Assembly: GCA_003833135.1 (NCBI GenBank) | Contig: QZLH01000012.1 | Span: 15,927 to 79,926, forward strand | Origin: Oehlia diaphana | Taxonomy: Eukaryota; Glomeromycota; Glomeromycetes; Glomerales; Glomeraceae | Reading direction: 5' to 3' | DNA length: 64,000 nt | Shown here: positions 1 through 64,000 of the stretch, in pieces | Layout of the letters: each line of letters begins with the position of its first letter | Position numbering within the stretch: the stretch's first letter is position 1 | Program-made: the position numbers and the translations under genes | The notes under the pieces: generated by a model | Database searches by the model: none | Told to the model about the DNA's origin: nothing | What the model saw: the letters and a program-made list of their open reading frames with translations, nothing else

Positions 1-239
1 TAATATTTATTAACTTTTTAATATTTATTACTAACTTCTTATATTATTACTAACTATTTAATATTATTAACTTTTTAATCCTTACATTTTTATAATATGC
101 TGTTAACTAATATTTTTTTACATTTTTTATTTTAATTACTGCTATTATAATTAATTTCTGTATTTATAATGATATTTTGATTTAATAAAAGATATTTATA
201 TATAAATATTTATACTATTAACTTTGAAATAAAATTACA

Positions 240-800
240 AAATATTACTGTCATAAATTTAGCGTAAATATTTGAAGTATTACGCTGTAATATTTCATAA
301 GTTTATAACGTAATATTTTACGTAAACTTTTAAAAAATTGCATAAGTGTAAATATTCAAAGTATTACGCCGTAATATTTCATAAGTTTGTAACATAATAT
401 TTTACAACTTTACAGATCATAATATTTTGAAAGTCCAGTAAACTTTTGAAAAATTGCATAAGTGTAAATATTCGAAGTATTACGCCGTAATATTTCATAA
501 GTTTGTAATGTAATATTTTACAACTTTACAGATCATAATATTTTAAAAGTCCCGTAAACTTTCAAAAAATTGCATAAGTGTAAATATTCGAAGTATTACG
601 CCGTAATATTTCATAAGTTTGTAATGTAATATTTTACAACTTTACAGATCGTAATATTTCAAAAATCCTGTAAACTTTTGAAAAATTGCATAAGTGTAAA
701 TATTCGAAGTATTTTGCCATAATATTTCATAAGTTTGTAACGTAATATTTTATAACTTTACAGATCGTAATTCTTTGAAGGTCCCGTAAATTTACAAAAT
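240..800. repeat. Tandem repeat, 116-bp period, about 4.5 copies
   Basis: The word TTGCATAAGTGTAAATATTC recurs with its CATAAG at 341, 457, 573 and 689, exactly 116 bp apart each time. Units carry TAATATT-rich partial palindromes such as ATTACGCCGTAATATT. Copies differ by scattered substitutions, so the array is not freshly amplified. No ORF runs through it. It may be the interior of a TIR element whose right end is near 1052. Confidence 0.9.
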
Positions 801-894
801 ATTACGAAGGTGTAATTTTACGTAATATTATATTCGATTAAATTTCCTGATGTAATTCCAATTATAGTAAAAAAATCACGAGAAATATGTAGAA

Positions 895-1052
895 TTTGAT
901 AAAAGCTCAGTTTGACTTGAGTTAAGCTACTTTAAAACTCAACTCAGCTCAGCTTAAAGTTAGCTCAACACAAGCTAAGTTCAATCATTCTAATCAAGTC
1001 AAGCCAACTTAAATTTTGGCTAAGCTTAGTTTGAACTGGCTCATGTGAAGTT
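895..1052. mobile_element. Relic end of a hAT-like TIR element (AGCT-rich)
   Basis: An AGCT/GAGTT-rich low-complexity stretch ends in GGCTCATGTGAAG. Its reverse complement resembles the TAGTGCTTTACATGAGC terminus of the better preserved element at 23783-25223. I read it as a decayed right end of that family. The left partner is not visible in the window. Confidence 0.4.
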
Positions 1053-1549
1053 TTATTTATCCTTTAGAATAGAATAGAATAAAAATAAATGTATTTATAA
1101 CAGTCTGTTATATATCTTATTTATAACATTTTTTTTTATTTTTTTTAATAATAAATTTAGTATATATTTTACAAATAAAATTTTTATATGCAAAATTAAC
1201 TTTTATTTAATATACTTAAAACAGTTTTATAAACAAAATTTTAAATTATAAGCAGTTTCTTGAAATTTTTTTAAAAATTCTTTTGTCTTAGTTATATGAC
1301 TGATTTTTTGTTTTTATTTACATTACATCTGATTTTAAATTTTAATTGGATAAAATTAGAAGTTGTTATAAATAAGATGCGTAACAGATATTACAATTAG
1401 ATTTATTCATAAAATAATATTCCATTATGAAAATTATAATTATTTATAAAAAAAACATTTTTATATAGATGCGTAACAATTAGCAATAAATTTATTCAGT
1501 ATATTTTACAAAAATGTCATGAAAAATTATGTGACTGTTTTTTGTAAGA
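1053..1549. other. AT-rich intergenic DNA, no feature seen
   Basis: A/T homopolymer-rich sequence without a plausible coding exon, RNA gene or clear repeat. Confidence 0.6.
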
Positions 1550-1551
1550 TA

Positions 1552-1793
1552 CGCTAGAGTAGAATCCTGAAATATATATAGAAAGGTCAGAGGCAGCCAA
1601 AAATTTTTACTAATAGCTGTACGCATTCTTTCAGGGTCAGAATTATAATAATTTTGGCGAGTGACCAAAAAAGGCAATATTTTTTCACCAGGAATTATCT
1701 AAAAAAGGGAAGATTTTAATTTTTTTTTTGGCTGGCTGTATGCAAACTCAGATCTGACCTTTTTATGTATATTTCGGGGTTCTGCTAGAGTAG
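1552..1793. mobile_element. MITE-like inverted repeat with about 35-bp arms
   Basis: The left arm reads AGAGTAGAATCCTGAAATAT, then a TATAGAAAGGTCAGA tail. The reverse complement of the right arm reads TAGCAGAACCCCGAAATATA, then CATAAAAAGGTCAGA. The arms match with a few mismatches and enclose about 170 bp of non-coding sequence. I could not fix a target-site duplication, so the exact ends and superfamily are open. The small minus-strand ORF crossing it (1492-1677) is judged spurious. Confidence 0.55.
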
Positions 1794-2214
1794 TCTAAGT
1801 TAACACATTCTCCTTTTAGTAATTTCTCATAATAAATATATCAATTATTTCTTATTATGTAATATTGGGATTTTTGGAATTTTTTTCAGTATTATTCTAA
1901 GATTTTTCACTCCATGTGACCTGATCATTTATATTATACAATGTATATATGTTAGAAATAAAATTTTGTTTTTGTTTTTCTTCAAATTCTTTCTTAATTG
2001 TTCGCATTTTTTACTTATTATAATTTTATCATTTGTATAAGATATTGTATTTTGGAATATTAATGATATTATAAAAATAAGACTTATATGTATTACTTAT
2101 TTTTCAAAATTTTTTAACAAATTTTATACAGAGATTTCAGAGCATATTTTGAATACCTTCAACAAAGTAAACTGCCTTTTATTTTTAAGTAAAAGTTATT
2201 TAGCATATTTAAAA
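1794..2214. other. AT-rich intergenic DNA, no feature seen
   Basis: No coding exon, RNA gene or clear repeat is visible. Confidence 0.6.
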
Positions 2215-2640
2215 CTATTTATGCATAAATTTTTAGCAAGGTAGGTTTATTGGTTATGGAGTTATATGTGTTTTTTATAATATTACTGATTGCACTGCGT
2301 GTTTTTATCTTCATAGCATTATTTGAGCACTTTGGAAAAAGTAAATCAACTCTGGATCCTTAAGTAAAGATAATGTTCAATGGGTCAGAAACTATTTGCA
2401 TATAAATTTCCAGTAAAGTAGGTTTAATAGTTGTAAAGTTATGTGTATTTTTCATGATATTACTTACTGCATCATGCATTTTTTTATTTTTATAGCGTTA
2501 TTTGGGCATTTTGGTCAAAGTAAATCAACTCTGTGTCCTTAAATAAAGTTGTCAGTGAGTTAGAAATTACCTGCATATAGATTTTAGCAAGATTAGTTTA
2601 ATATTCATAGAGTTATTCATGTTTATATAACATTATAAAG
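2215..2640. repeat. Diverged tandem repeat, about 175-bp period, 2.4 copies
   Basis: Copies begin near 2222, 2398 and 2572 with GCATA(T)AAATTT..AGCAA/GTAAAGTAGGTTTA and share AAGTAAATCAACTCTG and a TTTTTAT..CATAGC block. Divergence is about 15-25 percent by eye. No coding potential is seen. Confidence 0.75.
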
Positions 2641-3329
2641 TTGCAAAATTTTTTATTATCTTGATACTTTGAAGTTATAAATGTTTTTTGTAATAAATAA
2701 ATTTAAATATGAAATTTAATGAAAATACATTGTTCAATACAATTAAATATTAATTTTAGTTAACTCTTTTTTTAAACAAAAAGTTCATTATAATTTAGGC
2801 CAACAAATACTTTATAATTTTGGCCAAAATTACAAGTCACGTGGAGGTGAAAAATCTTGGGTCGACGCTATTTTTGAATAAATGTCGCATAAACTTTATG
2901 CACATATTATCAGTTATAGAGCTTTTAAAAGACACATACTATACGTATTTTTGCTTCTACAACTTTACTTAAAGACCAAAGTATTGTTTAGAATGGTGTT
3001 TTTGACTTTTATATATGAGATATTATAAAGGGTGCACCTGCGTATAATATTTAAACCTGGACCTAAAGTCTAGGATAAGAACCTGAACCCCCGATCTATT
3101 TTAAGAACACTCTTATTTTAAACTTATTATATAAAAATTAGCAGGATACACGTGATTTCAAATGAAATCGTTATGTATTTATGAATAATATTATATCTTT
3201 ATTTTTGTCTCTGCGTGGACTAATTCTAACCAATCAAATTGTGGTTGCCTGTTTACCTTTATAGATTTGCAATATCAGCGAAATAAACAAAAAAAAAAAT
3301 TTTTTCTCCTAGAGAACTAAAAAAAAAAA
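2641..3329. other. Upstream region of NAP1
   Basis: About 690 bp before the NAP1 start, without a coding exon. The last 50 bp is A-rich and contains CTCCTAGAGAACT followed by a run of A up to the ATG, as expected for a 5' leader. Promoter elements cannot be assigned from sequence alone. Confidence 0.45.
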
Positions 3330-4381
3330 ATGGATCAGCCTTCCCCTCAGTTGGTTACTCTTCTACAAGGCAAACTTGGACAGTTAATAGGAAAGTCTTC
3401 AGGCTATATTGAAAACTTGCCGGAAGACGTAAAAGCTCGGATCAATAGCTTAAAGTACTATCAAGCTGAACATGCAAAGCTGGAAGCAAAATTTCAAGAA
3501 GAGATCTTGGCACTAGAAAAGAAATATTTAGAATTATACAGACCTTTATATGAAGTACGTTCCAAAATTGTTCGTGGGGAGCGTGAACCAACTGAAGAGG
3601 AAATTCAGGCTGGAGCAAAACTTGATGAGGAAGAGCAAGCAAAAGAGGAGCATATGGTTAGCGAAGAAAATAAAGTACAGGAAATTAATGAACAAGATAA
3701 AGGCATTCCAGAATTCTGGCTTACTGCAATGAAAAATTTAATTTCAATTGCAGAAATTATTACTGATCGTGATGAAGATGCATTAAAGCATTTGGTTGAC
3801 ATACGAATGTCATATCTTGAAAAACCGGGATTCCGACTCGATTTCGAATTTGAAGAGAATCCATATTTTACGAATACTCTCTTAACAAAAACATATTACT
3901 ATCAAGAGGAACCAGGTTATGGAGGTGACTTCGTTTATGATCATGCTGAGGGTACACAAATCGATTGGAAAGATGGAAAAGATCTTACTGTTACAGTGGA
4001 AACGAAAAAACAAAAACATAAAGGTAATTTAATAAATGAATCTCTAATTCTTAATAATTTTAAATCAATTTTAAATTTTTATCCTTAATATTTTTAGGTA
4101 CTAACAAGACTCGTGTAGTAAAAACTACAGTACCAGCCGAGTCATTCTTTCAATTTTTCAGCCCGCCTACTGAGCCAGATGATGACGTTATTGACGACGA
4201 TGATGATAATCTGGATGAACGACTTGAAATGGATTATCAAATTGGAGAAGACATAAAAGAAAAACTTATTCCTCGTGCTGTAGATTGGTACACTGGTAAA
4301 GCATTGAAATATGAAGATATTATTGATGAATATGATGACCCTTTCCTCGTTGGCGATGATGATGATGACGATGATGATGAT

Positions 4382-4413
<32 letters not shown>

Positions 4414-4631
4414 CGATGAGGACGGGGTAAATAATAAATTTATTTAATTTAACATTTAATTCTTCAATTCTCTAATTTTTTCTTTTTCATTAATGTAGGC
4501 CAATGGAAAGGTAGGTAAATATCTTATCACTATACCATTCTGTTTATAAAAAATGTACAATTCGTTTATTTTACCTAATTATTATTTTTAATTAGAACAA
4601 CCAGAATGCAAGCAACATTAAAATCAAGTAG
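3330..4631 (+). CDS. NAP1: Nucleosome assembly protein 1 (NAP family histone chaperone)
   Basis: NAP1 chaperones H2A-H2B and feeds them to chromatin assembly and remodelling. I read four exons: 3330-4023, 4098-4426, 4499-4510 and 4596-4631, with phases 1, 0, 0 and all junctions GT/AG. The protein is 356 residues. Seen in it: a long dimerisation helix early on ([33 protein letters not shown]), the family block [12 protein letters not shown], the [14 protein letters not shown] segment, [30 protein letters not shown](TG)A, and an uninterrupted aspartate run near the C terminus. Length and order fit the family. The third exon is only 12 nt (four codons, ANGK), followed by a short [11 protein letters not shown] tail. 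If the last introns were retained, a stop at 4447 would truncate only the acidic tail. No C-terminal CaaX prenylation box is present. Confidence 0.95.
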
Positions 4632-4927
4632 ACATTAATGAAACTTACCCATTATGATGCATTGATGATTATGGCAAGTAAATGATATAATTAAAATACA
4701 CATAGACTACAAATAATATAAATTCAATTGAATCTTGATATACATTTAACAAACCGTATTAAATTTTAACATCTTGCTATAACACTCAATTTTAAAAAAA
4801 AAATTCCACAAAATTTAATATCATGTTTTTTTTCATTACTCTTTCTGTTATTCCTTTTTTTATTTATCATTGTTATGTTCTCGTCATTTTCACTCATGTT
4901 TTATACGCATTGATAATGTTATAAATA

Positions 4928-6106
4928 TCAGATATTATTTTTATATCTATCAAGATCCTTGATTATTTTTAACATTGTTTCAATTTCTTTTGGAGTAGCG
5001 TAACCGTGTGCAAACCACCTTATTTTACAATCTGCGTCTATCACAAAAACATATCCTCTAAAAGCATTATATATATTTAATGCTTCGCGTAAAAATCGAT
5101 CGTTTTGGCAGAGAAGGATATAAGTTTTCTGTTAAAAAAAAAAATAGTGTTAAAATATTACTAAATTTACATATACATATAAGTGTTATATTACATACAT
5201 GAAGGGATTGAGGAGTTATCCTTCGAATGTTTGGAATGAATAACTTAATAATAAAAGACTTTAAAATATTCGTTTCAATGTTCAACTTATCTTTCATAAG
5301 ATTAATTGTTATCATGTTAGTAAAATTTGACTTCTATCATACTCGTTATAAGATACGTACTTGCATTAATTGTATTTTTGGTCTATTAGAGAATTCTGCA
5401 AGAAAAGGTTCAATGAAACTTTTTACTTGAATCTCTCCAAATCGATTAAAGAATACTGTTAATAAAGTCGTATTGTCTCTTAATAAATTCGTGGTGTCAA
5501 TATTCGTTTTTAATAAAGAACGAGCGTTAATATTAGGCATATATAATGCTTTCTATTAGTAAAAGAAAATGCGTCAATAAAAGTATCGATTTTTGAAAAT
5601 ATCGACCTAAATAACTTGAACAAACATACATCTGCTTTAATAGCTTCCTCATTAGCTTCCCATAACTTTTCACCCCGGATTCTAAGTTCATTAAAGCCTT
5701 TCCAGTAAGACGTTTGATATTCTTTTATTCTAAAAAGTAATTACATAAATAGCAACTTAAAAAATCAAATAAAAACGATCGACTTTCAATTGCAGGATAC
5801 ATACAAATATTCTCTCGTCTTTACGTTTGATTCTATACTGAAAAAGTACTTTAGTTTTTCTGACAAAGTTCTCGTATCCATTTTATACGCAATGTTTGGT
5901 GGTTCATTTACCCCTAATAAAGAAGGTTTTTTTGATTTAATAGAATTTGGGTTTGGGTTGCAATTCGTATTATTTCCTTTGATTAGAGGATTATTTTCCT
6001 TTGCATTATGAGTAATTTGTCGGTTTAAAGAAACATGATTTGTAAAGTATCGCAGGCTAGGTCTCGAGAATATGAATATTGAATAAGAGAAAAGACGCGT
6101 TAACAT
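4928..6106 (-). CDS. ATP10: Mitochondrial ATP synthase assembly factor Atp10
   Basis: Atp10 is an inner-membrane chaperone that helps subunit 6 assemble into the ATP synthase Fo sector. The gene reads leftward from ATG 6104-6106 to TGA 4928-4930. The N terminus (MLTRLFSYSIFIFSRPSLRYF) is basic and hydrophobic, like a mitochondrial presequence. Later exons give KALYMPNINARSL, TTNLLRDNTTLLTVFFNRFG, EIQVKSFIEPFLAEF, and the C-terminal signature DADCKIRWFAHGYATPKEIE, which fits the family closely. Four junctions join smoothly. The one after IQLMQ does not: the only in-frame GT..AG choice is a 27-nt intron, although a branch-like TTTTACTAAC lies further on. The exact residues there are uncertain. 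The gene converges on NAP1 with about 300 bp between, and diverges from ARPC4. Confidence 0.9.
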
Positions 6107-6471
6107 TATCTCTATATTCAGAATTTAAAAACAAAATTTTTGTTAATTTCGCAGCTTATAGATCTATCAGCCACCCGATGATTAAAATCAAAATGACGTA
6201 TTTAGGGCCATCTTTTAGAAAAAATTACTAACAATATTTGTGCCTGATTGACAACCTTGTCAACCTGTCACAAATTTCATGCAGTTGTAAAATATTTTTT
6301 TTTTACTCTTTAAAACTTCCTACCCACACACTACATCTGTTCTTAACAAAAAATTAGATAATTTATATAGTAGAAAGAAGTATTATCACCCGAAATTGAT
6401 ATGGTGGTAAATCGTCTTATGAACCCGTCAACATAGTATCTACCCTAAAACTTTTTTTTTTATAGTACATT
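6107..6471. other. Divergent intergenic region between ATP10 and ARPC4
   Basis: 365 bp between two outward-facing genes, so it probably holds both promoters. It contains T-rich tracts and no ORF or repeat that I can name. Confidence 0.45.
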
Positions 6472-7348
6472 ATGGTATGTTTTTTTTTTGATATTTAGAA
6501 TAGCTTTTAATTCCAGAATGTTTATGCGAAGTTGACTCTTCCCGAGTCCACCTACTGTGAATGGTCAAATTTATATTTTCTATTCAAAAACTTTTTTTGT
6601 CATTACGATATGTAGTCGAACACTTTACGTCCATATTTAGCAGCAGTCAGATCTACTTTGACAGCTGCACTTTGTTTAGAAAATTTTTCTTCCCAAGTTG
6701 TAGAAAGGCATAATAAGCCCGAAGTTGAAGCAAGGTATTTATTAAAATATATGTTATAAGAAATTTTTTTCGTTAATCTAATTCACTTTTTTTTTACCTC
6801 ATAGATCATCATCGGAAGTAGTAATGAATCCTTTAATAATTAGTAGAAATGAAAATGAGAAAGTTATGATAGAACCTTCTGTTAATTCGATTCGTATTAG
6901 TATCAGGATTAAGCAAGCCGATGAAATTGAAACAATTCTATGTAAGAAATTTACTAGATTTATGATGCTTAGAGCCGAAAATTTCATAATTCTAAGAAGA
7001 AAGCCAATTGATGTAAGAATAAAAATTTAAAAGATTAATTTTATCGTGATTTCTTTTTTTTTAAAAAAAAACTTTTTTTTTTTAGGGATATAGTATTAGC
7101 TTTTTAATTACCAATTCTCACACGGAACAAATGTACAAACACAAGTTGGTTGATTTTATTATTCAATTTATGGAAGAAGTTGATAAAGAGATTAGTGAAA
7201 TGAAATTAAGTTTAAATGCTCGTGCTCGTATAGTTGCTGAATCATATTTATCTCAAGTAAGAGAAAAAATTCGAAATGTTTTATTCACTTTATCATTATT
7301 AATCTAATCTAAACTATCTTTTTTTTCTCATCATTGTAGTTTGACTAA
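6472..7348 (+). CDS. ARC19: Arp2/3 complex subunit 4 (ARPC4, p20/Arc19)
   Basis: ARPC4 pairs with ARPC2 to form the core of the Arp2/3 actin-nucleating complex. I read five exons: 6472-6474, 6616-6734, 6805-7012, 7086-7256 and 7340-7348, giving 169 residues against about 168 in animals. Nearly the whole sequence is diagnostic: [87 protein letters not shown] and [18 protein letters not shown]. The conserved coding starts directly after TATGTAG at 6615, where the in-frame upstream codon is a stop. The start codon must therefore come from upstream. ATG at 6472 followed by a strong GTATGT donor gives an exon holding only the initiator codon as coding sequence. ATG 6530 followed by GTCAAA is a weaker alternative. 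Confidence 0.95.
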
Positions 7349-7436
7349 ATGTAAAGTCACAAATAATATATTAATTTTTAATACAAATTGATAAAAGTCT
7401 CTAATGATAAAAGATATTCCCTATTCATTAATGTTT

Positions 7437-8614
7437 TTATTCTTTTTTTCGTGATAATTTACTAGCAGTAAAACTAGTTATTATTTTATCGTTAAATTTT
7501 CTTGCCACCCAAAACACTGGTAATCTATAAGGAATGAATGACGAAAATCGCGTTCGTTCATTTTGTCTCGGCATTGGGAGTGCATTGTTAGCCATGATTA
7601 TGTACTTTTGCCCCAAAAATTATGTTTTATAAATTAAGAAAAATGTCGGAAAAATAATAAAAAAAAAAAGCAAATCAAAAATAAAACTTACAAGTGGAAA
7701 AAAGAGTGCAAATACGCCTGCACTTAAAAATTGATCAACAAAAAATGTTATCACCGTAAAAGTGAACCCGAATCCAGCAAAGTAAGCCCACCTTTCTTCA
7801 AAATATTCGATTCGTTTTTCCAACTTCCACCCCTTATTTATCCATTTGTATCTATGTATAAATATTAAAGTCATTTAATAATATTTCGATTTTTCTTCGA
7901 ATATTAAATGTTACTTACTCAAAGCTATAATAAGCGTAGATCCAGCAAAAGGATATGAAAGAAATAATTGGTCCAATAAAAGGTATAATATGTATTATTG
8001 TAGCAAAAACCAAATAATTCATAAATAAAATCGCTCGATATATTTCATCAGCCATAAGCCGAAGCATTCGATTATATGTAAAATGTGAATTTACTGGTTG
8101 TCCGAATTGTAGTTGATAAGCACGATCCGCTATTTCTTGATACCATACAGCGTTTAACACGAAACTAAGTAGAAAAATCGGATATACCCAAAAAAGTTGA
8201 TATGTTAATGCTATAATAGTATCTAATATATTTGTTAGAAATGGTGAATGTATAACATCGCTGCTGTTGTTTCTTTGGTTTAACGAGATAAAAAAAGTTT
8301 TTCCAAAAAAGAAGTGTAAAGTAGGTATTGTAATGTGATTAAAAAAAAATATGCTGCCTAAAAAGATAAGTCCATTTAAAATAAAACAATTTCGTGTGCG
8401 ATTTCGGATCGTTTCTGACCTTTATCAGATAATAAAAATATTGTTATTGAATACAAGGTAAAACGAAGCAGATCCGTAATAACTGTATATACCCGTATAT
8501 AGTGATCAGACTTGAAGGCCAAGCAAAAGCATCTTTAAATCCACACCAAAAGTACTGAACGCACAATTTTGTAGTTTCTTTAATCCCAAGTTTTGATTGT
8601 ATATAGTATGGCAT
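7437..8614 (-). CDS. EI24/EPG-4 family ER membrane protein
   Basis: The EI24 (PIG8/EPG-4) family are multi-pass ER proteins linked to autophagy and, in animals, to p53-induced death. Four exons in genomic order are 7437-7604, 7692-7851, 7919-8419 and 8493-8614, all with in-phase GT/AG junctions, giving 316 residues. Recognisable blocks in protein order: YFWCGFKDAFAWPSSL, CFILNGLIFLGSI, WVYPIFLLSFVLNAVWYQEI, ADRAYQLQFGQPV, RMLRLMADEIYRAILFMNYL, IPFIGPIISFISFCWIYAYY, KGWKLEKRIEYFEERWAYFA and GVFALFFPL. Several long hydrophobic stretches are transmembrane candidates. The C-terminal tail is basic. The start ATG at 8614 is the first in frame, but a CTTTTCAAG just upstream could be an acceptor, so a further N-terminal exon is not excluded. 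Confidence 0.88.
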
Positions 8615-9060
8615 CGCTTGAAAAGAGAATTTACTATTTTATTATACATATCCAACAGAAACTATTTCACTATATCATAAGCCCTTTGAAACGTATTAAG
8701 TACAAGTCATATAGGATTTTCAATGTACAGTAATTTTTTTAGTACAACAATCCTGAATTTGTTATTCCGAATATATTTACTGCGCCCGCAGTTGAAAATC
8801 CGGTGAAGCTTTTCTTTTCGGAAATTTCAAAATAATTTCTGTACATGTGCAATAATTATGTATAATGTTAAAATACTAAAGAGAATACCATTTGATAATT
8901 TTCGTATAATTCGAATACAAAGGTGTTTTGCTTCCGATACAAATGAAATTATAACAAACGAAAATAAAAAAAAGGCATTTAATATGAAAAAAGCTGGTAA
9001 TTGAAAAGGCACAAAAACAAAGTAAAATAATAATTACTTATTTCATTATCCTCTACCAAT
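8615..9060. other. Intergenic; contains a hydrophobic minus-strand ORF
   Basis: About 445 bp between EI24 and the plus-strand gene fragments. A 61-codon minus-strand ORF at 8827-9012 is hydrophobic with two possible membrane spans (LPAFFILNAFFLFSFVIISF and GILFSILTLYIII). It matches no family I can name. It could be an upstream exon of the EI24 gene, a separate small membrane protein, or chance in AT-rich DNA. I do not call it a gene. Confidence 0.3.
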
Positions 9061-9067
9061 TTTTAGA

Positions 9068-9351
9068 AAGGAATCTAAACCTACCCCCTCTGCTGCCAAA
9101 GAAAGATGTACGAAAAAGCCATCTTACCCAAATAACTGCTTATAATTTTTTTAATTAATTTTATTGATTTTTAGACGCATTCGATAGACACTGATACGAT
9201 CCAGAAGATGATCACAGATAAAAAAAACAATATAACTGGAATCACTTATACTGATTATTTTAAATTGGCCGCACGGAAATGGCGTGAAAATGACGCGTAT
9301 TTTAGTAAATTTTCTTTTCATTTTTCCAATCAAATTGTCCCGGATTATTTT
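9068..9351 (+). pseudogene. Possible YABBY/HMG-like fragment
   Basis: Two open stretches on the plus strand look like one small split gene. The first (about 9068-9143) reads KESKPTPSAAKERCTKKPSY. The second follows a TTGATTTTTAG acceptor at about 9174 and contains ITGITYTDYFKLAARKWREN. The second resembles the HKEAFKLAAKNW helix of small fungal YABBY-like/HMG proteins. It ends at a stop after IVPDYFF, in a T8A8T6 tract. No start codon is obvious and the end overlaps the RnpA-like reading frame. It may be a decayed gene, or upstream exons of the RnpA-like gene: a donor at 9307 (A|GTAAAT) would be phase-compatible with an acceptor before 9381. The family call is weak. Confidence 0.3.
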
Positions 9352-9801
9352 TTTTAAAAAAAATTTTTTAACGGTTACTAAAGCAAAGAAAACCAAAGAA
9401 CCAATTAAAAATTTTCGATTACAAATTGTGGTGTCTAAAAAAAACGTTTCTAAACTGGCCGTGGTAAGGGCTCGTATTCGAAGAAGAATTCGCGAATCGG
9501 CGAGACTTGCTTTACCTGTCGTAGGGAGAGAAAGTTAAGTATTGTGATATATAATAATTAAAAGGAGATGATGTGTTAATTACCTATTTTTGTCTTATGG
9601 TTGAATCGGAAATTAGGACATGATTATTTATTTTTCGCTAATTTGAAATCGTATAATGCTCCCTGGTTGCGACTTTGTTCTGCGGTCGAATCCGCAATTG
9701 GAAATCCAAAGTTGTATAATATTGGAAAAAGTCAAGGTGGTGGTTCTGGTAAGAAAGGACAATCAAAATCTGAAAATAAAGTTAAAAATAAGGCTCATTA
9801 A
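9284..9801 (+). CDS. RnpA-like protein (bacterial RNase P protein fold), putative mitochondrial
   Basis: Two exons, 9284-9533 and 9617-9801 (A|GTTAAG ... TTAG|GA, phase 1), give about 144 residues; bacterial RnpA is about 120. The core reads RLQIVVSKKNVSKLAVVRAR then IRRRIRESARLALPVVGRE, then HDYLFFANLKSYNAPWLRLC and SAVESAIGN. This follows bacterial RnpA strand by strand: the VSKK strand, the RNR-motif helix (here AVVRARIRRRIRES) and the DYLFFA strand. The C terminus is Gly/Lys/Ser-rich and basic. The ATG at 9284 gives a hydrophobic, basic N terminus compatible with mitochondrial import, but this start lies in another frame of the preceding fragment and is uncertain. RNA binding is inferred from fold resemblance. 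Whether it works in RNase P or another mitochondrial RNP cannot be told from sequence. Confidence 0.6.
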
Positions 9802-10240
9802 GCATTAATAGTCTAAAATATACATAAGGTCGAATAAAAAAAAATCATAATCCATATTTCCGATCTTTTTCTTTGACCCGATTGATTTCCAAACTTTCAT
9901 TCTTCCTAAATAAATAATATTATTGTAAATAAACTTGAGACATATAAATTTTGCAATATTTCTGAGCGAAGAAAAGACCTTGGAGGACAAATCTTTTTCA
10001 TTTTTTGCTGAATTAATAATAGGTGATGAGAGAAAAAACATTTGACTCACATGTTTGAATATTTCCTCTTTTACAACGCGTAAAAGAAAATTAACGCCTG
10101 CAGTGACACGAATAGAAATTAAATTTTACCGGTCAGGAATCCGGATTAAAATTATTTTACCGGCCAATAATCCGAATTAAATTATTTCGGATTTTAAATT
10201 TACCGGTTAAAACAGAAAAAAAAAACTTTTATCAAAAAGG
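9802..10240. other. Intergenic with a short TTACCGG-type repeat
   Basis: No gene is supported. At 10128-10219 the motif TTACCGGYYA(R)GAATCCGGATTAAA-like recurs about three times. The minus-strand ORF at 9805-10050 has no recognisable content. Confidence 0.5.
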
Positions 10241-10455
10241 TTTAAATTCTTCTTTTACACGCACTATTACATTTTGTAAAGCTCTAGCAAAATCAAATTC
10301 AGATAAATCTTTTTCTTCAAAACCACCATCCAAAAATGTAATGTTTCATTATCTCAAATCAGTTTTTATCAAATTTTGCTTTAAAAATCCACTCTCACAA
10401 TCAACTGATGAAAATGGAATAGAATATATATAATTCCTAACAATTCGATAATATT
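10241..10455 (-). pseudogene. hAT-type transposase C-terminal fragment
   Basis: Read on the minus strand, the segment contains IPFSSVDCESGFLKQNLIKT followed by DLR and a stop. This is the signature of the hAT C-terminal dimerisation region (usually P.SS.D.ERGFS..N.IK...R). Beyond the stop the frame continues with degraded coding-like sequence (EEKDLSEFDFARALQNVIVR). No start, catalytic core or intact frame is present, so it is a truncated relic. Confidence 0.6.
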
Positions 10456-10579
10456 TGGAAATGTATGTCTTTTTTTTTCAAATCTGTGAAATTAGACAGT
10501 ATAGGCAGATGTCAAATTGCCACTCTAGCACTAAATCTCCTTAGCACAAATAGTAGTATTCATTGTTTCTGGCGTTTGT

Positions 10580-11410
10580 ATTCTGGAGATGAAACCAGGC
10601 ATTTTATGTAAAGAAAAGTTCATCTCACATCCGGATGAGCCAATCAAAGAATTTATCATGGCCACTTGTGGCTGTCTTTATCACCAAAAGTATCTTAAAG
10701 GATATCTCTTGAATATGGTGAAAAATAGAGCCTATCTTACATGTCCAAATTGAAACTGTAAAGTCAGAGATCAAAACTCTAATCTCTCCAGATCTTTTTA
10801 AAGAAATAGACAAACTTACAACCTTGACTGTAAAAGACACTGTATCTAATCATGCAGATTCAGAAAACCAAATTCCTGTAGATGACAACAATAATGATGC
10901 AGTTCTTTTAGATTTTTTAGGATTATAGGAAGGAGATTCAATATTAGAGGTATCCTCTCTTACAGGTTAGAAGGAAAATGCAAGGATCACCAAGGAAACT
11001 GCTGACCAGACAAGACCTGTGAAAAATACTAGCTCTACATCCAATAATCCAGAAATTCTCAATGAAAATTCTTTAGCGACTGAAGCCTTTACATTGCAAA
11101 ACATTCCAATGTATGATGTTGTAAATGAGAACACATCACAGATTCAACACCATATATGTGAGAAATATTCCCAAAGATTTTTAGAAAGATACCGTCTTTT
11201 TATCCTGTAATCATACCATGCATTATGATTGCATTGACAATTCATGCAAAAAGTGTCCCACTTGTACTTTAGCTGATGATATAGAAACTGGTGATTTGGA
11301 AACCTCAAATCCAAGCGATATTTAGAAAAAACACTCTAAGAAGTCAGGTGCATCTAGTGAAAAATCCTCTAGTAAGAAAGCGAAAAAAGCTGGTAAAAGA
11401 AGGTATTGAG
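10580..11410 (+). pseudogene. Broken RING-finger-like ORF
   Basis: A plus-strand reading with several stops and frame shifts keeps two RING-like patches. The first is EFIMATCGCLYHQKYLKGYL followed by NMVKNRAYLTCPN and a stop where CPxC would be completed. The second, after a frame change, is CNHTMHYDCIDNSCKKCPTC. Between them are coding-like stretches such as EIDKLTTLTVKDTVSNHADS. A Lys/Ser-rich tail (KKSGASSEKSSSKKAKKAGK) follows. The pattern suggests a member of a multicopy RING family now decayed. Function would be ubiquitin ligation if intact; here it is surely non-functional as a full protein. Confidence 0.65.
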
Positions 11411-12483
11411 TATTATTAAAGAGTTGTTAACTGATATTTCTGATGGTGATAGGAGCTTGAAAGAAATAAATGAAAAGCGCAAGTAACTTTTTACAACTCT
11501 CTGAAAGGATTGAACATGCTGAATTTAAAAATATCAAGGTTTCATTTTCAGTTATTTTAATTTTAAGAAAAAAACTGTATATAAATGAAATTAAAACCTA
11601 GTTATAGTAAGGATGGAAATATTCTGATGAAGCTTTGTGAAAAAAAGACAGAGATCTGAAAAAATATATAAATTTTTTAATAGCATAGGTAAAGAAAAAA
11701 TAAATCTATTTTTCTATCATATATCTTAAATTTAACTATGGATGAAACCAAATATATAATAACTGAAATTTTAATGCAAAAGGTTTGATGAGCTTAGATA
11801 AAGCTTGTCCAGCCTTGGCCGGTCTCAAAGGGACTAATAGTATCAAGCTGAATACTTGAACCTAAAGCAATATCTAAATCATGTTTCGTATATTAAGTTG
11901 GTTTTTAAGCTCAGTTTGGTTGGGCAGATATCAATTAGATGATGAATCTCTGAGTTTATTATCAGATACCAGAGCTATCTCACCATTTATCTCATTTAGC
12001 GTATGTACATATATTATATGAATTTGTTTGAAGGCAAATATTTTATGATCTTTTCAAAGATGTGATCTCTCAAAATTTTGGCAAAAGTAATTGGTGTGAA
12101 TAATTACTGTATTATTTATATTATATATTTTTTTTTAGAAAGAAATTCAGAATCAAACCAATATTAAACCAAATAATTAAAATAGATATGATATTTGAAA
12201 TGTATACATCTTTAACCTATTTTTTATTTGGTTTAAGATTATAGCAAGCTATACAGTAAAGGAAGTGAATTTTATATATATATCAAACCATATCTAAATA
12301 GATTGTGAATAAATTTTCTACAAGTTTTTTATTAGTATTATACAATCAACCTGTAATTATTAATTTTTTAGATTAATTGCCATCCACTTATTACCTGAAG
12401 TCATCAAAAAATCAGAAATATTTATAATAATATTCCAGATGCTCAATGTATTATGTGTAAAAATCTCATATAGGAGCAACAAC
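11411..12483. other. Repeat-desert DNA, no gene seen
   Basis: AT-rich sequence. The first 100 bp may be the decayed tail of the RING-like ORF (SIIKELLTDISDGD). No other structure is convincing. Confidence 0.5.
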
Positions 12484-12843
12484 TTTACTAAAAATGGCTA
12501 ATTTTTCGAAATATTTTTATAGACCTAGATATAATGGTTTTCAAAACAATTGTGTAATTATTTTGTAAAATTTTTAAAATATATCAAAATATTTTTAAGG
12601 TACTTTTGATATTAAAATATCAAAATAATATCAAAGTTAATTAAATTATAACAATAAAATAATAATAAATATATTAAAAAATTATTGTGATATTATTTTG
12701 AAATATTTTTATAGACCTAGATACAATACAATTACAAAATAATAATAAAGTATAATAAAAAACATTTTGATATATTAAATGTATTTTAGTAGTATTTTAA
12801 AATTATTACAAAATCATTTCAAAAATTGGCCATTTTTAGTAAA
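12484..12843. mobile_element. MITE with TTTACTAAAAATGGC termini
   Basis: The left end reads TTTACTAAAAATGGC then TAATTTTTCGAAAT. The reverse complement of the right end reads TTTACTAAAAATGGC then CAATTTTTGAAATG. The arms extend about 45 bp (down to TTTTGTAATAATTTTAAAAT on one side and TTTTGTAAAATTTTTAAAAT on the other). The interior, about 270 bp, is AT-rich and includes an internal repeat of TATTTTTATAGACCTAGATA. Another copy of the terminus, TTTACTAAAAATGGC, occurs alone at 13691. No clear target duplication was found. Confidence 0.65.
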
Positions 12844-14899
12844 AAATATATCAAAAAATTATTAATAATAAGCCTTCTGAACTAATAAATATTACTAGAA
12901 AAGCTGTTATACATTCAATTTTATCTCTATAAGTAGGGATAAAAATCAGTTTATCAGTTTTATTTTGGTTTTTTGTTAGTTCTGCTTTAATTATTATTAA
13001 GTAAAATATAGGTTAATAAAATTAATTAGAAATTTTAATTGGTCATCAAATAATAATTGATCTGTAATCATTATAATTTTAATAACAACCTAATAATTTG
13101 GAGCAGTTCTTTTAAGCTGGTTTAAAGCTGATTCTAGTTTGATTTTTAAAACAATTTTTAAAGTATTTTAAGTTTAAATCTGCTAAATTAGAATCATTTT
13201 TAAAAGCAGTTTAGAACTATTCTATTTGAAACTTTTCCATCTCTATTTATAAATTAAAAGCATCTTTTTGCAAGAATTTTACCTATATTTAATGTCATAT
13301 TAAGCCATTTTTCAGTTTTCAAGTAGCAAATTTTAGCTCTTTATATTTTTTTTTAACTTATTACTCTTATTATATAATTGTAAAACAACCTGTTTATCCT
13401 TTTAATTTTTTTGAGAAAATATTTTACTAATCTTCAGTTCATTGATTTTTTAAAATCTTGCTAAATGTTAAAATTATATAATTTTTTTCATGAATTATTT
13501 TATTAAAATTTATATTCTTTGAATTATTTGAATTCAAGATATCTTTTAATATAAAAATACTCTTTTTTTTTCTATTATCCTTTTTGAATTCAAGATATCT
13601 TTTAATATAAAAATTTTTCTATTATCATTAATTACAATATTTTCACTTATAGTTATCTACCCTTTTTTATATTTTATAAATATTAGTACTTTACTAAAAA
13701 TGGCTTTTTTTTAAAATACTTTTATAATATTTTTATTATACTATTGTAATACTGACATTATTTTGTAATAATTGAAATTATTTTTATATATTTACAAATA
13801 CCATATCACAAGAACTAATAAAAGTATTATAAATTATAATTTCAAAACAATTTAAATAATAACCCACAATATATTTATAATGAATACATTATTAATAATA
13901 AAATCAATAAATTGTAATTATATCACAATGATTATATTATTAATATGAAATTGTATTGCAATTGTTATTATTATTAATATAAAATTGTTATATTGCATTA
14001 ATAAAATCTTAGTAGTAGATAACAACTAGCAATTAATTATTACAATAATTTTTTATAAATTATATTAATATTAATATATAAAATATAGCAAAGCTAGTAA
14101 TTAATAGTACGATAATAAATTACAAAGATACATAACTATTAATATTCAAATTTGTGCTAATGTTACCCCACTTTCAGAAACAATACGTATATCAATTGTA
14201 ATATAATTAAATCACTTAATATAGCATTTTTTCATCCCACATTTTATCCTTTTATAGAATTATTATATCTATTACAGTTTTTAATACATAAAAATAAATA
14301 ATAAATTTCAAACTTGTTAACGTCAAGCTGTATCTAGTCACGTCAACAACGTAACATAATATAGTGTCAATATTTTTATACACAAAGTAGTGTATCATAG
14401 TCAATGTAACTTCTACCAAATAGTTTTTTAATACATTTCATGATAACTGATTTTAAGCAAAGAGTCCCTTCTAACTTGCTTTAATTGTAACTCAAAGATA
14501 TTAGTAATATTATTTGCACTCACAAAATTTTGAAAATGTAATGAATTTGGAAGATCATCTATAGATACACTAGTATATCAAATTAATTTTACAATTAATT
14601 TATTATATTGGATTTAGAAATAAGCAAAAATAATAACAAATAATACTTACTTATAATTGTCTAAGAAACTTAAAGCTAATTCAGTATATTCATTATACAA
14701 TCATATTCTTCATGTAGCAAATCATCTGCAACCTTTCTGCTTAGCTTTATAGTTCAGTAATTTCAAGATGTCATACACATTTCCTGACTAATGTTAAAAT
14801 CAGTTCTAGTGGTGGCTTTCATATACGAAGAAAGAGAACTTTGAATTGATTTATAAATAAAGTTGCAAGTCGATTCTAGTATAAAATGATCAATTAATA
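12844..14899. other. Repeat desert, AT-rich, with one 50-bp direct duplication
   Basis: At about 13536-13625 the block GAATTCAAGATATCTTTTAA with its flank TATAAAAAT and TCTATTATC is present twice, about 58 bp apart. A single MITE terminus lies at 13691. The rest is (TA)n-like sequence with no coding exon or RNA gene seen. Confidence 0.5.
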
Positions 14900-15735
14900 T
14901 TTAAAATTTTATTTGATAAATCACGAAATAAGTGAAGACTTACATTGTTACTTGGAGTTGTATTACTATGGTCATGATCGGTATTCATCAATTGTTCTGC
15001 AGATCCTGTCAAAATATTTGAAACTATTGCTTTAAAAACGTAGCAAATAATGGTGCCAAATTATTAGAATTAAGTAATATTTTAAGTGCTGAATTTTGGT
15101 CTTCTGTAGTAAAAAATAGCAGTTGGATCGTATTAATATTATTTGCATTATTATCACTATCTGTTATTTCTATTTCGTCAATATGTTTTATGCAATAATC
15201 TGAATCATCTACCAAAGATTCAAATATTGGAACTTTATGTAAAACTGGTTGATCAGTTACTTGGTTATATTTGGCGATTTCTATAAATTAAAGTTTGTCA
15301 ACATGAAAAAATAAATCTATGATTTTTTTTTTAAAAAAAAAAAACCTCTTCTATAGTTCAACTTTACACGTTTATCTAGTTGACTTAAAGAATCTAATAT
15401 ATTGTCATTTAGTTCATTTAGATTTTTTTTTATTATAGATAAATTGAATTAATTTCTTATTGTATTTATTATATTATTATAATAAACAATATCCATTTTT
15501 TTCGTCTTATTTATAATATTTAGCATAATGTCTTTCTCTAATCCTCTCTTTCTGACTCTTTCTTTGATTTAAAATCATCAATGACTACAGATGGTATTTC
15601 TGGAAAAGTTGTACTTGCAGGAGTAGATACAGTTAAAGTAATTTTAATTTCAATATTAAGAGGTAAAGTACTAGTAGAATCTTTTTTAGTTATAGAATAT
15701 TTTGTATTTCTTGTAGTTCTCTTTTTAATCATTTT
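14900..15735 (-). pseudogene. Decayed ORF of unknown family
   Basis: Minus-strand coding-like stretches in order: 15732-15538 (KKRTTRNTKYSITKKDSTST then a Thr/Ser/Pro-rich part and DDFKSKKESERED), a break, then 15240-15024 (VDDSDYCIKHIDEIEITDSD, TTEDQNSALKILLNSNNLAP), then stops and a QLMNTDHDHSNTTPSNN-like patch near 14985. Composition is unlike the surrounding desert, so a gene or transposon ORF once lay here. I recognise no domain. Confidence 0.4.
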
Positions 15736-15966
15736 GAATAAAGGAGTAAACTAATTTATTTTTTTTTTAATTGATAGCTAAATACTATATTATCATGTAA
15801 TGATCATTTAATTTATCAAGATCAATTTAACTATAAATAAACTTAGACTCAAATTTAGCTCTTAAATTTCTTATAATTTTTTTCTTTTTTGCTTTTTTTA
15901 TTTATACAAACTTTTTTTTTTAAATATATCTCTTTTTATATAATCTTACCCTTTTATTTAAAAATA

Positions 15967-16575
15967 TGAATAATATGAATCTAAGACAAACTAGAGCTAA
16001 TTAACAAGAATATCATGATTCTAATTTTTATTTGCGCAAACTTAAACAATCACGTATGAAAAATTCTAGTATTCAAGTAAATCCCATTATACGAGATTAA
16101 GTGATACAACAACTTTTGCAAAAACTTGTAATTCGATTTTAGACTTTTTAGGTGTACAAATATATATTCAAGAAGAAAATAACATTCTATCACCACAACT
16201 AGAGAACTTTTATTATAATAATAATGATAATGATAATGATAATATTGATGATTTTAATGATTTTAGTAATTTTGGTAATACTGAAAGTGAGTTTAACAAG
16301 CAAGAAGAATATGATGGCAATAAGACAAAATATTACTTCTCTGGAAGTACAGGACCATATTTTACAAACTTCACTATATTCTTGTTATTTTTATGGATTA
16401 CAAAGCATCAAATAGATAAATATTTAATATAATATCTATTTTTAATATTATTGATAATAAAATTTACACTAAATTTGTTTACATTAGGATTAGAAGCGTA
16501 TAAAGGTTTTGCAAATATCATCAAACATTCTGAATTTAATCTGAAAGATGTGCCATCATTAAAGTTCTGAATGGA
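15967..16575 (+). pseudogene. Decayed transposase-type ORF (Plavaka/CACTA-like N-terminal part)
   Basis: The reading begins with MNNMNLRQTRAN and soon meets stops. After several frame changes it yields an Asn/Asp-rich linker (YNNNDNDNDNIDDFND), then FSGSTGPYFTNFTIFLLFLW and ITKHQIDKYLI. A last patch, LGLEAYKGFANIIKHSEFNL, lies before 16575. The P/S-G-S-T-G-PYF..F......W...HQI pattern resembles the N-terminal region of multicopy fungal transposases of the Plavaka/CACTA group. It is truncated and non-functional. Confidence 0.5.
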
Positions 16576-16639
16576 TCAGATCAGGTCAAGTTATATCAGA
16601 TTATCTGTTTAACCTGACCTACACTGAAACCTGAAAATT

Positions 16640-16985
16640 TTCAGAATTTTTATTAAAATATCAAAAAAAAAATGGTGAAAATTTTTTTTTTGAAATATTG
16701 CAATCCATTTTTTTATATTAAAATTGTATAAAAAGATGAATCGCAATATTGCAACTAACTTTTTTTATACAAAATTAATATAAAAATGTGAATTCCAATA
16801 CCGCGATTTACTTTTTATATATAAAATCAATATAAAAATGTAAATTCTGATACCACGATTCACTTTTTATATATAAAATTAATATAAAAATGTGAATTCC
16901 AATACCGCGATTTACCTTTTATTATATAAAATCAATATAAAAAGTGAATTATAATACCATAACTCACTTATATAAAATCATAGTT
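16640..16985. repeat. Tandem repeat, about 65-bp period, 5 copies
   Basis: Units share ATATAAAATCAATATAAAAA, TGTGAATTCCAATACCGCGA and TTTACTTTT. Copies start near 16715, 16785, 16845, 16910 and 16965. The unit carries the partial palindrome TATATAAAAT...AATATAAAAA. Flanking words at 16572 (GGATCAGATCAGGTCAAG) and 16980 (AGTTTCAGGTCAACAGG) may be relic element ends. Confidence 0.75.
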
Positions 16986-17044
16986 TCAGGTCAACAGGTT
17001 AATTTCGTTATACTATCACGTCTAAATTATTACGTGTTATTTAT

Positions 17045-17323
17045 CACTGATAAAAAAATGATTTATTCTACACATATCTTACATATATCGAATATTCAAA
17101 ATGTAGAAAATTATACACAAATAATACATATATTATACACATACCAGGTACTAATATATATGTCATACATATATCAGGTACCTGATAGGTATACAATATA
17201 TATAAGTACCTGATATGTATATGATATGTGTATTATTTATATATGATTTTCTACATTTTGAGTACCCGATATGTGTAAGATATATATAGAATATGTGTAG
17301 GATAGACCATTTTTTTACCAGTG
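17045..17323. mobile_element. CACTA-like MITE, 279 bp, TAT target duplication
   Basis: Nearly the whole element is one inverted repeat centred on CAGGTACCTG at about 17178. The left end is CACTGATAAAAAAATG; the right end in reverse complement is CACTGGTAAAAAAATG. The arms (about 130 nt each) share TCTACACATAT, TCAAAATGTAGAAAAT and ATAATACA motifs. The element is flanked on both sides by TAT (17042-17044 and 17324-17326). A CACTG terminus with a 3-bp duplication fits the CACTA superfamily. The 89-codon plus-strand ORF over it is a by-product. Confidence 0.8.
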
Positions 17324-17329
17324 TATTAC

Positions 17330-17568
17330 AATTAAGGGGTAAATTTTCATATTATATTTATTTAAAATTTAATTAATCAATTTTACCTTATTATATACTA
17401 AAGCCTATACAAATTATTAGTTAATTTTACTTTATAAAACTGGAGACTTCCTTTAATTTTACCTTATAAAACTAGAGACCTTTATTTATTATATATATAA
17501 TTTTACCTCTATCTATTAAGATTACCACAGATTTTTGAATACCTATATTAGAAGTAAGCGGGATCCTG
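17330..17568. mobile_element. Orphan right end of the 4.5-kb TIR transposon family
   Basis: The segment ends in ATTAGAAGTAAGCGGGATCC then TGAT. That matches the right terminus of the element at 53098-57597 (ATTAGAAGTAAGCGGGGTCC then TGAT). It also shares the subterminal motif TTTTACCTTATAAAACTRGAGAC, repeated three times here. The matching left end is not visible nearby, so this is a solo or truncated end. Confidence 0.7.
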
Positions 17569-18800
17569 ATTTAACCATTTATTTTTTGAAGATGAATTTA
17601 GAATTTTTCTGTATTATTAGCAATAATAATTTCAAAGCTGATTATTAGATTTTAAAAAATTTATTAATAATACTTACTATATTAACTCTCATTAAAACAA
17701 CATTTCTATAGATTTATCATTATTTATTACATTAGTAAATTTTTTAGAATGCAAAATTATAAAAATCTGCAATTTTTGCAGATTGCTACATTTTTTTTTT
17801 TTTTACAATTTTAGTAAAAATCTGTATAATACTGCAGATTTAGATTTTCATATTTTTTTAATAACTTTTTATATAAAACTATGTCATAATCTTTAAAATT
17901 GCAGATTTTATTAAATATTTTAAAAAGAATCTTTAAAATTTTTCAAGTTTTTTTTTTATTTGATAAACTTTATATAAATTTATTAAAAAATTTTATTAAA
18001 AAACTTTTTTTAACTATTAGTACTTTTCTTTTTACTTTTACTCTTTTTTAATAAGTTTTGCAATTATTGTATTATGAAATAAATTTTTTTTTATATTTAT
18101 AGTATTTATTTATTTTTTATAAAAAATATTAATATTTTTTTATTTTGTTAAATATTTTGATTCTAATAGTAAATTTTAAAAATAGTAAGTTTCATAATAT
18201 TATATAATATTATAAAATTTTTTTTATTTAATATTTTGTTTAAGAACTTAAATTAGTGAATTTTGAAATGATAAGTTTCACAATTTTGTAATAGAACTTT
18301 ATATTTTTTTAATATTCTTTATTATTTTTTTATAAGTTTCAGTATTCAAAGTTTTTTAAAACTTTAAAATGGTAATTTTTATAATGTCTTATCATAAAAT
18401 TTAAAATTTTTTATTTTTTAAAAAAAACGTTTTTAATATCTAATGTTTTTTATTTTTTCTTATAGATTTTAATATTTTAAAATTTTTTAAAATAAGTAAA
18501 AGATAAGTTTTGCAATGACTTATTGTAAAACCTTTTTATAAATATGACAAAAAAATGAAAAAGTCAATATTTTTTTTAATATTTTTTCATTAAAAATATT
18601 TTATTAATGTTCTTTAAATTTTTTAAAAAATAACATTTTAAACTGTTTATGGTAAAATAAATACAAGGTAAACTGAAAATGCAAAATTATTATTTTTTTT
18701 AATTTTTTTTTGTAAAGAATATTTACTAATATTTTTCTTTATATTTTTTTTGAAAATAACTTTTTAAATCAAAAACCTTGGCTCATTGACTAGTCTGTAA
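17569..18800 (+). repeat. Decayed intron-like array, possible older copy of the 61-63 kb family
   Basis: From about 17880 to 18790 degenerate units repeat with words such as ATAGTAAGTTTCATAATATT, ATGATAAGTTTCACAATTTT, AAAATGGTAATTTTTATAAT and GATAAGTTTTGCAATG...TTGTAAAACC, separated by poly-T tracts ending TATAG/TAAG. The same unit logic (donor-like GTAAGTTT in a hairpin, then a T-rich tract) is sharper at 60950-63200. The first 300 bp is AT-rich with several GCAGATTT words. No coding exon is seen. Confidence 0.5.
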
Positions 18801-19249
18801 CATCAGGGAATTTTTTGAAGCGCAATCTGTGCAGATCTGCAGGTGACATTTGCCACCATTTCTGCACAGATCTGCAACTTTGCTGGAAGACTTTGAAGGA
18901 GAAAATTTTATGATTTCTGCACAGAATTTCAAAAAAATAAAGTTTTGCGAAAATCTTCAAAAATTAAATTTTGCGAAGTAATTCAAGAATGAAATTCTGT
19001 AAAAATTCATTAAAAAATAAATTACTGTTCACCACAGTCATTATATATTGTATTTTATGTGAGTGTCAAATTATTTAATAAAAGCATTACAAATTGTATG
19101 TACAAATTAATTATTAAACTACACTAATTAACTCCTCTTTTCTATACTACAAATTTACATGTTGTTAATGGTTTGGATATTGTTCCAGTTGGTACAATTC
19201 CAACAAACAATGAAAACCTATAAATAAAAAAAATTTTGAAGTAAGCAGC

Positions 19250-21420
19250 TTCAAACCTATCTGAACCTATAAAAAAGAAAGAACAGTTATTAGCATAAAC
19301 TGTTCATATATTTTAAACGGTTATTAGTAACCGTTCATTAATAAATAAAAAAAAAATAAAAAAGAATAAAAGTTTCGTACTTATAAAACTTTGGAGTTTT
19401 ATTCTTCGGAAGCCTATCGAACCTAAAAAAATAAAGAAAAGAACGGTTATTAGTAACCGTTCATTAATAAAATAAAAAAAAACAAAAAAAAAACAACAGT
19501 TTCGTACTTACGAAACTTTGGATTTTCGTTCTTTGGAAGTCCACTAGACCTAAAAAAATAAAGAAAAGAACGGTTATTAGTAATCGTTCATTAATATAAT
19601 AAAAAAAAACAAAAAAATAAACCAAGATTTGTATATATATTTACGAATCTTAGTTTTTTTCATTCTTTAGAACTCAGAAGCCCCTTCTGAGACGCCGAAC
19701 CTATAAAAAAGAAAGAAAAAGAACGGTTAATAACCGTTCATTAATATTGTAAAAAGTAAACTAAAAAAAATAAACCAAGTTTTTGAACTTACGAAACTTG
19801 GTTGGTTCTATTCTTCAGAGGACACCTAAACAACTGAAACCTATAAAAAAGAGACAAAGAACGATTAATAACCGTTCATATTAAGAAAAAATAAAAAAAA
19901 AAACTCCAAAGAATTCGTACTTACAAATCTTTGGAGTTTTTATACTTTGGAAGCTTACCCAAAAGCTGAACCTAAAAAAAAAAGAAAAGAACGGTAAGCA
20001 ACCGTTTATAATATTAAAAAAAAAGAAATAGAACCAAGATTCGTACTTACTTACAAATTTTGGTTTCTTCCATTCTTCAGAATTCAAAAGTAACCCGAAT
20101 CTAAAAAAGAAGAAAGAATGGTTATTAATAACGGTTCATAATAATATTACAGTAAAAAAAAAAAAATAAAATAAATCAAGATTCGTAATAATTACTTACG
20201 AATCTTGATTTTTTCGGTTATTCAGAAATCAGAAGCCACCTAAACCTAAAAAAAATAAAGAACGGTTATTAATACAGTCAAACCTTGATAGCGAATCCTT
20301 GATATAGTGAATTTTTCAGACAACTATAATAAATTTCCCCTTGCTATAACGAATTAACCAATCAAATCTCTTATAATCTTCACTATAACCCTATAGCGAA
20401 GTTGAGGTCTAGAATCTAGGGTTCGTTATAACAAGGGTTGACTGTAACCATTTGTAATAATATTAAAAAAAAACTAAGATTCATAACCTTAGTTCTCCTT
20501 TTTTCGACCTTCGGAAGTCCACCCAATCCTATAAAAAAAAAGAAGGAACAGTTAGTAAACCATTCAATAATAACAAAAAAGAAAATAAAAAAAAATAAGA
20601 TTCTTACGAATCTTGATTCTCTGTTCACCAAAAGTCCACCAAACCTATAAAAATAAGAAAGGAATGGTTAGTAACCATTCCATAATATTAATAAAACTAA
20701 GATTCGTAATATGGAATATTTACAAAACTTAGTTTTTTCCCGTTCTTCAAAAACTTACCCAGACGCTGAACCTATAAAAAAAAAGAACAGTTATTAGTAA
20801 CCGTTCATTAATAAAATAAAAAAAAAATAAAAAAATAAAAGTTTTGTCGTACTTACGAAACTTTGGGTTTTCGTTCTTTGGAAGCCCACCGGACCTAAAA
20901 AAATAAAGAAAAGAACGGTTATTAGTAACTGTTCATTAATATTTAAAAAAAAATAAAAAAAATAAGTTTCGTCATACTTACGAAACTTTGGTTTTCATTC
21001 TTTGGAAGCCCACTGAACCTAAAAATAAAGAAAAGAATAGTTATTAGTAATCGTTCATTAATATTAAAAAAAATGAAAAAAAAACCAAGATTCGTACTTA
21101 CTTACGAATCTTGGTTTTCCGTTGTTCTTTGGAACTCAGAAGTCTGCCCGAAATCTATTAAATAAAAGAAAAAGAACGGTTAGTAACTGTTTGTTAATAT
21201 TACAAAAAAAAAAAATAAAAATAAAGAACTAAGATTCGTAGTTATGAATCTTAGTTTCCCTGATCTTTGGAAGTCTACCCGAATTCTATAGTCTAACCGG
21301 CGCCAGCATTCTACAAAAAAAACTGAAAAGAAACGTTAATTCATTTCTTAAATTTAAAAATAAAAAAATAAAATTAAAAAAAAAATATAAAATATATGTA
21401 AGTTTCAAAACGAAACTTAC
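19250..21420 (-). repeat. Minus-strand tandem array of about 15 intron-microexon-like units
   Basis: Units of about 115-150 bp, read on the minus strand, have a fixed order: a hairpin GAACGGTTA / CTAA / TAACCGTTC that holds a branch-point-like ACTAAT, then T-rich TTTATTTTTTTAG, then a microexon of about 38-40 nt (GTCTAGTGGACTTCCAAAGA...), then AAAGTTTC|GTAAGTACGAAAC, with the donor in a second palindrome. Clear donor palindromes, in plus coordinates, lie near 19380, 19505, 19790, 19920, 20045, 20190, 20605, 20845, 20965, 21095 and 21400, with decayed ones between. Microexons are mutually similar (TTCCRAAGAAYRAAA). No long ORF links them. Detailed argument in the findings. Confidence 0.85.
20275..20444. 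mobile_element. pogo/Tc1-like MITE, 170 bp, TA target duplication
   Basis: The termini are CAGTCAAACCTTGATAGCGA (left) and CAGTCAACCCTTGTTATAAC (right, reverse complement), with TA on both outer sides (20273-20274 and 20445-20446). A CAGT(C)AAACC-type end with a TA duplication is typical of pogo-like elements. It sits inside one hairpin of the surrounding array. Joining the flanks restores the AACGGTTATTAATAACC-type hairpin seen in neighbouring units. Confidence 0.85.
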
Positions 21421-21421
21421 A

Positions 21422-21598
21422 TTACTTCCAAGAAAAAGAAGCAAAAAGGGGAGAATGAAAGGGAAAGGAAAGGACAAAGGGAAAGAGAAGGACAAAAGGA
21501 AAGGGAAGGATGAAAGAAAAGGGAAGGACGAAAGGGAAGAGGAGGGATGATAGGGGAGGGACAAAGTGGAAGAAGGGAAAAGGAGTTTAAAAAAGATG
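21422..21598. repeat. Polypurine tract, about 175 nt
   Basis: An almost pure A/G strand (AAAGGGAAAGGAAAGGACAA and similar, GGAAGGAYGAAAG repeats) with very few pyrimidines. Such mirror-like purine tracts can form triplex DNA and stall replication. The opposite strand yields a spurious Ser/Phe/Leu-rich 92-codon ORF at 21286-21564. Confidence 0.8.
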
Positions 21599-21866
21599 AT
21601 CCTTTTTTTTATCTTTTTAAACTTTTGATACGCATAACGCGTGATGTTTAATTAGCTGCGAATTCTGCAATTTCGCAGATTACTGCAGAATTTTTTTAAT
21701 AAATCTGTAAAATTGCAAATTTTATAAAAAAACTTCTGCGGTAATTTGCGAAATTGCAAAATTTGCAGAATTTCGCAGAAATGTGTAAAAAAAGTGCAAA
21801 AAAAATGCGGAGAACTGTAAATTTTGCAGTTCTCTGCAGATCTGCACCCTAAAAAATTTCCCGATG

Positions 21867-22980
21867 AAGTCTCTTCAATTCTTATAAAGCCTAATTATAG
21901 TAAGAATGCAGGTTCAATTCTGATTGATCATAGAATCTACACTAAATTTTACTGTATGTAAATATATTATATCATTAAAGTGAAATCATAAGATTAGTAT
22001 GAACTGCATCATGATATATCAGTGTGTACAATTAGGCTGCATATTTTAACAGAAAGTCACAATATTCTTCATTCTGAAATTGAAGCAATAGTAAGCCAAT
22101 TGTTCTGTCTAAGTAATTACTGCTTGTATACTACTTAGATGAACTTTTATCTTGATAATTACTCTATAATACTACTAAGGGTATGGTAAACTTTACTGTA
22201 GGATTTACATATTAGATGGAGTTTATGGATAGTAAAGTTTTAGACGTAATATCTTTGTGGTAGATCACCTTCTAATAGATTTAGACTGACTATAATGTTC
22301 ATTAGCTTACAAATATATGAGATTTTAAGGTAAAGTTCAATTTTTCACTATATTTGATATATTGGCTAATGAACCTTAGGTGGCTGAAGTAAGTACTTAT
22401 AATATAAGGGGGATCCTGTACCCTTATTGCTTATTGTTCTGATAATCATTACTATACTATTAGGAGATTAATAACTATGGTAGACTGAAATGGTAATTGT
22501 AACTTGTAGTAGGCTTTAAATGAGATCATACCAGTTAAAACTACTATGGAAGGACTTTTAGATGTTTGTATTATTATATCTGCCTATACAGGCTGATTGT
22601 TTCTGAATTGCAAAGTTTGTTTTATGATTTAAAACTTTACTATACTTGATATATTATGTTAAAATGCCTAGTTAAAATGACTAGAATATATGTAATCTAA
22701 TATAGTGTTATAGAAGTATAAGAGAATAGTCACTCTAATTAGACTCTAAGTGGGGTTATATGCTATAAACTGTACCTTTAAATATTCTTTTGTCTTCTAC
22801 TATAAAATAATAGAAAAATTCATTACTTAGTTCATCTAGAGTTCTGCAATTTGATTTTGACATTTGACACTTAATTTAAATTTGATTTAACAAATTCAAA
22901 TTAGTCTCATATTTGATTTGATTTGATTTTGAGAAATCTTCAGTTTATCTTACACATATAGAAAATACTTCTAAAAAGTA
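21867..22980. other. Repeat-desert DNA, no gene seen
   Basis: Less AT-skewed than its neighbours. Some phrases recur loosely (ACTTTACTRTA..., CTATATTTGATATATT, TAATCTAATATAG), suggesting an old repeat. No open frame longer than a few dozen codons matches anything. Confidence 0.45.
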
Positions 22981-23745
22981 GTTAAAAAAAAAAAAAAAAT
23001 TTTTCTGAACCATTTAAGATGAAATAGATGTAAAAGAATGTAAAGTATATTAAAAATATATTTATTAATTTTTAATACTTTTTTTAAGAATAATTCTCTA
23101 AACCATTCAAAGATAAAATAGATATAAGATATGCTGAAAATATTTTTATTTTATTTATTTTTTTCATTAAGAACGTTTTACTAATATTTATTAATATTTT
23201 TTTTAAAAACAGTTTTTAAACTATTTAAAAACAAAATGGATATAAGGTAGTATTGCTATTTAAAATTTATTTAACAATAAAATTCAAAAATCTGAAATTC
23301 AAAACTTTATTTTTAATGAAAAAATTGATAAATCTAAAACTTTTTTATATTAAAGCAGTTTAGACAATTAATTTTATTATAAAAAATAGTTTAAATTAAA
23401 TTTTAATTAAATTAAAATTTTAAAAAAATAGTTTTGGCAAGTATCAGGTAAGTTGGAAATGCAAAATTATTTTTTTTTGATTTTTTTTTTTGTTAAAGAA
23501 TATTTTATTGATATTCTTTAATCTTTTTTTTAAAAATAGCTTTCTGAATCATTTAAAAATAAAATGGATGTGAAATAAACTGAAAGTGCAAAAATTTATT
23601 TTTTTTAATTTTTTTTATTAAGAACATTTTATAATATTCTTTAATACTTTTTTTTCAGGAATAACTTTCTAGATCATTTAAAATAAAATAAATACAAGCA
23701 GGATAAGGCTGTTCCAATTTAATCTTTAGTTTAACGTTTTCCCTT
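22981..23745 (+). repeat. Decayed intron-like array, part A
   Basis: Loose repeats of about 100-130 bp share TTTTTTTAATATTTTTTT, a CTAATATT or CTAAT word, then TTTAAAAATAACTTT, then a TGAAAAATGCAAAATT or GATATAAGRTA word. They resemble the units at 25380-26420. The two tracts are split by the element at 23783-25223. Confidence 0.4.
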
Positions 23746-23782
23746 CTTTTTATTTTTGAAAAATTCAAGAGTGATTTAAACA

Positions 23783-25223
23783 TAGTACTTTACATGAGTC
23801 AGCTTGAGCCAAGCTACAGTCTGGCTTAGTTCAGCTTAAAGATCTGCATCAAGCCAAATCTGAAATGAGCTGAGCCACAAAAATCTTGGCTCAATTTGAT
23901 TCGAGTCAAGCTGAACCATAAAAATCCTGGCTTGAGCCAAGCTAAAGTCAAGCTGACTTAAGCTTTATCATAAAAATATTTTCATAACGTTTTTACTTTA
24001 AATTATTAAAAAAATGTTGCAAAATATTTTTTTAATTAAATTAATGTAAAATATAACGTTTTACAGCATTTTTACATTATATTATTAAAAAAATGTTACG
24101 AAATGTTATTTTTAACTAAATAAATGTTTTCATAACATTTTTACTTTAAATTATTTAAAAAATGTTGCAAAACATTTTTTACTTTTTGTTTTTATATATA
24201 TAGTGCCAAAACTATTTGCTTCAGTATTTTTCCTTTTGATTTTACATGCAGTAATGGGAATTTCCAGTTTCCAATGAAAATTTTACTGGAAACTAGAATC
24301 TGGAACATTGGAATTTTGATTCCAAATTGATTCCAATGATTTCTGGAATCTGGAAATTTGATTCCAATACTTCAAAAACCACTGGAATCAATCTGGAATA
24401 CATGTTTCCAGATTTCAGATTTCAGAAAATGCCAACACTGTTTACATGTAAAAATGCCAAAACTGATAGTTTCAGTATTTTTTTTCAATTTTGCATATAA
24501 AAGTACCAGAATAATTAGTTTCAGTATTTTTTTTTTGATTTACATGTAAAAATGCCAAACTGATAGTTTCAGTATTTTTTTTGATTTTATATGTAAAAAT
24601 GTCAGAATAATTAGTTCTGGTATTTTCTTTTTGAATTTATATGTAAAAACGCTAAAATTATTAATTTTAGCATTTTTTTTCAATTTTACATGTAAAAACG
24701 CTAGAATTATTAGTTTTGGTGTATTTTTTTTGATTTTACATGTAAAAATACCAGAATAATTAGTTCCCATTTTTTTTTGATTTTACATGTAAAAATGCTG
24801 AAACTATTAGTTTTGGCATTTTTTTTTGATTTTACATGTAAAAACACTAGAATTATTAGTTCTGGCAGTTTTTTTTCAATTTTACATGTAAAAATGCCAG
24901 AATTATTAGTTCTGGCATTTTCTTTTGATTTTATGTAAAAACATTAAACTGATAGTTTTGGCATTTTTTTTGATTATACATGTAAAAATGCCAGAATTAT
25001 TAGTTTCAGTAGTTTCTTTTTTTTGTATAATAGCTTGTTTAGCTCATGAGCCAGCTCGAGCTTTTTGAGCTAAATCTGTTACAGGTTTGAGCTTTTTGAG
25101 CTGAGTCTAATAACTGGTTCAAACTCTTTTAAGCTGACTCATGAGCTATTAAACCAATTTAATTATGACTTGGCTTGGCTCAACTTGAAAAGCTTGAACC
25201 AGCTTAGCTCATGTAAAGCACTA
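23783..25223. mobile_element. hAT-like non-autonomous element, 1441 bp, 8-bp target duplication
   Basis: The left terminus is TAGTACTTTACATGAG then TCAGCTTGAGCCAAGCT. The reverse complement of the right terminus is TAGTGCTTTACATGAG then CTAAGCTGGTTCAAGCT. Flanks are TTTAAACA (23775-23782) and TTTAAATA (25224-25231), an 8-bp duplication with one mismatch, as hAT elements make. Subterminal DNA is AGCT/GAGCC-rich. The interior holds no transposase but an array of palindromes (24230-25020) and a block of ATGTTGCAAAACATTTTT-type repeats at 23990-24190. Confidence 0.75.
24420..25020. repeat. Tandem array of double palindromes, about 60-bp period
   Basis: About ten units alternate two palindromes: TTTTACATGTAAAA and AATGCCAGAA / TTATTAG / TTCTGGCATT, joined by poly-T. 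Variants keep the pairing with both arms changed, for example GCTAAAAT..ATTTTAGC at about 24650-24670 against GCCAGAAT..TTCTGGC at 24893-24918. A stop-free minus-strand ORF across part of it (24540-24770) is a consequence of the repeat, not a gene. Confidence 0.85.
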
Positions 25224-25379
25224 TTTAAATATATATATTTGATATATTTAAATACCCCTTTCTTTACTAAAATTTAATAGTACTAAGAATTTCTAATTTT
25301 ACTAAAAATTTCTGAAATTTATAATATATTTAATTTTTATGTTTGTTTAAATTATCCTTTTCCTTTCTCTCAAAATTTT

Positions 25380-26420
25380 TGGCCAAAAGAACGTTAAACT
25401 AATTATTAATTTGAAATGGCTTAAGTCAGAAATGCAAAATTTTATTTTTTTTTAATTTTTTTATTAAAAATATTTTACTAAAGCTTTAAAATGGTAAGTT
25501 TTACAATGATTTTTATTATAGAACTTTAATGTTTTTTATTTTTTAAAGAATATTTCTATCTTTTTTTTTATTTTATTTTATAGGTTTTGATACTTTAAGA
25601 TTTTAAAATTTCAATATAATAAGTTTTGTAACAAACTTTTTATTATAAAATTTATATTTTTTTTATTTTTATATTTAACATTCTTTTATTTTTTTTTTAG
25701 GTTTTTAGCTTTTAGACAGAATTTTAAAGATAATGCTTCAAAATTTTATTTTATTTTTTTATAATATTTAAATAAAATATTAGCTAATATTTAAATTTTA
25801 TTTTTTGTAGATTTTTGGCTTAGTAAAACTTTTAAATTTTTAGTTTTTTTTTTTTTATTTAATAAATATTTACTATTGTTTGTACTTTTTTTTTTGAGGT
25901 AAAAGAAACTAAAAAACAAATTTAATATTTATTAATATTTATTTTTAAATTTAGAATACCAATTTTGAAAGTAAACTTCAATTTTTTTTATCTTTATTTT
26001 TTTTTGTTTTATTTAGTAAAAATGTTTTTAATATTTCAATTTTTTTTATTTTAGGATTTGATTTTTTTGAACTCTTCTAAATAGGAATTTTAAAGGTAAT
26101 TCTTAAAATTTAATTAATTTATTTATTATTTTATTTTTATTTAAAAAACCATTGATTAATATTTCAATTTTCTTTTTTATAAGTTTACAGTTTTTTGGGT
26201 AGTATTTTAAAAGTAAATCTTTAAAAAAAATTATTTTTTATTCAATGAAATATTTACTAATATTTTATTTTTATTTTTTATAGGTTTTGGCTTTATAGTT
26301 TTTAAATGAAATTTTGAAGGTAAAATTTCTTTAAAATTCTTTTATATTTTTTTTATTTAGCAAAACATTTTCTAATATTATTTTTTTTTTTTTTTGTTAC
26401 TTTTAATTTGTAAAATATTT
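25380..26420 (+). repeat. Decayed intron-like array, part B
   Basis: Units of about 90-130 bp, for example ATGGTAAGTTTTACAATG at about 25493, then TTTTATTTTATAGGTTTTGA at about 25573, then later ...TTTTTATAGGTTTTGGCTTT at about 26278 and AATTTTGAAGGTAAAATTTC at about 26311. Each has a donor-like GGTAARTTT after a short exon-like stretch and a T-rich TATAGGTTTT acceptor-like end. More decayed than the arrays at 19 and 61 kb. Confidence 0.55.
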
Positions 26421-27436
26421 ATTAATGTTTTGATTATATATTTGTTTTCTAATATAACTATACATATGAAGTTTTACTATAAGTATACTTGTTTATAATT
26501 ATATTATTTAGTAATTCAAAAGGTGTAATAATAAAAGGAAATAATTGTACTGTAAAATTTAAAATAAAAAATGAAAAATATGTAAAATAGACTATTAAAT
26601 TAGTTTAATCTTAATATGTTATTATTATAATATATATTTTTATAAATATTATGGTGTAACATTTAGTATTATAATGTAAAATATAATTATTATATTAATA
26701 ATATTAGTTTAATTAGATTATTAATAATATAGAATAAAAAGTTTGGTAACAAATAAAAAAAATGCATAAATCATTTAACTATGATGTTAAATACAATGAT
26801 AATATAATATTTTTATATAAAATAAGAAGTAAAAAACTAATTATACTTTAAATATTATATTATAAAAATATTAACTGATAAGTTAATTTATAATTTATTA
26901 TCCATTACTTTATATGAAATAAACATTATACTTATCATTAAAAGTGAAAAAATTATGATTTGTATAATTTACAAAATAAAAAATAGCTTTAATGCTATAT
27001 AATTTGCTTTGTATGCTCTGTAACTTTTTATTAAACAGGAAAAACTATTTACAAATTATTTATATAAAAGAATAATTAATTTAAATTTTTATGCTATAAT
27101 AAAAAAATGTGTATTTAAGCACTACTTCTTGAATGCTTAATTTTTTTTTGTTTGTTTGATAATAAATCTCTAGAGAATAAATATTTACATAAACAAATAA
27201 AATTTCATTTTGATGCTACAAAATATTAATTACAATTAAATAAATCTGTTTTCATTGCATAAAAAAAAATGCAATAAGGTGTTACCCACCCAAACACCAA
27301 AAACATTCCTAAATTTGCAGATAATACCAATAATGGTAAAAAAACAATATTAATTGTTTATTCCAACTAATATTTCTTACATATATGTACAATCTCATTA
27401 AAGATTATCTCATTATCATGACCAAAATTTTCATAA
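26421..27436. other. AT-rich intergenic DNA downstream of the AFF-like gene
   Basis: No gene or clear repeat. The last 150 bp probably includes the 3' UTR of the minus-strand gene that ends at 27437. Confidence 0.5.
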
Positions 27437-29643
27437 TTAATGTCTGTTCGATCTCGATTTTGGCTGAGGCGCACTTTTCTTTATATCTTTATTTTTGGAG
27501 TCATTATCTCTGCGCCATTCTTTTAGCAAATTTCTGATGTAATCAACAGCAACTCTAATATCGGATTCTAAATTGAATCCGAGTTGCTTATACATATTTG
27601 TTTTTTCCCAATACTTAGTAAATTCATTCACTAAGTCTTCAACTTTATGTGAATCGCTAAGAGCCCTAACAAAGAAAAGAAAAAGCATAAATAATAATTT
27701 AATATCGAAAAACCGTAAAAATTTAAAGCTTACTTATTATAATGTTCACGCTTATATGCGAGAGTTTGTTCGGATAATCTTCCGGTTTTCTCGATCAGTT
27801 CATTATAACGTATAATGGTATCTTTAAATATTGGACGAACTCTTTTATCTTCAAAAATGAAATATCTTCTTGTTATTAGGGCCTTTAAGCCCCAGAAAGC
27901 CGCTTGGATTTTCTTGTCTTTATCGAACCTATTAATGACGTGACTCATAAATCCAGCGGGATTTACAACATTTTCATTATGTCCGAGTGATGCAGCGATT
28001 AATTGTTCATAGAATGCATCAGCATAATAACATGCTGCCTCGGCGTAATCACTTGGATTTTCGTTATGATCTCCTTGACGTTTTAAGTTAGTCGCTTTTG
28101 TAAATAGATCTTCGTAACGTTTGTGAGCTTCATTAGCCATTTTCATTACTTCATCATTTGCCAAGGTTGATTCTGTGGACGAGTTAGAGTAAGAAACGTT
28201 TGCAGACGGTAAATTAGAATCGGTTTGCACCGCGACTGATACAACATTAGATGGATCAGTTTGGACTTCTTGAGTATTCGTTTCTGCTTCGACCTGCACG
28301 GTTCGAGACACTGTTTGAACCGAGTTATGCTCTGTCTTCCTTTTCTTTGACGCCATTGATTTTGAAGATGCCATCACGTCATCATTTTCACGGCTGCGTT
28401 TTGCACTATGCTTTAAAGCAACTATAAATTGTTCTGGTCGTGCTTGTTTTTTAACGCTAGCGATTTCGACATTCTCGTCCAAATCCGCAGCTTTTTCTTT
28501 GCTCTTGCCCTTAAGTGCCGGGCGTTTTTGTGGTCGTTTCATAGCGACTTCTTTTTCCTTGTTTCTTTTGTGGAGGACCTTAATATCTTCCTCTTTAGGG
28601 AGGATGAGCCTTTTCCTGCTCTTCCTGATATTTTCGTACGTCTATTTTAATAATTTTTTTTTTTAAATAAAAACGATTTATTTACATAATAAATTCAATA
28701 CATTCAAATAGAAAACCGATGTTTCCAATAATAATTACTTCAAGTAAATTTTGGCATTTGGTCAAGGTTGAGAGTGTAATATTCTCTTGGGCGGGTTTTT
28801 TTATTGCCGGTTGTTTTCCTTCTTGTCGTCGTTGTTGTTGGTTTGCTTGCGACTGACTCCTCCTATAATAATGATTCACGCAATCGAGATATTAATTAAT
28901 CAACTGCTAATCGTAAATGATTTATAAACTATTTAAACGTATGATATTGATTCATCTTTGTGATATATATAGTTCGAAAATAAGTACTACTACTACCTTG
29001 CAACTGAGCTCGTTTCACCATTCTTTTTTGATAAGCGACCTTGTTCTTCCTCTTTTGGTAATCGACCTTGTTCTTTAAGCACCTTTAGCTCTTTGTCATT
29101 GAAAGAATTGGTTAATCCTAAGCTTAAAAGCATATTAGCAACTGATAAATTGACTTTCTTCTCTGGTGGTGCGGGGGTTTGACCGTTTGCTCCAGTATTA
29201 CTCGTATTGGGAGCAGTCTGTTGTCGTGTAGCTTGTATGGTACTTTTTTGCTGTGAATTTACGGGTAATCTTTGGGAATGTGACGGCATTTGTGAGTTCC
29301 CTCGCTGATAATGTCCTGGCTGCTGGTTAAAACCTTGCGAGTGATTTATCGGTTGTTGTGTGATCCCTCGAAGTTGCTGTGCCGACTGCTGATTAGTCCA
29401 ATATTGTGGAGGTGGTGAAGGCTGTGGTGATGGTGGACTTTCTGTGAACGAAGTCCACTCGTCAAATTGAGGTATGTAATCTGAACGTAAATAATACCTT
29501 CCGCGAGAAAGATGTTTATTAGGGCCATTTGGAAATCGATTTTTCAGTTCTTTGACCCTATTAGAAGTTAGTTTGTTGAGATCTGCTAAGAACTTTAGAT
29601 TATTTTGGTGTATAGAATTTGGGTTTTTTGAAAATCCTGACAT
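27437..29643 (-). CDS. Nuclear scaffold-like protein with a possible AF4/FMR2 C-terminal homology domain
   Basis: Four exons, in transcription order 29643-28997, 28862-28739, 28641-27734 and 27665-27437, all in phase, give 635 residues. The N-terminal third is a Gln/Pro/Ser-rich disordered region (SPPSPQPSPPPQYW, many QQ), the middle is strongly basic (RKSRKRLILPKEEDIK, KRPQKRPALKGKSKEK). The C-terminal third is helical: MANEAHKRYEDLFTKATNLK, YAEAACYYADAFYEQLIAA, IQAAFWGLKALITRRYFIF, TKYWEKTNMYKQLGF. That layout (disordered, basic, then a helical repeat module of about 250 residues) recalls the C-terminal domain of AFF4 and fission yeast Ebp1, scaffolds of the super elongation complex. The match is by pattern only, so the family call is tentative; the gene model is firm. 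It faces away from CHD1. Confidence 0.85.
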
Positions 29644-30553
29644 TGCTGTTAAGGACTTTCGTTGAAAATCTTTATTTTAATGATAATATAGGTTACTAGA
29701 AAGCAGTAACCTTGAAGTGAAAGTAATAAACAGTAACAATATCTGTATAATGAAATATATGTTGAGACAGCTTAGAGTCAGAAATATAACGATAAATGGT
29801 TTTTTGAAAGGGTTCAGCTATTCAAGAAAGAAATTTTGTAAGAGTAAAGGCAATAAATCAAATCAACAATTATTTGAAAGGTTTGACTAACTAATGTTCT
29901 GGGAAAGTTTGAAGTCCAAAAAAAAAATATTTCGGTCAGACTACTAGTAAACTTAACCAATAACATTTTATCAACCCTTAAAGTAATCGAACGTAACTTT
30001 GGCCGAATGTTTTGGGCTACATTATGAAATACATAATCATAATCCTGTTTAATAGATTATCACTCATGTACACATTCTGGCTCATCTTTAGTAAAGCGCA
30101 ATAGAGAAGTTGGTTTAACTTCATTTCACAAGAGTTTAATTAATATACTCGCTAAATTGAAGATTCGAAAATATAGTCGTTAATGATTCGAGAAAAATTA
30201 TTTGAAAAAATTACAAATAATAAACAATTAGACAAGACACGCTCGCAAGAAAAAAATATAACTTCAGCGGCACTTAAAACATAGTAAAATAAATTGAAAA
30301 TTATTCACTGCGGATCATACCAGTGAAAAAACATACCCGATAAAAAATCAGAAATTTGAAACCTGAATAAATAGGTTGTCAATCTGAAATTCTAATAGGA
30401 TTTCCTTAGATTTCTTTTACCGTGACAGTTATCACCACACAACCGTCATAGTGTTCTCAAATAATACCTCTCTATATATTACAAAGTAATTAAACTCTCA
30501 AAAGCTTAATTAAAAGTCTTTATATACTCTTTGTCTTCTGAATCTCGTCAAAG
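29644..30553. other. Divergent intergenic region between the AFF-like gene and CHD1
   Basis: 910 bp between two chromatin/transcription-type genes read in opposite directions. It must hold both promoters. No ORF, repeat or RNA gene stands out. Confidence 0.5.
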
Positions 30554-33500
30554 ATGGCAGGTATGTATCAAGAAACTATATAAACGACTGAATAAAGCCT
30601 CACTACTCTGGACCTACTGTTTCATTCATTAAAACTTATACACTGAGAGATCAAAAATTTTGTTCTATACTTGTTTTATTATAAATATTATACCACGTAA
30701 AGTAGTTTACTGTAATAAGCTTCAATAAACATAAGCCAGTTATATCCCACCCATACCTTTCTTTTTATATCCCTTTCATCCATTTCTTTTTCCTTATTTT
30801 TTTTTCAAAAATCGTTAATCTATTTTTAACTTTACCTTTTTCTAATCATGCCACTTCAAAACAACTATTTTTCGAATTTTTTTTTTGAGAATATTTTTAA
30901 TTTCCACAATTTTTTTTACACACTATGGTGACTAGTTTTTATTTATTACATTTTATATTTCTTTCTTTTCAACACTTACCTCTTTTCCTGTTCGATCATC
31001 TTCGTCACCATCTTCAAGATTACTGATCAACCTCTTCAAAATTTTGTTTTTGTCGTGTTTTTTACTATTATTTGCTTCTATAAATCTATATTTTAACCCT
31101 TTTAAAGATTTTACACGTGTGCTTCATCTTCTTTTTCTCTAAAGCGCGCAAATACCCTTGTTTTTATCTCCAATATTTTGCTTTACCTAACATTTTGTTA
31201 GAACGTTAGAAATTTAGAATCTTTTAAAACGTTCGACAAAATGAGTTGGTTTCTTTACTAACTTATATTTCTTCATATTTCTCTATAATATTTCTCCTTT
31301 TAGGTTCAGAATTTATGGGACTCGCGGGACTCGACCCTGAGTTATACGGCCTGCGTAGATCTCGGCGCACGGCTACTACTACTCGTGCCGTCAGTTACAA
31401 AGTGCGATGAATACTTATGTTATTGATGTGTTTATTGTTTATTTAGAACATTCATTAATGTTCTTTATTCTTACATATTATATATTTTAGTTACCTTCTT
31501 CCTCCGAAGAAGATACTGATGGTGATGAGCTTGGATCTTCTACTACTTCAAGAAAACGTAAGAAGATCGGAATGGCCGGCAAGAAAGTTGTACCAAAGAA
31601 AAAATCAAAAACTTCAAAATCTCAAAGTAAGCATTTCAGATATCGCATATTAATCAAGTCACATTCTTTGCTTGCTAGTCATAAACTTTGATTGTTCTTT
31701 TCAAGTCATAACTTCTTATCTTTTTATTAATAGATTGGGACAATTCTGCCTCTAATACAAACGATGAAGATAGTATCTTCGCTTCATCATCTCAGACGAA
31801 TAAAGACACTTCGTCCGCAAATGACACAGATGATCCAGAATGGCATTCCTCAAAGAAGACTTCAACATCAACATCATCAAGACAAAAAAAGAATACATTC
31901 CTTGATGCTAATGACTTTGTTATGGAAAAACGATATTCCAGACGTGCCCGAACAATCACGAGTTATAACGAAGACGAAATTGATAAACGACTTGGGTTCG
32001 AAGCTTATGAGGATGATATACAAATTGATGAATACGCCCAATTAGAAGAAGGTGAAGATGATTATATTTTTCAACCATGTTAACATAGTTTTGTCTTATA
32101 TCTTTTGTGCTTTATTGTTATTTAGACGAAAATGTAATCGAAAGCATTCATGATGTTAGGAAGATAGAAGGAATAGGTATGTTACTATCGTTATAATAAA
32201 TTAGTAACAATTTCATGTGTATTTATTTATAAAATTTTTTTTTAAAAAAATTAAGGAAATGATGAACAACCGGATCCAAAAACAAATATGGAATTCTATA
32301 TCAAATGGAAAGGTTGGAGTCATTTGCATAATACGTGGGAAACTTATGAAAATCTTCGTGGTTTAAAAGGATTTAAGAAATTGGAAAACTATATCAAGAA
32401 TTACTTAGCTGAACAGCGAGCATTGCTGGAAAGCCCAGAAGATAAAGAAACAATTGACGTCAAAATGGAAATGGCCAGAGACATATTAAAAGATTATAAG
32501 ACTGTCGAACGAATCATAGCAGTGAAAACCTCGCCCGAGAATTCAACCACCGAATATTTATGCAAGTTCAAACGTCTTCCCTACCAAGATTGTACTTGGG
32601 AATCAGCTGAAAATGAAATTATAAAGAACGATTTTCAATCTGACATCATTGCTTTTAATAATCGAAATAATAACACACGGGTTCCTCACAAAAGCAGAAT
32701 ATGCAAGAACCGACCGTCATTTAAACCTTTAACATCACAACCTAGTTATCTGGTAGGGGGTGAGCTTCGAGATTTTCAGCTTACTGGATTAAATTGGCTT
32801 GCTCATTTATGGTCTAAAAATTGTAACGGTATACTTGCTGATGAGGTGCATATAGGTTTTTGGTATCAATTTTTATTTGTTTCATACTTCTATTATTATA
32901 ATTTTTTTTAATCATTTAATATTATGATCGCAGATGGGTCTCGGTAAAACAGTCCAAACGATTTCGTTCCTTTCATATCTCTACCATTCAATGGAACAAT
33001 ATGGACCTTTTTTGGTTGTTGTTCCTTTATCAACAATTGGATCTTGGCAAAATGAATTTCAGACATGGGCACCTGACCTTAATGTTATCATATATACTGG
33101 AAATTCACAAAGTCGAGAAGTTATCCGCGAGCATGAATTCTCTTGTCCTTCAACTTCAGGGATAAAACGACCAAAGTTTAACGCTCTAGTGACAACATAC
33201 GAATTCATTTTAAAGGATCGTCAAGAGCTCGGAAGTATAAAATGGCAGTACTTGGCGGTGGATGAAGCTCATCGCTTAAAAAATAGTGAATCCCAGCTTC
33301 ATGAAGTATTATCAACATTTAATACTGCAAATCGTTTATTAATAACGGGAACACCTTTGCAGAATTCAGTCAAAGAGTTGTGCTCGTTAGTAAATTTTTT
33401 GATGCCAGATTTTGATGAGATTATTGCTGAAATTGATATTGAAGCACCTGATGCAGAACAAGAATCCAAGATCCGCAGACTACATAAAAGTCTTGAACCA

Positions 33501-36341
33501 TATATGCTTAGACGTCTTAAAAAGGATGTTGAAAAGTCATTACCGCAGAAAACTGAAAGGATCCTCAGAGTTGGTTTATCCCCCTTACAAATGCACTATT
33601 ATAAGAACATCCTTACGAAAAATTTTGATGTTTTGAATGAAGGTGTCACTGGCTCTTCTCAAATGAGTCTTTTGAACATTGCAGTCGAATTGAAGAAGGC
33701 AAGTAACCATCCATTCTTATTCCCAAATGCTGAACCTCGTACAATCCGTAACGAAGATCAATTACGTGGTCTTGTTACAAACAGTGGAAAGATGGTACTT
33801 TTGGATAAATTATTAACAAGATTAAGAGAATCCAATCACCGAGTTCTGATTTTCTCTCAAATGGTTCGAATGTTGGATATTCTAACGGACTATCTTAAAT
33901 TACGTGGTTATCAGCATCAACGGTTAGATGGAAGCGTTCCATCAGAAGCTCGTAAAAAGGCTATTGAACAATTTAACGCTCCAAATTCACTAGATTTTGT
34001 TTTTTTGCTGTCGACACGTGCTGGCGGTTTAGGTATCAATCTTAATACAGCAGATACCGTTATTATTTTCGATTCTGACTGGAATCCACAAAACGATCTT
34101 CAAGCGATGGCCAGAGCACATCGTATTGGACAAAAGAATCACGTGAATGTCTATCGATTCGTATCAAAGGACACTATTGAAGAAAGCGTACTCGACCGTG
34201 CCAAACGTAAGATGGTCCTCGAATACTGTATAATTAAACAGATGGATACTTCTGGGAAGAGTATTTTACAAAAGAATCCGAAGAGTTCAAAACCTTCAGA
34301 TAATTTCAGTCGGGAAGAATTGTCAGTAATTCTCAAGTTTGGTGCTCAAAATATGTTCAAAGAAAGTGAGGGAGCTAAAAAACTTGATGATCTTGACTTA
34401 GATGATATATTGGCTCGAGCTGAAACTCACGATACCGTTGGAGATCAGTCAAGCAGTAGTCTTGGTGGTGAAGAATTTTTAAAACAATTCCAAGTGGCTG
34501 ACTTTGGTGATGGTGATATGAGTTGGGAAGATATCATTCCTCAAGAAGAGAGAGAACGTATGGCGCAGGCCGCTGCAGAACTTGCTCAATCCGAAGAGCA
34601 AGATGGGTATGACAATAAAGGACCGAAGCGCAAAACTATAATTCAAGATGGAACTAATTTAATCGATTCAGATGACGAGGAACATCAAAAGAAAAAAGCT
34701 AATCGTAAGAAGAAGCAAAAAAATCGAAAGAAGAAAAAGGTGAATGACGACGACGAAGTTCGTCCCAAAAAGTCTAAGCATAAGCGAAAGGTAGATTCAG
34801 GTGATGAACATTCAGGAGATGAAGCCGTAGGTGATTCCAACTCAGACTCCGATGATGGTCGTGTGAAGAAGAAATCACGTTCACGTAAAAAAAAAGGTGA
34901 TAACACGAACGGAAAGAGATCAAACGGTAAACGTTACAAACATTCATCATCTGAACATGATGACGACCGTAATATTCAAAAGAGACCAAAATCGAGCCGG
35001 AAACATAAAGATTCAGACGATGATGATGAGCTAATAAAGACGTCAAAAAGACAAAAGACTGCCGTGTCATCATCAAGTTCCTCACGTGAAATGACACCGA
35101 AGGATATACGAGCCTTGATAAAAGGCATTATGAAGTTTGGTGATATCCATCAACGTTATGAAGAAGTAGTAGACGAAGCTAGCTTACAAGAAAAGGATCA
35201 GCAACTGCTACTTGCAGCCTATGATGATTTATATCTAACGTGTAAAAAAGCTGTTGAAGACCACGAGGCATCAAATGATGCTAACCTTGCCAATCCTCGT
35301 GGCAAAGCAATACAAGCCACATATCGCGACGTAGATAAAATTAACGCAGGTGCACTAATTCAACGCGTTGCTGACCTCAGAAGTTTGCACGAAAAAATGA
35401 GAGGTAAATACCGGTAATATTTTATTCGTTCGTCGGATCTTAATTAGTAATTCACTTTTTTTTTAAAAAAAAAAAAGGTATCGCAGATCCAGTGAGATTT
35501 AGGATTACAATACCTACGAAACCTGTCACAAATTGGTTTTCCGATTGGAACCAACCTGAGGATAATTCTCTTGTAGCTGGAATTTATAAACACGGTTTTG
35601 GTAATTGGAAAGCTATTCGTGGAGACAAGGACTTGGGTCTGGCGGATAAGCTCCCCATTGACGAGGGTGAAGGGGCCCAACGGACAGCTCTAACGGCAAA
35701 GGTCGTCCGAAGGGCTGAATATTTACTGAAAGTAGTTCGGGAAATAGATGATGATGAAGAGGAGCGGGTAATTTTAAAGTTTTAAGAATTTTAGCTTAAT
35801 AAAAAAATTAACTATAAGAATTGTTTTACTTAATAGAGACGACTTCGAATTCGTTCTGGCTCTCGCGGGGATGAGGCAGGACCGTCCACTTCTCGTGATG
35901 TCGCTCCCACTAAGGGAAAGAAGGTGGCAAAACCGACTGTCAATTTGGGGGAAGAGGACACTCAAGCACCAAATGACAGAGAGTGCAAAGAGCTTCTGCG
36001 CCCAGTCAAGGATAATCTTCAGTGGCTTAAGAAGGTAAATTTTCTCTTTCATTCATCGTTTTTAATAACTTAAATTAACTTGGATTTTTTATATATACTT
36101 ATAGGAGTCGAGTCAATATAGTGGAAAAGAGAAGGCTCGACTTATCAGGGAGTCGCTAAAAGTTATTGGTGCGAGAATTGGAGAAATCCTCTCCACTAAG
36201 CTAGCTGCTGAGAAACCTCGGTGGCAATTTAATTTGTGGCAGTTTGTAACGTATTTTTGGCCTCGAGAAATCGGAGCAGAAAAATTAATCGACTTGTATC
36301 GCAAGATGGAAGCTGCAGATGCCTCAGCTGGATCGTCTTAA
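30554..36341 (+). CDS. CHD1: Chromodomain helicase Chd1 (ATP-dependent nucleosome spacing remodeller)
   Basis: Ten in-phase exons (30554-30560, 31304-31401, 31491-31626, 31734-32051, 32126-32176, 32256-32845, 32934-35403, 35478-35767, 35837-36034, 36105-36341) give 1464 residues, close to yeast Chd1. Order seen: acidic/Ser-rich N terminus; double chromodomain (about 195-350; [15 protein letters not shown] and [14 protein letters not shown]); Snf2 ATPase with DEMGLGKT (about 399-406), [26 protein letters not shown] and [11 protein letters not shown]; an acidic then very basic Lys/Ser linker; a SANT-SLIDE-type DNA-binding part ([20 protein letters not shown]); and the C-terminal CHD1 helical domain ([17 protein letters not shown]). 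The first exon codes only for MA plus one base and is followed by a 743-nt intron. The N-terminal start is the only good one; the rest is certain. Confidence 0.96.
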
Positions 36342-36897
36342 GCAGTTTCGCAGTAAAGCAGATGAAGGGAGGGCGGTGGGCAAAAAAATATTATTATTAA
36401 AATTTTCTTTTTTAAAAAGAGGGGAAAAGTTTTTAAAGTAGAAATTAAAAATTTTGCAAATAATTAGTAGAAAAGGACAATGGAATAAACAATCGGCGGG
36501 GAATCAAGATTAATTCTGTTTAAATGTAATGTAAAAAAAAGTAGATAGCAAATAGTAGAAATATAAAAATTTATGGTGGTAATTTAAGCCGCCTTTGTAT
36601 ATTTTATTCATAATTTTTTTTTCGGTTAAATATAAATTATAAACCGAAATTTAATTGTAGATATAAGCAAAAAAATTATTTAGTATATAGTGTATATTGT
36701 TTGGAATAATTATTATTTTTGGTTTGGCAGGTGACAAGCCAATTAAAAAAAAAGGAATAATATATATAGGTTTTAATGAAATTTTTAATTAATAAATTTT
36801 TTGATATCTGATCAGTCGATCACGTTATTTTCCGTTAATTCAACTTACATATACTGGCTGCTAAAATTTATTATTACAGCAAAATGAACTTTAAAAA
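36342..36897. other. Intergenic, CHD1 3' end to PH-like gene
   Basis: 556 bp, holding the CHD1 3' UTR and the promoter of the next gene. Nothing else is visible. Confidence 0.5.
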
Positions 36898-37691
36898 ATG
36901 CCATTTGGTTTCAAACCTAAACGAAATGATTCGGGCTCAACAACAGGATCCATTGATACATCCTCTCCACCTGATAGTCCTGGATTCGCACGGAAAAATC
37001 CTCTTTCAAAACCTGTAACATCAGACGAAAACAAAACTGCTGAAACTCAACTCGAAAGTGATCATAAGAATGAACAAAATGAAGTGGTTAATGATACACA
37101 AGAAGAAGAACTTCCCATTCCTCCAGAGTTTGTAGACCATTATGCAGATGTTAAAGTTAAATGGCGTAAAATGGATGACGAACCTCTCTTATATAGAGAT
37201 AAATACATTGCTATCACGAAAACTTATCTATATATTTTTAACTATTATATTCCTGACGGGAAAGATAAATCTATTCCAATGACTAGTATTAAAAACGTTC
37301 AAACTGATAAAGAAGCAAATTTGTCCGATATGTCGTATCAAAAATGGTAAGCAATTATAATTTAACAAAATAATTAATTTTCTTACATCAAGTCATCTAA
37401 TTTACATATAACACGTTATGAAGGGGAGCCGGTTCAATAGATCTTTGGGTAAATATATATATTATATACACACGTTTTAATAGTTTAAATTTATTAACCA
37501 ACCTAATTCCTTCATTTTTGTTATAGTGGGCAAAAGATCTAGGAAGATGGAAAGGGCATGACTTATGTATTATTGTTACTGTTGACCATGGGTGGGTCAA
37601 GAGGAAAGGGTTTACTTTAGAAAATATTGAGGGTTTATATATATTGAAAAAAGCCTGGAAAACTGCAAATGGTGAACCGTTCGAAGAATAG
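36898..37691 (+). CDS. PH-like domain protein of unknown function
   Basis: Three exons (36898-37346, 37424-37448, 37527-37691) give 212 residues. The first 75 residues are Ser/Pro/acidic and disordered. The rest reads like one pleckstrin-homology-type fold: DVKVKWRKMDDEPLLYRDKY, IAITKTYLYIFNYYIPDGK, a strand with SIPMTSIKNVQTDKEANLSD, GAGSIDLWWAKDLGRWKGHD, LCIIVTVDHGWVKRKGFTLE and a closing helix NIEGLYILKKAWKTANG. The alternation of beta strands ending in an amphipathic helix is the basis of the call. Lipid or protein binding is possible but not shown. The second exon is only 25 nt. The end converges on DBP2 with 270 bp between. Confidence 0.8.
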
Positions 37692-37961
37692 GTCTAATTT
37701 ATTTTTTGTAATTTTTATAATAAAATAAACCTACTAAGTATTATTAAAAGCTGAACTTTGATATTATTATTAATTATTTATACAAATTTATCTCATTTGG
37801 ATTTAATTTTATTTATTGATTTTGTATGATTACTTCTAATTATATAATATAGTTAAACTCATGTGCATTTGTTATAAACATTACTATGTAACCACTTAAA
37901 TCAAATTTTCGTATTACATCTTCCTTTCAAGCTTATTACAACTCGCAGAAATCAAGAATTA

Positions 37962-41099
<3,138 letters not shown>

Positions 41100-41845
41100 T
41101 TTTTAGTTTGTATAGAAGAGACAAAAAAAGGTGGATTAGTAACAATCACCAGACAGTTGACTAACGAATTAATTTGATTTCGCTTATTATTATGAAATTT
41201 TTTGTATTGTGCTGAACGCCTGAACTTAGTTACATGTTCACGTGACTCAAATATTGATTGTGTAACCTTCCGAAAAAATGCGAAACCGAATTTAGCTCGG
41301 AATATTTGTTCATCTCGGAACGATATTTACGGAGACAATTTGTATAGTCGTTAAACCATCAATATTTAAGTATAAAATATATTGCCGATATTTTTCTTTC
41401 ACGGTATACGATAAAGTTGGCTTTATTAAAGCTAAAAAAAGTTAATTATAACATAATATAAAAGATATAAAGTAATGTCCGTAGTTTCAAATATAATATA
41501 AAAATGTACGAAAGATTAAGATAATTATAACATAATAAAATACTAAATATACATGACATGAATTAATCCAGGTTAGTTCCGAAGTATTCAGTAAAGAAGA
41601 CGGCCTGATAGGAAAAATTTGATTTTATCGTTCATAAACCACCTCTTTAAACCATTTTCTATATCGTTCTTCTCACTCATTTTTCATCATTTTGAACATT
41701 TTTAGACAAGGAAAGAGAAAGAGTTATAACCATTAGTTGTATTATTAACATTTGCATGGAAGGAACTTTGTTGAGATAATCGTTTAAAAGACAGGTACTG
41801 CTGCCCATTTTCAGGTTGGATATTATATACTAAGGTAAATGCCGA
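41100..41845. other. Intergenic between the DBP2 promoter and the homeobox gene end
   Basis: About 745 bp. It should hold the DBP2 promoter (right next to 41099) and the homeobox gene's 3' UTR. Nothing else stands out. Confidence 0.5.
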
Positions 41846-42563
41846 TCATTTTGGGGCCTGTGTATTAGATTCGAATATATTAGAAGTAACCTTTTGTGGC
41901 GTGTCCAAAAGCCATGTAGAAATTTGTTTAATATTCATTGGATAACCAGTGTTGAAAGTGTTTGACATGTTTAAAAGGTTAACCATATTACTATTTGGTG
42001 AGGGAGTTACAATTCCTAAAGGCCCTGAGAAATTATAACGGAAGGAATCATCTTGTGCAATTTGAAAAAAGTTATTAAGGGATTGTTCGGGAAAATACGG
42101 TGATGCTAGTAAAGGTAGAGCTTCAAATTCTTTTTTTTTTTTTAATATAAAAAAAAAAAAAAATTTATTTATTTATTTTATGTGAAGTGAAAAAAAAAAA
42201 AGGTTATTTTTTTATTTTTTCAGCATTTTGTGAGACCTATATTTTCAAATGTTTTCTCATTCATTACCGTTTGTTGTTCTAGTTGATCACCCGATACAGT
42301 TGTTCCTGCCGTAACGATATGTTGTACAAGGGGGGTAGGCATTATTATCAAGTGTTCTATCGCTTAATAAAAAAAATTTTCTCACAAATGATTTCTATAA
42401 GAGTTAACAAAAACGTGATAAATAGATGATGCTGTAATTGTCAGACAAAAACAACGATTTAAAAAGAGAAAGTGTGTCACGATTGATAAATAAATAACGA
42501 TCTGTAAAAAAAAAATCATAATATATATATATATATATATATTAAATTTCGCATGAGCTACGA

Positions 42564-42597
<34 letters not shown>

Positions 42598-43702
42598 ATA
42601 TTTTTTTTTNNNNNNNNNNNNNNNNNNNNNNNNNNNNNNNNNNNNNNNNNNNNNNNNNNNNNNNNNNNNNNNNNNNNNNNNNNNNNNNNNNNNNNNNNNN
42701 NNNNNNNNNNNNNNNNNNNNNNNNNNNNNNNNNNNNNTTTTTTTATTTTTTTTTTTTTTTTAATATAAAAAAAAAAAAATAATAAATTAAATTAAATTAA
42801 GTAAATAAAAATAGTTAACAAAGATAAAATTTACTTTGCCCGTTCGTAAGACAACCGGGATCGCAAGCAGATGGATCGTCAACAGTTTTCAAATTAGAAG
42901 TATTCCAATAGCAACCACTTTTTTCGCATTGAATTAATTCGTTATTATCATTTTCATTTTTGTTTAAATGAATAAATTGCGAAACATAAGGATTAACGAA
43001 ATTTCTGTTTGAAAATTTTCGTTCTTCAAGTGAAGTGCTAAGATCAGTTGTTAATGCAACAGCCAAACTTGGCGTAGTTTCTGATGTCCTGAACAAATTT
43101 GCACAATTGCTAACAAGGTGCTTTGGAGTTGAATTATGGAGTGATGTCGAAGTATTTATAAGAGGTGAAAGTGTTAAAGAAGAAAGATGCTGACTCATAT
43201 TTTCTGGGCAATAATCTGCAACCAAAGTTAATTTTTTTGATATATTATTTTTTGCGGCATTTTTTGATTCCAACGCATCTCTTTTGACTTTCGCTCTACG
43301 ATTTTGAAACCAAACTTGAATTGCACGTGAGGACATATTTAGTTTTTGAGCTAATTGAGCACGTGTCGTTGCATCAGGTTTTTGTAAATTCTCAAAAATA
43401 CTATTCAATACATTTGTCTCTTCTTCGGTGAGGCGACGGCGACGTTTCACTTGACGATAAAGAGGCGGATAGTGATAAAGATGACCGTTCAAGGCGATGG
43501 ACGATTGTTCAGATGAAGTTACGTTTAAACCAATACTACCTTTTATGTCTTGATTTACAAATTCATGTTGATTTTGATATAATGAAAAATAATGGTGGTT
43601 TTCTCCTGTAAAACTTGGACCATTACTGTTTATATTCATCATTACATCCGTAGAAGCTGGGTCAAAGTTTTGATCTGGGTGAAAAGAAAGTGCACTTATC
43701 AT
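41846..43702 (-). CDS. Homeodomain transcription factor
   Basis: Exon 1 (43702-42835) codes for the homeodomain: RRRRLTEEETNVLNSIFENL, QKPDATTRAQLAQKLNMSSR, AIQVWFQNRRAKVKRD. The third helix WFQNRRAKVKR with Trp, Phe, Asn and Arg is canonical, so it should bind DNA. The rest is Ser/Thr/Asn-rich. A long intron follows that contains the 128-N gap, then exons at about 42358-42240 (HLIIMPTPLVQHIVTAGTTV) and about 42131-41846 (EFEALPLLASPYFPEQSLNN ... QAPK stop). All three join in phase 1, so no coding sequence need be missing in the gap. I infer this from phase agreement; the N gap leaves room for an extra exon. No close family name can be given. Confidence 0.85.
42610..42737. other. Assembly gap, 128 N
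   Basis: A run of N flanked on both sides by long A and T homopolymers (T/A tracts at 42561-42609 and 42738-42780). Its true length is unknown. It lies in the homeobox gene intron. Confidence 0.99.
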
Positions 43703-44190
43703 TATAAGTATTCAGCGAACTTTACTAAAAGAAAAAAGTTGAGTTCGTGCCTTTGTACCAGCTGCGCCCTTAAATCGACGCGTTTTTAAGAAAAATAATG
43801 TAAATACCTTAAAAAAAGAGAATAAATTAAATTTTTTTTATTTGATTTTCACTATGACGGGAAAAAAAATTTATTTAAATGAATATATATGATTAAGTTC
43901 TTGTATCTAATTTATTTTGTATGATACGAAATTCAATTTGATCGCTCATATCAAATTTAACTTTCGCATAATTTTCATGATACTGATTACGATATATTTA
44001 CGATATATTAACCATTAGTAGTATAATTTGGATAATATTGTTTTTTGCATGAATTTTCCCATAGATAATGTTGCCACTCATGGACTCGTATCAAGATGAC
44101 GTACAAAATATGATCAAACTTAAATTATGTAATCACGTGTAATGCGATCAAATATAAATGAAAGAAAATGAAATGAAAAAAGGTACAAAA
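43703..44190. other. Intergenic between homeobox gene and FNIP gene
   Basis: 488 bp holding the homeobox promoter and the FNIP 3' UTR (both minus strand). A GATATATTTACGATATATTA near-duplication is seen near 43992. Nothing else. Confidence 0.5.
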
Positions 44191-47100
44191 TCAGAAAGTT
44201 GAATTAATGGCTTTCACCAAAGGGATGTCCGATTCTTGTAAACCTATAGTGTCTAACATATCCAACGGAACGTTATCATCTGATGAAGGTGGTGTATAAA
44301 TTGATGGTGATGCTATTGAAGGAGAAGTTCCTGTAGCGGTTGATGTCGGAATCGAAGACGCAAATAATTTCTTGTACATCACAGCCTTATAATATAAAAT
44401 TCTCAAATGATCTTCTATATATTCAAGACACTAGAAATATGATAGTGTCAGCAAACTATAAGTATTTGGAATTCACTAAAACATTTACTTACGGATTCTG
44501 CAGGCATTCCAATAGTTATATACAAGTCTTTACAGCGGTGTAACATAGAGCATATGTAATCTGATGTATGAAGTGGAGCAAAAATATGATCATCGACTGT
44601 AACTGTTCTATAGCCCAAAATTGCACAATTCCTTAATTGTATTAAGTGTATGTTGTTAAAAATTTATTCCAATATGTGCGTAACCAAAGAATTGTGTAAT
44701 ATTACTTACAATCTGTCCAATTCTCCTAAGATACATACAGATTTTGAAATTGTGTCTTGAGAAGATAATGGTTGCATCTAAAAGATATATATATGTATAT
44801 ATTAATTCTTCTTGATACTTTTGTCTATAGAGGATAAAGGCTTTTACCAGTAGAGAATTCTTTAAGTCAATGTCCAAGGATTCCTGAAATTCGTCAAGAC
44901 TAGGAAGACCCATCAATACAAAATCAGACATGTATGTGTCACAATAACCAGCCATAAGTGACCTTCCATATGATTTTACAAATAGTTCATCCGCTCGATA
45001 TGGAAGTTTTTTACTGGATGGGTCATCACCCTCATTATGAGTATCTTCAGATAATACGTCCGGTATTATAGAAGAATCTTGTGATCTGATATATAATACG
45101 CGATGAAATTTTTGAATATAAGTCAAAATAAATGTATTAGAAATATATTTACCTTGGCATCGGAACTTCTAAGAAGTTTTCAGTGAAATCCGTAGCCTGC
45201 TGAGCATTACTCACATTCAAAAGTTTGGTTTTATAACTATTCTCGGCATTTTTAGATAAATTGTCGACACTTTTGACCACTTTCTCTGAAGATGATGATA
45301 ATTTTTGTGTCGCGTCTTCGAGAGAAGAAATGTGTGAACTAACATTATCTTGTAAGTTATTTTCACATTTCATCCAAGCTTTCTTTCGTTCTTCAAATTG
45401 GCTTTCTATAGGAGTCATATGTTCCATCCTTTCATATACTTCATTACACCGAATAAAGTAACTTAATACAAATAAGATACGACGGACTGTATTTACATCT
45501 TTACCAACAATGATGGTCCGGCTCATTATTGAAGGTGTACCTATACAACCATACAAGTCCCTAAAAAAGGCAACCATGTAAAGAAAATAATAATATTCAG
45601 CGTAGCATCTTGCGTATTAATTACTTAAACTATTATATAGGACTTTCAAAGAAAAAAAATACCCTAATTGTGCCCAAAGCGGATCATAAAATAAATTCTT
45701 CCCATTCTATTAATAAAGAAGCAATTATCTAAAGTTTTTTTTTTTAATAAAAAAAAAAACAAACCCATTAATAAAATATATAAAGTTACCCGTTCCTCGA
45801 AATCCGAAGTTGGAGCTACAGTAGGAACCCATGCAAGATGGTACATTAAAACGCTGGATATCAGTGTAGAAATAAAACTAAATTTTTATGAAATAATACT
45901 AAATTAAGAATACTTAAATATAAAGAGGAATGAATAAATTAATATTTCTAAAAAAAGAAAGGATACAAATTCGATTTCTTATTGTCAAAATTTTCCAACA
46001 AAAAAGTCAGTTCATTCAACAGGCTTTTCGCAAGTTTACTCCTTTGTTGCGGAAATGTCGACATGTTTAACCACAAAGGCTCCTTGCGCAAAGTTTTTGT
46101 AAGGGATGATTAAGGAGTTAGTTGTTGCCACCTTTACTTGTGCGACGCAAAATTTTTGAGCAAAGCGTGCACATTTTAGGTAAGTGAAGCAACATTTTCC
46201 AAGGAGTTATTTCGTAGTGGTTGGTGAATTCTTTTCTTATGTCATTGATACCTGGATTCGCGGAGTACCATACAATTGGCACAGTGACGTCTTAAATCGC
46301 ATAACAGCTTCCAACCAGATTGATTCATTTTGAAGCATTAACGAAGGAAGAGATGTTGCTGAAAATCTTTTATTCGACGGATTAAATATCTAGTAATGTT
46401 AAGTGAGAAGAAAAAATTATAAAAATTAATTTAATACAAGATTATTACGGTATATCTTAATAAAAAAAAAGGCAAAATTCACAAAATTGTAAATTGATTT
46501 ACCGAATTGGGCCCATTAATAGAAGATGATGTAGGTGATTTTTTTAATAGATGACAAAGTAATCTAAAAGCTGTAGAATGAAGTTGGTGTAATCTATTTT
46601 CTAATAAAGCGAAATGTGAGAATATAAATTCTTCTAATATCGCATTATCTTCTAATGTTATAACAACTCCAATGGCGTACATCATAGAACGCGTAGGATG
46701 CTTCAAACTTAACTAGAAATCGATTTACAAAATAAAATATTTTATTGTTAATTTAAAAAGAATGTAGAAACACCTACGTTTCAATCATAATGATGGGTGA
46801 CGTACGCTATTAGTATTTAGAGGATCTAATCGAGGAGTTAATGATTCAAGTCGCGTAACACTTCCTGGTAAAGGGGTTGGATTAAATATGCCATTTTCCA
46901 TACTAGTTTGGCTGTATCTTCGCATTCTTCTGTTAGTAAAATTATTACGTGGCGAAGTTGAGAGAGAAGATGTAGAGGATATGGAAATACCACTCGTTCT
47001 CAAACCAAGAATTGGAGGTCCATGATGAAAAAGTGAAGAAGGATATGTAGGAATAATACGAAACGATTCATCGTCACTCGATTCCGAATAATCATCAGAA

Positions 47101-48117
47101 TATATTGGATTTGAACCACACTTTTGTTTTATGAAATTATGTGACTCATTATTAATAGCTATACTACCTTGTGTAGAAGATGACAAAGAAGTATCGCTAC
47201 TTATAGAGGAAAAAGAACTACGTCTTCCAGGAGAATTTGATTCAAAATCGGTAGGATTTATTGAAAATAATTTTGTTAACAATATTTGAGGTTTAGGAGA
47301 TTTAATAAAATGAATCTTGGTTGTCATCCCTTTGTAAGATAAAGGAACAGCTCCAAACATCATTTCTCCGATTAAATCAATATTATGAGCTATCTGATTA
47401 TAAATTATAATAAGCATATATATAAAATAAAATATAAAATTGTAACTGTATTTTAGACAAAATTTTACCTTTCTTTGTGAAAAAAGCGCATGACTACTAC
47501 GATTCATAGAAGGAGGTAAAGTTTTTATACTGGATTTATTAATAGAATCAAAACTTTTTCTTTTATTATCATTATCTAAATTATGATGATGATGATGAGA
47601 AGGATGACCAGTCATATTAACGACAGGATCATTAGATTTGATATTTATTGCACTACTAGACTTTTGGAGAAAATTTCCACTAAAAAAACCAACTCCACTC
47701 CAAGAAGAGGAAAGTTCAGATGTTAGTCGATCGCGATCATCTGAAGAATTTGAAGCCATTGAATATGCCGAATCATATAATGTTAATTTTGCTTTATCTC
47801 CCGTATCCTGGCATAAGATGACGCGGATTTGATTGGAATTGAGGGCTGGTGGAGACCAGCTGTTTATTTCGTTTAAAAAAAAAAAATGATATGTATGTTT
47901 TATTTAAAATTATTTATAGCCCAATAGTATTTATCATGATAATAATGTCATCCCTTCACAGCAATCTTATGTTAGAAGTTTCCAGTGAAAAACAGTTTAC
48001 ACTAATTTTATCGCCCTTTAGGCAAAATACATACGAGTCAGGTTCCAGTAATGCCCGAGTATGCCTCAGATCATCTATATCCTTAGTAGGTTTTGAACCA
48101 AATAACTTTTGCAACAT
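44191..48117 (-). CDS. Folliculin-interacting protein (FNIP/Lst4 family)
   Basis: FNIP proteins pair with folliculin as a Rag GTPase GAP in amino-acid/TORC1 signalling (Lst4-Lst7 in yeast). About 13 exons from ATG 48117 to TGA 44191 give roughly 950 residues. In order: MLQKLFGSKPTKDIDDLRHT, then WSPPALNSNQIRVILCQDTG and DKAKLTLYDSAYSM (longin start); a Ser-rich linker; DLIGEMMFGAVPLSYKGMTT and KIHFIKSPKPQILLTKLFSI (longin end); long Ser-rich stretch; KHPTRSMMYAIGVVI, EEFIFSHFALLENRL, RFKTSLCQLYGTPRIQ, FISTLISSVLMYHLAWVPTV, YDPLWAQLGDLYGCIGTP, RRILFVLSYFIRCNEVYE, GYCDTYMSDFVLMGLP, QPLSSQDTISKSVCILGELD, and GLQESDIPLVKAI. The longin and DENN-type parts fit FNIP. The N-terminal exons upstream of 47759 were added because they continue the longin strand order and splice in phase. 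Confidence 0.9.
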
Positions 48118-48454
48118 TGTTGTGCCTTCAAGGAAATAAAGAAGACAAAATGATTTCGTGATATGCCGTGTATTTTTTATAAAATAAACTTTTTCAGGGG
48201 TTCACAAAATTACCGGGAAGCTGGAATTTAATAGATTATCTCACTTACCTTTAACGGCTTAATTAGTTTAATTTAACAATTTTAGGTGTTTTTAGGGCTC
48301 GTCCCCCATTTTTTATTAAATGTCGGAAAATTTTAGACTATCACCTGCTGCTTATCTAAAAACATATGAAAAATAAAAAAATTAATTTGTGCCTTCATTA
48401 CAAGTCCTAAATCAAAATTTTTTACTTACATAAGCTACATTTTTCGTATTTCAA

Positions 48455-50619
48455 ATGTCTGAAAGTGCACAACATTCAAGTTCGGAACATAATGACACTG
48501 GCCCTTCAATACGAAGGAAAAAGGCAACGAGAGCTTGTTTTCATTGTCAAAAGGCTCATTTGACTTGTGATGATTGTGAGTATAGTTATAAACAGGCTTG
48601 AGAGCTAAAGAAAAAATTTTCTGATTAATTATTTTTTTAACTTTTTATTAACAAGTTATTTGACTATTTTCCTTAGCTAGACCATGTCAGCGATGCATTA
48701 AAAGAGATTTAGCAAATACATGTACTGATGGAATTCGCAAGAAGGCAAAGTATCTACAGGATTCAAATTATGATGGTGCGCAAATTACCGGTGAAGTTTA
48801 TTAGTTTATTTTTACTGTTTAGTTATTAACTTGATGGATATTTCAACTAAAACATTTGATTCCAAATTTCGTTTGCAATGAACCTGATTCGATCATCATT
48901 CAACAAATCGCAACATTATACAACATATACCTATAACAATAAATGATTGTGGTAGATATGATTTTTAAATTTTTTTTTTTTAAATTGTTAATAATTTGAT
49001 TTCGTTCTAATACTTTTTTTTTAAAAAAAAATTTTTAAAGCGAATTAATCTGATAGTTGGCCCACAACCAAACCAAACAGTATTTATGCATAACGGATTT
49101 CAACCAGGTGCTAGTGAGTATCAATTTCGAAATACTCAAGTATTTCGAAATTTTTCTGAAATTTTAAACATCAATATAGATTATAGAAAGAATTTTTACG
49201 AGTTCAGCATATTTATAAACTTTCGGTTCATTTCGCGCGATTTGTGTTGAGGGTATAACGCGTGAAGATTATTAATATGGACCATCTATAGAAAACTTAA
49301 TCATACAGTTCATAAATTTCTTTTTTATATATTTTATCTTTTATTGTTTCTTTTTCAACAGTTATTTATTCGGTTTGTTCTTTTTAGGTAACCTAGTAGA
49401 CCCTAGTTCAATATTTCCTGGAAGTTATCCTCTCTCGACAGCTAATTACGGCTTTGGTTCTGAAGCAGTTAATCTTGAATATTCTATCCTAAGTAATATG
49501 TTATCAACGGCTTCTTCGGAATCTATAGGTTCACATCCCAGTTTTGCGGATATGGGAATGATTGATCCATTGCAACAACAAACTCCACATTTACATCAAC
49601 AGCATCAACAACAACACCAGCAACAGCGTACAAGTCCTATTGCGGCTACAGCGCCGGCTAATATTAATGGTGGCAGTTCTACAATAGGAACCGGCCATAA
49701 AAGAGAAAGTACTGGAAAAAGAAAATTATATTCAAACACGCCTGAGAATGTTTATGCAAATGTTAAGGAACCTTTTCCTTATAAGGAAGGCTTCCATTAT
49801 CTAGTAAAGTGGGTAAGGGAAAGGTATGTGAATTGAGTGATATTAATTGCAAATATTTGTAGAAAAATTAGCTAATTGCTTTTTTTGTGAAATAGAATGG
49901 ATAAAGAACATATTGAACGCATTGTTAGAGCATTGGCTACTTTCAGGCCATCATTTATTGCACTTATAATGAATCTTACCGAAGAAGATTTAATTTTAGT
50001 GGAAAAATGTTTTCAAAGAACAATATTAGTGTGTAATTTTTATCCTTAATTAGACTGAAAGTTTTGCTTTCTATAATCTTTTCTCATTATAATACATTAT
50101 ATTAGGAATTTGAGAAATTAATAAGCTTTTCTGGTACACCAACGGTGGTTTGGCGTAGAACTGGAGAAATTGCTTTAGTAGGAAAAGAATTTTCTTTGTT
50201 GACTCAATGGTCAAAAGACCAGTTACTTGGAAAAACAACTTATATATATGAGGTATAGCTTTATTAATAATTTTTGATCATTGTATTGTAAGAATTTACT
50301 TTTTAATTATTATAAATAAATTTTATATTATTGGTTAAAGGTAATGGATAAGCAATCAGCAGTAGAATATTGGGAAAAGTTTGCAGCTCATGCATTTGAT
50401 AATTCTAGACAATCAGTTATGACAACTTGCATTTTAAAAAGTGCCACAGATATGCCAGTGCCATGTACCTTTTGTTTCACTATCAAAAGAGATATTTTTG
50501 ATATTCCTTTAGCAATAGTTGGAAATGTAAGTAAAAAAGGTCTTTTGAAATTAATAGAAGAATATTTTATTAACTGTTTTTTTGTAATTTTTATATAGTT
50601 TTTGCCTATCTTGAGTTAA
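48455..50619 (+). CDS. ERT1: Zn(II)2Cys6-PAS transcription factor, ERT1/AcuK type
   Basis: ERT1/AcuK-type factors activate gluconeogenic and respiratory genes. Exon 1 (from ATG 48455) and exon 2 build the zinc cluster across an intron: [14 protein letters not shown], then [16 protein letters not shown] and [11 protein letters not shown], which gives six cysteines in family spacing. Later exons give a Gln-rich linker, the family block [30 protein letters not shown], then a PAS region ([40 protein letters not shown]), and [20 protein letters not shown] with a short FLPILS end. The exon structure from 48778 to about 49080 is unresolved; a piece reading [20 protein letters not shown] at about 49039-49107 is probably coding. 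It diverges from FNIP. The symbol names the family, not a proven ortholog. Confidence 0.85.
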
Positions 50620-52015
50620 TTTGTTATTTGAATTAGTAAATAAAATTGTAAATGAAAATAATTATAATAAAATTATATTTATATATGTATATTTGTTTTG
50701 ATTATATATATATATATATATTTTTTACTATAAGGTTTATTAAAATTATTTACTACTAGTAGTTATTTAATTTAAATAATATTATAATTCTATTTAACCA
50801 GAAATTGTTTTTAATTAAATATTTATATAAACTGTTTTTTAGTATAAATATTATTAATAATACTATTAAATATTAAAATAATAATTTTATATTTTTAAAG
50901 TAATTTCAGATTAAAATTATAGCTGGTAATAATATGTTCAAAATAAATATAATATTTTATATAATTTATTTATTTATATTTTTATATTTTTAAAATAATT
51001 TTATTTAATTATAAAAAGTATTATTTATTAAATTTTTTTTTTAAAAAAATTCTTAATTTTTATAATTAATAAAAATGGATGCCTAGTTTTTTAAAATATA
51101 ACTATATAATTTATAAAATTTCTAAAAAATTCTTATAGTTTTCAAGTAAAGATTTCTTATAATTACTAAGCATTATTTATTTAATATTAAATTTTGATAA
51201 AAAATTAAATATAAGTTATATAATCCATTTTTAATATAAGTAAATTTTTAACTTTCCAGTTATAGTATATAATTTTATCATCTATTATTATATCATTTTT
51301 TTCAAGAAGGTTAACATATAATTATCAGATATGAATTTAAGATTACTTAATACAATAAATTATTTTATAAGCTTTGATTAATATAATACACTTTTTTTTT
51401 TATTACTTTCATATTAAAATTTCTTTTTTTTCTCTTGTACTAGTATATTTATTAATATATTTATTATAATATTTTCTTCAAATCTTATTACAGTATATTC
51501 CTTGAACATAAATTTGATAAGTTAATATGAACCTAATATATTTAAGCTTAAATTATTGATATTACAGAAGATGAAAAAAATAGTAACTTATTATTTCAAG
51601 AAAGACAAACTTTTGAAACTTTAAAAAAGTGAAGGACTTTTTAACTTAATATTGTAAATACTAAATAGAATGGATTTGAATATTAAAAAAAAAAGAGTTA
51701 AATATAATAATATTATTATCTAAAAATACACTTATAAGTAAAATAAAACATTTCAATATCAACCAAAAAAAAAATAAAAATTCTAAAAATATTAAATGGT
51801 ACTTAAATATAATTTATTTAAAATTAATTAATATTATAAGAATTACTGAAGTAATTTATAAATATAATCATCTTTAAGTGAAGTTGTTTAGATTGTTGAA
51901 GTTCTTCTCAGAAAGCTTTATTTTCTTTACATCTTAAATATTAAAGTTCATGGAATCACAATTTTGTTAATTTTTTTTAAAAAAAATAATATAATATATT
52001 AGAATATCTTTGTAT
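50620..52015. other. AT-rich desert, no gene seen
   Basis: Strongly AT-rich, many ATTTAATAT words, no convincing exon, RNA gene or long repeat. Confidence 0.5.
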
Positions 52016-52019
52016 CATA

Positions 52020-52335
52020 GAGTGACCACCCAGACAGGAAATCCCCCCAAGGTATAGTAGTGACCTCAAGGACAGGACTGCGCACATGCCAATGGCCTCA
52101 TAGGGAACGTTAGAAGGATACCATGACCCTTTGTTGAAATGTGCGGCCTAACCGTACACACTAATTCATGATGCAGTCCAACTACACTAATCCCTGTACC
52201 TTCACGCTATTGGTTGTAACGTCTGCAGTAAAATTCTTTTTATTTCCGTGGTCATGGGAATTGAACCTGCGACCTCACCATACTCAGGCTTAATGAGGGT
52301 CTCAGTGACTAACCACTGAGATAGGGTTATTCTAA
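52020..52335 (-). mobile_element. tRNA-derived SINE
   Basis: This 315-bp block is distinctly less AT-rich than the desert around it. On the minus strand it begins with a tRNA-like head: ATAACCCTATCTCAGTGGTT with TAG after it (box A type), and about 50 nt later GGTCGCAGGTTCAATTCC (box B consensus GGTTCRANNCC). The rest (about 230 nt) is non-tRNA body. It cannot fold as a full tRNA gene. Retrotransposition from a pol III transcript is the usual origin. The body has no homology that I recognise, and the tail is not clear. Confidence 0.7.
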
Positions 52336-53097
52336 TTATGAAAACTCAAATTTTATATAAATTGTTAAATAAAAATATCCAAATATTTATATTAATTAAA
52401 AAAATCTATATAATGTAATATAATACAAGTAAAATACCATTTAATCAGCAGTTGAAAAATATTTGGCAATCTAGATTTTTAATATATAAAATAAGGAATA
52501 ATTAAGTAAACTAACTACTATAATTAGAAATTTACTAGTTAAACTGGTAATTATATTTATTAAATTCTATTTATTAATATAATATATTAAAATGATAAGT
52601 CAATATTTAAAATTTGATATTTAATAACTGATTGGAAAAATATTTTTAATTAAATTTTTATCAATTAATTATATAAATTATCAAATTTTTTGACCAATTG
52701 CAAAATTAGCAAAATAAATCAAAATTGTAAAATAGATAGATTAGTTAACTATGATTTATATTAAAAGAATTCTTTTAATGTTAAGCTTAAAAAAATTTAT
52801 ACTTTTGTTTTCTTTTTAAAAAATCACTTTTATTTTTAAATATTAGTTTCTTTAAATCAATAAAGGAAAAAAAATAGATTTTACATTCAAAAAAATTTTA
52901 TCTGTAATGTTAGTAAAAATAAAAAACTGCAAAATTATTTTTTAATATATAAGTTGAATATATTATTATTATAATACTAGTTATTAACTTTAATGATTTT
53001 TAATATCAAATTATAAAAGATGCTAATAAGTTTCATTTATTTCATTTATTTAAAATCATTTTTTTGTTCTTATTTTTATTTTTTATTTTTTAAGGAT
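52336..53097. other. AT-rich desert, no gene seen
   Basis: No structure recognised apart from A/T tracts. Confidence 0.5.
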
Positions 53098-56000
53098 AGG
53101 ACAAAATCCCGCTTACTTCTAATAGAGGTCTCCTTACAAAATTTCAAATTTACTAGTAATTTTACCAACCTTTTTTGTCTCATAATTTTACCTTGTATAT
53201 AGAGTAACATTTTAAAATTATATTAAATTTTACCTTAAATTATTAGTGACCTTAAAATTTTTATATGATATTTTAAAAGTATTTATAAATGTTAAAAATA
53301 AGTTATTAATCAATTAGATTTATTACTAATGTAAAAAAATTAGTGCAATTATTTGTAAATACATTGCAATTTTTGAAAGATGGTATCTTTTTGAAAAAAG
53401 TGAAATATATTACATGCTTCGCCAGATATTGTTAACATATCAGATATCTCATTTGCAATATAATCTAATTAGCCTAAATGATATACTATTTCTTTATAAG
53501 AGATATGTGTAAATAAATACCCCCAATATGTGACTGCTGAGTAAACATTCCTTCAGATAAGTGTATATATAAATGAATTGATATATACGAAAGATTATCA
53601 ATAGAATCTACTCCTACATTAATATGAGCGTAACGTTTTCCAATTTTTTGATATTTAGCTATTACTTTGCCAAGACATAACTTATTATCAGAAAGGATAA
53701 TAATAAAATTTCAATCTTCTAAAGGGTAATTCTCTGTTACATTTGCTAATTCTATTTCATAAACTATTAACAAAATAAATAATATTTATCAATATTAAAT
53801 TATATAATATAAATGCAAATAATTGTAAAATACCTGACATATTTTTTGGAATTCTAATATCTGATGCTCTTTTTCTCATATCCCATCTGTTAAATCAAGG
53901 TTTATTTACTGCAAATTCATCACTTTCTTGTAAAGCTCGGACAAGATCATTAGCAGCATTTCTTTCAATTATTTCACATGAATTTTCACTCATATTAATG
54001 CTCTTATTTCTAAGTCCACATATCCTTTCTATCTATGAAAATGCATTGTGAGACTGTATAATCTTAATTGCACTTAAAACTATAAAATTTCCATTTGCAT
54101 CAAATAAAGTATCCTCTGGCTCCTGTAAATTATCATTATTTATATTATTAGGAGAAGAATGATTATTTGATAATATATATTGAATTTCCTTCACTGTCAT
54201 TTGATTTGATGTTTCGCTATGAGAAATTTCATCATTTTCTTCATCGGAATCATCATAATCTCCATCATCAATATTATTATCATCATCATCGGTATTTTCT
54301 AAACCTTCGATACTTCTATTTTGAGCAATTTTTGCTGATTGAGAAACTTCAAGTGCCGCTCTTTGAATCATTAAATCTTCATTAATATTATCTTCATTAT
54401 TTCATTTTTCTTCATCATCATCTATTGACATTAATTCTTTATCTTCATCACCATCCACCAAATTATTATTATCTACAAAAACAATAGGCGCTAATTCTAA
54501 TTCGTTAGATACCAAATCAACCATTTTCGCAAAATTAAATGCATTTTGATGAGCAATCCGAACAGCATTATAAATTTCAGAATTAGAAGGCCACTTTCGT
54601 AATATTTCCAAAATTTCTGAATCGATACTATGTGTATCAATATCAATTGTATATCCTATTTGATTAACTATATTAATTAATTTTAATATATTGAATATAA
54701 AAAAAAAATTAACAATTACTTACCAGATGCTAATAATTTATTTTTATCAATCTTGAATTCTCCATTTCTAATTATTTTATCACGGTACATTACTCTTTGC
54801 AATACTTTAAAAAATTCGTAAGCTGTAAAGTCTGGCACAAGCTATCTTGCAATTCCAAATACAAGTTCCAGTGCTTCCGTGCTGTGCTTCTAGGGTAATA
54901 ATGGATAATCAGAATAATAATCTCTATGTGCAATAATAAGTAGAACTAGAGATTCTGCTAAACTAGTAAAAATATTGTAGCTTTGCAATGAAATAAAGCT
55001 TCGCATATAGGAATACCACTTTGCCGAAACCTCTAAATGTGCTTTATTGATATAAGTTTTCCAATATTGTAAAAAAAAATACGCTCACATCACCATAATA
55101 ATTCTAGTTTTATGATTAATTTGACGATTCAAATAGGTATCAAACAGTTCACCTATTAGAAAAGCTTAAAAATGATTAGAAACACTTAAATTAATTGATA
55201 AATGTATTTCAAAAAAAAAAGAAAAAAAATAGGACTACATGCCTAATATGAATATATAAACGAAAAAGCCAGCTTTTTCTAGCATCAAAACACCATCTTT
55301 TTAACACATTAATATTAAATCTGAATGAAATATCCAATATGCGGCAGCGTCATCCTGTTTATCAATATTACGTACATCTCTGACACAAATAGACGAATTA
55401 GGCATTTGAGCCAATTCAAGTAATTGATCATAACGAATAGTATCGTTTTCAAATGTAAGCAATTTTGAACCATAATGTATTTAGTTCCTAGCTGTCTTTT
55501 TGGTATGCTTTGGACATTGCATACAGATGATAGGCCGATTATTATAAATCAGAACATAAAAGTTTACCCCATAAAACGAATCTTCAAACTCTAAATATTT
55601 TCAATACTTTCGTTATTCATTATTTTCTCTTGTGCTTTCATTTCATTGCTCCATTAGCACTAATACTTAGCAGATTTATTCCCGCACGAGCTGTCATATC
55701 TATTATATCAAGTAAGAGTTGACTAATTTCGTCAGCTTTTGTGTTCCCTTTTGTTAGAATTGCTGCAATAATTACTGGTGGGATTTTGCTTATTGGAATC
55801 TAAATGATTAATATTAAATATTACTATGTTAGCTTGTCAATATTAAAATTAATATTTTGTATTTAAATTACCTTAAGGATAAATCCTTTAATTTGATTAG
55901 CTACAGCATTATTTTTTCGAATTAATTTCATTGTAACATGTATATCTTCGTATGTAGAAACTTTAGTTTGATCGGAAGACAATACTGAATTACTGATCCC

Positions 56001-57597
56001 ATTATTGTTCCAAATTCTTGAGAATACACCACTTTGGGTCAGAGCTTGGTACAATCAGTTATCAAAATCACTGGCCCCTTCCAATGGTAATCATTAGCAA
56101 TCTTTGCGAATTGCACAATATTTCAATATTTTCAAATGATAAGTCCAGACTGGTAAATATGTCTTGATCTCTAGCTCGTTGACATCTAATTAAATTCAAT
56201 ATTAATTAAAGCTACCAGCTAATTTAATTAGTCAATCCATTTTTATCTGATATGCTGTAAACTCATACCACCAAAGGCATTTTTAAATATTGAATAAATT
56301 CTTGAATTTTCAGACAACAAACTAAAAAAATGTAATAATGTTCTGAATATCTAAGTCCATTTTTTTTTTATCACGTTCTTCCAAATTTTTGATTTTAATC
56401 ATTAAATTAACTAATTCAGTAAAGGTCTTATTTGAATTAAATGCACCTTTTTAACTTAATTCGGCTAATTCAAGCCATATTTTTGCTTCTTAACTATCAA
56501 CACTGGAACAATAATATAACTTTTTCAAATTAACATTTTGGAGTGTTTTAGTAAACTTATAATGATTAGGTATATATTTTGCCGTAGAATCATTATGATG
56601 CCTCTAATATCAATGTTATGGTTAAAATAATTGATAATTTAGGATCAAATATTTACCTCTTTTAAAACATGCATTATCACATATAGCTTAGCAATTTATA
56701 CAAATACCATTTGGATGCTGTATTTTTCGCTCACAATTCATGCTAAATATTGCTTTAAGATCCTTATCAATACGCCATTTAAAGGTTAATAATAACTCAT
56801 GTCGCCAAATAATTTTCTCTTCTGGTGTTAATTTATTTCTTGAAAACCCTTTACGCTCTGAAAACATATTTGAAAATAAATTATATGCAACTATATCCCT
56901 TTTTCCTCCTCCATATTGCGTTGGTATAAGTAAAATATAATCCAGATATTTATCATCACTAAGGCCTTGACATGATATAGGTGATATTTGAAGAGGTGTA
57001 TTTTCGTCAATTTCTAAAGGGCGTTTTACAAAATTCAAAATACTAAATTGTCCCTTATTTGTACCATTCTGAAATAAACACCCACTGCCAGAAGCATGAG
57101 TTTCTAAATTCTTTATATAATATATTTTATCTAATTTTACTTGCTTACCACATTTACATTGAACAGTTTTAGAGTCTATAATTTTAAAAAAGTTTTTGTG
57201 TGCTTTTAGTTGGTTATATTATAACCATTCTTCATTACTTTTATATACATTAAATATGATTTATATCGTATTTTATGATGTATTTTATATCGTGTTTTAT
57301 GTCGTGTTAAATAAAAACTTAAAAGATAAAAAATATATATACACTATTTATATATATATCTAATGCATAGGATGTTATACAATTTTACCTTGTGAAACTA
57401 GAAACCTAGAAAACTTTGTATGTAAATTTACCTTACACGTTTGGTAACCTATTCTAACTTTACCTTATAATATCAGAAACCTTTTTTTAATTTATATATG
57501 ATTTTATCCTATACTATTAAGAGACATATATTAATAAATTATTATAAATTTTACCTTATATTTTTGGACACCTCTATTAGAAGTAAGCGGGGTCCTG
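53098..57597 (-). mobile_element. 4.5-kb TIR DNA transposon relic
   Basis: The left end reads AGGACAAAATCCCGCTTACT then TCTAATAGAGGTCTCC. The reverse complement of the right end reads CAGGACCCCGCTTACTTCTA then ATAGAGGTGTCC. Both sides carry subterminal TTTTACCTTRTA-type motifs (five near the right end, several near the left). Inside is a decayed minus-strand ORF (see 53860-57230). A third copy of the terminus lies at 17568. The superfamily is not clear. A target duplication could not be defined, because another element abuts the right end. Confidence 0.75.
53860..57230 (-). pseudogene. Decayed transposon ORF with an N-terminal zinc-finger-like motif
   Basis: Reading leftward from about 57230: NQLKAHKNFFKIIDSKTVQC, KCGKQVKLDKIYYIKNLETH, ASGSGC, then FVKRPLEIDENTPLQISPIS, CQGLSDDKYLDYILLIPTQY, GGGKRDIVAYNLFSNMF, LTPEEKIIWRHELLLTFKWR and ERKIQHPNGICINC. 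A CxC...HxxxxxC pattern near the start suggests a zinc-binding motif. After many stops and frame shifts, patches at 56054-55863 and 54611-54033 are an acidic Asp/Asn region with MTVKEIQYILSNNHSS, and at about 53880 RKRASDIRIPKNMSG. No catalytic motif of a known transposase is evident. This is a once-coding multicopy element protein, now dead. Confidence 0.65.
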
Positions 57598-57601
57598 ATA
57601 G

Positions 57602-58172
57602 GACCCTATAAAAAAATTTTTACTTAAAATATATTTAAAATATATTTAATTTTCTTTAAAATATACTTAATTTTCTTATTTATACTTAAAATATACTAAA
57701 AATTGAATTTTCGTAAAATTTGAATTAAATTGTATTTGATTTAGTAACAGTATAATTAATTTTATTTTGGATTTATATAAATTACATATAATACTAATTA
57801 TTTTTATTCTATATTTATTCTTATCTATATTTTGATGATTGCATTCTACTGGGTGAATATAGCTTATAATAATTTATTTGTATGGTATATAAACTACATA
57901 TCAATAAAGTATATATAAATCATTAAATAAAAAAAAAACAAAAAAGAATTAAATTGTATTTAATATATACTTAAAATATATTTAATTTACACTTAAATTT
58001 TACCCATTTCAGTATATTTTAAGGATATTTAAAATAAAAATATTTTTAAGTATATTATTATATACTTAAACTATACTTAAATAATATTTAATTTTTGCCT
58101 ATTTTAGTATATTCTAAGTATAAAATAAATTTTAAGTTTATTTTAAATATATTTTGGCAAAAATATTTTTAT
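57602..58172. mobile_element. MITE-like element with ACCCTATAAAAA termini, about 570 bp
   Basis: The left end reads ACCCTATAAAAAAATTTTTA then CTTAAAATATATTTAA. The reverse complement of the right end reads ACCCTATAAAAATATTTTTG then CCAAAATATATTTAAAAT. The interior repeats TTAAAATATAYTTAATTTT many times. It lies directly beside the right end of the 4.5-kb transposon. No clear target duplication. Confidence 0.65.
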
Positions 58173-59029
58173 AGGGTGATCATTTTCAATATAAATTATA
58201 TGGCAAATTTTTTTGTGTAATTATAATAATAATAAATAAAATTTATATAATTTTTGCAAAAATTATAAACATGTTGTTACTAACATTTGCCACCTGTCAA
58301 TAATATAAGGTATCTAATTCTAATAAATATCCTTAACAAATCATTAATATATTCTTACTTGGTTTAGATTTTATATATTTATATACTTAATTTTCAAACT
58401 GCAATAATTTTCGCTATAAAAATTTATCTTTATTTTCACTCATAAATTACAATAATTCTCATTATGAAAGTTTATATTTATTTCTCCTTATAATTTATAA
58501 TTAACAAAGTAAATATTACAAAAGTTTAAAGTAAACCATATTACCTCTTATTAATATAATACTTTATTAATTAATTATTTTAAATTCAACTAAACTGAAC
58601 TGTGAAATTCATTTTAAATTCCACCTATATTTATATTTTTTAGGACTCCAAATATCTAATATAAAGGTCATAATGGACTTTTGATTAAAAACACCCTTTT
58701 TGTTAAAACTCAAAAAATCGTATTTTGTAAATATCTTAGCATTTAGTAATTCAATTTTTATGAACTTTTTTTTTATTTCATAGCTCTCATTTAGCTCTAC
58801 AATTTAAAAAATAATTCATCAAAATTGGACTATTAAATGCCAAAATATTTACAAAAAATGATTTTTTGAGCCTAAAAAATGGGCTAATTTGCCAAAAGTG
58901 TGATTTATAATCTGTTTTAGAGATATCTGAAGTCCTTATTTTTCTAATTAAGTTATTCTTCAAAACCCAGTTTTTTTATAAAAATTTACATTTTATGAAA
59001 CTACTTTAAAGATAACCTTTAAAGAAAAT
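58173..59029. other. AT-rich desert, no gene seen
   Basis: No coding exon. Near 58700-58900 the words AAAATCGTATTTTGTAAAT and AAAAATGATTTTTTGAGCCT form a weak inverted arrangement (about 58720 and 58855). Confidence 0.45.
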
Positions 59030-60100
59030 AATCTTTTGAATATTATATTATAAAGAAATATTCTATTGTAAAAAAATAATCTTTTCAAGAAATAATTTTA
59101 CAAACTATTATAAAGAAAATATTCTATTTGTTACTAAATAAATCTATCTTTTATGACTCATAATTGTTCTTTCTGATCATTCCTATTGATGAACCTGATA
59201 AACTGGTTATTATATTGAATCTTTATCGATTATTTAATAATTTAACATTTTAATATTCTTTTATTTTAATTTTTCAATCTATTATTCTTTCAATCTATTA
59301 TTCTTTCAATCTATTATTTCATCTTTAATCTGTTATTCTTTTATCTTCAATCTATAAATAGATATTATATTATAGATATTACATTATACCATATGAATTA
59401 TTATTACATTATGTCATGTGATTTATCATGTGTCCTATTTGATATATTATTTAATGACCCTAGCATCACCATGCAAAAAATGGTAGCCAGATTTGTTGCC
59501 AGATTATATATAATCTGTACACATAATCTGGATAATTTAATTGTAGATATCAAGATAATTGAGTAATATAGAGAAATGATATGTCAAATAGGCAAGAATA
59601 AATGGATGCTTTGCAGTAGAAAGGGACGAAACTACTAAAAAAAATCAAAATGAGTTAATATAAAATCTGAACAAATTACAGCATTTAGAATATTTTTGGC
59701 ATATAAAAGAAAATTTAAATTTTTTTAGTAGTTTCGTCCCTTTCTACTGCAAAACGCCCAAATGATTAACCAAAGAAATTACGTGACATGGATAAATGAT
59801 TAGCTAGAAAGATAAAACATGTGGGAAGTGGAATGATCTGCATGATGTAATATTTACTGGATGAGTAATGAAAATCAAATGGATTAATTTAGAAGTCGAT
59901 CATTTTCAAGATAGAAACTGGTTTGTTATATTTAACAATAGGGATGAATTCTGATATAATAACTGGTTTATCAAGTTCATCAATAGGAATAATCAAAAGA
60001 AACAATTATGAGTCATTTATTTTTCATAAGATTATTTTTGAAAGATTATTTTCTTTACGATAGAATAATTCTTTATAATATAATATGTAATACTTGAACA
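59030..60100. repeat. Large nested inverted-repeat structure, about 1.07 kb
   Basis: The outer arms are about 59030-59240 and 59915-60100. They share ATTATATTATAAAGAA, AATAATCTTTTCAAG, TGACTCATAATTGTT and ATTCCTATTGATGAAC, with the right arm read in reverse complement. A second pair (CCTATTTGATATATTATTT at about 59437 and CCTATTTGACATATCATT in reverse at about 59592) is nested inside, and a third, very sharp pair lies at 59610-59753. A TTCAATCTATTATTCTT 16-bp tandem lies at about 59273-59350. I read it as a foldback element with later insertions. No ORF is supported. Confidence 0.65.
59610..59753. mobile_element. Short MITE with perfect 34-bp termini
   Basis: The left end TTTGCAGTAGAAAGGGACGA then AACTACTAAAAAAA equals the reverse complement of the right end exactly. 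It encloses about 76 bp. The perfect match says it is recent or under conversion. No target duplication could be fixed. Confidence 0.8.
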
Positions 60101-60247
60101 AAATGAATAATAGAGAAGAAAGAAAAAAATAAAATAGCATATGAAAATAGCATATAAAATAGCATATACAATAGAAATAAGATTTGTAATATAAATAGAA
60201 ATAAAATTCAAGGTGAATTCTATAGTTAGTCAATTCTGAACTCAATA

Positions 60248-60447
60248 ATTTAATAAAGTATTATATTAATAAAAAGTAATATGGTTCGCCCTAAATTTTT
60301 ATAAATATTTATTTATTATTTTATTAATTGTAAATTATGAGAAGAACTAAATATAAACTTTCGTAATAAAAATCATTATAATTTATGGATGAAATAAAGA
60401 TGAATTTCTATAGCGAGAGTTATCGCAATTTAAAAGTTAATTATTAA
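60248..60447. other. AT-rich spacer, no feature seen
   Basis: 200 bp without recognisable structure, between the foldback region and the next element. Confidence 0.4.
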
Positions 60448-60944
60448 TAGTGTTCCGAAAAAAATCTGATCTGATTCATATCCACAGATCTGATCTGAAA
60501 CAGATCAGATCAGATCAGCTTTTTTATAATTCGTAATCTGATCTGAATCAAAAAAATTTGATCTGTTTCAAATCGAATCAAATCGGATCAGTTATTCATT
60601 CAAATCGGATCAGATTGAATCAGATTTGAACGGATTTGGATTGGATTCAGATCAGATCTGAATCTTAGAAAATAAAAAACATTTTGCGTAATATTTTTTA
60701 TTAAGACAATTATAAACTGTTTTGCAACAGCATTTTTTTAATATCTGATTCAAATCATATTTAGATCAGATCAGTTTTATTCAAATTGGATTCAGACTAA
60801 ATCAAATCAAGTTTATTTTGGATTCAGATCCAATTATTTTTGATCTGAATTCAAATCAGATCAAATTCAATTTTTTTTGATTTGAATTCGGATTGAATCA
60901 GATTCATCTCAAATCTGATCTGATTTGATCTGTTCAGAACACTA
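60448..60944. mobile_element. TIR element filled with GATCTGAT-type simple repeat, 497 bp
   Basis: The left terminus is TAGTGTTCCGAAAAAAATCT then GATCTGATTC. The right one, in reverse complement, is TAGTGTTCTGAACAGATCAA then ATCAGATCAGATT. The interior is almost entirely GATCTGATC/AATCAGATC-type repeat. The TAGTG terminus recalls the element at 23783-25223; I could not find an 8-bp duplication here. Confidence 0.65.
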
Positions 60945-60945
60945 A

Positions 60946-63200
60946 AGAAAAGAGTAAGTTTTGAAGTGTTTCGCTTTAAAACTTTTAAAAAATAATTTTT
61001 TTTTTCATTTTTTTTATAAGAAAACGCTAATATTTTCTCTATTTTTTTGTAGGTTTCTTTTTGAAAAATGAGAAAAGGGTAAGTTTTGAAGCATTTTTCT
61101 TTGAAACTTTCTAAAAAAAAAATTTTTTTTATAAGAAAATGTTTCCTTTATTTTTTTTAGGTCTCTTGGGTATTTTTAGTTTAGAAAACTGGAAAATGAA
61201 AAGGTGAGTTTTGAAGTGTTTGTTTTGAAACTTTTAAAAATTTAATTTTTTTATTATTTTAACAAAATGTGATTAACATTTCCTTTTTTTTTTAGGGTTG
61301 CGGCTTTCTGGATAGCTCATGGATGGGAATTTTGAAGGTAAACCTTCAAAATTTTTTAATTGTTTCTCTTTAATGAAATGTGTTTAATGTTTTAATTTTT
61401 TATTTTTTAGAACTACGACCTTCTGGATGATTTACAGACAGGTAAATTTTTTTTTTTAATTTATTTTAATGAAACATAACTAACATTTTGTTTTTTTTTC
61501 TTTTTAGGTCTGCAGATTTCTGGAGAGTTTTCTAAACAGAATTTCAAAGGTAAATATAGTTGTTTCCAAAATTCAATTGGCAAATCCAAAATCTGAAATT
61601 CCAAAATTGTAATTAATTACATAATTATGTATTTAATTACATATTACGAAATTAATTACGTACTCTGAAATTCCGAAATTTGCATAATAGTGCAAAATTC
61701 TGAATATCTCGTGATTTAGTAATCCGACTTTGATAATCTTACTATTATTCGATTCATTTCATAGAGGCGAATCTAATAATATGTGTTTCATTTCTGTAGT
61801 ATCAATATTTATGGAGTTAATTTGCTATGAACATTAATGATTTTTGGTATCAGAGCAAGATCTAGTGATTGAATTTAAATGAATTTACCACCATTCGATT
61901 CATCTTGATAAGATGATTCTAATGGTGGTAAGATTATCTTTTTAGCATTAAAATTAGCAGATTTATTATGCTATAAATATTTCTAAATTAAGGATAATTC
62001 TGGCCAAATATTTTCATAATACGTAATTAATTATGAAGTCTGAAATTAATTACGAAATATGGAATTTTTCTGGCAAATTATTTAATAATTACAGAATTAC
62101 ATAATTACGTATTTCCATAATACTAAAATAATTTTGAATACAAGTATAAAGATAAAACTTTGAAATCTCTTCATTTTTTTTATTTTAGAAAAATGTTAAC
62201 TAATGTTTCTTTTTTTTCATTTTGTAGATTTATGGGTTTTTAGGTATAATGATGAGTTTTGCAACATTCATTGCAAAACTTTATTTTTTTATTTTAAAGA
62301 AACGTTAATTAATATTTCTTTCTTTTTTATTTTGTAGGTTTATGAGTTTTCAGGTATAATGGTGAATTTGCATTATCCATTGCAAAATTTTATTTTTTTT
62401 ATTTTAAAGAAACGTTAATTAACATTTCTTTCTTTTTCTTTTTGTAGGTTTATGGATTTTTGATAGATAAAATGATGGTAAGTTTTACAACAAAATGTTG
62501 CAAAATTTTAATATTTTTTTTATTATTAAAGAAACATAACTAATGTTTCTTTTTTTCATTTTGTAGGTTTACAGATTTTTAGTAGATAAAATAATGGTAA
62601 GTTTCACAATGAAATGTTGCAAAACTTTGATTTTTTTTTATTATTAAAAAACGTGATTAACATTTTTTTTTATTTTGTAGGTTTACGGATTTTTAGTAGA
62701 TAAAATAATGGTAAATTTCACAATGAAATATTGCGAAACTTTATTTTTTTATTATCAAAGAAATAATGCTAACATTTCTTTTTTTCTTTTTTTGTAGATA
62801 TCAGACTTTGGGGTAGAATGGTAAGGTTTGCAACAAATGTTGCAAAACTTTATTTTTTTAATTTTTATTTTTTAAAAAACATTCTAACTGAACATTTTTC
62901 TTTTTTTTGTAGGTTCAGCCAAATTTTGGAACTTGGAACTTTGAAAAAATGGTAAATTTCGTATATTTACAAAACTTCTGTTTTTTTTATTTTTCTTTTA
63001 AAAATCTATAGATTTCAAAATTTGGATTGGATCATTAGTAAGTTTCGTATATTTGCAAAATTTTTGTATTTTCTTTATTGAAATGTTTTGCTAACATTCC
63101 ATATTTCTTTTATTATAGACTTCAGGATTTTGGGTTAAAGACTGATAAGTTTTGTACCATTTCGTTATGAAACTTTCCTAATTTTATTTGAAATATATTT
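60946..63200 (+). repeat. Plus-strand tandem array of intron-microexon-like units
   Basis: Units of 110-119 bp. Acceptor-like TTTTAG/TTTGTAG ends lie at 61052, 61160, 61295, 61410, 61507, then 62227, 62337, 62447, 62566, 62680, 62797, 62912 and 63119. The microexons are 23-43 nt, for example GTTTACGGATTTTTAGTAGA then TAAAATAATG at 62681-62710, and each ends at GTAAGT/GTAAAT/GTGAGT in most units. CTAAC or TTAAC or CTAAT precedes a T-rich tract in each. Between 61552 and 62200 lies an unrelated stretch with ATTACGTA-type repeats. See findings. Confidence 0.8.
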
Positions 63201-63880
63201 TAATGTTTCATTTTTTCTTATTTATAAGTTTCGGATGAGATCTTTAGAATATTGGATCGATCTGATCGTAAGTTTTATTATTATGAAAATTTTATTCTTT
63301 GAGGTTATTTTTTTAATTTGAAACTTCATTTTTTTACATTAGTAATAATAGTAGCAATGTATTAGTAGTTATGTATTATAATTGTCAAAATCACATTTCC
63401 ATCTTGTTATAGTTATATCACCAGGAACGCTATGTTAACAGAATTTTAGTACATTGATCGCTTAAAAATTCACAGCAATCCAATTATAACAAAAGAAATT
63501 AAATTTTTATAATTTTACATTAGATAATTTATTTGTATTATACTGTATTTTATAAATTATATCGGCTGATTGGAAAAATTAGGCCTGATTTTGTGTCACT
63601 AAATTTTATTATGTGTAACACAAATCATAAGATCTAGTGGTTTAAAATTTTTGTTAATCCCTAAAACTCCATTCTATTTTTATGAACACCCCGAATAAAA
63701 AAAACTTTAATATGTAAAACACTAAGGAACCCATCAATTAAGCAAGGAACTCATCAATAAATTTCGAGTAAGTAACCAGAAGAAAAATCAATATAGTTGC
63801 TTTTTATTTTTAAAAACGCGTTAATTTTATAAATATTTCACTTAAGAAACTTTCATTTTTATATTTTTTATAGCAACATT
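63201..63880. other. AT-rich sequence, no gene seen
   Basis: The first part may be the decayed tail of the array. No other structure recognised. 63700-63760 contains TAAGGAACCCATCAATTAAG and AAGGAACTCATCAATAAATT, a short direct repeat. Confidence 0.45.
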
Positions 63881-63887
63881 TGCCAAA

Positions 63888-64000
63888 CGATTTGTACTTA
63901 TATCGTCAACTTCAAATAACGCGCCTTGCAACAAGTTTGAATGTAGAATATATGGGAAAATTTATAAAAGAAATTTGGGTTTAACAAGGTATATGGCAAC
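63888..64000 (+). pseudogene. C2H2 zinc-finger fragment, truncated by window edge
   Basis: One frame reads ATFAKRFVLISSTSNNAPCN then KFECRIYGKIYKRNLGLTRY then MA and runs off the window. The pattern FxCxxCGKxYKRxxGLTRHM is a C2H2 finger, but the second Cys is Tyr (CRIYGK) and the first His is Tyr (TRYMA), so this finger cannot bind zinc. It looks like a decayed member of a repeated zinc-finger family. The rest lies beyond the window. Confidence 0.5.

Follow-up and report, generated by a model that had tools for sequence, protein, structure and literature searches.

A tandem array of intron-like units with hairpin-borne splice signals inside a probably non-autonomous DNA transposon of Oehlia diaphana

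Features of the window

The window analysed here is a 64,000-nucleotide stretch of the Oehlia diaphana genome (GCA_003833135.1, contig QZLH01000012.1, positions 15,927 to 79,926 of the forward strand). The host has genes of the CHD1, DEAD-box, homeodomain and NAP types. The NAP-family gene carries a GAT-type microsatellite in its acidic C-terminal part (4354-4424), where it encodes poly-Asp. A tandem array at 321-790 (period 116, 4.1 copies, 92% matches) is by eye unlike the intron arrays described below, and the minus strand of 42382-42759 contains masked letters that translate to X. The features of main concern are a complete transposon copy, its internal array and a second array of the same layout (Table 1).

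Table 1. Features of the two intron-like arrays and of the transposon copy (window positions)
Feature	Position	Strand	Remarks
Whole transposon copy, first family (F1), 3.07 kb	18801..21866	minus	inverted ends CATCRGGAAATTTTTT...; 2-bp target duplication TT; sharp homology ends
Left terminal inverted repeat	21847..21866	minus	0 mismatches to end pattern
CT-rich tract directly upstream of first donor	21431..21586	minus	putatively promoter-like, by position
First intron	21311..21420	minus	donor in stem GTAAGTTTCG TTTT GAAACTTAC, branch hairpin, TTTTTTTTGTAG; F2-like type
Array of 14 exon-plus-intron units	19267..21310	minus	unit table, intron finder, covariance model matches
MITE-like insert, 170 nt	20275..20444	minus	ends CAGTCAA...TTGACTG, TA flanks; interrupts unit 7
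Short unit remnant	19218..19266	minus	ends TTTATAG
Putative last exon and tail	18821..19217	minus	AATAAA in consensus of this part; role presumed
Right terminal inverted repeat	18801..18820	plus	2 mismatches to end pattern
Second array, second family (F2)	60941..63320	plus	same layout, other stems; interrupted by other DNA at ~61555-62148

Layout of the array and its units

Splitting the minus strand of 19250-21420 at pyrimidine-rich AG sites resolved the array region into a first intron, 14 units and a remnant. For the first intron the finder chose an earlier AG in the window copy, and the acceptor given in Table 1 is that of the consensus. A typical unit runs from the exon through a donor hairpin, a T/A-rich spacer, a branch hairpin and a T-rich or pyrimidine tract to TAG. 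The donor hairpins are of the type AAGTTTC GTAAGT AC GAAACTT (in loop form AAGTTTC-GTAAGTAC-GAAACTT), and the branch hairpins are of the type GAACGGTTA CTAA TAACCGTTC, which presents a branch-like CTAAT. Exons have a GC content of 0.467 versus 0.212 for introns.

The initial annotation of this DNA, made from the sequence alone, had described about 15 minus-strand units of 115-150 bp, each an intron plus a microexon of 38-40 nt with its splice signals in hairpins. The array is real, with unit lengths of 116-156 nt and a single exception of 283 nt that holds the MITE-like insert, but the exon estimate was too narrow, the window copy having exons of 37-65 nt. Its statement that both core signals are kept in nearly every unit applies to the donor GT in 11 of the 14 units but fails in units 1, 7 and 14, from which the GT is gone. 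Signal order, strand, spacing and the difference in GC support the composition of the unit, as does the existence of a second family of like layout. Exon lengths repeat position by position from copy to copy and the units are unlike one another by position; the recurrence of the same positions across copies within one transposon bears out the view that this is more than an ordinary satellite. Both the transposon around the array and the second array in the window were missing from that account.

The array lies within a transposon

The ends of the F1 element were read from a blastn comparison of its 8-kb surroundings with 20 loci of the same genome, fetched around array matches. The inverted repeats have the form CATCGGGAAATTTTTT... 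at one end and ...AAATTTCCCGATG at the other, with variants. Two matches to the end pattern occur in the window (chance mean 0.10 in 100 shuffles, of which 2 had at least two matches), and 179 (99 + 80) occur genome-wide at up to one mismatch versus 0 for a reversed control. Among the F1 copies with both ends in view, to which the count was confined by leaving out one-ended loci, 8 of 10 have matching 2-bp flanks (window TT, L032 CT, L034 GA, L039 AT, L041 TA, L044 TC, L046 TG and L048 AA), and the flanks of L033 and L040 do not match. With inverted ends and a target duplication of constant 2-bp length, the F1 element has the anatomy of a non-autonomous TIR DNA transposon. Its interior runs from a CT-rich tract, found at the equivalent place in the F1 consensus and in the F2 copies L010, L013 and L020, through about 15 introns separated by GC-rich exons of 36-65 nt, to a tail with AATAAA. 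The introns of the F1 consensus are 77-113 nt long, with a branch-to-AG distance of 23-28 nt.

A query with the array gave 234 matches in the 108.8 Mb of assembled genome, on more than 30 contigs among the matches listed (a lower bound), most of which by eye fall together in arrays. Among the matches listed, the end CATCAGGAAATTTTTTTAGG occurs in no fewer than eight inverted pairs spaced ~500 bp apart, indicating that shorter (MITE) relatives exist. No transposase was seen within the F1 element. By the length of its duplication only, the element is CACTA/CMC-Plavaka-like; its ends begin with CATC, unlike the CACT of CACTA elements. Plavaka, the sole transposase family searched, was considered as an autonomous partner and set aside: it gave 24 genome matches, and of two loci read with 1.5 kb flanks one has no end-like site and the other a single site at 2 mismatches, so that a partnership was not shown.

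A second family shares the layout

TRF reported a further array at 62169-62791, part of the longer F2 array listed in Table 1. In it the intron finder places 10 hairpin introns on the forward strand and 0 on the reverse, the covariance model described below matches at 61415, 62251, 62487, 62596 and 62820, and a search with part of the array as query gave 81 matches in the genome. The ends of the window F2 copy are not in view and the end data come from two other copies, L020 and L015, which are bounded by CATCAGGAAGTTTG / CATCAGCAAGTTTA and matching right ends, measure 2746 and 2873 bp, and are flanked in both cases by 2-bp target duplications (GA and TA, respectively). These ends resemble those of F1; past the first 10-14 bases the outer DNA is by eye unlike F1. 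The interior order, from CT-rich tract to intron array to tail, is as in F1, and the introns have a median length of 87 nt and a branch-to-AG distance of 26 nt.

Both unit types occur within one array in L019, L021, L024 and L026, and the two arrays are therefore related cargo. GTAAGT, ACTAAY and T-tract TAG|GT are common to F1 and F2 despite different stems and subterminal DNA, in a comparison anchored at donor, branch and acceptor that took 15 F1 consensus introns and 103 of 112 F2 introns, the longer ones being dropped; because the arrays are related, these shared words are not independent. L019 and L026 also have runs of branch-type hairpins (GGAACGTTGGCTAACGTTCC type), lacking donors, upstream of the first array exon.

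Splice-like signals are ordered and strand-specific

The units have a U2-type layout, with GT donor, YTNAY branch, pyrimidine tract and AG in the right order and at intron-like spacing. The initial annotation had reasoned that splice-like words at equal frequency in shuffled copies would speak against its reading. In the window array GTAAGT occurs 12 times forward and once in reverse (mean 0.76, maximum 4 in 200 shuffles) and ACTAAY 9 times forward and 0 in reverse (mean 1.5, maximum 5). Two further words stay within the range of the same number of shuffles: TT[TA]TAG, for the acceptor, with 17 occurrences forward and 0 in reverse (shuffle mean 8.4, maximum 18), and YTAAY, for the branch in its loose form, with 31 forward and 16 in reverse (shuffle mean 26.8, maximum 41). 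Its expectation is thus borne out for GTAAGT, for ACTAAY and for the signals combined in order, but not for the acceptor and loose branch words.

The combination was measured with an intron finder that demands intron-like spacing, a GT[AG]A donor in a hairpin, and YTRAY in a hairpin ≤45 nt from a pyrimidine-rich AG; GTAAG and CTAA earn extra score. Since GTRA, YTRAY, the pyrimidine-rich AG and the hairpins are demanded, those letters appear in the output partly by construction; the contrasts of order, strand and shuffling are not built in, and neither are the outer letters, the T preceding AG and the G that follows it. A stricter first version gave 5, 3, 4 and 8 introns in four arrays, after which the scoring was relaxed and the controls were rerun alike. 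In its final form the finder returned 10 introns forward and 0 in reverse from the window array (20 shuffles: mean 0.6, maximum 2), 15 and 0 from the F1 consensus (20 shuffles: mean 0.5, maximum 2), and 10, 10, 13, 12 and 8 forward with 0 in reverse from five F2 loci (shuffle means 0.2-0.55, maxima 1-3). From 22 kb of host-gene DNA it returned 1 forward (mean 1.0 in 2 shuffles). Across 21 whole F1 loci including flanks there were 214 forward and 22 reverse finds, the latter in 9 of the loci; two of these 9, L041 and L042, carry opposite-strand arrays. The ordered, one-strand combination of donor, branch and AG exceeds chance.

Host introns were taken from ORF breaks beside recognised domains (NAP, CHD1 and DEAD box), and in four such stretches no two-hairpin intron was found with the finder at lower thresholds. 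A covariance model built on 14 F1 consensus introns, all 15 except the F2-like first, also matches F2 introns (E about 1e-4 to 0.1). In the 64-kb window it has 21 matches (E up to 0.1), all inside the two arrays and two of them opposite to the F1 strand. Rfam at gathering scores gave no match within the window.

Hairpins vary in position and persist in a young copy

In F1 units the donor stem encloses the donor; in the first F1 intron and in most F2 units it lies at the donor or follows it. Three variants of the donor stem (GATTC/GAATC, GTTTC/GAAAC and AGGTT/AACCT) co-vary by eye in 14 of 15 exon-bearing F1 consensus units, the remaining unit having discordant arms. In a swapped-arm pairing test, which is partly circular and is given little weight here, own arms scored 0.89-0.99 versus 0.38-0.51 for swapped arms. 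The copy L026, which holds the same array as L025, is little decayed and has near-perfect hairpins; its CpG observed/expected ratio, measured on L025 (no masked letters), is 2.35. A 989-nt piece of this young copy folds at -327 kcal/mol versus -215 ± 6.6 for 20 shuffles (z = -17), and the drawn fold places several donors and branch sites at hairpin tips, with some exon parts pairing over long range. Five exons folded alone did no better than shuffles (z -0.86 to 0.64). Donors buried in stems could reduce splicing.

Decay of inserted copies

In 21 F1 copies or fragments, scored over gap-free cells alone, 168 of 235 unit copies retain an intact donor GT, 215 of 235 the branch motif and 195 of 240 the AG. 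Outside CpG, G has diverged to much the same extent at donors (0.176), acceptors (0.182) and in exons (0.1755); the divergence of A is lower at donors (0.034) and branch sites (0.029) than in exons (0.055), and is 0.035 in branch stems. Selection within copies at splice sites was considered on these figures and not adopted, G sites decaying as exon G does and A sites somewhat less, which is proof neither way. The splice sites of inserted copies show little or no protection, so strong selection would be possible only on the lineage from which the copies derive, and the donor counts likewise imply that if splicing was selected for, it was chiefly in active elements. With the joined exons as query, no processed cDNA copy was seen among the matches listed of 237, each of which spans about one exon (≤67 nt).

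Alternative explanations

The relic of an exon-rich gene suggested in the initial annotation finds an echo in the young copy L026, where a single frame of 138 codons stays open through all 11 joined exons, its stop lying in the last exon (p 0.028 from 500 dinucleotide shuffles, p 0.044 from random phases), a feature that decay of the consensus had hidden from a first verdict, since withdrawn, of non-coding exons with stops in all frames. It would fit a protein-coding microexon gene, captured by or native to the transposon, with every microexon contributing a single short basic repeat and with most copies being pseudogenes, as would the F1 consensus frame whose peptides are alike by eye, which has the fewest stops (3 versus 8 and 6). 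Against such a gene stands the lack of a codon-usage signal: the codon LLR is 2.5 for the L026 open frame, -8.8 for the F1 frame that matches it and at most 2.8 in any, compared with 3.8 ± 4.8 for L026 shuffles and 32-65 for 450-nt host pieces, which come from training exons, and GC is nearly flat across the codon positions of the joined exons. Stop density in individual F1 copies is equal among phases (0.046 per codon in the 'coding' phase versus 0.051 and 0.046), F2 exon lengths (<75 nt) are spread evenly over the mod-3 classes (22, 23 and 21 of 66 in classes 0, 1 and 2), and look-alike exons of F1 and L026 differ by non-multiples of 3, so that one and the same motif falls into each of the three frames in different units. 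Pfam returned no match to the L026 peptide at E up to 0.01. The exons look non-coding, the coding reading being the less likely, and we regard a protein-coding gene as improbable.

Equally improbable, in our judgement, is a palindromic minisatellite within the transposon, whose hairpins act in DNA or RNA as cruciforms, transposase binding sites or dsRNA and whose splice-like words are incidental, inherited from one ancestral unit. Template-switch correction can keep quasi-palindromes perfect in AT-rich DNA, and other non-autonomous transposons also have internal tandem repeats. The donor-less hairpins upstream of the array in L019 and L026 agree with this explanation, as does the ease with which shuffles reach the loose branch and acceptor words. 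What it leaves unexplained is the fixed order of donor, branch, tract and AG on one strand with a narrow branch-to-AG distance, the alternation of GC-rich exons with T-rich introns, and a donor that stays constant while its stem shifts from downstream (most F2 introns and the first F1 intron) to around it (F1); the unremarkable folding of the exons also argues against it. The many redundant donors and acceptors in a single orientation might instead allow the whole element to be spliced out of host transcripts when inserted sense in a gene, or to titrate splicing factors, as the initial annotation had proposed. We consider this very unlikely: the AT-rich stretch around the window copy has no long open frame beyond the element, which moreover has a tail of its own, and microexons would stay behind.

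A proposed intron-array RNA gene as transposon cargo

With confidence little better than even, we favour a non-autonomous cut-and-paste fungal DNA transposon that has the array for its internal transcription unit and so carries an intron-array RNA gene as cargo. Transcription would start at the CT-rich tract and run across the ~15 short introns, with the microexons between them, to the tail with its poly(A)-like signal. In every intron the donor lies atop or inside one local hairpin and the branch site, 23-28 nt ahead of the acceptor in the F1 consensus, lies in another, so the spliceosome may meet the signals as hairpin tips within an otherwise T-rich RNA. To judge from the layout of its signals, the RNA of the element, if made, is probably spliced many times over, which would reduce the array of ~2.1 kb to a mostly non-coding RNA of ~0.7 kb. 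Splicing competence may be kept in active (master) elements, plausibly as the spliced RNA would be exported or less silenced, with copies decaying after insertion. More tentatively, and in our view with something over one chance in three, intron number and hairpins rather than a protein could be what is selected, in a spliceosome-dependent class of transposons comprising at least two families with different outer DNA, each bearing at least 10 tandem hairpin-displayed introns and either yielding an RNA that resembles mRNA in being spliced, exported and protected against silencing, or serving as an intron nursery for the spread of hairpin introns.

Comparison with known systems

Non-autonomous TIR transposons and MITEs resemble these elements in their inverted ends, 2-bp duplication, dispersed copies and lack of a visible transposase; they differ in that here two families of unlike subterminal DNA carry an intron array as cargo, and the search for an autonomous partner, which covered Plavaka, found none. 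According to the cited portions of the respective papers, fungal introner-like elements and symmetrical sister stwintrons are proliferating U2-type introns with hairpin structure (PMC8469720, PMC4457414), and those of Hypoxylon often leave the donor G, the branch A and the acceptor G unpaired in the predicted hairpin and are without flanking duplications (PMC8469720). As portrayed there, these are single introns in unrelated genes, whereas the present ones stand in tandem within a TIR transposon and have two local hairpins each. Introners derived from DNA transposons have inverted ends and target duplications; in the part of that paper cited, the element becomes one intron, with splice sites in some families coming from the duplication or insertion site (PMC9860276), unlike the many complete introns seen here.

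Among genes with repeated short units, SP7-like effectors of Glomeromycotina are described in the cited part of PMC11333574 as multi-copy, with imperfect hydrophilic repeats and a conserved intron before the first repeat, a likeness provided that the frame found here is coding. That part mentions no intron between repeats, whereas here an intron follows each unit, and the SP7-like motif Y[KR]Rx[AP]x[AP] is by eye absent from the L026 peptide, the one peptide inspected. With both intron layout and motif differing, identity with an SP7-like effector was rejected. The bicycle genes of aphids likewise have many tiny internal exons and scattered members, and by the cited account nearly all their internal exons are coding and of one phase (PMC9168663); the arrays here have mixed phases and no codon signal. 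The cited portions of PMC11333574, PMC9860276, PMC4457414, PMC8469720, PMC8786786 and PMC9168663 contain no description of intron arrays inside transposons, from which we do not claim that none is in print.

Should the units splice, they would constitute a mobile element bearing ten or more complete tandem introns. The arrays would then offer a natural series of variants, with stems changing and signals constant, in which the effect on splicing of displaying donor and branch in hairpins could be tested, and would tie the amplification of introns to the survival of transposons and to the birth of new introns within one genome.

A separate satellite of period 49 lies at 24441-25006 of the window. 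Its unit consensus is without donor or acceptor, and on the minus strand it forms a hairpin, AATGCCA-AAACTAATAATTC-TGGCATT, whose loop contains a branch-like ACTAAT.
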